The notes under the pieces: model-generated
The model's database searches: none
Told to the model about the DNA's origin: nothing
What the model saw: the letters and a program-made list of their open reading frames with translations, nothing else
Made by a program: the position numbers and the translations under genes
Shown: piece after piece, positions 1 through 34,452 of the stretch
How the letters are laid out: every line of letters begins with the position of its first letter
Numbering within the stretch: the stretch's first letter is position 1
Source of the DNA: Deltaproteobacteria bacterium
Lineage (GTDB): Bacteria; Desulfobacterota; Desulfarculia; Adiutricales; JAFDHD01
Assembly (NCBI GenBank): GCA_019308995.1
Contig: JAFDHD010000021.1
Coordinates: 1 to 34,452, forward strand
Direction: 5' to 3'
Length of the DNA stretch: 34,452 nt

Positions 1-282
1 GAGGGACTGACTTACGCATTGATGATACAGAAGGCCCTGACCGACGCCGACAACGCCGGCGAACTGACGCGGCTCGGAGTTAAAAAGGCCCTGGACAACA
101 TGGTCTGGGATTTTAAGGGATTGTTCGAAGGAAAGACGTTTTCCTACAAGTCCCATACCATCCCCATGTTGAGGATGTTCAAGGCCCATGTCAAAATGGT
201 CGAGGTCAAAGGCAAAAAGTTCCCCACAGGAAAAGTGGTCCCCATTACCGACTGGATCAATACAGACGAGGTTAAGTGGTAG
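1..282 (+). CDS. ABC transporter substrate-binding protein (LivJ-type), C-terminal part
   Basis: This is the last 93 residues of a gene that begins before the window; the frame is open from base 1 to a TAG at 280-282. The visible part has the ending typical of periplasmic branched-chain amino acid/amide-type binding proteins: a segment with KSHTIPMLRMFKAH, then a short strand with VVPITDWI, and a Trp near the C-terminus. The protein would sit in the periplasm and hand substrate to the LivH/LivM permease encoded just downstream. A hairpin at 301-331 separates it from livH, which fits the common arrangement where the binding protein is made in excess of the membrane parts. The true substrate cannot be read from this fragment. 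Family call is fairly secure from context plus the C-terminal pattern. Confidence 0.75.
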   Translation, partial: EGLTYALMIQKALTDADNAGELTRLGVKKALDNMVWDFKGLFEGKTFSYKSHTIPMLRMFKAHVKMVEVKGKKFPTGKVVPITDWINTDEVKW

Positions 283-300
283 ATAGAACGCATCAATACC

Positions 301-331
301 GGATCCCACATGGCATGACCGTGTGGGATCC
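301..331 (+). terminator. Hairpin after substrate-binding protein gene
   Basis: A perfect 10-bp inverted repeat (GGATCCCACA at 301-310, TGTGGGATCC at 322-331) with an 11-base loop lies 18 bases past the stop codon. Only a short TTT run follows, so it may be a weak terminator or an RNA-stabilising 3' hairpin that lowers expression of the downstream livHFGM genes relative to the binding protein. Confidence 0.55.
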
Positions 332-500
332 TTTCCAATAATCACGGCCTGTACTGAAATAATATCATGCCTGCTTCATGGCAAAGGCTAGGATCAAGGC
401 AGGGAGGAACCGCCCGCGCTATCGGTGCACAGGTCGGCGAGCGAACTCAGGATCGAAAGACGTCCAGTGAAATATAAATACTAACATCCGAGGGGTCACT

Positions 501-1568
501 ATGATTGGTCTTTTGCAGGCTCTGGGCAATGGCATCTTAATCGGTTTGGTTTATGCACTTTTGGGTCTTTGTATCGTTATTATCTTCAAGGCCTCAGAGG
601 CCTTTAACTTCGCCATCGGAGAGTTTCTGGTTATCGGCTCCTTCCTTTTTTACATCCTGTTTTTTGATAAAAATCTTTCCTTGAGTAGAGCTCTCGTCTT
701 AGGAATTCTGATTTTTATATTTTTCTCTTATGTACTGATCTTCGATAGGAATCTTCACTTTATTATTTCTCTTCTCATTGGGCTGGTGGCCGGTTTTTCA
801 ACCTTTTACATAATTTTTTATGGTCTGAATCTTCCGTCCCTCCTTGCCAACCCCCTTCTTCGTTTCATTGTCGCACTACCCTTGGGGCTGGCCGCCGCGG
901 GCATGGTGGGATTAATTATTGAACGGCTGACCATCAAACCCCTGCTCGGACGGAATCCTATCTCCATGACCATGGTCGCCCTCGGATTGATCTTCTTTTT
1001 AAGGGCATCTGTTCAGCTTATTTTTGGATCGGACACGTACTCTTTCTTTCTCGATCTGCCAGACATTACTTTAGAAAGAGGAGATTTCCTGTTCCTGTCC
1101 GATCCGACCTGGGCTGGAATTCTCTCTATAATAACGTTTGGGTTGGTGATCTTCTTTCTTTTTCGCACGCGCTGGGGGCTGGCCATTCGAGCCGTCTCCG
1201 AGGACCAGGCCAAGGCTATGGCCTTTGGCATAGACGCCCGCTTCATATTACTTATGATCTGGGCCATCAGCGCAGTCTGCATCGCCGTGGCCGGGATCAT
1301 GATTTCCAACTTCGGCGCCCTGGCCTTTGGCTCCGGAATCGTGGGCATGCGGGCCATCCCGGTCGTGCTCATTGGCGGGATGGACAGCATTGGCGGCGCC
1401 CTGGTCGGCGGGATCATTATAGGCGTCTGTGAGGCCCTGGCCGGCGCCTATATAGAGCCCATGGGTCTGATCGGTTTCAAGGATGTGGCCCCCTATTTTC
1501 TGATGCTGATCGTGCTTTTCTTCCGGCCCTACGGCCTCTTCGGGACCGTTCGCATCGAGAGGGTTTAG
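501..1568 (+). CDS. livH: Branched-chain amino acid-type ABC transporter permease LivH, with an inserted hydrophobic segment
   Basis: Integral inner-membrane permease of a HAAT/Liv-type ABC importer. The start ATG at 501 follows GAGGGG (490-495) at 5 bases. The N-terminus (GLLQALGNGILIGLVYALLG) and the second half with RWGLAIRAVSED, IGGMDSIGGALVGG and the terminal FFRPYGLFG pattern are characteristic of LivH. At 355 residues it is about 60 longer than usual; the extra part is a very hydrophobic stretch at about residues 55-115, which looks like one or two added membrane spans, and the DNA there (about 680-850) is more AT-rich than the rest of the gene. livF follows after two bases, so the genes are co-transcribed. 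The substrate is unknown; an acyl-CoA ligase within the same operon suggests an organic acid rather than an amino acid, which is inference. Confidence 0.9.
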   Translation: MIGLLQALGNGILIGLVYALLGLCIVIIFKASEAFNFAIGEFLVIGSFLFYILFFDKNLSLSRALVLGILIFIFFSYVLIFDRNLHFIISLLIGLVAGFSTFYIIFYGLNLPSLLANPLLRFIVALPLGLAAAGMVGLIIERLTIKPLLGRNPISMTMVALGLIFFLRASVQLIFGSDTYSFFLDLPDITLERGDFLFLSDPTWAGILSIITFGLVIFFLFRTRWGLAIRAVSEDQAKAMAFGIDARFILLMIWAISAVCIAVAGIMISNFGALAFGSGIVGMRAIPVVLIGGMDSIGGALVGGIIIGVCEALAGAYIEPMGLIGFKDVAPYFLMLIVLFFRPYGLFGTVRIERV

Positions 1569-1570
1569 GC

Positions 1571-2356
1571 ATGCTGGCTATTGAAAACTTAAGAGTCGTT
1601 TATCACGACGTGATCTCTGTTTTGAACGGGATGTCCCTGGAGATCAAGGATGGCGAGATCCTGGTCATCATCGGGGCCAACGGTGCGGGTAAGACCACCC
1701 TCCTGCGCGCCATTGCGGGCATGATTGACTTTTACGATGGCGACATCATTGACGGCGATATCAAAATGAACGGGGCCTCCATCAAGGGGCTGGATGCCAC
1801 CGATATTATGAAACGATACGGCCTGACCTATGTCATGGAAGATCGGCCGGTCTTCTGGTACCTGACCATCGAAGAAAACCTGGCCGCCGCCTCTTACTCC
1901 CGATGGGACAGACAGGTGAAGGCCGATATGGAGCAGGTCTTCGAGTACTTCCCGGTGCTCGGACCCCTGAAAAACAAGAGGGCCGGCTATGCTTCGGGTG
2001 GTGAACAACAGATGCTCGCCATTGGTATGGCCCTCATGACCAAGCCCAAGATGATGCTCCTGGATGAGCCTTCCCTGGGACTGGCCCCCCTGATCACCGA
2101 GGAGCTCTTCAGTATCATTAAGCGGCTCAACGAGGCAGGGATCACCATCATGCTCGTGGAGCAAAACGCCTTTGCCGCCCTCAATATCGGCACACGCGGC
2201 TATGTTATCGAGATGGGGCGCATCGTTCTTGAAGGCAAGGCGGATGAGCTTCTGGAAAACGAGGACGTCCGGGAGTTCTATCTGGGATCGGGGGAAAAGG
2301 AACGAAAAAGCTACAAGGACGCCAAACGATACAAGAGACGGAAACGATGGCTATAA
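1571..2356 (+). CDS. livF: Liv-type ABC transporter ATP-binding protein LivF
   Basis: Cytoplasmic ATPase subunit that powers the LivH/LivM permease. It carries Walker A (GANGAGKTT, about residues 36-44), an ABC signature in the form ASGGEQQ, Walker B with MMLLDEPSLGLAP, and the H-loop equivalent replaced by Gln in VEQNAFAAL, as is usual for LivF. The body matches LivF length, but the C-terminus ends in a lysine/arginine-rich tail of about 20 residues. The ATG at 1571 lies 7 bases after AGAGGG (1558-1563). Its last 10 bases overlap the start of livG, indicating translational coupling. Confidence 0.93.
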   Translation: MLAIENLRVVYHDVISVLNGMSLEIKDGEILVIIGANGAGKTTLLRAIAGMIDFYDGDIIDGDIKMNGASIKGLDATDIMKRYGLTYVMEDRPVFWYLTIEENLAAASYSRWDRQVKADMEQVFEYFPVLGPLKNKRAGYASGGEQQMLAIGMALMTKPKMMLLDEPSLGLAPLITEELFSIIKRLNEAGITIMLVEQNAFAALNIGTRGYVIEMGRIVLEGKADELLENEDVREFYLGSGEKERKSYKDAKRYKRRKRWL

Positions 2357-3135
2357 ACGCAGCGAAAGACGGCATCCTTTTAGAGATAGAAGATCTGCAC
2401 CTCTCTTTTGGAGGCATAAAGGTGCTGAGTGATATCAATCTCTCGGTGCGAAGCGGCGAGATCTTCTCAATAATCGGGCCCAACGGCGCAGGCAAGACAA
2501 GCTTGATCAACTGCATCAATATGCATTACCGGCCGGATCGAGGTCGCATCACCTTTGATGGAAGGAAATTGGAAGGCATTAAGCCCCACGTTGTGGCCAC
2601 CCTTGGAATAGCCCGGACCTTCCAGAAGGTGGAGCTTTTTCAGGGCATGACCGTGCTGGACAATATCAAACTGGGCCGTCACTTCCTCATGAAGTTTTCG
2701 CTCCTGGGCAGCTTTCTTCGGCTGCCCAACGTCTATCGCGACGAAATGAAGCACCGCCAGCAAATCGAGGAGGAGATCATTGATTTTATGGGCCTTTCAA
2801 GCTTTCGCTACACCCCGGTCGGGATCCTTCCCTTTGGCGTTCGGAAGCGGGTGGATATGGCCCGGGCCCTGGCCATGAAACCGAAGCTGCTCCTTCTGGA
2901 TGAGGTCATGGCCGGAATGGCCGTTGAGGAGAAGGAGGATATTGCGAGTTATATCCTGGATGTCCAGCGGGACCTGGGCGTGACCATCGTCTGGATCGAA
3001 CACGACCTGGCCCCGGTCATGGATCTGTCAGACCGCGTCTGCGTCCTGAATTTCGGGATAAAGATCGCGGAAGGAACTCCCTGGGAAGTCCAGAAAGACG
3101 CTCAGGTCATCGAGGCCTATCTGGGGAGGCAGTAG
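2347..3135 (+). CDS. livG: Liv-type ABC transporter ATP-binding protein LivG
   Basis: Second ATPase of the importer. Walker A is GPNGAGKTS; the Q-loop region contains IARTFQKVELF, the classic LivG pattern; Walker B is LLLLDEVMAGM and the H-loop has WIEHDL. The signature position reads LPFGVRKRVDMARAL, so the canonical LSGGQ is changed; LivG proteins normally have LPYGQQR-like sequence here, so this is family-typical rather than a defect. Length (262) is normal for LivG. The start overlaps the end of livF, and the acyl-CoA ligase gene begins 49 bases downstream. Confidence 0.93.
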   Translation: MAINAAKDGILLEIEDLHLSFGGIKVLSDINLSVRSGEIFSIIGPNGAGKTSLINCINMHYRPDRGRITFDGRKLEGIKPHVVATLGIARTFQKVELFQGMTVLDNIKLGRHFLMKFSLLGSFLRLPNVYRDEMKHRQQIEEEIIDFMGLSSFRYTPVGILPFGVRKRVDMARALAMKPKLLLLDEVMAGMAVEEKEDIASYILDVQRDLGVTIVWIEHDLAPVMDLSDRVCVLNFGIKIAEGTPWEVQKDAQVIEAYLGRQ

Positions 3136-3184
3136 GAATAAAACAAATATTATAAAAGATTATTCAAGTAGATATGGTGAGATT

Positions 3185-5092
3185 ATGCTTGAGGATATCT
3201 TAATCGGTCTTATCGTCAAGAATGCGGCTGAGATTCCGGATGAGGTCGCCATTCGGGAGAAGAGGTATGGCGTCTGGAGTCCAATGACCTGGCGTGAGTT
3301 TCAGGAGGACGTGCAGCGTTTTGCCTTGGGCCTGAGGGCCTTGGGGTTTCAGACAGACGACAAACTGACCATCATCGGGGACAACAAACCGGAATGGATC
3401 ATCGCCGAGTTTGGATGCATGGCGGCCGGAGGTATCCCCACCGGTGTATATCCTGACAGCCTGGCTGAGGAGATGGCCTACCTGATCATTTATTCTGACT
3501 CCAGATTCCTGGTGGCCCGGGATCAGGAACAGGTGGACAAGGTTCTGGCGATCTGGGAAAAAATCAAGGCTGGGGTCGAGAAGGTCATTGTCTGGGATTC
3601 TCGCGGCATGAGCCATTATTACGAGGAATACCCCTTCCTGGAGCGGTTTGAAACAGTACTTCAGATTGGGGCTGAAGCAGAAGCGGATCAGAAGGATTAC
3701 CTGCTGAAAAAAGCCGAGGCGATTGATCCGGCTCAAGCGGCCATAATGCTGCCCACCTCAGGAACGACCGCCGAGCCAAAGCTTTCTGTCCTCAGCCACC
3801 AGAACCTCATCCAGGCCTCTGAAAGCTACGGCCGGATGGTGAACATGAAAAGAGGGGATGAACTTCTCTCTATCGCCCCCCTGGCCTGGATCGGGGAGCA
3901 GCTCTATACCGTGACCCGGTGGCTGATGGTCGGGGCTCATTATAGTTTCCCGGAGGAAACCGAAACACTCCGCAAAGACCTCATCGAACTTCAGCCTTTC
4001 TATTTCGGCGGAACTCCAGCCACCTGGGAGTTTCTCATCTCCACCATCCAGGCCGCCATGGACAATGCCGATTTCTTCAAACGATATTTTTATAACCTGG
4101 CCACCCGGACGGCCCTGAAACACACCGAGGCCGAACTGACCGGCGAGAAGGCCGGGGCATGGAACCGAATTCTTTTTCACCTGCTGAATTTTTCTGTTCT
4201 GCGGTCCCTCAAGAACAAGGTCGGCCTGGGACGGGTGAAAATGGCTGTTACCGGCGGCGGGGCCATTTCACCGGAGGTCTTCAAGTATTTCAAGTCCCTG
4301 GGGATTGATCTGCGCCAGGTTTACGGCCAGACTGAATGTGCTGGCATCGCCACCACCCACTGGGAGGACGACGTCAGGCCCGAGACGGTCGGGGTGCCGA
4401 TCCCTGACGTTGAGGTCAAGGTCTCTGAGGACGGCGAGATTCTGGTGAAGGGATCAAATCTCCACCTTGGGTACTATAAAAAAGACAAAGACACTCAGGA
4501 GGGCTTTACCGAGGACGGTTACCTTCGCACGGGTGACGCCGGATATTTCGGCGAGGATGGACATCTTTACGTCTTCGACCGCTTCAAGGACATCATGACC
4601 CTTGAGGATGGCACCAGATTTGCCCCGCAGGACATAGAGACCCGGCTCAAGTTCAGCCCTTACATCTATGAGGTCATGGTCTGCGGGGCGGAGAAGCCCT
4701 ACGTTGTAGCCATTGTGAGCATTGATCTCGAAAACGTTGGAAACTGGGCCAAAAAAAGAGGCATGTCCTATACCACCTTCCAGGACCTCTCTCAAAGGCC
4801 TGAGATCTACGAGCTGGTTCAGAAAGAAATCCAGAAGCTGTGCGAACGATTTCCAGAAAACATCAGGATAAAGCGATTCGCCATCCTCCTCAAGGAGCTT
4901 CATCCTGACGACGGCGAACTGACCAGAACGAGAAAGGTCAGGCGGGCCTTTGTCACCGAGAGATACAGCGCTCTGATCAATGATCTTTATGAATCTCAAA
5001 AGGAACATCATTTTGATATTGAGATACGCTATGAAGACGGTCGAATCTCCACCTTTAAGGGGACGGTTGCCATCGAGGGGGTCTATTCGTGA
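3185..5092 (+). CDS. AMP-forming acyl-CoA synthetase (long-chain fatty-acid-CoA ligase type) within the liv operon
   Basis: Adenylate-forming enzyme expected to convert a carboxylic acid, ATP and CoA to acyl-CoA, AMP and PPi in the cytoplasm. The P-loop motif TSGTTAEPK is at residues 191-199, the YGQTECAG adenine-binding motif is present, followed by the YLRTGDAGYF aspartate motif and the DRFKD hinge. The C-terminal LTRTRKVRR region is typical of the long-chain/FadD15-like group, as is the 635-residue length. ATG at 3185 is preceded by a modest GGTGAG site. Its TGA overlaps the GTG start of livM (GTGA at 5089-5092), so the ligase is truly embedded in the transporter operon. This suggests uptake coupled to CoA activation of an organic acid; substrate chain length and type are not determinable here. 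Confidence 0.9.
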   Translation: MLEDILIGLIVKNAAEIPDEVAIREKRYGVWSPMTWREFQEDVQRFALGLRALGFQTDDKLTIIGDNKPEWIIAEFGCMAAGGIPTGVYPDSLAEEMAYLIIYSDSRFLVARDQEQVDKVLAIWEKIKAGVEKVIVWDSRGMSHYYEEYPFLERFETVLQIGAEAEADQKDYLLKKAEAIDPAQAAIMLPTSGTTAEPKLSVLSHQNLIQASESYGRMVNMKRGDELLSIAPLAWIGEQLYTVTRWLMVGAHYSFPEETETLRKDLIELQPFYFGGTPATWEFLISTIQAAMDNADFFKRYFYNLATRTALKHTEAELTGEKAGAWNRILFHLLNFSVLRSLKNKVGLGRVKMAVTGGGAISPEVFKYFKSLGIDLRQVYGQTECAGIATTHWEDDVRPETVGVPIPDVEVKVSEDGEILVKGSNLHLGYYKKDKDTQEGFTEDGYLRTGDAGYFGEDGHLYVFDRFKDIMTLEDGTRFAPQDIETRLKFSPYIYEVMVCGAEKPYVVAIVSIDLENVGNWAKKRGMSYTTFQDLSQRPEIYELVQKEIQKLCERFPENIRIKRFAILLKELHPDDGELTRTRKVRRAFVTERYSALINDLYESQKEHHFDIEIRYEDGRISTFKGTVAIEGVYS

Positions 5093-6192
5093 AATCCTTG
5101 TCTGAGGTCTATAGCTCCATTTTTTCTTCCACTGCTGTCTTTAGCTATCGGGAGGACGAAAGGATCTTTCGCACCCTGTTCAAAAGGGTGTGGTTTACCA
5201 TTCTTCTTATCCTGGCTGTGATAACAGTGATTGGATCAACCTTCGGGATCGGCGCCAACGAGTATCATTATTTTATTCTGAACCTGATTCTGATCAATCT
5301 CATTGCGGCCATAGGCCTCAACCTCCTGATGGGCTTTACCGGGCTTCTTTCCCTCGGCCATGCCGCTTTCATGGGCGTCGGCGCTTACACTTCCGCCCTT
5401 CTTATTACCAAAGTCGGATGCCCCTTTGTACTGTCGGTGGTGCTGGCCGGTCTGGTGGCTGCCTTGTTCGGACTCATCGTGGGAATTCCTTCCCTGCGCA
5501 TCAAGGGTTTCTATCTCATGGTCGCTACCGTGGCCTTCCAGATCGTGATCGAATATCTCATCATCCACTGGGACGGCCTGACTCGAGGCATCCGGGGGAT
5601 CGAGCTTCCAACGCCCGCTTTTTTTGGAATCTCACTCGAAAGTAACCAGGCCTTCTGCATGTTCCTCTTCGTGGTGACGGTTTTTTTGATGTGGGGCGCA
5701 AAAAATATTACCCGCTCCAAGATCGGTCGCGCCTTCATCGCCATACGGGACAACGATGTCTCCGCTGAAATCATCGGCATACCGATCTTCCGTTACAAGC
5801 TCCTGGCCTTTGCCATCAGTGCTTTTTACGCCGGTGTCGCCGGTGCGCTCTATGCCTCGCTGCTCAGAACGGCCATCCCTGAAGACTACGTCTTTTATAA
5901 CTCCATCATCCTGCTGGCCATGGTTTTGATTGGAGGTCTCGGGTTTCTAATCGGTACGGTCTTCGGCGTCATTTTCATTACCCTGATACCCGTTCTGCTG
6001 GATTTAATTGTGGCCTATCTGGCCCAGGTCTATGACCCCAATATAACCATGTTCCTTGGACCGATGAAGGAACTGGTCTTCGGCGGGCTGATTGTTCTGT
6101 TCATCATTTTCAGGCCGGAAGGACTGGTGGGGGTATGGATCAGGATACGGGATTACTTCCGGATCTGGCCCCTGCCTTACATCTCGGAGTAG
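5089..6192 (+). CDS. livM: Branched-chain amino acid-type ABC transporter permease LivM
   Basis: Second integral membrane permease of the Liv importer. Diagnostic features are the NLLMGFTGLLSLGHAAFMG segment, GIPSLRIKGFYLMVATVAFQ, the IGRAFIAIRDND cytoplasmic loop that contacts the ATPase, and the C-terminal FRPEGLVG. About eight to nine hydrophobic spans are visible. It has a roughly 30-residue polar N-terminal extension before the first span. The start is GTG at 5089, overlapping the stop of the acyl-CoA ligase gene. Together with livH, livF and livG it completes the importer; the order H-F-G-ligase-M differs from the E. coli order. Confidence 0.93.
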   Translation: MKSLSEVYSSIFSSTAVFSYREDERIFRTLFKRVWFTILLILAVITVIGSTFGIGANEYHYFILNLILINLIAAIGLNLLMGFTGLLSLGHAAFMGVGAYTSALLITKVGCPFVLSVVLAGLVAALFGLIVGIPSLRIKGFYLMVATVAFQIVIEYLIIHWDGLTRGIRGIELPTPAFFGISLESNQAFCMFLFVVTVFLMWGAKNITRSKIGRAFIAIRDNDVSAEIIGIPIFRYKLLAFAISAFYAGVAGALYASLLRTAIPEDYVFYNSIILLAMVLIGGLGFLIGTVFGVIFITLIPVLLDLIVAYLAQVYDPNITMFLGPMKELVFGGLIVLFIIFRPEGLVGVWIRIRDYFRIWPLPYISE

Positions 6193-6260
6193 ATTTTCAG
6201 GCTAAAGGATCTCTTGGCTGAGGAAGCATTCGGACCAGCCTCAATAAGGAGTTGAAGACC

Positions 6261-7784
6261 ATGGGAATTCATGATTACACCATATATGATTTCATCTGCC
6301 GCAATGCCCAGCTCTATCCGAATCGCGACTGCATCGTTTACAAGGACACCCGTCTAAGTTTTAAAGACTATAAAGATCAATGCGACCGGCTGGCCGCGGG
6401 TCTCATAAAATCGGGCGTCACTCCAGGCGATCGTTTAGGCGTGGTGGCCCATAACAGCGATGAGTTCATGTTCCTTTACGGGGCGGTCGCAAAGATCGGC
6501 GCCATCATGCTCCCGGTGAACTGGCGTTTTAAACCGGACGAAGTGGAATACGTGCTCAATGACTGCACCCCCAAGGTCGTCTTTGCCAGCTCCGATTACC
6601 AGGAACTGGTTGCAGCAGCGGCCCGAAACGTGAAATCCATTGAAAGGCGCTATACCATTGGCAAAGGCGAAGTCCCGGAAGCGTTTCATCCGTTCGAGGA
6701 GCTGTATTTGGACGACGAGGCGCCAGGAGCAGGGGACGTTTCGGCTGACTCCGGTTTTGTGATCATCCACACGGCCGCGGTTGAGGGGCGGCCCAGAGGG
6801 GCCCTTCTGAGTCAGGCCAACCTTGTCTATTCGAACTTGATGATGGCCGGCCAGTATAATATGGGGATAGACGACTGCTGCGTCGGCGTCCTGCCTTTGT
6901 TTCACATCGCCGGGTTGAACCTGACTCTGGCCACGATGCAGGCTGGAGGAAAGAATGCCATACTCGAACGCTTTGATGCGGAGCTGACCTGCCAGCTCAT
7001 TGACGAGGAGAAAGGCACGGTCTTCTTCAACTTTGCCCCGATCCTGAAAATGGTCATGGACAAGTATGAGGAAGGCTCCTATGACTTCTCGAGTCTGCGG
7101 CACGTCACGGGCCTCGATCATCCAGACAATATTACCCGGTTCCTCAAACTTGTGCCAAAGGTCACCTACTGGACCGGTTTCGGACAGACAGAGGCCATGG
7201 TCGTCACCGGAGGCCCTGCTTTTGAAAAACCCGGGAGCGCAGGCAGGCCTTCTCCGCTGGCAAGGGTGGCCCTCTTTGACGACTATGACAACGAGGTTCC
7301 AGTGGGAACTCCTGGAGAGATCTGCGTCCGTTCTCCGGCCGTCTTTCTTGGATACTGGGGATGTGACGAAGACAATGCCTATACCTTCCGGAACGGCTGG
7401 CATCACACCGGAGACATCGGGCGCTTTGACGAGGAGGGGTACCTCTGGTATGTCAAGCGGAAGGCCCAGAAGGAACTCATCAAGCCCGGCGGAGAGAATG
7501 TCTATCCAGCTGAAGTCGAAAAGGTGATCCTGGCACACGAAGCAGTGGCAGAGGTAAGCGTCATCGGGGTCTCGGACGTGCAGTGGGGCGAGGCCATCAA
7601 GGCCGTCTGCGTCCTCAAACCGAGCCAGTCCCTTGAAGATCAGGAACTCATTGACTTCGTAGCCTCCAAGATTGCGCGCTATAAGAAACCGAAATACGTG
7701 ACCTTTGTGGACGCCCTGCCCAGGAATCAGGATGGAGGAATAGATCGAGACCAGGTGAAAAAGGAGCACGGCGGCCGGTATTAA
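6261..7784 (+). CDS. Atypical acyl-CoA ligase-like protein (AMP-binding family), conserved motifs altered
   Basis: A 507-residue member of the adenylate-forming superfamily. ATG at 6261 was chosen because AAGGAG (6246-6251) sits 9 bases upstream; a TTG three codons earlier is less likely. The overall fold signature is intact: PVNWRFKPDEVEYVL near the N-terminus, GFGQTEAM for the adenine site, HHTGDIGRFDEEGYL and the KPGGENVYPAEVE hinge. Two key sites deviate. The P-loop, normally TSGTTGxPKG, reads TAAVEGRPRG at about residues 171-180. The C-terminal motif, normally LPRxxxGKI with the adenylation lysine, reads LPRNQDGGIDR, placing Gly at the lysine position. Similar variants are probably a recognisable subfamily, so it may still be active with other residues or act as a non-canonical ligase. 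It follows livM by 68 bases and could be the last gene of that operon. Confidence 0.8.
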   Translation: MGIHDYTIYDFICRNAQLYPNRDCIVYKDTRLSFKDYKDQCDRLAAGLIKSGVTPGDRLGVVAHNSDEFMFLYGAVAKIGAIMLPVNWRFKPDEVEYVLNDCTPKVVFASSDYQELVAAAARNVKSIERRYTIGKGEVPEAFHPFEELYLDDEAPGAGDVSADSGFVIIHTAAVEGRPRGALLSQANLVYSNLMMAGQYNMGIDDCCVGVLPLFHIAGLNLTLATMQAGGKNAILERFDAELTCQLIDEEKGTVFFNFAPILKMVMDKYEEGSYDFSSLRHVTGLDHPDNITRFLKLVPKVTYWTGFGQTEAMVVTGGPAFEKPGSAGRPSPLARVALFDDYDNEVPVGTPGEICVRSPAVFLGYWGCDEDNAYTFRNGWHHTGDIGRFDEEGYLWYVKRKAQKELIKPGGENVYPAEVEKVILAHEAVAEVSVIGVSDVQWGEAIKAVCVLKPSQSLEDQELIDFVASKIARYKKPKYVTFVDALPRNQDGGIDRDQVKKEHGGRY

Positions 7785-8206
7785 GGGTTATCTCCCCTAG
7801 CCCCTCAATCAGGATGATATCAATGCTTAAGCAGTCTCTAGGGCCTGCCTTTTAGAGAGCATGACAAAAATACGTTCCGAATGAAAATTTTAGGACTGCT
7901 TCATGGCTGACGCTCCTCGCCATGACATTTTATAACAATATCAAATGGCGTGTCATGGCAGCGCTGCCAGGTCAACCCTCCTTTAGTTTTTTCCAAATTT
8001 TTACCAGTTGCTAGAATCCGCCCATAAGTCTCCCAGATTTTTAGCCTCACTGCTCCCCTGGACCCCCCAGGGCCGTAGATTTCCTCAAAAAGAAGGCCAT
8101 GACCGTTGCTTTTACCACGTCATTCATGGTATCTCCCTGGTAAGTTATTTTAAGGGTCATGAGGAAAAAACGAAAAATAGTATGAGGTATCACCGAGGCT
8201 TAAGGG
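7785..8206. other. 422-bp intergenic region
   Basis: No convincing gene. The only structure seen is an inverted repeat, GCCATGACA (7919-7927) and TGTCATGGC (7951-7959), separated by 23 bases. A short open frame at 8008-8226 has no family features and overlaps the next gene in another frame, so it is not called. Confidence 0.6.
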
Positions 8207-11134
8207 ATGAGCCAGGAAGAACTTGATAAAGATTCCGTATCATTTTTTGCAGGACTGGAAATTGGCGCTGTTTCCGTGAAATGGGTTCGCCGGACAAAAG
8301 ATGGAGAGACCATGGCTGAGGTGATCCAGCATGGAGGCAACCCCAGGCAAAAGGTCCGGGAACTTCTTGAACGCCATAAGTCTGGAAATAATGCGCGTCT
8401 CGTCGTGACCGGCCAGGCGGCCAGGCTTCTCCTGGACCTGCCTTACCGGGCCGAGACGGAATGCCTGGAAAAGGCCCTTGCGTTTCACGATCTTAAGCCC
8501 GACATTCTCCTGTCCCTGGGCGGGGAGACATTCAGCGTCTACCCCATGAAGGACGGCCTCATAAAAAATATTATTTCGACTTCCAAGTGCGCCGCAGGCA
8601 CCGGAGAATTCATTGTCCAGCAATTTCAAAGGATGGGCCTGTCTCTTAAGGAGGGCCTTAAGGCAAGTGAAAATGGCAGGATTATTCAGCTGGCCACCCG
8701 ATGTTCCGTGCACTGTAAGTCTGACGCCACTCATAAGCTCAACAAAGGTGAATGTCAACCCGGGGACATCGCAAAATCCCTGATCCATGATCTGGCGAAA
8801 AAGGTCAGCGAAATGGTTGACCTGGCCGGGTGGCCGACGCGCTTGATCGTGATTTCCGGCGGGGTGGCCAGGAACGAGCTCTTTGTTGAAAGCTTTCGCC
8901 GGTTCCACAAAGACGCAGAAGTGAAGGTGCTCCTGGAAAGTCCCTACCTTGAAACCTTCGGGGCCTCTCTTTACGCCTCGGAACTACCCCCCAAAACCAC
9001 CACCCCTTCAATCAACAAATGGATCAGGACTGCGGAGATCGAGTTCGAAACGCTCAAACCGCTCAAGGAGGCCGAGCCGCTCCTGGATTACAGGGTTCAG
9101 GCGAATACCCCTAAAGAAATCATTGAAGGCGCTTCTTATATCCTGAGCGTGGATGCCGGTTCAACCACCACCAAAGCGGTGCTGTTCAATGCGGCCGACG
9201 GTTCGGTGGGCGCGAGCTGTTATCTCCGTACTTTGGGGAATCCAGTTCTGGCGACAAAGAGGTGTCTGGAAGAACTCATCGAGCAGGTCGGGTTAAAATT
9301 CATAAAAATCATTCAAGCTGGCACGACCGGTTCAGCCAGGGAGATGGTTTCAGTGTATCTGGACAACTGCCTCACCTTTAATGAAATCCTGGCTCATGCC
9401 CGAGCGGCCTCCGAAGAAGTCCCGGACGTAGATACGGTCTTTGAAATCGGCGGCCAGGACTCGAAATTCATCTCTTTCCTGAAAGGGATTCCGATTGATT
9501 ACGCCATGAACGAGGGGTGTTCAGCCGGAACAGGCAGTTTTCTCGAGGAATCGGCCTCCGTGGACATGGGTGTCGCCATGGAGGAGATCAGCCGCCTGGC
9601 CGAAGAAAGCCTTTATCCGATTGCCTTTGGCGAACGGTGCGCCGCTTTTATCAATACTGATTTAAGGAACGCTCTGCAGCAGGGGGCCAGCCGGGAAGAT
9701 GTCATTGGCGGTCTGGTCTATTCTATTGCCGAGAATTATAACTCGCGCATTGTCGGTCCCCGGCACGTGGGGATGAATCTTCTCTTCCTGGGCGGCGTGG
9801 CCCTGAATAAGGCGGTGGCCCTGGCCATGGCCGCCCGGACGCAGCGCAAGATCGTGGTGCCTCCCCACCCCGAACTTATGGGGGCTGTGGGGATCGGTCT
9901 CATGACCAGGGATCTCCTGCGTCAGCATGACGCTCATGAGAAGGTTTATAAGCTTGAGGACCTCATCCAGGGCGAGCTGCAAGTCAAAGAAACCTTCCGC
10001 TGTAAAGCCTGCGAAAATAAATGCGAAATCCAGAGCATTGTCATCAGAGGCAAGAGTTACCCCTTTGGGGGGCTTTGTTCCAAATATGAAAAACTGCGTC
10101 ATGAAGGCGACCAGGTGAAAGAGGGCCGCGACCTGGTGGCTTTACGAAACAGGATCATGTTCGAGGAATTCGGGCCTCAACCCGTGGAAAACCGGCGCGG
10201 CGCCATCGGTCTGCCCATGGCGCTCACCACCCTTGAACTCTTTCCTTTTTATGTAAAACTCATCAACGCCTTGGGTTATGACGTCGTGCTTTCAAACCCT
10301 TCCAAGGCTGGAAACGCCAAAGCGACCTCAGCCATCTGTTATCCCTGCGAGGTTGTCCACGGGGCCGTCCATGACCTTTTGAACCGGGAGGTTGATTTTA
10401 TCCTTTTACCTCATGTCATTGAACTGGAAATACCTGAAGGTGCTCTTCACAGCTACACCTGTCCTTCGACGACCATTATACCGGATGTCATACGGGCAGC
10501 CTTTGAAGAGGCGGCCGATAAAATTCTCTCCCCCCATATTGCGCTTTCCAGGGACCTCATGGAAACGACCTTCAAAGAGATTGAGGAGATGGGCCTTTTA
10601 CTGGGGTTGGATGAGGACACGGCCAAAAAAGCGGGCCAGGAAGCCGTGTGGCACTATGAAAAGTTTAAGAAGGTCTATCGAGAACGAGCTAGAGAGGAAC
10701 TGGAAGCCTTGGCCAGGGAGCCAACGGTCGTCCTGGCGGGCCGGCCTTATTCTACCTGCTCCTCCGAGGTGAACCTGGCCTTGCCTCGCAAGATCACCAG
10801 TAGAGGCTTTCATGTCGTGCCGGTTGATATGCTGCCTCCATTAAGTGACGCTTTGCCTCAGCGTGATGTCTGGCACTTTACCCAACAGATCAGCAATGCT
10901 GTGAGGCATGTTCAGAATAATTCCAATTTATATATCTGCCTTCTTTCCTGTTTTTCCTGCGGACCTGACGCCAGCATGTATCACTACTTCCGCCAGACGC
11001 TCTCGGGGCAGACCTTCTGTTACCTTGAGATTGATTCACACACGGCCCATGCCGGTTTTGAGACGCGCGTGGGCGCGTTCCTTGATATTATTGAAGGGCG
11101 GCGGCGCAAGGGAGAAGACCAAAAACCGAAGTGA
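8207..11134 (+). CDS. Acyl-CoA dehydratase activase-type protein: two BcrAD/BadFG/HgdC ATPase domains plus DUF2229-like region
   Basis: A 975-residue protein related to the ATP-dependent electron donors of 2-hydroxyacyl-CoA dehydratases and benzoyl-CoA reductases. Two ASKHA ATPase domains occur in tandem. Domain 1 (about 14-260) has a degenerate phosphate loop (GLEIGAVSVK) but keeps KCAAGTGEF (Cys128), RCSVHCKSD (Cys166) and SGGVARN. Domain 2 (about 312-570) is canonical: SVDAGSTTTKAV, IGGQDSKF, NEGCSAGTGSF (Cys438), GERCAAF (Cys478), LGGVALN. In HgdC the two equivalent cysteines ligate a 4Fe-4S cluster at the dimer interface, so both domains could supply ligands. The remainder (about 598-960) starts with a cysteine cluster (CKACENKC) and has the CYPCEVVHG motif of the dehydratase-like DUF2229 region. 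ATG at 8207 has GAGG 8 bases upstream. The partner gene starts 23 bases after its stop. Confidence 0.85.
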   Translation: MSQEELDKDSVSFFAGLEIGAVSVKWVRRTKDGETMAEVIQHGGNPRQKVRELLERHKSGNNARLVVTGQAARLLLDLPYRAETECLEKALAFHDLKPDILLSLGGETFSVYPMKDGLIKNIISTSKCAAGTGEFIVQQFQRMGLSLKEGLKASENGRIIQLATRCSVHCKSDATHKLNKGECQPGDIAKSLIHDLAKKVSEMVDLAGWPTRLIVISGGVARNELFVESFRRFHKDAEVKVLLESPYLETFGASLYASELPPKTTTPSINKWIRTAEIEFETLKPLKEAEPLLDYRVQANTPKEIIEGASYILSVDAGSTTTKAVLFNAADGSVGASCYLRTLGNPVLATKRCLEELIEQVGLKFIKIIQAGTTGSAREMVSVYLDNCLTFNEILAHARAASEEVPDVDTVFEIGGQDSKFISFLKGIPIDYAMNEGCSAGTGSFLEESASVDMGVAMEEISRLAEESLYPIAFGERCAAFINTDLRNALQQGASREDVIGGLVYSIAENYNSRIVGPRHVGMNLLFLGGVALNKAVALAMAARTQRKIVVPPHPELMGAVGIGLMTRDLLRQHDAHEKVYKLEDLIQGELQVKETFRCKACENKCEIQSIVIRGKSYPFGGLCSKYEKLRHEGDQVKEGRDLVALRNRIMFEEFGPQPVENRRGAIGLPMALTTLELFPFYVKLINALGYDVVLSNPSKAGNAKATSAICYPCEVVHGAVHDLLNREVDFILLPHVIELEIPEGALHSYTCPSTTIIPDVIRAAFEEAADKILSPHIALSRDLMETTFKEIEEMGLLLGLDEDTAKKAGQEAVWHYEKFKKVYRERAREELEALAREPTVVLAGRPYSTCSSEVNLALPRKITSRGFHVVPVDMLPPLSDALPQRDVWHFTQQISNAVRHVQNNSNLYICLLSCFSCGPDASMYHYFRQTLSGQTFCYLEIDSHTAHAGFETRVGAFLDIIEGRRRKGEDQKPK

Positions 11135-11157
11135 GCTCGCGCCAAGGAGAAAAATCC

Positions 11158-12507
11158 ATGGATCAACCGCAAGCCAAACGGGCACGGCTTTCTGAAAAAT
11201 TTGACTACATTATAGCTAGCGATGGCCAGAGGGTGGAATATGACGACCCGCGCCTGGTGCATATCTGGACTATTGACCACAGCCGCTTTACCTTGCGTAT
11301 GATTGCTAAAGTTTATGAAAGAAGCGGGCGGAAATTCAGGTTCTGCGATGCGACCAGTACCGAGGTGATGCAGTACGCCAAAAAAGTGTGCTCAGGCCGG
11401 GAATGCATCCCCATGACCGCCATGGTCGGGGCCGTATTAAAAGATATTTACCACCAACGAAGCAAGGATGAAATATCAATTTACATCACCCTGGATCAGC
11501 AGGGGCCCTGCCAGAATGGCGCATGGCCCGTGGTTTGGGAGACTTTTGTCCAGCGGCTTAATTTAAAAAATGTCATCTCCGGCGTCATGCCCAGCCTGGC
11601 GAACAACCAGCTCGGGCTAGGGGATGAACACACCAGGACGGTGAACAAGTGTCTCCTTCTGGGAGATTCGTTCGAAGAGGCGGAAAATACGCTGAAATGC
11701 CTGGCGCAAGACAAAGATGCGGCTCTAAAGACGTTCGAAGCTGAGTTCGAACGATTCACTGCGTCTTTCAAACTGGGGGATAAGGCCATTGAACCGGCTT
11801 TAAACGCATGGGCGGAAAAGATGGCCCAAATACCTCTTAAGGCTTCAGTCGAGGAAACCCCAAAGGTGTTGATCTTCGGAGGGTTAAATCTACTGTTTGT
11901 CCATTATCCGGCCACCAGTTATTTTATCGAACAGGGTATCCTTCCCAAGGTGGTTGATTATGCCGAAGGCTCCTGCTGGATAGAAGCGGAAAACCTTGTC
12001 AGATACGGCTTTAAAAAGGGTCTGATCACGCCAAAGGAACACTTCTCCTTCAAGCCCCCGAAAAAAGATAAAAAAGAGGCCTTGACTGCGAGAAAGGCCA
12101 GGTTAGGCGTCTTTCTCATTGAATCCCTGCGCAAGCAGTTTCGCGAAATTATGGAAAAATCAGGCCTCCTGTTTGACGAGCCCATCCCCTTTTCCGAACT
12201 GGCCCAGGAAGGCCATCAGTATGTTTCCTATAATGGAATGACTGAAACCTCCATCATCACCGGGAGGTACGTCTGCTCCATCAAAAGCGGCTTATATGAC
12301 GGCCTGGTAAATCTGGGTTCGTTTAACTGCCAGCCCGCTATGAACTCACAAGCGATCATCCGGCCTCTGGCCAATAGAAGCGATGTTCCCTATGTCGCTA
12401 TTGATTGTGAGGGGCCCTGGATATCCACCAACCAAAAGAGACTCCTCGAAACCATCGCCGTACAGGCGAAAAGGATTCGAAAAAAGAAAAATGCAAGGCG
12501 TTCTTGA
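11158..12507 (+). CDS. 2-hydroxyacyl-CoA dehydratase-like protein, partner of the activase
   Basis: A 449-residue protein resembling the C-terminal portion of the very large (about 1400 residues) activase/dehydratase fusion proteins. Supporting motifs are CSGRECIPMTAMVGAVL near residue 85, which matches the GKECLPC-type motif, and ITLDQQGPCQNG, which matches the FMPTAQGPCRFG-type motif of those proteins. A weakly conserved later part has FSELAQEGHQYVSYNGM and ends in a Lys/Arg-rich tail. ATG at 11158 is preceded by AAGGAG (11144-11149) at 8 bases; the frame also opens with a GTG at 11131 overlapping the previous stop, which is less likely. Adjacent placement and combined length (975+449) suggest the two chains form one functional unit. 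The exact substrate is unknown. Confidence 0.7.
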   Translation: MDQPQAKRARLSEKFDYIIASDGQRVEYDDPRLVHIWTIDHSRFTLRMIAKVYERSGRKFRFCDATSTEVMQYAKKVCSGRECIPMTAMVGAVLKDIYHQRSKDEISIYITLDQQGPCQNGAWPVVWETFVQRLNLKNVISGVMPSLANNQLGLGDEHTRTVNKCLLLGDSFEEAENTLKCLAQDKDAALKTFEAEFERFTASFKLGDKAIEPALNAWAEKMAQIPLKASVEETPKVLIFGGLNLLFVHYPATSYFIEQGILPKVVDYAEGSCWIEAENLVRYGFKKGLITPKEHFSFKPPKKDKKEALTARKARLGVFLIESLRKQFREIMEKSGLLFDEPIPFSELAQEGHQYVSYNGMTETSIITGRYVCSIKSGLYDGLVNLGSFNCQPAMNSQAIIRPLANRSDVPYVAIDCEGPWISTNQKRLLETIAVQAKRIRKKKNARRS

Positions 12508-12638
12508 AACACCTTTTCCTTATCTTATTACTGGAAAAATCAAGGAAGAGTTGAAGTCAATCGGGGGAAATCCTTGTAAAAGAAGGAATTATAAAATTGA
12601 TCGTGAAGTATTGCCTGTTTTATAAACCTGTGCCAGCA

Positions 12639-12668
12639 TTGACATACTGATTAATAATAAGCTAAAAT
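12639..12668 (+). promoter_or_regulatory. Sigma-70-type promoter of the DUF169-CoaE operon
   Basis: TTGACA at 12639-12644, an 18-base spacer and TAAAAT at 12663-12668 give a near-consensus promoter about 70 bases before the ATG at 12737. It lies in the 229-bp gap after the dehydratase-like gene and would make the following four genes an independent transcription unit. Confidence 0.65.
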
Positions 12669-12736
12669 GGTTAAACTTGGCTTTGGCCGGTCATTTTGCA
12701 GATAGCCGGCTTAAATACGAAAACAAGGAGAAGGCA

Positions 12737-14173
12737 ATGAATACAAGTCGTGACTGGGAAAAATTGATTCGAAGGATGGAATTGTTGATGAGGCTAAAAT
12801 CCTTTCCAGTAGCCTTTAAACTGCTGGAGGATAAAACAAAGCTTGATGAAATCCTATTTATGCGCAGGTTAGATCACCCATCTACACTTTGCCAGCTCAT
12901 CAACCTTGTCAGGAGTTTTGATTGGACAGTTGGTGCAGATGTTGACGGTCTTCTGGGCAATAACTGCGCTTCTATTATCGGTCTTTCTGATATCCCTCAA
13001 TTCATGAAAGAGGGGATATTTAGAAGTATCGTCTGGACCCAGAGCCGGGCAGATGGCAAGAAGTATGAAAACTCGATTCCTCGCCTGCCCCTGGGAAAAT
13101 ATGAGGCAGTGGCAATGGCGCCGCTCGTCTATAAACCATTTGAGCCTGATATTGTCCTTATCTATGCCAATCCGGCTCAAATGATGCTTCTTATTAACTC
13201 CCTGCAATTCGAAGACTATGAGGTCATGGAATTCTATTGTGTCGGTGAAACGTCCTGTGCTGACGCTATTGCCAGGTGCTATTTGACGAACAAACCTTCC
13301 CTGACCATCCCCTGCTATGGTGAGCGCCGCTATGGTCACGCTCAGGATGATGAATTGGTCATGGCGGTGCCAGCCGAGTTGATGGAAAAGGCTCTTCGGG
13401 GGATGGAGGCTCTTTACAAAAGAGGCATTCGCTACCCCATCAGCTACGCGGGTGCTGAACAAGACGTGGCCCACGCCTTTCCGGAAACCTACAGCGGCCA
13501 GGAAAGATATCTCGCTTTAAGAGGAAAAGACAACAGACTGCTTCTAGGCGTTACCGGGGGCATTGCCACCGGTAAGACTGCTGTTGCGAAAATGCTGGAA
13601 GAACTGGGCGCACCGATTATTGATTTTGATGTGCTCAGCAGGGTGGTCGTGGACCCGGATAAACCTGCCTGGCAGGACATCGTTAATTTCTTTGGGGAGC
13701 AGGTCCTCCAGGAAGATCGTGCTTTAGACCGGAAAAAACTTTCTGAGATCGTTTTTCAAGACATGGAGAAGCGGAAAAAACTCGAAGGCTTCATTCATCC
13801 AAGAATCGGGGAGGAATTTGCCAGACTGGTTGAGGAATACGCTCGTCAGGACCCGGATGCTATCATTCAGGTGGTGATACCTCTCCTGATAGAAACGAAC
13901 ATGCATCCTATTTTTCATCATCTTTTAATGGTTTATGCCCCGGAGGAAGTACAGGTTAAACGTCTCGTGGAACGGGACAATATCACGGAAGAAATGGCTA
14001 TGAATATAATCAAGTCCCAGTTATCTGTCGAAGAGAAAAAAGGCTATTGCGATTTGCTTGTTGATAACTCAGGTTCACTTGAAGATACGCGTAAACAGGT
14101 TGAGGAGCTTTGGGAGCAATTAAAAAAAATTCAGCAGGAACGCAAGGAAAAGAAGAAAACATCTGAAGCGTGA
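12737..14173 (+). CDS. coaE: DUF169 domain-dephospho-CoA kinase fusion
   Basis: A 478-residue two-domain protein. Residues about 1-245 form a DUF169 domain: N-terminal PVAFKLLED, a central CASIIGL, and the diagnostic cysteine-containing CADAIARC, LTIPCYGERRYG and DDELVMAVP patterns. Residues about 265-465 are a complete dephospho-CoA kinase: P-loop GGIATGKT (274-281), the IIDFDVLSR substrate motif, LDRKKLSEIVF, HPRIGEEF, IPLLIET and the C-terminal LVERDNITEEMA lid region. CoaE phosphorylates the ribose 3'-OH of dephospho-CoA, the last step of CoA synthesis. ATG at 12737 is placed 6 bases after AAGGAG (12725-12730); an upstream TTG in frame lacks such a site. The tail is Lys/Glu-rich. DUF169 has no settled function, so the role of the fusion is open. 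No stop or frame change separates the domains. Confidence 0.85.
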   Translation: MNTSRDWEKLIRRMELLMRLKSFPVAFKLLEDKTKLDEILFMRRLDHPSTLCQLINLVRSFDWTVGADVDGLLGNNCASIIGLSDIPQFMKEGIFRSIVWTQSRADGKKYENSIPRLPLGKYEAVAMAPLVYKPFEPDIVLIYANPAQMMLLINSLQFEDYEVMEFYCVGETSCADAIARCYLTNKPSLTIPCYGERRYGHAQDDELVMAVPAELMEKALRGMEALYKRGIRYPISYAGAEQDVAHAFPETYSGQERYLALRGKDNRLLLGVTGGIATGKTAVAKMLEELGAPIIDFDVLSRVVVDPDKPAWQDIVNFFGEQVLQEDRALDRKKLSEIVFQDMEKRKKLEGFIHPRIGEEFARLVEEYARQDPDAIIQVVIPLLIETNMHPIFHHLLMVYAPEEVQVKRLVERDNITEEMAMNIIKSQLSVEEKKGYCDLLVDNSGSLEDTRKQVEELWEQLKKIQQERKEKKKTSEA

Positions 14174-14207
14174 TTTCCGCTGATATCATGGTTACAGGAG
14201 TATAAAA

Positions 14208-14702
14208 ATGGTTTTACGCTTTTTAAGGGAAAAGGTCGTTGAGGTGGAACCTCTGGCTGATGGAGAACTGGCTGTAACGTGGAAACTTGCCGACGACTTA
14301 TTAGAAGCTGAAATCCAGATGAAAGTCCTTCCTCCGGATTTGGAAATAACGGAAGCACAGGCCCGCATTATTCGTGCGCCTCATGCAGCGTGTGCGTCCG
14401 TTCCGGATTTGATTGAAAAAGTTGAAGGGGTTCGCATCGGACCGGGCTTGCGCAAGATCGTAAAAGGATTGATAGACGGTCCTGATGGATGCAGCACTTT
14501 GACTGCTGGAGTGCTGGAGTGCTGTAACGCCGTTATTCTTCATTTCACCAGACCGGGTATTCAGGCTGGAGACGGTTTGGTGTTAACCGAGGAAGAGCAA
14601 ATTGCCAGAGGGCGTGAAAATTTGAAAAGAAATCCTCGTCTGGTTCGAAGCTGCATCGCCTTTGCTGACGACAGCCCTATCATGCAGGGCCTCGGCCTTT
14701 AA
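14208..14702 (+). CDS. DUF2889-like protein, copy 1
   Basis: A 164-residue soluble protein without signal peptide. The pattern of a beta-rich N-terminal half (EAEIQMKV, then a strand with ARIIRAPHAAC), followed by VRIGPGLRKIV, GCSTLTAGVLECCNAVI and a short C-terminal helix matches the DUF2889 family, where the GC-x-HL-x-ELL-type motif is diagnostic. The function of DUF2889 proteins is not known. It starts 34 bases after the CoaE fusion with AGGAG ahead of the ATG, and is followed 11 bases later by a second, divergent member of the same family. Four cysteines are present, including a CC pair. The family call is by pattern only. Confidence 0.6.
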   Translation: MVLRFLREKVVEVEPLADGELAVTWKLADDLLEAEIQMKVLPPDLEITEAQARIIRAPHAACASVPDLIEKVEGVRIGPGLRKIVKGLIDGPDGCSTLTAGVLECCNAVILHFTRPGIQAGDGLVLTEEEQIARGRENLKRNPRLVRSCIAFADDSPIMQGLGL

Positions 14703-14713
14703 GGAGTGAAAAG

Positions 14714-15169
14714 ATGATTACATTTAGTCGAAGTTCAATCGTTGGGGCGGAGTTTCCGGACGATAAAACCGTGCGGTTCCACGGCTCCCAGACAGACCAC
14801 ATCTATGATATGGAAATAGAAGTGGATGTCCGCATCCCTGAAGGCGAGATCGTGGCCATTAAGGGATGGATGAAACGATATACCACCCCCATATGCCCCC
14901 AAGCGGTGGATGTCCTTCAAATGGCCGTCGGGATATCGCTTCGGGAGGAAGGCTGGGATTCCCAGATCATGAGGGAAATTGGGCGCAAAGGCTGTGAGCA
15001 TTTCGCCGAGATTCTGATCGAATGCGGCCGGTGCCTGGATCAGGCCCGAATGGCCAGAGAGCTTTATCAGCCCGTCATGGAGGATGCAACCATTGATCAG
15101 AATGAGTTCACCCGGAGCTGGGTCAAGGAACATCCAGATATCCAGGGTTCCTGCCTGGCCCGAAGCTAG
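14714..15169 (+). CDS. DUF2889-like protein, copy 2
   Basis: A 151-residue paralogue of the preceding protein. It shows the DUF2889 arrangement more clearly: an N-terminal region with RFHGSQTDHIYDMEIEVDV, then KGWMKRYTTPICPQAVDVL, GISLREEGWDSQIM and the GCEHFAEILIECGRCLDQA motif that corresponds to the conserved GCTHLxELL segment. Sequence identity to copy 1 is low, so the duplication is old or the two were assembled separately. An AAGGAG site lies just before ATG 14714 and the PHP gene follows after 9 bases, so all are in one operon. The two copies may form a heteromer; this is inference. Confidence 0.65.
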   Translation: MITFSRSSIVGAEFPDDKTVRFHGSQTDHIYDMEIEVDVRIPEGEIVAIKGWMKRYTTPICPQAVDVLQMAVGISLREEGWDSQIMREIGRKGCEHFAEILIECGRCLDQARMARELYQPVMEDATIDQNEFTRSWVKEHPDIQGSCLARS

Positions 15170-15178
15170 GGGGTTGAG

Positions 15179-15805
15179 ATGCGCGTTGATCTGCATATAC
15201 ACACCAGCCCCCGCTCTCTCTGCAGCCACATTGATCCTCCTGACCTGATCCAGGAAGTCAAGCGGTTAGGCCTGGACGGATTCTGTTTGACCGAACACCA
15301 GGTTATCTGGGACCCTCACGAGGTGGATGAACTGGCCCGGGACGAAGGCATCAAAATCTTCAGAGGAAATGAGATCACCACCAATCAGGGGGACATCCTG
15401 GTCTTTGGGTATGAGGAGGACCTCCAGGGGGTGGTGCCCATCAAAGTTCTTCACAACAAGGTCAGAGAGGCCAATGGTTTTATGATCGCGGCTCATCCCT
15501 TCCGCGGCTTTAAAACTTTCGGAATTGGCCAGCTCAAGATGAATGTGGACCAGGCCTGCAAGCGAAAGGTCTTTCAGTACATAGACAGCATTGAGGTCAG
15601 AAATGGCAAGCTCAATGAACAGGAGAACGATATGGCCAGCCAGGTGGCCGAACGCCTGGGCCTCCCGGGCACGGCAGGCAGCGATGCCCATAACCTTGAT
15701 GAAGTCGGAAAATGGATCACTGTTTTCGAACGGGACGTCCAGAATGAACAGGAGCTGATGGAGGAACTCCGCGCCGGACGGTTCACCATTGGATCAGCAC
15801 GATAA
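15179..15805 (+). CDS. PHP-domain metal-dependent phosphoesterase
   Basis: A 208-residue PHP (polymerase and histidinol phosphatase) hydrolase. Metal-binding motifs are in order: DLHIHTSP at the N-terminus, LTEHQVIWD, GNEITT with the conserved Glu, AAHPFRG and the C-terminal GSDAHNLDEVG. These supply the three-metal cluster used to hydrolyse phosphoesters. It is a stand-alone domain, without polymerase or TrpH-type extension. ATG at 15179 follows the AGGGGG at 15168-15173. It is the last gene of the CoaE operon; a nucleotide or CoA-derived phosphoester is a possible substrate, but nothing in the sequence fixes it. Confidence 0.85.
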   Translation: MRVDLHIHTSPRSLCSHIDPPDLIQEVKRLGLDGFCLTEHQVIWDPHEVDELARDEGIKIFRGNEITTNQGDILVFGYEEDLQGVVPIKVLHNKVREANGFMIAAHPFRGFKTFGIGQLKMNVDQACKRKVFQYIDSIEVRNGKLNEQENDMASQVAERLGLPGTAGSDAHNLDEVGKWITVFERDVQNEQELMEELRAGRFTIGSAR

Positions 15806-15857
15806 AAAGGGAAGCGTTCTGAGGCCAGTCTGATTCTTCAAGGAAGACCATACTTTA

Positions 15858-15882
15858 GGGGGAACTTAAAAAAGTCCCTCCC
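15858..15882 (+). terminator. Possible imperfect hairpin after the PHP gene
   Basis: A GGGGGAACTT segment can pair with AAGTCCC around an A4 loop with one bulged base, followed by a T-containing but interrupted stretch. It lies about 50 bases after the PHP stop and may end the CoaE operon. Confidence 0.3.
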
Positions 15883-15990
15883 TTGACTTGTTATTGATTT
15901 CAGTTCATCTCCAAAAGAATTGATGAAAAAAAACTATGTAACCAGATATTTGACATCAGAAAAAATTCGAGCAAAGTGGCTTATCCACGG

Positions 15991-16169
15991 GTTTATTGAT
16001 TAAGGTTCTGATATTGTTGAATTTAGGAGCAATCTAATATTTTTAATGCCTGGGGAAATCCTCCCAGTTCCCTTTACAAAAGGTGGGAGTGCTAAAAATC
16101 CCCCTTTTCTAAAGGGGGATTAAGGGGAATTTTTTTAAAGCCGAGTGTTTAATCAATAACACTCTGGCT
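15991..16169. repeat. MITE-like palindromic intergenic repeat
   Basis: The core is a perfect 11-bp stem with a 3-base loop: AATCCCCCTTT (16097-16107) and AAAGGGGGATT (16111-16121), with an adjoining TAAGGGGAATTTTTTT. Upstream at 16052-16090 is a degraded second arm (GGGAAATCCTCCC then AGGTGGGAG). The whole is bounded by an 11-bp inverted pair, TTATTGATTAA (15993-16003) and TTAATCAATAA (16149-16159), and the right end forms its own hairpin (16139-16169). C5/G5 palindromes of this type are scattered in many Desulfobacterota genomes; they carry no coding capacity. Confidence 0.55.
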
Positions 16170-16325
16170 GAACCGACCGGCCTATTTACATAGAATCATT
16201 CCAATCTATTGAAATTGCAACTGATTATATTACAATCCAATACCAATAATTGACTGCGAAACACTGGTAAAATGATCAACAAAACCGGAGATGAACCGCA
16301 ATTCTTCATCTCTAAGGAGAAGAAA

Positions 16326-16691
16326 ATGGAAAAGATATTGATTGTGGGCTGTAAACGGGCCATGGATGACGTCTGTATCGGATGTTCGAGATGTATGGTC
16401 GGATTTAACCGACGGGAAGGCGAGTTCAGCCGTTATAAGGACCAGGAAGCTGGATTAATGGGCCTTTTGAATTGTGGTGACTGCCCGGGCGCGACCATTG
16501 TCACCAGGCTGGCTCAGGTCAATCTCTGGAACGCGCCCATGGAAGAAAAGGTGACCAAGGTCCATGTGGCTCCCTGTGTCATAGATCACTGCCCTTACAA
16601 GGATACGATCCTGGCCAAGATCAAGGCCAAGTGCGGCGTAGAGGTCATCGAAGGCACTCACCCCTACATGCCGGAAGACATCTTTGCCTGA
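16326..16691 (+). CDS. CGGC domain protein
   Basis: A 121-residue small cysteine-rich protein. It begins KILIVGCKRAMDDVCIGCSRC, giving the N-terminal Cys and the C-x2-C-x2-C cluster, followed by LLNCGDCPGATIV, the CGGC-type motif (here CGDC), and VHVAPCVIDHCPYKD. These cysteines are in the pattern expected for metal or redox-centre binding; CGGC domain proteins are common in anaerobes and of unproven function. ATG at 16326 was chosen because AAGGAG (16314-16319) is 6 bases upstream; an ATG 54 bases earlier in frame has no site. It is followed 51 bases later by a hypothetical protein gene on the same strand. Confidence 0.75.
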   Translation: MEKILIVGCKRAMDDVCIGCSRCMVGFNRREGEFSRYKDQEAGLMGLLNCGDCPGATIVTRLAQVNLWNAPMEEKVTKVHVAPCVIDHCPYKDTILAKIKAKCGVEVIEGTHPYMPEDIFA

Positions 16692-16742
16692 GCCTTTGTC
16701 GGGGTGTGATAACCTCAGGCCAAATCCTGAGGAGGGGTTCGT

Positions 16743-17264
16743 ATGGCCGATGAGGCTGAATTGGACGAAATGCTTTTAAAGGTGTTGACTGCTATCTTCA
16801 AGGAGACTCAGGGCGCTCCTGACAGCGTTATTAGCATGTGGACCGTGGGCCAGGGCCTGGGCCTGGACCGGGCTGAGATGGAGAATCTGTCCATGGAACT
16901 GGTCAGCCAAGGGCTTCTGGAGATAAAGAGTCTGTCCGGGAAGGTGGCCTTGACCGAGACCGGGTGGGAAAAAGCTCAAACTATCGAACCCGACGCCGCC
17001 CGGCCAAAGCCCTCGGATGACCTTGAAGGTTTTATTGAAGAACTGATGGCTTCTCTAGAAAATTTCGGTCTTGAGGATCAGGCTCGGAAAGACCTGGAGA
17101 TAGACCTGGCTACACTTCAAGGGCAGATGACCCGCTCCCAGAGGCTCCCCCGGGTCGTGGAGGCTAGCCTTCAGGCCGTTAAAGAAACCCTTGATTCAGC
17201 GCCTCATCCCCCCGGCTCCTCCCTTCTCAGCATCCTGACCAGGTTGACAGCAGCCAAAGAATAG
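16743..17264 (+). CDS. Hypothetical protein with possible winged-helix N-terminus
   Basis: A 173-residue acidic protein not matched to a named family. Residues about 5-75 have the helix-helix-turn-helix-wing rhythm of a winged-helix domain (MWTVGQGLGLDRAEMENLSMELVSQGLLE, then a VALTETGW strand), similar to those that end in an 'LTxxG' wing. Residues 80-173 are predicted helical, with a proline/serine-rich patch near PHPPGSS. There is a good GAGGAG-like site ahead of ATG 16743. No cysteines, membrane spans or signal peptide. Position behind the CGGC gene suggests co-transcription, but a regulatory role is inference. Confidence 0.6.
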   Translation: MADEAELDEMLLKVLTAIFKETQGAPDSVISMWTVGQGLGLDRAEMENLSMELVSQGLLEIKSLSGKVALTETGWEKAQTIEPDAARPKPSDDLEGFIEELMASLENFGLEDQARKDLEIDLATLQGQMTRSQRLPRVVEASLQAVKETLDSAPHPPGSSLLSILTRLTAAKE

Positions 17265-17313
17265 AGGCAGGAAGGCAGCCTGCTTTCCCATCAAGGCTCG
17301 GACTTACTCTTTA

Positions 17314-17748
17314 TCAAGGCAGAAGCAGCTCCTGCCCGACCTTGATGTCCGTGTCCTGAATATTATTGATCTTCATCAAGGCCTCAACCGATACACCGGC
17401 CTTGCGGGAGATTTGCCATAGAGTATCACCCGGTTTGACCGTGTAAATCCGGGGCTTTTTAGCCTGCGGCTGCCGCCCCTGGAGAGCCGACTTAGCCCTG
17501 GTAACGGTTTCTGGCCGCTTGATCTCAAGCCTGTCTTTTTCAGCCTGCTTTTTTAAGGCCTGGTTTTCCTTCTGAAGGTCAAGCAACTCCTTTCCCAATG
17601 AGTTAAGCTCTCCTTGTGACCGAGACAGCTCCTCTTTGACCGCAGCAAGTTCGGATTCAAGCTGTTTGTAGTCCGATTCCGGAACCCCGCACCCGCTTCC
17701 CAGGGTAAAAAAACCGGCGGCAAGTAAAAAAATAAAGATTCTCTTCAT
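17314..17748 (-). CDS. LysM-domain lipoprotein with coiled coil
   Basis: A 144-residue exported protein. An N-terminal signal (MKRIFIFLLAAGFFTLGSGC) ends at a Cys that probably serves as the lipidation site, although the -3 to -1 residues (G-S-G) are not the best lipobox. Residues about 26-72 are a heptad-rich coiled coil (ELAAVKEELSRSQGEL), then a basic linker leads to a single LysM domain (about 99-144: YTVKPGDTLWQISRKAGVS, ending VGQELLLP). LysM binds peptidoglycan, so it probably tethers something in the periplasm or at the outer membrane to the wall. AGGAG precedes the ATG. It converges with the hypothetical gene at 17264 and is alone on this strand. Confidence 0.85.
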   Translation of the reverse strand: MKRIFIFLLAAGFFTLGSGCGVPESDYKQLESELAAVKEELSRSQGELNSLGKELLDLQKENQALKKQAEKDRLEIKRPETVTRAKSALQGRQPQAKKPRIYTVKPGDTLWQISRKAGVSVEALMKINNIQDTDIKVGQELLLP

Positions 17749-18016
17749 TGGATCTCTCCTTTCCCGGAGGGTTCATTCTTGAATCCTTCACGAACCGCCT
17801 CAGAAGGCAAGCCCTTCGGCCTCAAACCTGTCCCGCATTTGCCCTTTTAATGCATTGAAGGTCAAACCGTCTTGAAAAAATGATCGCCTGCAAATCCGAA
17901 GCAATGATACCCAAAAACTGTCTTTAACAGGGAGAAGTATAAGGCAAGAGGAATCGGGCGTCAAGAACGGAAGAGTCGTTATTTTAGAGTAATTGCTAAA
18001 AAAATGCTCTGATATA

Positions 18017-18078
18017 GATTTCCGCTTTCGCGGGAACGACAGTGGAAGTTATTGTCATTCCCGCGCAAGCAGGAATCC
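18017..18078. repeat. Inverted repeat of the 'ATTCCCGC...GCGGGAAT' type
   Basis: Two copies of a roughly 25-bp element face each other: 18017-18041 (core TTTCGCGGGAACGACA) and 18053-18078 (core TGTCATTCCCGCGCAAGC), separated by 11 bases. Their arms match with few mismatches. This is the common dispersed repeat seen in many proteobacterial genomes and resembles Neisseria dRS3-like sequences. It may mark a recombination or integration hotspot. Confidence 0.6.
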
Positions 18079-18387
18079 AGATTCTGAAACCAGGAAGCTA
18101 AAAGGAATACAATTATGATAATCGCTAAATAATCTTGGATAAAGCCATGGCCTTTAAAAAAGAATAACAACGATCATACAGACCCTATTATTTCACGAAC
18201 TGCTGGCGGTGTTGAACCTTCATTTTGTTAAAAGGAGGAACATAATTTCTATCAGGTAATAAAGAGTTAAAATTGCTTAGGGAAAATGAGTTATTTTTTC
18301 TCATGGAGGGAATTCGCACCCAAAAAGGTGACCATCTGATTCAAATACCATTTTCATCAATTCCTGCCTAGAGATTCGATTTTTTTC

Positions 18388-18417
18388 TTGACAATTCTTG
18401 AGCAACTGTTTTATTAG
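18388..18417 (+). promoter_or_regulatory. Candidate promoter upstream of the AbrB-like gene
   Basis: TTGACA at 18388-18393 with TATTAG at 18412-18417 (18-base spacer) lies in the AT-rich zone. It would leave an unusually long leader of about 230 bases before the ATG at 18651. Confidence 0.35.
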
Positions 18418-18650
18418 GTAAATAAAATTCACTCATTTGTTTTTCATCAATTTTATGTTGTTTTGCAATGATGTTATTTTGACTGTTTACATATATGAAT
18501 ATTCGACAAGTCCGCTGGAAAGTTTAGCTTAAACTTGATCGGATTATTTGATCGGGCGTAAGAAATACCCCATTGACCGACCATAAAGAGGTAAAAGATG
18601 GTCCATGATATCAGGAATTAACTCAACTGTTAAACAGAAAAGGAGGAAAC

Positions 18651-18986
18651 ATGGCAAGAAAAAAGGTGGTTGATTCAGCAAAGTTGATCAAGGCTGTAGA
18701 ATCTGGGTTGCCTGCAAAAGAGACAATGAGCATGTTTGGGTTCAAGACAAGAACTCAGCTTAAATCATTTTATCTCGACGCTCTGGTAGAAACAGGCAAG
18801 GTCAAAGGCATCGTCAGCCGCATCCTCAAGAAAACTAGGCGACCAAAGAAGATCAAGGCAATCAAGGTTAATAAGCGGGGAAGTTTAGTGGTAACGCGCG
18901 GCATGGTTGAGGAAATGAAGTTTGCCATTGGCGACGCCTTTTCCATTCGAAAAACCAAATCTGGAATCAGCTTGCGAAAAAACTAA
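18651..18986 (+). CDS. Small AbrB/SpoVT-like DNA-binding candidate
   Basis: A 111-residue very basic protein. Residues about 8-50 are helical and look like a helix-turn-helix (GLPAKETMSMFGFKTRTQL, where 'AKETMSMFGF' would be helix-turn and 'RTQLKSFYLDAL' recognition helix). A lysine-rich linker (KKTRRPKKIKAIK) leads to residues about 66-111, KVNKRGSLVVTRGMVEEM...IGDAFSIRKTKSGISL, which fit the swapped-hairpin AbrB/SpoVT fold seen in antitoxins and transition regulators. ATG at 18651 follows AGGAGG by 5 bases. No toxin-like gene is adjacent. A transcription factor is the best guess; not proved by sequence alone. Confidence 0.55.
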   Translation: MARKKVVDSAKLIKAVESGLPAKETMSMFGFKTRTQLKSFYLDALVETGKVKGIVSRILKKTRRPKKIKAIKVNKRGSLVVTRGMVEEMKFAIGDAFSIRKTKSGISLRKN

Positions 18987-19281
18987 AGACAGTTCATCGC
19001 TCTAGCAGCCTGATCCAACTTTTAATCATTATTCGATCAAACAAATAAGTCCCCGGCTTCTGGCTTGAAGATAATTTCTGCCTGCGGTCGGGGATTGGTT
19101 TTATGATGTCATTTAACATTTTCAAAATTGGAGCGGATGTGGTAAATCACAGCGTCTTGTTTCGTTTTTATTTACAGCTCTTTTTTTGATTCACCGGATG
19201 GCCCCTGGTTGGGTTGAAAATTGACTAGGTTTTATGATACTAGTAGGCCCTGATTTCAGATGATGCCTCTCACGGGAGCAG

Positions 19282-19935
19282 ATGATGATCGTCACACAAA
19301 TCCTCGTTGGACAGTTTGCTGTTTTTTGTTACCTCATCGGCTGCGAGGCCACGCACGAGGCCCTGGTAATAGACCCGGCCGGTGACGAAGATCGCATCAA
19401 GGACGCGGCGCAGGAAGCCGGCCTGAACATCAAGTACATCTTCAACACGCACGGCCATCCAGACCACACCTGCGGTAACGCCCGCATGAAGGAAATAACC
19501 GGGGCGGCCATTGTGATGCATGCCTTGGATGATGATATCTTTAATATCAAAGGCAACGCTCGCATGGCTTCGGTCTGGGGCCTGGCTCAGTCTCCCCCGG
19601 CTGATATCAGGCTGGACCAGGAAAAGACCTTCAGGGTCGGTCAGGTCAATCTGGAGATTATTCATACGCCCGGTCATACCCCTGGAGGCCTCTGCCTGCT
19701 TGGAGAAGGCCAGCTCTTTACCGGCGACACCCTGTTCGTAGGCAGCGGTGGCCGAACCGATCTGCCATATGGTTCCCTGTCCGCCCTGCTGGATTCCATC
19801 AAGAAACTGATGGCCTTGCCTGACGACACGGTCATCTGGCCTGGCCACGACTACGGCGACGTCCCGACCTCGACCATCGGCCGTGAAAAAAAGACTAATG
19901 TCTATGTGGTTGAGTTCGATCTTTTAGAGGAATAG
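19282..19935 (+). CDS. MBL-fold metallo-hydrolase (glyoxalase II-like)
   Basis: A 217-residue metallo-beta-lactamase-fold protein. It holds the metal motif THGHPDHTCG, a following HTPGHTPGG histidine segment, FTGDTLFVGSGGRTDL with the bridging Asp, and a C-terminal WPGHDYG histidine; these complete the dinuclear site. The pattern suits the glyoxalase II/ETHE1-like group of small hydrolases of thioesters or persulfides. ATG at 19282 is used; the next ATG (19285) is better placed relative to GGGAG at 19274-19278. It stands alone between a regulator candidate and trkA. Substrate cannot be assigned. Confidence 0.87.
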   Translation: MMIVTQILVGQFAVFCYLIGCEATHEALVIDPAGDEDRIKDAAQEAGLNIKYIFNTHGHPDHTCGNARMKEITGAAIVMHALDDDIFNIKGNARMASVWGLAQSPPADIRLDQEKTFRVGQVNLEIIHTPGHTPGGLCLLGEGQLFTGDTLFVGSGGRTDLPYGSLSALLDSIKKLMALPDDTVIWPGHDYGDVPTSTIGREKKTNVYVVEFDLLEE

Positions 19936-20095
19936 AGGTTATTGATCCAAAAAGGCCTGTGAACTGTTTCTGGGTACCGGCCTCGTTTATGACAATCAAC
20001 CTCGGGCTGGCCGACTTGAATCCTGTGAGGTTCTCTGCTATAGCATACCCACGAACACAATTTAAACTCCAGGGCCTCCTGGAAAGGATAAAGAC

Positions 20096-21460
20096 TTGAA
20101 GGTTATCATCGTCGGCGCCGGCGAGGTCGGCTATCATATCGCTAACAAGCTCTCCAAAGAGAACAAAGACGTGGTCCTGATAGACCTGGATGCGGAGAGG
20201 CTCAAGGAGGTCGGTGAGACCCTGGACGTTCAGACCCTACATGGCTCTGGAGCCAGCCCTACCCTGCTGCGCCTGGCCGGTATAGAATCCGCTGACATGA
20301 TCATTGCGGTGACTGACAGTGATGAATCCAATCTTGTTACCTGCCTCATGGGCCGCCTCCTTGCCACGGGCACGACGCGCATCGCCCGCATCCGCAACCA
20401 GGATTTCTTTAATATCGAAGAGTTAATAACTGGAGAGGTGCTGGATTTATCCCTGGTCATCAATCCTGAGGCGGAGGTGGTCAAGACGATCCTTCGCCTG
20501 CTCGAGGTTCCGGGCGCCATGGATGTGGTTGACTTTGCGGACGGCCTGGTCAGGCTGATCGGGCTCAAGATAACCCCTGATTCAAACCTGGCCGGTCTGA
20601 CCATGGCCCAGCTTCGTGAAATTGATCCTGAGCAGCACATCCTTATTGCCGCCATTTACCGGGACACGAGCGTGATCATCCCGCACGGCGGGACGCAGCT
20701 TGAGATCGGCGATCTGGTTTATCTGCCAGCGCGGCCTGAAGAGGTGGAAAGGATCCTGCGCATCTTCGGGCGAACCTCAGCCGCGGTGCGCAATATTTTT
20801 ATCGTCGGCGGCGGGCAGGTCGGAACGGGGCTGGCCTTGGCCTTGGAGGATTGGCCTGTCACGGTCAAACTGATCGAAAGAAACGTGGAAGTTTGCCAGG
20901 AGTTGAGTGAAATCCTGAACAAGACCATCATCTTGAAAGGGGATGGCACCGACCAATCCCTGCTCGAGGAAGAGAACGTCGCCGATGCAGACGTCTTTAT
21001 CGCCCTGACCAATGACGAGGAGGAAAACGTCCTCTCATGTCTGCAGGCCAAACGATTGGGGGCGCGGCAGGCCATTACCCGGATCAATAAGTTCTCTTAC
21101 ATCCCCCTGGTCACGGCCATAGGTCTCGAGACAATGGTCAGTTCGCGCCTCTCAGCGATTTCGGTCATCCTCCAGCATATCCGTCGAGGCAAGGTCGTTT
21201 CCGTGGCGGCCCTTAAAGGTGAAGACGCCGAAGCCATCGAATTCGTGGCCTTGGAAAGCTCGGATATCGTCGGGCGATCCATTGAGGAAATCAAGTTTCC
21301 TCACCAGGCAATTATCGCGGCCATTGTACGGCAGAATCATGTCATCATCCCCACCGGGCAGACCATTATCCAACCTGATGATCGAATCATAATCTTTACG
21401 CGCCGGGAGGCCATCAGCAAGGTAGAAAAGGCCTTTATGGTCAAGCTGGAGTATTTCTAG
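20096..21460 (+). CDS. trkA: Trk potassium uptake system, NAD-binding peripheral protein TrkA
   Basis: A 454-residue cytoplasmic regulator of potassium uptake. It has two RCK-N domains with Rossmann motifs, IIVGAGEVGYHIA (residues 4-16) and IVGGGQVGTGLAL (about 237), each followed by a conserved acidic residue at the end of strand 2 (DLD, ER), and two RCK-C ligand-binding domains. The usual length is about 450. The start is TTG at 20096, a rare codon here, supported by a GGAAAGGA site at 20081-20088 and by the N-terminal alignment of the Rossmann motif. trkH begins directly after the stop codon, so the pair is translationally coupled. Confidence 0.92.
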   Translation: MKVIIVGAGEVGYHIANKLSKENKDVVLIDLDAERLKEVGETLDVQTLHGSGASPTLLRLAGIESADMIIAVTDSDESNLVTCLMGRLLATGTTRIARIRNQDFFNIEELITGEVLDLSLVINPEAEVVKTILRLLEVPGAMDVVDFADGLVRLIGLKITPDSNLAGLTMAQLREIDPEQHILIAAIYRDTSVIIPHGGTQLEIGDLVYLPARPEEVERILRIFGRTSAAVRNIFIVGGGQVGTGLALALEDWPVTVKLIERNVEVCQELSEILNKTIILKGDGTDQSLLEEENVADADVFIALTNDEEENVLSCLQAKRLGARQAITRINKFSYIPLVTAIGLETMVSSRLSAISVILQHIRRGKVVSVAALKGEDAEAIEFVALESSDIVGRSIEEIKFPHQAIIAAIVRQNHVIIPTGQTIIQPDDRIIIFTRREAISKVEKAFMVKLEYF

Positions 21461-22906
21461 ATGAACCTGAGGTTGGTCTTCTATCTGATCGGGATACTCA
21501 ACCTCTTCCTGGCCTTATCCATGACCGCCCCTTTAGCCGTGGCGATCGGATATAATGATGGCCTGGCCTTCGCCATGCTGCACAGTATCCTCCTGACCCT
21601 CCTCTCCGGCCTGATCCTGATCCTGTTCTGCCGATCACCCGGCCAGGAAATTCGCCATCGAGAAGGCATGGCCGTGGTGGCCCTGGGATGGCTTTCGGCC
21701 GGTTTTTTTGGAGCCTTACCCTACTACCTGTCCGGAATTCAGGCCAGCTACCTGAATTGTCTCTTTGAATCCCTTTCCGGTTTTACGACCACCGGGGCCA
21801 GCATCCTGACGAACATAGAGGCCCTCCCCAAAGGCATTCTTTTCTGGCGCAGTCTGACCCACTGGCTGGGTGGCATGGGCATCATTGTCATGACCATTGC
21901 CATCCTGCCTTTACTCGGGGTCGGCGGGATGCAGCTTTACAAGGCTGAGGTTCCGGGTCCCACGGCTGATAAACTCCAGCCGCGCATCACCGAGACGGCC
22001 AAAACCCTCTGGAAGGTCTACCTGATCTTCACCGGGGCTGAGGTTATCCTTCTTTATTTTGGCGGCATGGACCTCTTCGACTCCTTCTGCCACACCTTCG
22101 GCACCCTGGCCACCGGCGGCTTTTCTACTAAAAACGCCAGTATCGGCCATTACCAGAGTGTGTATTTTGACGTTGTCATCACGGTCTTTATGCTTCTGGC
22201 TGGCATCAACTTCGCCCTGCACTACCAGGCCCTGACTGGCAACCTCAAGGCCTTTTACCGGAACTCAGAACTGCGGTTTTTTCTATGCGTCTTCGTTCTG
22301 GCGACCATCCTGGTGACCTGGTCAATATGGAGAAACAATGTCCCGTCTTTAGCCGAATCCTTGCACCAGGCCTCCTTCCAGTCGGCCTCGATCCTGACCA
22401 CCACCGGCTACACCACAGCCGACTTTGAACGATGGCCTTCCCTGGCCAGAATCATTCTCATTATCCTCATCTTTATCGGCGGCTCCGCTGGTTCGACCGG
22501 CGGGAGCATCAAGTGCGTCCGCATCCTGCTCCTCCTGAAGCACACTTACCGTGAGCTCAGAGGTTTGATTCATCCGCATGCCGTCATCCCGATCAAACTC
22601 CAAGGCAAGGTCGTGCCAGATGACGTTCTTTCCTCTATCTGGGGATTTTTTATCCTGTTCCTCTCTCTTTTTCTCGTGGCTTCGACCATCCTGACCATGA
22701 TGGGCATTGATCTGACCACCTCTTTTATGGCCGTGGCTGCGACTATAGGCAACATCGGACCAGGATTGGGCGCGGTTGGCCCGACTGACAACTACGCGCA
22801 CCTCCCTCAGGCCGCCAAGGTCGTCTTGATGCTGTGCATGCTCCTGGGCCGACTTGAGGTCTATACCGTCTTTATCCTGTTTGTCCCGGAATTCTGGAAA
22901 AAATAG
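21461..22906 (+). CDS. trkH: Trk potassium uptake system membrane subunit TrkH
   Basis: The potassium-translocating subunit, 481 residues with about ten to twelve hydrophobic spans. The four selectivity-filter segments with their glycine are visible in order: FTTTGASIL, TLATGGFST, LTTTGYTTA and TIGNIGPGLG, and the gating-loop glycines are preserved (IGGSAGSTGGSIK). ATG at 21461 directly follows the TAG of trkA. With TrkA it forms a low-affinity K+ uptake system driven by membrane potential and controlled by nucleotide binding to TrkA. It meets ddl tail to tail, with about 60 bases between the two stops. Confidence 0.93.
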   Translation: MNLRLVFYLIGILNLFLALSMTAPLAVAIGYNDGLAFAMLHSILLTLLSGLILILFCRSPGQEIRHREGMAVVALGWLSAGFFGALPYYLSGIQASYLNCLFESLSGFTTTGASILTNIEALPKGILFWRSLTHWLGGMGIIVMTIAILPLLGVGGMQLYKAEVPGPTADKLQPRITETAKTLWKVYLIFTGAEVILLYFGGMDLFDSFCHTFGTLATGGFSTKNASIGHYQSVYFDVVITVFMLLAGINFALHYQALTGNLKAFYRNSELRFFLCVFVLATILVTWSIWRNNVPSLAESLHQASFQSASILTTTGYTTADFERWPSLARIILIILIFIGGSAGSTGGSIKCVRILLLLKHTYRELRGLIHPHAVIPIKLQGKVVPDDVLSSIWGFFILFLSLFLVASTILTMMGIDLTTSFMAVAATIGNIGPGLGAVGPTDNYAHLPQAAKVVLMLCMLLGRLEVYTVFILFVPEFWKK

Positions 22907-22969
22907 AAAATCGGTTTGAGTGAGCTGATTGACTCCGGGCGGAAAGCCTTTTTAAAAAATCCAACCCGG

Positions 22970-24079
22970 TCAGCCTTCATAAGAGGTCTTGAGGCCTTTA
23001 TCCTTTTCAAATCGTTCTATGGCAAGCTGGATGAGCCGGTCTATCAACTCCGGATAAGAGAGGCCCGACGCCTCCCAGAGCCGCGGATACATACTGATCT
23101 TTGTAAAGCCGGGGATGGTGTTGATCTCGTTTACAATGACTTCATTATTCGTCTTAAGGAAAAAGTCCACGCGGGCCATGCCTTCGCAGCACAGGGTCTT
23201 AAAGGCCTTAATCGCCAGGTCCTGAACCTGACCGGTAATCTGAGCCGGCAGTTCTGCCGGGACCTTCAAAAGAGCGCCGTGTTCATCAATGTATTTGGCT
23301 TCGTATGAGTAAAATTCATGGGAAGGGATGATTTCACCGGGCACTGAAGCAATGGGGTCCTCGTTTCCCAGGACAGAACACTCAATTTCTCTTCCTTCAA
23401 CATGTTCTTCAATTATGACCTTATGATCGAATTGAAACGCCTCGTCAACGGCCTGCTCAAACTGATCCATGTCGTGGACCTTGCTAATCCCGATGGAAGA
23501 GCCGTAGTTGGCCGGTTTGACGAAAAACGGCAGCCCCAACCGGGCCTTGATATCCTCAAAATTCATCTCGTTTCGCAGATGCAGGTTAAAGATAAGAAAC
23601 CTGGCGATTGGAATTTGAGCGTCCCGAAGCAGCCTCTTCATGACGTCCTTATCCATGCCCAGGGCTGAACCCAGAACACCGGCTCCGACAAAGGGAAGAT
23701 CGGCCAGTTTTAATAACCCCTGAATCGTGCCATCCTCTCCAAAGGGGCCGTGCAGGATCGGGAAGACCACATCAATCGGCCCCACGGACCCTGGCCCGGA
23801 AGGGCTGACGAGCCGCTCCTGGCTGCCGCCGGGAATCAGGCTTATCCGGGCGTCGGAATCATGTATCTTGATTCTTTTCGGGTCCTCATCATGGAGCAGA
23901 TACCGCGAGGTCTCCAGGAGGGACCACTGTCCCTTTTTGTCAATGCCAATCAGGATCACCTCATATTTTTCCTGGTCAATGGCTTCCAGCACGTTTTTAG
24001 CTGACCGAAGGGAAACTTCATGTTCACCGGACTTGCCGCCGAAAAGAATCCCGACCCGTATCTTTTTACCCATGTTCAC
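22970..24079 (-). CDS. ddl: D-alanine--D-alanine ligase
   Basis: ATP-grasp enzyme that joins two D-alanines for peptidoglycan precursor synthesis in the cytoplasm. Motifs are clear: FGGKSGEHEVSLRSA at the N-terminus, LHGPFGEDGTIQG, GAGVLGSALGMDKDVMK, VKPANYGSSIGISKV, EEHVEGREIECSV and the C-terminal VNEINTIPGFTKISMYPRLW with the metal-binding Glu/Asn. The 369-residue length fits the longer DdlA/Van-type group. The frame opens with MNMGKK, so the start may be at either ATG two codons apart. It is the third gene of the strand and begins 6 bases after the TonB-like stop. Confidence 0.93.
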   Translation of the reverse strand: MNMGKKIRVGILFGGKSGEHEVSLRSAKNVLEAIDQEKYEVILIGIDKKGQWSLLETSRYLLHDEDPKRIKIHDSDARISLIPGGSQERLVSPSGPGSVGPIDVVFPILHGPFGEDGTIQGLLKLADLPFVGAGVLGSALGMDKDVMKRLLRDAQIPIARFLIFNLHLRNEMNFEDIKARLGLPFFVKPANYGSSIGISKVHDMDQFEQAVDEAFQFDHKVIIEEHVEGREIECSVLGNEDPIASVPGEIIPSHEFYSYEAKYIDEHGALLKVPAELPAQITGQVQDLAIKAFKTLCCEGMARVDFFLKTNNEVIVNEINTIPGFTKISMYPRLWEASGLSYPELIDRLIQLAIERFEKDKGLKTSYEG

Positions 24080-24085
24080 GCCCCC

Positions 24086-24700
24086 TTATTTCACGCCGAT
24101 GTACTGGAACCGGTAGTCAAAAACGGCCCGGATATTCAGACGTTTGAGTTTAATATGGTCCGGAAAGCCCGGGTAAGGGGCGGCCCGGTGCAGCGCTTCG
24201 AGAGCGGCTTCGTCCAGGACGGCATGGCCCGAGGAGGAATCCAGGACGACCCGCAGGAGCCTCCCGTCGCTGCTCAAGGTAAAGACAGCCATGAGCCGGC
24301 CGCCTGCGATGTTTTTCTGGGCTCCAGCCGGGTAGATCCAATGATTTTTGATCCGGTTCTTAATCTGGTGCATGTAGGAAAGATATTCAGGCGCCTTACT
24401 TTCCAGGGAAATGGTGTCCTCATTCTCTGAATCGGCGTCAAGGACCGCCTTTACAGAGGTTTTCGAGGCCTTATCAGTTAGAACCCTGTCAGCCGTTTTT
24501 TTCAACTCTTCAAGCACGGGTTTTTTCAGGGAAGCAACGTCAATTTCCACTTCCATGACTAGCGGCGGACTGCTCATTGAGGCTGGTAATGGCGGCGCAT
24601 ATTGAAGCAAGGCGAAGCCCAGGATGTGAACCCAGGCTGAAATGACCAGGGCCAGGCCCAGGTCCAGCCCCTGGCGCCGCTGCCCGTCAGAGTTAATCAT
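24086..24700 (-). CDS. TonB-like energy transducer C-terminal domain protein
   Basis: A 204-residue protein with a short cytoplasmic N-terminus (MINSDGQRRQG), a single membrane anchor at about residues 13-34 (LGLALVISAWVHILGF, with the small/aromatic pattern that contacts ExbB/ExbD) and a periplasmic TonB C-terminal domain (YMHQIKNRIKNHWIYPAGAQ, then VVLDSSSGHAVLDEAALEAL). A proline-rich spacer is lacking, so it is a shortened TonB or a TolA-like anchor. Starting at MINSD puts the ATG 8 bases inside the previous gene; a longer frame to 24814 would overlap that gene by 120 bases and is not preferred. No exbB or exbD is in the window. Confidence 0.8.
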   Translation of the reverse strand: MINSDGQRRQGLDLGLALVISAWVHILGFALLQYAPPLPASMSSPPLVMEVEIDVASLKKPVLEELKKTADRVLTDKASKTSVKAVLDADSENEDTISLESKAPEYLSYMHQIKNRIKNHWIYPAGAQKNIAGGRLMAVFTLSSDGRLLRVVLDSSSGHAVLDEAALEALHRAAPYPGFPDHIKLKRLNIRAVFDYRFQYIGVK

Positions 24701-25829
24701 CCCCGACCCATAAATGTTCCTTTTTACGGTCGAACCACCATTGAGCCCAGTCCGTCTCCATGATCGCCTGGAAAAGGTCCTGGCCGACTTCTGTTTTGAC
24801 GCGTTTTTGAGCAAAGGTAAGCCATTCAGCAGCGTAACGGTTGCCCAGGTCCTGTTTTTCTTTCAGTTCAACGGCCAGGTCCAGCTGGTCAGCGTCGTTA
24901 GCCAATAGAGACTCAAGGGTTTCCCTGGCTCTGAATTCTTCGAGCAAGGCCTCGATCTCCGGCCCGCAAGGCACGTTGGTCGCGGAATCAGCTCCGGCCC
25001 GAACCTCGTCCACCTTCACATACTGCTTGTTGACGTAATTATGGTCACCAGTGCGGGCCTCAGGAAAATCATGAAATAAACAGAGATTAACCACCTTGAC
25101 CCGGTCCGCTCCTGGAGTCAGCCCGGCCAGGATGAAGCCCAAAATGGTGGTGCGGAAAGAATGTTCCGCCACACTCTCCGAACCATCTCCCAAGAATTGA
25201 TATCCTGAGCGCGGCGTTTTCTTGAGCATCCCGGCCTCGAAAAGAAAGTTGGCCACCTGTTTGAAGGTCACGTTGGAATTTCCTTTAAAAAGGCAGTCGA
25301 GGCAGATTTTCCTGCCTCCCACCCGAACCATCCGGGGCTCCATGGTGGGTTCGCCGCAGCTTTCACAAGGCAGACTGGCAAATATCCGGGCCGTGGGCGG
25401 CAGCTCTATCTTCACCTCCTCGACCTTAAAAAGCTCCTCGTCCGGCGTGTCCAGAAGCAGCCGGATGTATGTGGCGCGGTCTGTGGGGCCGTCGTTCTTT
25501 TGAGACTTGAGACTATCCCTGCGAAAGGAGAGGCGCACGCCCTGCCCCTCGGGTCTGTAAGCCAGTGTAAACACCTGCTTGCCCCAGTCCCGAAAGATAA
25601 GGTTGCCTTTGCCAAACGTACAGCCGGTCACGAACTGGATTCCATCCACCGCGCTGGAGTCGTTTTCGACAACGGCCACGAGTTCCTCGTCTTCCGCCCG
25701 TTCCCCGCCGAGCCGATTCAGGCCAAGCAAAGCGGCCCGGTACCCGATAAGCAGGCCGGGGCAGAGGTGTCCGTGAAAGCCGACAGCCTCCCGGAGAAGC
25801 TCATGTGAGTCGCCAAGGCTGGGGTCCAT
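24693..25829 (-). CDS. FmdE-HD domain fusion protein
   Basis: A 378-residue protein with three parts. Residues about 8-150 are an FmdE (FwdE) domain, marked by FHGHLCPGLLIGYRA and VTGCTFGKGNL; FmdE is known as a subunit/partner of formylmethanofuran dehydrogenase but stands alone in many anaerobic bacteria. Residues 155-179 hold two CxxC pairs (CESC, CLDC), a zinc-finger-like knuckle also typical for FmdE C-termini. Residues about 190-378 are an HD phosphohydrolase of the 5'-nucleotidase/YfbR-HDDC2 type: AEHSFRT (His223), FHDFPEARTGD (His253-Asp254) and NDADQLD (Asp312). The start was set at the second of two ATGs, because AGGAGG is 5 bases before it; the TTG upstream is not used. The fusion is unbroken and single-frame. 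Confidence 0.8.
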   Translation of the reverse strand: MDPSLGDSHELLREAVGFHGHLCPGLLIGYRAALLGLNRLGGERAEDEELVAVVENDSSAVDGIQFVTGCTFGKGNLIFRDWGKQVFTLAYRPEGQGVRLSFRRDSLKSQKNDGPTDRATYIRLLLDTPDEELFKVEEVKIELPPTARIFASLPCESCGEPTMEPRMVRVGGRKICLDCLFKGNSNVTFKQVANFLFEAGMLKKTPRSGYQFLGDGSESVAEHSFRTTILGFILAGLTPGADRVKVVNLCLFHDFPEARTGDHNYVNKQYVKVDEVRAGADSATNVPCGPEIEALLEEFRARETLESLLANDADQLDLAVELKEKQDLGNRYAAEWLTFAQKRVKTEVGQDLFQAIMETDWAQWWFDRKKEHLWVGDD

Positions 25830-25909
25830 CATCTCCTCCTTTATTCTCAAATAACACCATAAGTTGAGACCTCAAAAAAACATCCAGAGTTAAAAATTTA
25901 ATTCATTCT

Positions 25910-25938
25910 ATATTAGTACATTCACCAGGAGGTTCCAA
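25910..25938 (-). promoter_or_regulatory. Candidate promoter of the fmdE-HD/tonB/ddl unit
   Basis: On the minus strand TTGGAA (25933-25938) and TAATAT (25910-25915) are spaced by 17 bases, about 80 bases upstream of the start at 25829. Fair consensus match only. Confidence 0.4.
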
Positions 25939-26019
25939 GGATAAAACTGAAGAAAAATATGGGGTTTTAAAACGCAGGGGAAGCCGGTTTCCTCTAACCA
26001 GGGAGAAAAGAGGGCCAGG

Positions 26020-27447
26020 TTAAAGGCAGCGGTTTTTTCTTTCCCTGTATTTCACCAGCCCGTACATGCCTCTGACACAGTCGGCGGGATTGATAAAGTA
26101 GGGAATGTGATGCCTCTTGGCGATTTCGTAAACAGGCTCAGCCGTCCACATTTCAATATTGGATAAAAAAACCGGCTTACCGAACCTTTCAGGGATTAAG
26201 GAGAGCTGCTCGGCGAATTCCAGGCTTTGCACCATGCGCGCTGTTTTGGTTTCCCGGTCGAACTGGCTGGTCAGCGGCATGATAATCAGTCCGTCAATGT
26301 AATCCTGCTTGGCGACGATCTCGATGATCTTAATATAGGCCTCCATGTCTTTCATGGCAATGCAGTCAATGGGATTCAGCGGTGGGGGGCCGTAAGGCAG
26401 CATATGCTCACGCATTTCAGCCTGAGCCTCCGCGCTCATCTCAGGCAGTTCCAGACCCAGCCGGGTGCAGTCCTGGGCCAGGATGACATTGAATCCGCCG
26501 CCGTCCGAAAGAACAGCCACCCGGTTCCCCCGAGGCAGCGGCTGATAACACAGCGCCTCAGACATGTTGAACATCTCCAGGGGATCATGCCGCCGCATAA
26601 CCCCGGCCTGCTGGCAGGCGCCTTCAAAGATCTCATCATTGGCCGCCATGGCCGCGGTGTGGGAACGCGCTGCTCGCGCCGAGGCCTCGCTCGCACCGGC
26701 CTTGTAAAGCAAGAGAGGTTTTTTTGCGGAAACGGATCGCGCCACCTCCAGAAAACGGCGGCCATCGCCTGTATCTTCCATATAGCCTGTGATGACGCGC
26801 GTTGAAGGGTCATGACCCAGGTATTGGAGCAGGTCCGTGAAATCAACGCAGGCCTGGTTCCCGCAACTGATGAACTTGCTCATCCCGAATCCATGCCTTG
26901 CCGCGGCGCGATGGAAGTACGAGCCAAGGGTACCGCTCTGGGAAATGAACGAAACCGGCCCTTGAGGCATTGCGACTTGGGGCTGGAAGATGGTATTGAC
27001 GTTCCCCTCGGAACTATAGATACCCATGCAGTTCGGCCCGATGAAATAAAAACCGGCCTCCTTGGCCTCCCTGGCCAGCCTGTCTTGAAGTTCGGCTCCG
27101 GCAGAGCCAATCTCAGCGAAGCCCGCTGTAATCACAATGCCTCCCTTGACCTTTTTAGCAATACATTCCTGGATGACTTTCGCGACCAGCGAGGCGTTCA
27201 CCACCACGACTGCCAGATCAATCTCTTCCGGTATTTCTGAGATCGCCGGGTAACAGCGGAACCCCTGAACCTCTTTTTCGTTCGGGTTGACAGGATAAAT
27301 CTCGTGGCGGTACCCCCCGCCGACCAGCCTCTGCAAGGTCCGATATCCCCAAACTTCAGGGTTGTTGCTGGCCCCCACAACGGCCACCGAACGCGGCTTG
27401 AAAATGGCATCCAGGGAAGCCTTCATCTGAGCATTCATCTCTGACAT
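26020..27447 (-). CDS. ADP-forming acyl-CoA synthetase, alpha-type subunit (CoA-binding domains only)
   Basis: A 475-residue protein like the alpha part of acetate/acyl-CoA ligase (ADP-forming), which makes ATP from acyl-CoA, or works in the reverse sense. Domain 1 is a CoA-binding Rossmann fold (residues 12-140: FKPRSVAVVGASNNP, YPVNPNEKEVQG, FIGPNCMGI). Domain 2 is the succinyl-CoA-synthetase-like domain with SFISQSGTLGSYF, and the RSHTAAMA motif at residues 261-268 keeps the phosphohistidine candidate His263. Domain 3 begins with LSDGGGFNVILAQDC. The ATP-grasp beta subunit is missing from both the protein and this window, so it needs a partner elsewhere or acts otherwise. ATG at 27447 follows GGAGG at about 7 bases. 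It is divergent from the flavoprotein gene at 27976. Confidence 0.85.
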   Translation of the reverse strand: MSEMNAQMKASLDAIFKPRSVAVVGASNNPEVWGYRTLQRLVGGGYRHEIYPVNPNEKEVQGFRCYPAISEIPEEIDLAVVVVNASLVAKVIQECIAKKVKGGIVITAGFAEIGSAGAELQDRLAREAKEAGFYFIGPNCMGIYSSEGNVNTIFQPQVAMPQGPVSFISQSGTLGSYFHRAAARHGFGMSKFISCGNQACVDFTDLLQYLGHDPSTRVITGYMEDTGDGRRFLEVARSVSAKKPLLLYKAGASEASARAARSHTAAMAANDEIFEGACQQAGVMRRHDPLEMFNMSEALCYQPLPRGNRVAVLSDGGGFNVILAQDCTRLGLELPEMSAEAQAEMREHMLPYGPPPLNPIDCIAMKDMEAYIKIIEIVAKQDYIDGLIIMPLTSQFDRETKTARMVQSLEFAEQLSLIPERFGKPVFLSNIEMWTAEPVYEIAKRHHIPYFINPADCVRGMYGLVKYRERKNRCL

Positions 27448-27511
27448 CCTCTAACCTCCATGATATTTTATGGTTTTTAAGGAGCGCCGGGAGGTTATGA
27501 ACATAAAAAAG

Positions 27512-27537
27512 GCTTAAAATTAATACTAATTTTAAGC
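27512..27537. promoter_or_regulatory. Perfect palindrome, possible operator
   Basis: GCTTAAAATTA (27512-27522), a 4-base centre and TAATTTTAAGC (27527-27537) form an exact 11-bp inverted repeat about 65 bases upstream of the start at 27447. An AT-rich dyad of this length suits a dimeric repressor such as a TetR, MarR or GntR family protein; it lacks a T run that would make it a terminator in the + direction. Confidence 0.45.
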
Positions 27538-27809
27538 TAAAGGAGTCCCGATCCTCAACTCCTGGATGCTTACATACCACAATTGCGGTGCGATTACAAA
27601 TGATGGGGAGGAAGAAAGATAAATTGAGGCCGGGCCGGACCTTCTGAATGTAAAGGTGTTAAAAAACTTCACCTGGAATGTGCTTCTTAGCGCGCTGTCA
27701 ATTGAAGGAAGGGCCGTTCTAAGTTAAGATTTGAAGGAGGTTTTTTAGGGAAATAATAATTCATTACCCAAAACTTACGATAAAAAGGCCTGGCTTTAAT
27801 AAACATAAT

Positions 27810-27838
27810 TTGACATTGTCTATTACATTTGTTAACTT
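27810..27838 (+). promoter_or_regulatory. Candidate promoter of the flavoprotein gene
   Basis: TTGACA at 27810-27815 is followed after 17 bases by TAACTT (27833-27838), a poor -10. It lies about 140 bases upstream of the ATG at 27976. Confidence 0.35.
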
Positions 27839-27975
27839 TATTTTTAAATAAATTGGTGTAGTTATGATTATAGATCGCTTATGATTCATGTTAAATTTTA
27901 CAGAGACCCTTAAGACACAAATCAGGTCGCAGACAGTTTAACTAGATGTTTATTTTCATAAATAAGGAGTGAGAG

Positions 27976-29910
27976 ATGAGCGGATTAGAACACCTGCTTT
28001 CCCCGTTGAGGATCAAAGGCATGGAACTTCCCAATCGAGCCGTGATGCCGCCTATGGGCACCAATCTGAGCAATAATGACGGCACGGTCAGTGAAGCGCT
28101 CCTGGCATACATGAAGCGTCAATCAAGAAGTGGCGTCGGACTTATTATCGTGGAGGTCGCGGCCGTTCATCCCTCTGGCGCTTCGATCGCCAGTGAGCTC
28201 GGAGTCTATGACGATCGCTTTGTTGATGGGTTAAAAAAACTGGCGGCAGTGATCCACGAGGGAGGTGGTAAAGCTGCCATGCAGCTTCACCATGCCGGGC
28301 GTGAAAGCTTCTTTCTTTTACAAAGAGGAGAAGCCATCGCGCCGTCGGCTGTACCGAGCGTGGTATTTCGCCAGCCGGCGCGGGAAATGACCATTGAGGA
28401 CATCAAAAAAATCATCGCCTCTTTTGGCCGGGCTGCGGTTCGCGCGCAAGAGGCTGGATTTGACGCGGTCGAGGTTCATGGCGCCCATGGCTATCTTTTG
28501 GCCCAATTTTTATCCGCGCTGTCTAACCAGCGTGATGACGAGTACGGCGGCAGCCTGGATAATCGGGCCAGATTCATCATTGAAATATTGGAAGAGGTTC
28601 GTAAAAACGTGGGGGATGATTTTCCTGTTTCTTTACGCCTCTCTGCCGAGGAGTTTATAAAAAACGGTTACGTTGTCGAAGACCTCCAGCCGATATTGCC
28701 CGACTTTATCAAAGCCGGGGCCGATATTATTCATGCTTCTCTCGGGACACACGGGAGCCCTGCCGGGATAACCAGCGCCCCGCCGGAGTATGAGCCAGGG
28801 TTCAACGCCTGGCGCGCCAAAAAGGTTAAGGAAGTGGTGGATGTGCCGGTAATCGCTGTGGGGCGGTTCACAGATCCTGTCCGGGCCGATGAGGTCATTG
28901 CCAATGGGAAGGCCGACCTGGTCGCCTTTGGCCGGCAGCAGTTAGCTGATCCGGATTATCTGACCAAGGCCAGGGAGGGCCGCCCGGAGGACATTCGCCA
29001 GTGCATCGCCTGTAACCAGGGCTGTATCGAGCGCCTGATGGAGGGAGAAGGCTCGATCCGGTGCGCCATTAATCCGGAAACCGGGCAGGAACTCATCTAT
29101 CCTCAAGGACCGGCCAGGACCAGCAGGCAGGTATGGATCATTGGCGCAGGACCGGCCGGTTTGACCGCCGCTTACGAGGCGGCCAGGCTGGGTCATAAGG
29201 CTACCCTTTTTGAAAAGGAAGAAAAGGCAGGAGGCCAGCTGCGTTTTGCGGGTATACCCCCGCATAAAAGCGTTTACACGGACTGGATCGCCTGGCTCAT
29301 CTCACAGGTCGAAAAGGCAGGCGTGGAGATTAAGACCGGAACACAGGTCACGGCCGAGATGATACAAGAAGAAAACCCGGAGGCGGTTATCCTGGCTTCC
29401 GGCGGACAGAAGATCGTGCCGCCCATTAAAGGGATTGACCTCCCCATGGTTCATGATGTCTGGCAGATACTGAGCGGCGAGGTTTCACCCCGGGAAAACG
29501 TGGTCGTGATTGGATGCGGGTGGCTGGGCATGGAAACGGCGGACTTCATGATCGAAAAAGGAAGCCAGATTACCCTGGTTGAAATTCTCAAACGGTCGCC
29601 GGTCCGGACACGCCTTTCTCATGGCTACATGCTGCATAAACGCCTTCGGGATGCACAGGCAAAAATGCTTTTTAACACCACCGTGGAAAGCATTCAGCAA
29701 GACTCCGTGACAGTCGTGCATGAAGGTCAGGAAGAAACCCTTTCACCGGTGGATCAAGTGGTTGTGTCGGTCGGTCTCAGGCCCCAGGACGAACTCAAAA
29801 AAACCCTGGCAGAGAAAGGCATTCGTCACCGGGTGGTTGGGGATGCCGTTCAGGTTCGCCGTATTATTGAAGCGACCGAGGAAGGGGCACGGGCGGCCTG
29901 GGACCTTTGA
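27976..29910 (+). CDS. Old Yellow Enzyme-type flavin oxidoreductase, 2,4-dienoyl-CoA reductase/enoate reductase family
   Basis: A 644-residue enzyme with the FadH/BaiCD/enoate reductase layout. Residues about 1-335 form the FMN-binding TIM barrel, with RAVMPPMGTN, MQLHHAGRE and the catalytic-region EVHGAHGYLLAQF. Next come four cysteines at 343, 346, 350 and 363 (CIACNQGC, IRC), the C-x2-C-x3-C-x12-C ligand set for a 4Fe-4S cluster. The C-terminal half has an FAD-binding Rossmann motif (WIIGAGPAGLTAAYE) and a second NAD(P)H motif (VVVIGCGWLGMETAD). Such enzymes reduce enoates, dienoyl-CoAs or bile-acid/aromatic intermediates. ATG at 27976 follows AAGGAG by 8 bases. Full length is usual for the family. 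Substrate unknown; the acyl-CoA neighbours favour an unsaturated acyl-CoA or enoate. Confidence 0.9.
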   Translation: MSGLEHLLSPLRIKGMELPNRAVMPPMGTNLSNNDGTVSEALLAYMKRQSRSGVGLIIVEVAAVHPSGASIASELGVYDDRFVDGLKKLAAVIHEGGGKAAMQLHHAGRESFFLLQRGEAIAPSAVPSVVFRQPAREMTIEDIKKIIASFGRAAVRAQEAGFDAVEVHGAHGYLLAQFLSALSNQRDDEYGGSLDNRARFIIEILEEVRKNVGDDFPVSLRLSAEEFIKNGYVVEDLQPILPDFIKAGADIIHASLGTHGSPAGITSAPPEYEPGFNAWRAKKVKEVVDVPVIAVGRFTDPVRADEVIANGKADLVAFGRQQLADPDYLTKAREGRPEDIRQCIACNQGCIERLMEGEGSIRCAINPETGQELIYPQGPARTSRQVWIIGAGPAGLTAAYEAARLGHKATLFEKEEKAGGQLRFAGIPPHKSVYTDWIAWLISQVEKAGVEIKTGTQVTAEMIQEENPEAVILASGGQKIVPPIKGIDLPMVHDVWQILSGEVSPRENVVVIGCGWLGMETADFMIEKGSQITLVEILKRSPVRTRLSHGYMLHKRLRDAQAKMLFNTTVESIQQDSVTVVHEGQEETLSPVDQVVVSVGLRPQDELKKTLAEKGIRHRVVGDAVQVRRIIEATEEGARAAWDL

Positions 29911-29953
29911 ATTACCACCCTCAACCTTGAAAGGACGGCTTGAGGGAAACGTA

Positions 29954-30970
29954 TTGCCTGAAACTTCAAGACCTGTCCTGGGCCTGACTCTAGGCGACGT
30001 GGCCGGTGTGGGTCCGGAGGTGGTGGTTCGGGCCCTGGCTGACGAGAGCGTATTTCAGGTCTGCCAGCCGCTGGTTCTGGGTGACCTCGGCGCCCTTGAG
30101 CGGGCTGTTCAGCTTCTCGACCTGGACCTGGCCATCAATGTCCTGGAGCCAAATCAGGAACCCGCCGCTCGCCATGGAACCATTGACCTCCTTCCTCTTT
30201 CCAGGCTGGACCCCCGAGACCTTGTCCCGGGCCACCCTAGCCTTGAAGGCGGCCGCGCCGCGGCTCGATACATTGAAACCGGAGCCAAACTCGCGCTGGC
30301 CGGACAGACCCAGGGGCTTGTCACGGCTCCGATCAGTAAAGTATCCTTAAACAGAGCCGGTTACCATTACCAGGGTCACACCGAGATGCTGGCCGACCTG
30401 GCCGGAGGCATGCCGGTAGTGATGATGCTGGTCGGATCGAGCCTTCGGGTGGCGCTGGCGACAACTCACATTGCGCTTAAGGATGTGCCAGGGCTCCTGA
30501 GTGCTGAACGCATTGTTACCACGGCCCGGATAACCGATGAAGCTCTGCGGCAGTACTTTAAGCTGGCTCACCCGCGCCTGGCCGCTTCGGCGCTGAACCC
30601 TCACGCCTCGGAAGGCGGCTTGTTCGGCCGGGAGGAAGAAGAGATTATCGAACCGGCCGTGGCCCAGGCCAGGAAGCAGGGGCTGGACTTCAGCGGCCCT
30701 TTTCCGGCGGATACCGTCTTCTACCGGGCCGTGCAGGGTGAATTTCACGCCGTGATCTGCATGTATCACGACCAGGCCCTGATCCCTTTCAAACTTCTAC
30801 ATTTCAAAGACGGCGTCAACGTCACCCTGGGGCTGCCTTTCATTCGCACCTCTGTGGATCACGGTACAGCATATGATATCGCCGGTCAGGCCCGGGCCGA
30901 TCCCGCCAGCATGCTGGCGGCCTTGCGCCTGGCCGCCCGGATGGCCGCCGGACAGAAACCGCGTCCTTGA
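29954..30970 (+). CDS. pdxA: 4-hydroxythreonine-4-phosphate dehydrogenase family protein (PdxA)
   Basis: A 338-residue member of the PdxA family, which oxidises 4-phosphohydroxy-L-threonine in pyridoxal phosphate synthesis. Motifs are LTLGDVAGVGPEV (consensus GDPAGIGPE, with Val for Pro), TAPISKVSLNRAG, the metal-binding YQGHTEMLA, LNPHASEGGLFG, CMYHDQALIPFK and a C-terminal RTSVDHGTAYDIAG. The start is TTG at 29954 with GAGG at 29942-29945, 8 bases upstream; longer frames run into the preceding gene. It follows the flavoprotein gene by 43 bases and is probably co-transcribed. PdxA paralogues also act in erythronate and aromatic metabolism, so a role beyond vitamin B6 cannot be excluded. Confidence 0.88.
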   Translation: MPETSRPVLGLTLGDVAGVGPEVVVRALADESVFQVCQPLVLGDLGALERAVQLLDLDLAINVLEPNQEPAARHGTIDLLPLSRLDPRDLVPGHPSLEGGRAAARYIETGAKLALAGQTQGLVTAPISKVSLNRAGYHYQGHTEMLADLAGGMPVVMMLVGSSLRVALATTHIALKDVPGLLSAERIVTTARITDEALRQYFKLAHPRLAASALNPHASEGGLFGREEEEIIEPAVAQARKQGLDFSGPFPADTVFYRAVQGEFHAVICMYHDQALIPFKLLHFKDGVNVTLGLPFIRTSVDHGTAYDIAGQARADPASMLAALRLAARMAAGQKPRP

Positions 30971-31010
30971 ACATGATCACCCTTTAAAATCGTAAAAGAC
31001 AATTCAGGGG

Positions 31011-31040
31011 TTTACAAAGCTGTCATGTTCAGCTTAATAT
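31011..31040 (+). promoter_or_regulatory. Candidate promoter upstream of the enoyl-CoA hydratase gene
   Basis: TTTACA at 31011-31016 and TAATAT at 31035-31040 with an 18-base spacer. It lies 25 bases before the small frame at 31065 and about 190 before the enoyl-CoA hydratase start. Confidence 0.4.
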
Positions 31041-31064
31041 GCTAGATCAGATAAAGGATTTTTT

Positions 31065-31211
31065 ATGGGAATTAGAAAAAGTTTGCCTGAAGGGTTGAAA
31101 GAGACCGATACTCAGGGATCAGGTGATTCCGAGTCCGATCCGTGTCGGGAACCAGTGAGGCAGGATGGGGTGACGGCCCTTTTATTCGGGCAAAACAGGC
31201 CACAACCATAG
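31065..31211 (+). CDS. Possible small protein (48 residues)
   Basis: An ATG at 31065 opens a 48-codon frame, ending TAG at 31209-31211. An AAAGGA site lies 7-8 bases before the ATG, and a candidate promoter stands 25 bases further up. The product starts MGIRKSLPEGLKETD, is polar, acidic in its first half, and has no membrane span or known domain. It ends 21 bases before the enoyl-CoA hydratase start, so it could be a small leader gene in that unit. Coding evidence is weak: there is no homology that I recognise. A random frame in the leader is an equal explanation. Confidence 0.25.
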   Translation: MGIRKSLPEGLKETDTQGSGDSESDPCREPVRQDGVTALLFGQNRPQP

Positions 31212-31232
31212 AAACGATTAAGGAGGTAGATT

Positions 31233-32027
31233 ATGGCTTTCGAACAAATCCTTGTGGAAAAGAAAAGGGAACACGTGACCACCGTGACGCTCAATCGTCC
31301 CAACGTCATGAATGCCATTAGCCCGGAGACCAGTAAGGAACTGGATACGGCCTTTAACGAGTTTGCTGATGATCCTGACGCCTGGATCTGTATTGTAACA
31401 GGAGCTGGAGATCGAGCCTTTTCCGCAGGCAATGACCTCAAGTATCAGGCTACACATTCGCCGGAAGAAATGAGAAAGGCCATGGAAGGGATAAAAGGCG
31501 GCTTCGGCGGTGTCACCTCTCGATGGGACTGCTTCAAACCCTTTATCGCCGCGGTCAACGGCCTGGCGCTGGGCGGTGGTTTTGAGGTGGCCCTGGCCTG
31601 CGACATCATCATTGCTGCCGACAACGCCACCTTTGGTTTTCCCGAACACCGGGTCGGGTTGATGCCTGGCGCCGGCGGTGTGCATCGTCTGCCGCGGCAG
31701 ATGCCTTATCACATTGCCATGGGTCTGATCATGACATCCAGACGCATTACGGCCGAAGAAGCCATGAAGTGGGGTGTTATTAATGAGGTGGTCCCCCAGG
31801 CGGAACTTATGTCCACCGTGGATAAGTGGATAGATGAAATTATGCTCGGCGCACCGCTCTCGCTTCGCGCCAGCAAAGAGTCCACCCTCAAGGGCTTGCA
31901 TATGCCGCTAGAGGAGGCTATGTCCATGAATTATCCAGGGCTGCAGAGGATGTACGGGTCCGAAGACGTAAAGGAAGGTCCGATCGCATTTGTTCAGAAA
32001 CGCCCGCCTCAATGGAAGGGGCGCTAA
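31233..32027 (+). CDS. Enoyl-CoA hydratase/isomerase (crotonase) family protein
   Basis: A 264-residue crotonase-fold enzyme that would add water to a trans-2-enoyl-CoA or carry out a related acyl-CoA reaction. The oxyanion-hole segment AFSAGNDL and LALGGGFEVAL are present, and both catalytic glutamates of hydratases are kept: Glu118 (GGGFE) and Glu138 (FGFPEHR), with PGAGGVHRL following. The region RITAEEAMKWGVINEVVPQAEL resembles the carnitinyl-CoA dehydratase (CaiD) branch. Length is normal for the family. ATG at 31233 has AAGGAGG about 6 bases upstream. A strong terminator ends the unit directly after the stop. Specific substrate not assigned. Confidence 0.9.
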   Translation: MAFEQILVEKKREHVTTVTLNRPNVMNAISPETSKELDTAFNEFADDPDAWICIVTGAGDRAFSAGNDLKYQATHSPEEMRKAMEGIKGGFGGVTSRWDCFKPFIAAVNGLALGGGFEVALACDIIIAADNATFGFPEHRVGLMPGAGGVHRLPRQMPYHIAMGLIMTSRRITAEEAMKWGVINEVVPQAELMSTVDKWIDEIMLGAPLSLRASKESTLKGLHMPLEEAMSMNYPGLQRMYGSEDVKEGPIAFVQKRPPQWKGR

Positions 32028-32035
32028 AACCGGTA

Positions 32036-32070
32036 ACGGGGGGTTTCGGCCCCCCCCCTTTATTTTATCT
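32036..32070 (+). terminator. Rho-independent terminator after the enoyl-CoA hydratase gene
   Basis: G6 (32038-32043), a short loop and C-run (32050-32058) form a very GC-rich stem, followed by TTTATTTTATC. It starts about 10 bases past the stop codon at 32027. Confidence 0.8.
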
Positions 32071-32163
32071 TTAAGGATTAATTTCTGAACTGAAGCCGTC
32101 TTATCACTGGCTTCTCTTCGCGACCTTCCCTACAAAACAGGAGATAGAGCACTCGCTTTGTTC

Positions 32164-32192
32164 TTGACCCGCCTCCTGATCCCACCTATACT
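32164..32192 (+). promoter_or_regulatory. Sigma-70-type promoter of the MATE transporter gene
   Basis: TTGACC at 32164-32169, 17-base spacer and TATACT at 32187-32192, a good match. Starts about 108 bases ahead of the ATG at 32300, with the terminator of the previous gene upstream. Confidence 0.6.
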
Positions 32193-32299
32193 TCGGCACT
32201 CACAAATTCGCCTCGTAATTTCCTGAGCGAACTATTTTTTTTAAATTTAGAAGTAAAGGCCGCATCTCATCCAAAGGGCGATAACGGTCTAGCCGGATT

Positions 32300-33754
32300 A
32301 TGAGTATGACACCAATCACACGAGGGATTTCCAATCGCTGGCAGGCTGAAGGCGGATACCGGCAGGTCCTGTTCCTGGCGATCCCTCTTATCTTCAGCAC
32401 CGGGGCGTGGGCGGTTCAGCATTTTGTTGACCGGATGTTTCTGGCCTGGCTCTCACCCACGGCCATCGCCGCGGCCATGCCTGCCGGCGCCCTCAATTTC
32501 GCCTTTGTGAGCCTCTTTTTAGGAACAGCTATCTATGTGAATACCTTTGTGGCCCAGTATTTCGGCGCTAAAATGGATGACCGCATTGGGCCGTCCTTGT
32601 GGCAGGGCCTTTACGTGGCTCTCATCGCCGGTCTGCTTCACCTGACGCTCATTCCTCTGGCTGGATTCTTCTTTGGCCTGGCCGGGCATGACCCTGATAT
32701 TCAAAAATTAGAAGTTGAATATTTTCAAATACTCTGCCTCGGGACAGGACCGATAGTCGCCAGTGCGGCCATGTCAGGATTTTTTTCGGGCCGAGGCAAA
32801 ACCTGGCCGGTGATGTGGGTCAATTGTATAGCCACCGGTGTCAACATCATCCTGGATTATGTAATGATCTTCGGGCACTGGGGGTTTCCGGCGTTGGGTA
32901 TCAGAGGCGCGGCCGGTGCGACGGTCCTTTCAGCCTGCTTTACCTTCTTTGTTTACCTTTTCATGATTTTGCGCTCTCAACATGAAAAGCGCTACCGCAC
33001 CCGGTCCGGCTGGCGATTGGATCCTTCATTGTTCAAACGTCTTTTACGTTTCGGCCTGCCAAACGGGGTCCAGTTCTTCCTGGACATGATTGGTTTTACG
33101 ATATTTATTCTCCTGGTTGGACGTTTGGGCGTCATCGAACTGGCCGCTACGAACATCGCGCTCAATATCAACAACTTAGCCTTTATGCCGATGATCGGCT
33201 TCGGTATGGCCGTATCGGTCCTGGTCGGCCAGAACATGGGCAAGAACGAGCCGGACCTGGCCGAACGCAGCGTTTATTCAGGCTTCCACCTCACCTTCAT
33301 TTACATGGCTGGCATCGCCCTAGCCTACGTCCTGATTCCTGGTCTGTTTATTTGGCCCTTTACGGCTCAAGCCGAACAGGCGAGTTTTGTCCCGATTCAG
33401 GATATGACTGTTATTCTGCTTAGATTCGTTGCCATCTACTGCGTGTTTGACACCATGAATATTATCTTTGCTTCAGGGGTCAAGGGCGCCGGGGACACCC
33501 GTTTCGTCATGTTTATGGTCATAGTTTTCGCCCTGTTAGGCCTGGCCTTGCCAACCTATATTGCCCTGGGTCTCTTCAACCAAGGCATATACACAGCCTG
33601 GATCATTTTCACGGTCTGGGTGAGCCTCCTCGGTTTTGCATTTTTATTCCGCTTTCTAGGTGGGAAATGGAAGACTATGAGCGTCATTGAGATGGCCCGG
33701 CCCACCCTGCCTGGTTCCATCCCGGGGAGACAATTCACCGCAAGCAAACCATGA
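32300..33754 (+). CDS. MATE family efflux transporter
   Basis: A 484-residue multidrug and toxin extrusion-type membrane protein with about twelve hydrophobic spans in two similar halves. Family features include FLAIPLIFSTGAWAVQHFVDRMFLAWLS early in the first half, FVAQYFGAKMDDRIG, and in the second half GLPNGVQFFLDMIGFTIF, and NMGKNEPDLAERS. It would export organic cations or other small molecules against a Na+ or H+ gradient. The start is ATG 32300, with a second ATG two codons later; the ribosome site is weak, so the start is not certain. It has its own promoter and stands alone. Substrate is not readable from sequence. Confidence 0.88.
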   Translation: MSMTPITRGISNRWQAEGGYRQVLFLAIPLIFSTGAWAVQHFVDRMFLAWLSPTAIAAAMPAGALNFAFVSLFLGTAIYVNTFVAQYFGAKMDDRIGPSLWQGLYVALIAGLLHLTLIPLAGFFFGLAGHDPDIQKLEVEYFQILCLGTGPIVASAAMSGFFSGRGKTWPVMWVNCIATGVNIILDYVMIFGHWGFPALGIRGAAGATVLSACFTFFVYLFMILRSQHEKRYRTRSGWRLDPSLFKRLLRFGLPNGVQFFLDMIGFTIFILLVGRLGVIELAATNIALNINNLAFMPMIGFGMAVSVLVGQNMGKNEPDLAERSVYSGFHLTFIYMAGIALAYVLIPGLFIWPFTAQAEQASFVPIQDMTVILLRFVAIYCVFDTMNIIFASGVKGAGDTRFVMFMVIVFALLGLALPTYIALGLFNQGIYTAWIIFTVWVSLLGFAFLFRFLGGKWKTMSVIEMARPTLPGSIPGRQFTASKP

Positions 33755-33997
33755 AAACAAAGGGCCTGACTGCCGAGAAACTACAGGTTATGTATAATAT
33801 TTCCCGCGAAGATAGGACGAGTTTTCATCTAGTAGCGAGAGGCGGATTCTTCTTTTGGCTCACCCTGCATCGAAAATGAGTGGCTGGGTAGAAGAGATTA
33901 AAAACCGAAAGCAACTGCTGAAAAACTAAGAGGGAAAAACTGTCACGGACAAGTGGAAGGCTGATCTTTTTCCGGTGAACTCACCGGCCTAGACGCC
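33755..33997. other. Intergenic region between MATE and selenoprotein genes
   Basis: About 240 bases between convergent genes without a recognisable gene. A short hairpin, CCGGTG and CACCGG around a 4-base loop (33972-33987), lies just past the selenoprotein stop; no T run follows it on the minus strand, so it is not a clear terminator. Confidence 0.5.
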
Positions 33998-34204
33998 TCA
34001 GGTGCCTCCCCCATACCCAATAGTGACCTTGCCGCCCTCCACGATAACCGGTACGGACCTTTGGCCCTGGCTGTGCTCAAGCATCTCCTCTAGTTTTTCC
34101 GGGTCCTTTTTTACGTCATAGTACTCAGCATTGGAACCATAAGCCGACCTGGCTTCATCGGTATGAGGTCAACCGGATTTCCCGTAGATGATGACATTGC
34201 TCAT
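33998..34204 (-). CDS. Glutaredoxin-like selenoprotein (UXX-star type), in-frame UGA read as selenocysteine
   Basis: A 68-residue thioredoxin-fold protein split by an in-frame TGA at codon 12, so plain ORF callers miss it. With the TGA as Sec, the N-terminus reads MSNVIIYGKSG-U-PHTDEAR: a glutaredoxin active site in which Sec takes the place of the N-terminal cysteine (U-P-H-T against the usual C-P-[YF]-[CT]). It continues with YYDVKKDPEKLEEML, then RSVPVIVEGG, the TVP-type cis-proline motif, and ends GYGGGT before a true TGA stop at 33998-34000. ATG at 34204 is preceded by AGGAGG at 8 bases. A SECIS-like hairpin follows the Sec codon. This fits the small Uxx-star glutaredoxin-like (seleno)protein family of anaerobes, recognised from memory. 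A thiol-disulfide or seleno-redox role in the cytoplasm is probable; partners unknown. Confidence 0.85.
34136..34162 (-). promoter_or_regulatory. Bacterial SECIS element
   Basis: Just downstream of the UGA (34169-34171), AAGCC (34151-34155) pairs with GGCTT (34141-34145) around the five-base loop AGGTC (34146-34150), with an outer ACC/GGT pair (34160-34162, 34136-34138). A GGU-type apical loop 18 bases after the UGA is what SelB recognises in bacteria (usual range about 16-37 bases). It overlaps the coding sequence, as in other bacterial selenoprotein genes. Confidence 0.75.
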
Positions 34205-34452
34205 CACGCTTTCCTCCTTTGGAATTTTCTCCATCAGTAACAGGTCTGATATGCAGCGCCTTGGCAGCCTTTTTGGCTGGGATTTAAATTTAATGTATCT
34301 TATCATAAGGAATCCTGCCAGTCCATCTGCTTCGAATGGAGCCATTTGCGTTGTAACGGAATTTTCTTATTTAGCCTCATATATTTCCACTTTTGAGGAA
34401 GTGATAATGGCTCGATCCTGTTCTGGGTCAGAATAAAATTAAGGTTTCGAGG
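34205..34452. other. Upstream region of the selenoprotein gene, to window end
   Basis: No gene seen. A forward frame at 34188-34436 overlaps the selenoprotein start on the opposite strand, has no ribosome site and no family features, so it is not called. No clear promoter consensus found for the minus-strand selenoprotein gene. Confidence 0.5.

Follow-up and report, generated by a model that had tools for sequence, protein, structure and literature searches.

A single open reading frame on the minus strand of the window (the whole 34,452-nucleotide stretch of DNA that was analysed), at 24693-25829, encodes a 378-amino-acid protein in which an FmdE domain, a DksA/TraR-type C4 zinc finger and an HD phosphohydrolase domain follow one another. 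This FmdE-HD fusion is a new architecture made from known parts, with a restricted range. We consider it an even call that the protein acts as a metal-dependent 5'-(deoxy)nucleotide phosphatase in which a dimeric FmdE module and its C4 finger bind a metal or other ligand as a control, the whole going back to a single fusion event.

Domain organisation and active sites

The list of open reading frames also holds a longer variant, 24693-25850, which starts at a TTG and gives a 385-aa form. The ATG at 25829 is the better start, being preceded by a GGAGG Shine-Dalgarno sequence, and the end coordinate of the first-pass annotation, 25829, agrees with it. In what follows, Pfam residue ranges are numbered on the 385-aa form and conserved residues on the 378-aa form. 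Pfam identified PF02663 (FmdE) at residues 25-142 (E 9e-37, 126.6 bits against a cut-off of 22.9), PF01258 (zf-dskA_traR) at residues 155-187 (35.8 bits against 24.9) and PF13023 (HD_3) at residues 207-358 (90.4 bits against 22.5). With all three domains over their cut-offs in a single frame, the claim of the first-pass annotation that FmdE and an HD phosphohydrolase are joined in one frame holds. An NCBIfam scan of the fusion protein gave no match at E <= 0.01.

The HD half (24696-25283, minus strand) carries R207, H223, H253, D254, E257, D262 and D312, which are invariant in 120/120 HD rows, including the 4 fused and 16 paired ones. In DatZ and relatives such as HDDC2, metal A is held by H, H, D and D and metal B by E and D, and an Arg stabilises the intermediate (PMC8065100, in the part drawn on here). 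Judged by motif order, the residues of the HD half correspond to this set. The HD half has every position that provides metal A, metal B or the Arg in YfbR-HDDC2-like 5'-nucleotidases. The annotation had called this half a complete enzyme of the nucleotide-phosphohydrolase kind, and indeed its metal and catalytic residues are all kept. A Trp next to the intermediate-stabilising Arg excludes ribonucleotides in DatZ (PMC8065100, same part); placed by eye, Tyr210 may occupy that position. In structural alignments the model of the fusion protein matched HDDC2 with a Z of 14.8 and YfbR with dAMP with a Z of 13.4, within a range of 11.4-14.8 for the fold shared with E. coli YfbR, human HDDC2, yeast YGK1 and AF1432. 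These solved enzymes are free single-domain proteins, whereas the HD half described here is fused. Its residues and fold look YfbR-like, yet it is filed under HD_3, and PF12917 (YfbR-like) stays below cut-off on the fusion protein (23.7 bits against 25.9).

The FmdE half has a thioredoxin-like core (approximate extent 25401-25829, minus strand) with the motif FHGHLC, which supplies H19, H21 and C23; D62, Q65 and T71 are also kept. The motif FHGHxC is carried by 50/50 FmdE rows, counted after removal of the divergent L120 and L138, and it is common to the fusion and 2gvi (Ta1109). The model matched 2gvi, 2glz and 3d00 with Z of 14.3, 13.9 and 12.6, respectively. According to the part of PMC2954224 used here, FmdE structures are dimers with a large cleft, the two-domain ones being domain-swapped, and two of three have a metal site in the core; 2gvi shows unexplained density near the metal. 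The fourth ligand of this N-terminal metal site is Cys55 in 2glz and Cys61 in 2gvi (PMC2954224, same part), and it is Cys in 49/50 rows, those of the other three fusions included, but the window copy has Ser59 (codon 25653-25655, minus strand). The fourth-ligand Cys is not universal in FmdE, and 3d00 lacks two other ligands. Ser59 may be a genuine change or an assembly error. As read from the sequence, the lost Cys counts against a metal sensor, and a metal-sensing role is doubtful in the window copy because the fourth ligand is Ser.

A CxxC knuckle had been assigned to the FmdE domain in the first-pass annotation. The knuckle is present, but it supplies two of the Cys of a distinct C4 zinc finger (C155, C158, C176 and C179; approximate extent 25290-25388, minus strand) that lies outside the FmdE core. 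Its four Cys are kept in 4/4 fused and 16/16 paired rows. A C4 finger also follows the core fold in 2gvi and 3d00 (SYN_00638); the solved FmdE members, however, stop after the finger, whereas here the HD enzyme then follows. An AlphaFold model of middling quality (pLDDT 77.6, pTM 0.60, 33 rows, with VIA-align mostly over the HD half) predicted that the junction, residues 177-203 (25221-25301, minus strand), forms one continuous helix running from the zinc finger into helix 1 of the HD domain.

Distribution and origin of the fusion

The single-frame fusion was found in 4 of the 63 genomes of the class, namely in 2/2 of family f1 and 2/2 of family f97, which bears out the description of such a fusion as unusual. 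The other three proteins are 81% (same genus), 65% and 59% (both from the second family, same order) identical to that of the window. As a refutation, the first-pass annotation had named the case that homologues are always two genes; this is untrue, three further genomes of the class having the single frame. Because these three have the same single frame, we excluded an assembly join or local frameshift. Sixteen of the 63 class genomes carry instead an FmdE gene followed by an HD gene on the same strand (15/20 in family f3 and 1/1 in f98). Compared with the fusion, the f3 pairs (for example L117, L129 and L136) are equal in order, strand and domains and about 50% identical, but instead of one chain they yield two proteins, whose genes meet in an NTGA overlap. 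Family f2 belongs to the order of the window as well; among the matches listed, 31/37 of its genomes had a strong HD match and none an adjacent FmdE.

The separate domains are common in the phylum, 224/297 sampled genomes matching one or both, and in that comparison FmdE and HD were adjacent only in seven f3 genomes among the matches listed. At E <= 1e-80, a search of 395 sampled genomes of the phylum found the fusion in its own genome only; a distant fusion would be missed by this filter, and the other three fused genomes are absent from the matches of this sample. A pattern scan extended to other phyla returned 116 relatives, of which 80 were kept, with the fusion in L004 and L005 and the pair in L076; across the 80 kept loci, fusion and pair were confined to the same lineages. 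tblastn matched 72 plasmid and 3 phage records, none spanning 80% of the query at a single site. A literature search over titles and the starts of abstracts found no publication on an FmdE-HD fusion. FmdE fusions elsewhere involve PF00994 and UPF0066 (PMC2954224, part consulted) as well as a tRNA methyltransferase domain and a transcriptional regulator (PMC11237513, part consulted).

The gene pairs indicate how the fusion may have come about. Read from stop-to-stop frames, with ORF calls being imperfect in GC-rich genomes, 14 of the 16 pairs had a readable junction (L116 and L119 have no readable start motif and fall outside the count); 13/14 showed a four-base NTGA overlap and 1/14 a seven-base overlap. 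Free HD proteins start six codons upstream of an FLFE motif. A Met stands at exactly this position in 3/4 fusions, and the window copy has Phe there. Taken together, the NTGA overlap and the Met at the old HD start argue that the fusion probably arose once from a translationally coupled pair, as far as can be judged from sequence. Fused FmdE halves form one clade with support of 99/94 in a tree of 50 rows; fused HD halves also form one clade, with weaker support of 93/77 in a tree of 60 rows hand-picked from the 120 HD rows. This monophyly of both halves agrees with a single origin in which the stop within the overlap was lost. Between the two closest fusions, NG86 dN/dS was 0.077 and 0.054 for the two halves, with dS saturated, which places both under purifying selection.

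In the scheme we propose, an ancestral FmdE gene and a downstream HD gene would have been translationally coupled via a four-base start/stop overlap; the stop would then have been lost, once, and FmdE and HD brought into one frame. An NTGA overlap leaves FmdE and HD out of frame with each other, and from this we infer that the fusion event must also have involved a small indel. The fusion is a clean example of a gene fusion out of a start/stop overlap, with the former start codon still visible.

Genomic surroundings

The end of the fusion gene is overlapped by an ORF of TonB/TolA C-terminal type (24086-24814, minus strand), and the next gene on the same strand is a D-alanine--D-alanine ligase (22970-24079). 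Other flanking genes encode an acyl-CoA-ligase-alpha-like protein and an oxidoreductase of the old-yellow-enzyme type. The TonB-like gene adjoins HD in relatives too: in 11 loci a same-strand homologue lies 3' of HD. Some of these loci are one genome under two locus numbers, and genomes with a free HD are included. Scanned neighbours of the f3 pairs were a kinase, GT9, SurE, a PDZ protease, LGT and similar genes; elsewhere HD neighbours were isocitrate dehydrogenase, serS, a phosphonate-associated membrane protein family, a PilW-like TPR protein and EF-G. The conserved partners of HD and of the fusion indicate no pathway, and none of these surroundings links HD or the fusion to molybdenum, tungsten or methanofuran.

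The first-pass annotation had also suggested that the FmdE part might bind a nucleotide-linked cofactor such as a molybdopterin or methanofuran-like group. TIGR03121, the A subunit of formylmethanofuran dehydrogenase, had nothing over cut-off in the fusion's own genome, which is 96.5% complete; no formylmethanofuran dehydrogenase gene was found among the window ORFs scanned, and Pfam and NCBIfam detected no Mo/W or methanofuran gene among the flanking genes. For a link to methanofuran or molybdopterin, the name of the family is the only support here. Formylmethanofuran dehydrogenase is moreover an operon partner of just 13/208 FmdE members and so does not define the family, most FmdE genes adjoining metal-ion transporters and members binding Zn or Ni (PMC2954224, in the part consulted).

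Several loci were of interest in their own right. In two f2 genomes (L137 3566-7883 and L140 6635-10056) a free HD gene shares a four-base overlap with uvrA. The order in L137 is uvrA, HD and a TonB-like-looking protein, the last of which grouped with the TonB-like gene of the window, but not under a stricter clustering rule. This suggests a uvrA-HD operon in f2 and the possibility that HD is connected with the clean-up of nucleotides during DNA repair. Solitary FmdE genes lie beside FecCD-type ABC transporter clusters in L122, L152, L157, L160 and L162, an assignment made by clustering, with a domain scan for L122 only. At L152 (2515-6720, f3) the FmdE gene belongs to a second clade and is set amid ABC transporter genes, a methyltransferase and a tetrapyrrole methylase, a hint of uptake of a corrinoid or other tetrapyrrole. 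A 367-aa frame on contig C209 of genome G000 (1204-1899, minus strand; L186/L187) has two tandem FmdE matches. In the window itself, a 498-aa ORF at 12677-14173 (plus strand) is an unusual fusion of DUF169 (34-240) and dephospho-CoA kinase CoaE (289-469), and a 975-aa ORF at 8207-11134 (plus strand) combines a BcrAD_BadFG ATPase with DUF2229, in the manner of CoA-enzyme activases; genes for a branched-chain ABC transporter and AMP-binding proteins lie upstream of it.

Possible functions of the fusion protein

In the mechanism we favour, the HD half would be a metal-dependent 5'-(deoxy)nucleotide phosphatase of the YfbR/HDDC2 (HD_3) kind, the FmdE and C4-zinc-finger module would form a dimer and bind a metal or small ligand, and the module, once ligand- or metal-bound, would control the phosphatase. 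Nucleotidase activity, dimerisation, ligand binding and control are here all inferred for the fusion protein. Against control by FmdE stands the fact that the HD of most relatives has no FmdE (in f2, none adjacent among the matches listed). Even so, FmdE fits better as a regulator than as a catalytic partner, since in most relatives HD can do without it.

Alternatively, the join may have been neutral: a small indel fused the coupled pair and was tolerated, the two domains work independently and their adjacency reflects operon history. With a four-base overlap one small indel is enough for a fusion, HD has varying partners (uvrA and the TonB-like gene in f2; isocitrate dehydrogenase, serS and others elsewhere), and an adjacent FmdE is usually absent beside it. 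We nonetheless regard this explanation as rather unlikely, given that order and adjacency persist in 16 genomes whose loci differ and that the fusion, conserved in both its halves, persists in two families. In addition, a second HD of the subfamily is absent from the fusion genome, where the next match covers part of the domain with 26% identity.

Fused neighbouring genes often encode steps within one pathway. The two halves might accordingly be consecutive enzymes, the FmdE half binding or releasing a nucleotide-linked cofactor or metabolite and HD dephosphorylating the freed nucleotide. The cleft of the FmdE dimer would fit a sizeable ligand, and the density near the metal of 2gvi is in keeping with this (PMC2954224, in the part consulted), but the literature examined reports no catalytic activity for FmdE, FwdA is not over cut-off in the genome, Mo/W genes are not nearby and one metal ligand is replaced in the window copy, so that we hold such a relay to be improbable. 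The binding of Zn or Ni by FmdE members and their usual place beside metal-ion transporters (PMC2954224, same part) would suit a metallochaperone in which FmdE and the zinc finger load or hold metal for the dimetal site of HD, as would the solitary FmdE genes next to FecCD-type transporter clusters at several loci. Those transporter-adjacent genes belong to other clades, however, solitary HD enzymes require no fused chaperone, and the site lacks one Cys in the window copy; we therefore judge metal delivery very unlikely.

FmdE is widespread in anaerobes, and a proven function is absent from the literature examined. The merger of two neighbouring genes, confined as far as seen to a small group of uncultured bacteria, hints that the FmdE protein controls or serves the HD enzyme. 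Together with the coupled pair kept in a related family, the fusion provides a Rosetta-stone link that opens the question of FmdE to simple enzyme assays. Going further, FmdE and its finger might be a general sensor or handler of a nucleotide-linked cofactor or metabolite, with HD consuming the FmdE ligand or being gated by it. We think this generalisation distinctly improbable; if true, it would identify HD as the partner enzyme of the module and give biochemistry its first way into the FmdE family.

Follow-up and report, generated by a model that had tools for sequence, protein, structure and literature searches.

The 'UXX-star selenoprotein family 1', for which a curated NCBI model exists (NF041114), appears in a 2026 review as 'distant Grx-like protein 1', with the motif UxxT and two selenocysteine (Sec) residues per protein (PMC13188914); the review credits the Global Ocean Sampling survey (PMC2398784) for this family. 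UXX-star family 2 is given in the same review as a single-Sec family with the motif GxGU, and the Sec residues of UXX-star proteins may, according to this review, bind metals or unknown substrates (PMC13188914). In our own reading, the name UXX-star appears to stand for a Sec-x-x-stop ending, which fits the UGV-TAG ending described below. The limits given for the bacterial SECIS hairpin (bSECIS) are a small loop, a G in the first two loop positions and a loop located 16-37 nt from the UGA (PMC13188914). Here we describe a gene with these features in a stretch of 34,452 nucleotides (hereafter the window; contig JAFDHD010000021.1) from a member of the Desulfobacterota.

Gene model and family assignment

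On the minus strand, the frame that opens with the ATG at 34204 reads MSNVIIYGKSG-TGA-PHTDEARSAYG...RSVPVIVEGGKVTIGYGGGT-TGA. An earlier note on this DNA had described it as a frame of 68 codons that is interrupted once and has its 3' end at 33998. The start codon with AGGAGG ahead of it, the TGA at codon 12 in the context KSG-TGA-PHT, the cis-Pro-type segment RSVPVIV and the glycine-rich end, all of which that note had listed, are seen in the sequence. The frame is not interrupted only once, however: it has another TGA, at 33998-34000, that is likewise a sense codon and is followed by GGC GTC TAG (34000-33989, counted from the TGA), so that the ending is U-G-V-stop. Given that the frame runs on past the second TGA, the gene occupies 33989-34204 and comprises 71 codons with a TAG stop, and with the C-terminal TGA as a second Sec codon, the predicted protein has 71 residues and two Sec, not 68 and one. 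The gene model is thus corrected by the addition of a second Sec and of a true stop 9 bases further on. The features of the locus are the following:

33989..34204, minus strand: uxx-star gene, 71 codons plus TAG (NF041114, 110.4 bits, cut-off 72)
34205..34220, minus strand: ribosome binding region AAAGGAGGAAAGCGTG, preceding the ATG
34169..34171, minus strand: TGA codon 12, putative Sec in UPHT, where glutaredoxins have their active site (of 77 distinct family loci, 65 have TGA and 12 have Cys here)
34141..34155, minus strand: bSECIS-type hairpin 1, AAGCC-AGGTC-GGCTT, loop 18 nt past the first TGA, inside the coding frame
33998..34000, minus strand: TGA codon 69, putative C-terminal Sec, the U of U-x-x-stop (TGA in 77 of 77 family loci)
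33992..33997, minus strand: codons 70-71, Gly-Val, 3' of the C-terminal Sec (all 69 loci counted have Val or Ile at codon 71)
33989..33991, minus strand: TAG, the true stop codon, read from the sequence
33972..33987, minus strand: bSECIS-type hairpin 2, CCGGTG-AGTT-CACCGG, loop 16 nt past the second TGA, wholly 3' of the TAG

With TGA translated as U, the product is MSNVIIYGKSGUPHTDEARSAYGSNAEYYDVKKDPEKLEEMLEHSQGQRSVPVIVEGGKVTIGYGGGTUGV*, which contains no Cys residue. In profile searches, for which TGA was translated as Cys, the protein matched NF041114 with 110.4 bits against the curated cut-off of 72 over residues 4-69, in agreement with the UXX-star name proposed in the earlier note. The broader model NF041212 yielded 80.1 bits (cut-off 66), with an alignment that reaches residue 69, the second TGA, and the Pfam glutaredoxin domain (PF00462) yielded 38.5 bits. 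The UxxT motif of the protein, U12-P-H-T, coincides with the active site of glutaredoxins, and the frame ends with a second Sec codon, two residues and a stop, the same ending as among its relatives. The nearest sequence, that of L048/L028, is about 85% identical to the window gene. On the strength of these sequence comparisons, we consider it nearly certain that the locus is a two-Sec gene of UXX-star family 1, a level of confidence that covers the gene and its family rather than its biochemical role; Sec would presumably be inserted at both codons 12 and 69. Since the curated model NF041114 covers exactly this family, the gene is within reach of annotation pipelines that employ this model.

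Predicted fold, conservation and candidate roles

The structure predicted by AlphaFold2 from a 59-member alignment (pLDDT 92.5) has the glutaredoxin topology, with secondary structure elements in the order E-H-E-H-E-E; its best matches in the PDB are the glutaredoxins 3ic4, 4tr1 and 4tr0, and sequence searches with the family profile recover E. coli glutaredoxin 3 and NrdH. A thioredoxin/glutaredoxin fold with a cis-Pro loop, as the earlier note had surmised, is accordingly indicated both by the Pfam match and by the structural matches (38.5 bits; 3ic4 and 4tr1). In the model, Sec12 is placed where helix 1 begins, the site of the nucleophilic Cys in glutaredoxins, and Sec69 on a short tail that follows the last strand. 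Because the chain ends directly after this strand, the final glutaredoxin helix is absent, and the tail GGGT-U-GV takes its place. The active site conforms neither to CxxC nor to CxxS, being UPHT in a protein devoid of Cys.

Relatives were found in one congener and one further genome of its order, as well as in metagenome assemblies assigned to Deltaproteobacteria, Vicinamibacteria, Acidobacteria and Methylomirabilota; a survey of the phylum yielded matches above the cut-off in 100 of 395 genomes, and the viral contigs that were searched contained no relative. Codons were counted in 77 distinct parsed loci, which are mostly from the same phylum and represent the fetched loci rather than every match. 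Of these, 65 carry TGA at both codon 12 and the C-terminal site and the other 12 combine Cys at codon 12 with the C-terminal TGA, so that the homologues which the earlier note had proposed to look for, bearing either Sec or Cys as residue 12, do exist and Sec at this codon gains support as the probable reading. Cys at the C-terminal Sec site was seen in none of the 77 family loci. This pattern suggests that the family can dispense with the active-site Sec but not with the C-terminal one, which would be a testable clue to the function of UXX-star family 1. With Sec and Cys pooled in the count, the invariant or nearly invariant columns include I6, G8, K9, 12, P13, T15, A18, R19, P52, G63, G66, G67 and 69.

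Several variants were noted along with these counts. A subgroup of six loci (L098, L100, L101, L104, L105 and L106) has an insert ahead of the C-terminal Sec, e.g., GFAGDASLRGGITLFGGTU, and more than two residues in the tail, e.g., UPVK. One locus (L079) encodes two different UXX-star genes in tandem (1070-1276 and 1495-1701), with two TGAs each. Five loci (L144, L145, L146, L147 and L148) encode glutaredoxin-like proteins with TGA in UPYC or UPHC and without a C-terminal Sec, and form a separate selenoprotein group; one of these, L144, which seemed to have Cys at the C-terminal site, was rejected as such a case, being another glutaredoxin-like selenoprotein outside the UXX-star family.

With respect to the role of the protein, a glutaredoxin fold devoid of cysteine would have Sec12 as its nucleophile and Sec69 as the partner, the two possibly forming a diselenide/diselenol redox pair in place of the customary CxxC; alternatively, both Sec residues may serve as ligands of a soft metal or metalloid. 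We give the redox-pair role about an even chance, which puts it slightly ahead of the metal role owing to the glutaredoxin fold and to position 12, where Sec and Cys are interchanged. A more specific proposal, offered tentatively, is that the two Sec of this cysteine-free protein make up an all-selenium (diselenide) redox centre within the glutaredoxin fold, in which the C-terminal Sec is the partner that cannot be replaced and Cys can substitute for the active-site Sec.

Binding of a metal or metalloid by two selenolates, instead of redox activity, is compatible with the two-Sec gene and refers to the same double selenoprotein. Such binding has been proposed for the Sec residues of UXX-star proteins (PMC13188914), and both the lack of a resolving Cys and the unusual C-terminal Sec, replaced by Cys in none of the examined loci, speak for it, but the protein has a glutaredoxin fold with Sec exactly at the nucleophile position and has kept the cis-proline loop, and a metal-resistance gene was not found adjacent to the gene in the window, nor commonly in its relatives. 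We regard this role as a serious possibility, although somewhat against the balance of the evidence.

The uxx-star gene lies near a gene for a MATE exporter in the window, and near genes for a cupin, a thiolase and a MATE exporter in L048. Among 70 neighbours of the other loci, the commonest were NDK (6) and HhH-GPD (5), which gave no firm functional lead. Elsewhere in the window, positions 8207-11134 encode a protein of 975 residues with a BadF/BcrA-type ATPase domain and DUF2229 (CoA enzyme activase), and the next frame (11131-12507) has no Pfam matches.

Probable decoding of the two TGA codons

In the mechanism that we favour, the chromosomal gene would give rise to a 71-residue selenoprotein of glutaredoxin fold, both UGAs being read as Sec by the SelB and tRNA-Sec of the host; the first Sec would be directed by the hairpin inside the coding frame and the second by the hairpin entirely past the TAG stop. 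Both hairpins in the window fall within the bSECIS limits (AGGTC at 18 nt and AGTT at 16 nt), and the gene is a clean example of a bacterial SECIS hairpin located wholly past the stop codon.

The main alternative for the gene itself is that Sec occurs at codon 12 only, the glutaredoxin Cys site, and that the TGA at 33998 is an ordinary stop, as TGA normally is and as the frame reported earlier has it. This reading is contradicted by several lines of evidence, namely the NF041114 alignment that extends through codon 69, the retention of the terminal TGA in the loci with Cys12, the two Sec in the published family (PMC13188914), the x-Val/Ile-stop past the TGA that is kept with synonymous change in distant relatives, and the SECIS-type hairpin that follows the terminal TGA in 68 of 69 loci. 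As for the codons past the second TGA, a stop is located exactly three codons further on in 69 loci (TGA 33, TAG 18 and TAA 18, a third codon TGA being counted as a stop by assumption). Codon 71 encodes Val or Ile in all 69 (GTC 22, GTT 17, GTG 14, GTA 8 and ATH 8), and codon 70 mostly Gly, for which all four codons are used; this conservation through varied synonymous codons implies protein-level constraint past the second TGA.

The loop of the hairpin past the second TGA starts 15-25 nt (mostly 16-20 nt) downstream, and the stem sequences vary widely among the loci with the pairing kept. The median stem score is 19 at the second TGA vs 8 in stretches of the same loci 100-200 nt downstream (Mann-Whitney p 7e-30, a value that ignores kinship and is too small because the loci are related, so that their independence is overstated). 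An independent test of folding energy yielded a mean z of -1.80 at the second TGA vs -0.40 and -0.03 further downstream. On this evidence, a single Sec at codon 12 is very improbable.

The stem that the earlier note had pointed out past the codon-12 TGA is indeed present, as a 5-bp hairpin with the loop AGGTC that starts 18 nt downstream. A strict hairpin at the same spacing past codon 12 was found in 66% of the U12 loci, 25% of the C12 loci and 15% of in-gene controls. A scan of the window for TGA codons with a comparable hairpin gave 24 candidates, 14 of which outscore the codon-12 TGA on stem strength, and an Rfam search of the window gave no matches. Taken by itself, the codon-12 hairpin provides weak evidence; the case is made by the family match and by the conservation. 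Conservation persists across the codon-12 TGA, as the earlier note had expected of a genuine gene: in codons 13-68, the window gene and its nearest relative differ by 18 synonymous and 10 replacement changes. That a glutaredoxin gene was broken by chance TGAs, through decay or sequencing error, might be suggested by two TGAs in an otherwise open frame of a draft assembly in 228 contigs, but this explanation is refuted by the same two TGA codons, which recur in relatives from several genera as well as from other classes and phyla, along with protein-level constraint on the remaining frame, and its probability is negligible.

The assembly (3.78 Mb, 228 contigs, 96.5% complete) also contains the Sec genes that the earlier note had named for a check: selA (626 bits), selB (374 bits), selD (368 bits) and a tRNA-Sec with the anticodon TCA (77.6 bits), all above their cut-offs. 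Given the presence of these four genes, the organism most likely decodes UGA as Sec. The selD gene (L022; contig C28:12814-13734 of the same genome, minus strand) has an in-frame TGA at GAG-U-ASK, so that selenophosphate synthetase is likely a selenoprotein itself; a frame for a LysR-type regulator lies near it on the same strand. The presence of selA does not separate genomes of this Sec-rich phylum with the family (23 of 25) from those without it (19 of 25). Another genome of the phylum, assembled as a single contig and 99% complete (G099; loci L061, L149 and L151), has a two-TGA UXX-star gene, tRNA-Sec and SelB; in this genome, SelA was not found by TIGR00474 or PF03841, the only match being a SepSecS-type one of 19 bits.

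Comparison with known selenoproteins

The Sec glutaredoxins (Grx, UxxC) and the ordinary glutaredoxins (PF00462) share with the window protein the fold and the position of the active-site Sec or Cys. Unlike both, the window protein has UPHT without a resolving Cys, and the last helix is absent, with a C-terminal Sec instead. UXX-star family 2 (NF041211) and the HUGP/GUXX-star fusion (NF045501) have the same domain and, by name, the U-x-x-stop ending, but the window gene scores below the cut-offs of both models (52.5 bits vs 100 and 42.3 bits vs 325, respectively). With UXX-star family 1 (NF041114), it has in common the length, the UxxT motif, the C-terminal Sec with two residues between it and the stop, and the glutaredoxin-like sequence; it scores 38 bits above the curated cut-off and differs by ordinary sequence divergence only. 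The window gene is an ordinary member of this already described double-selenoprotein family.
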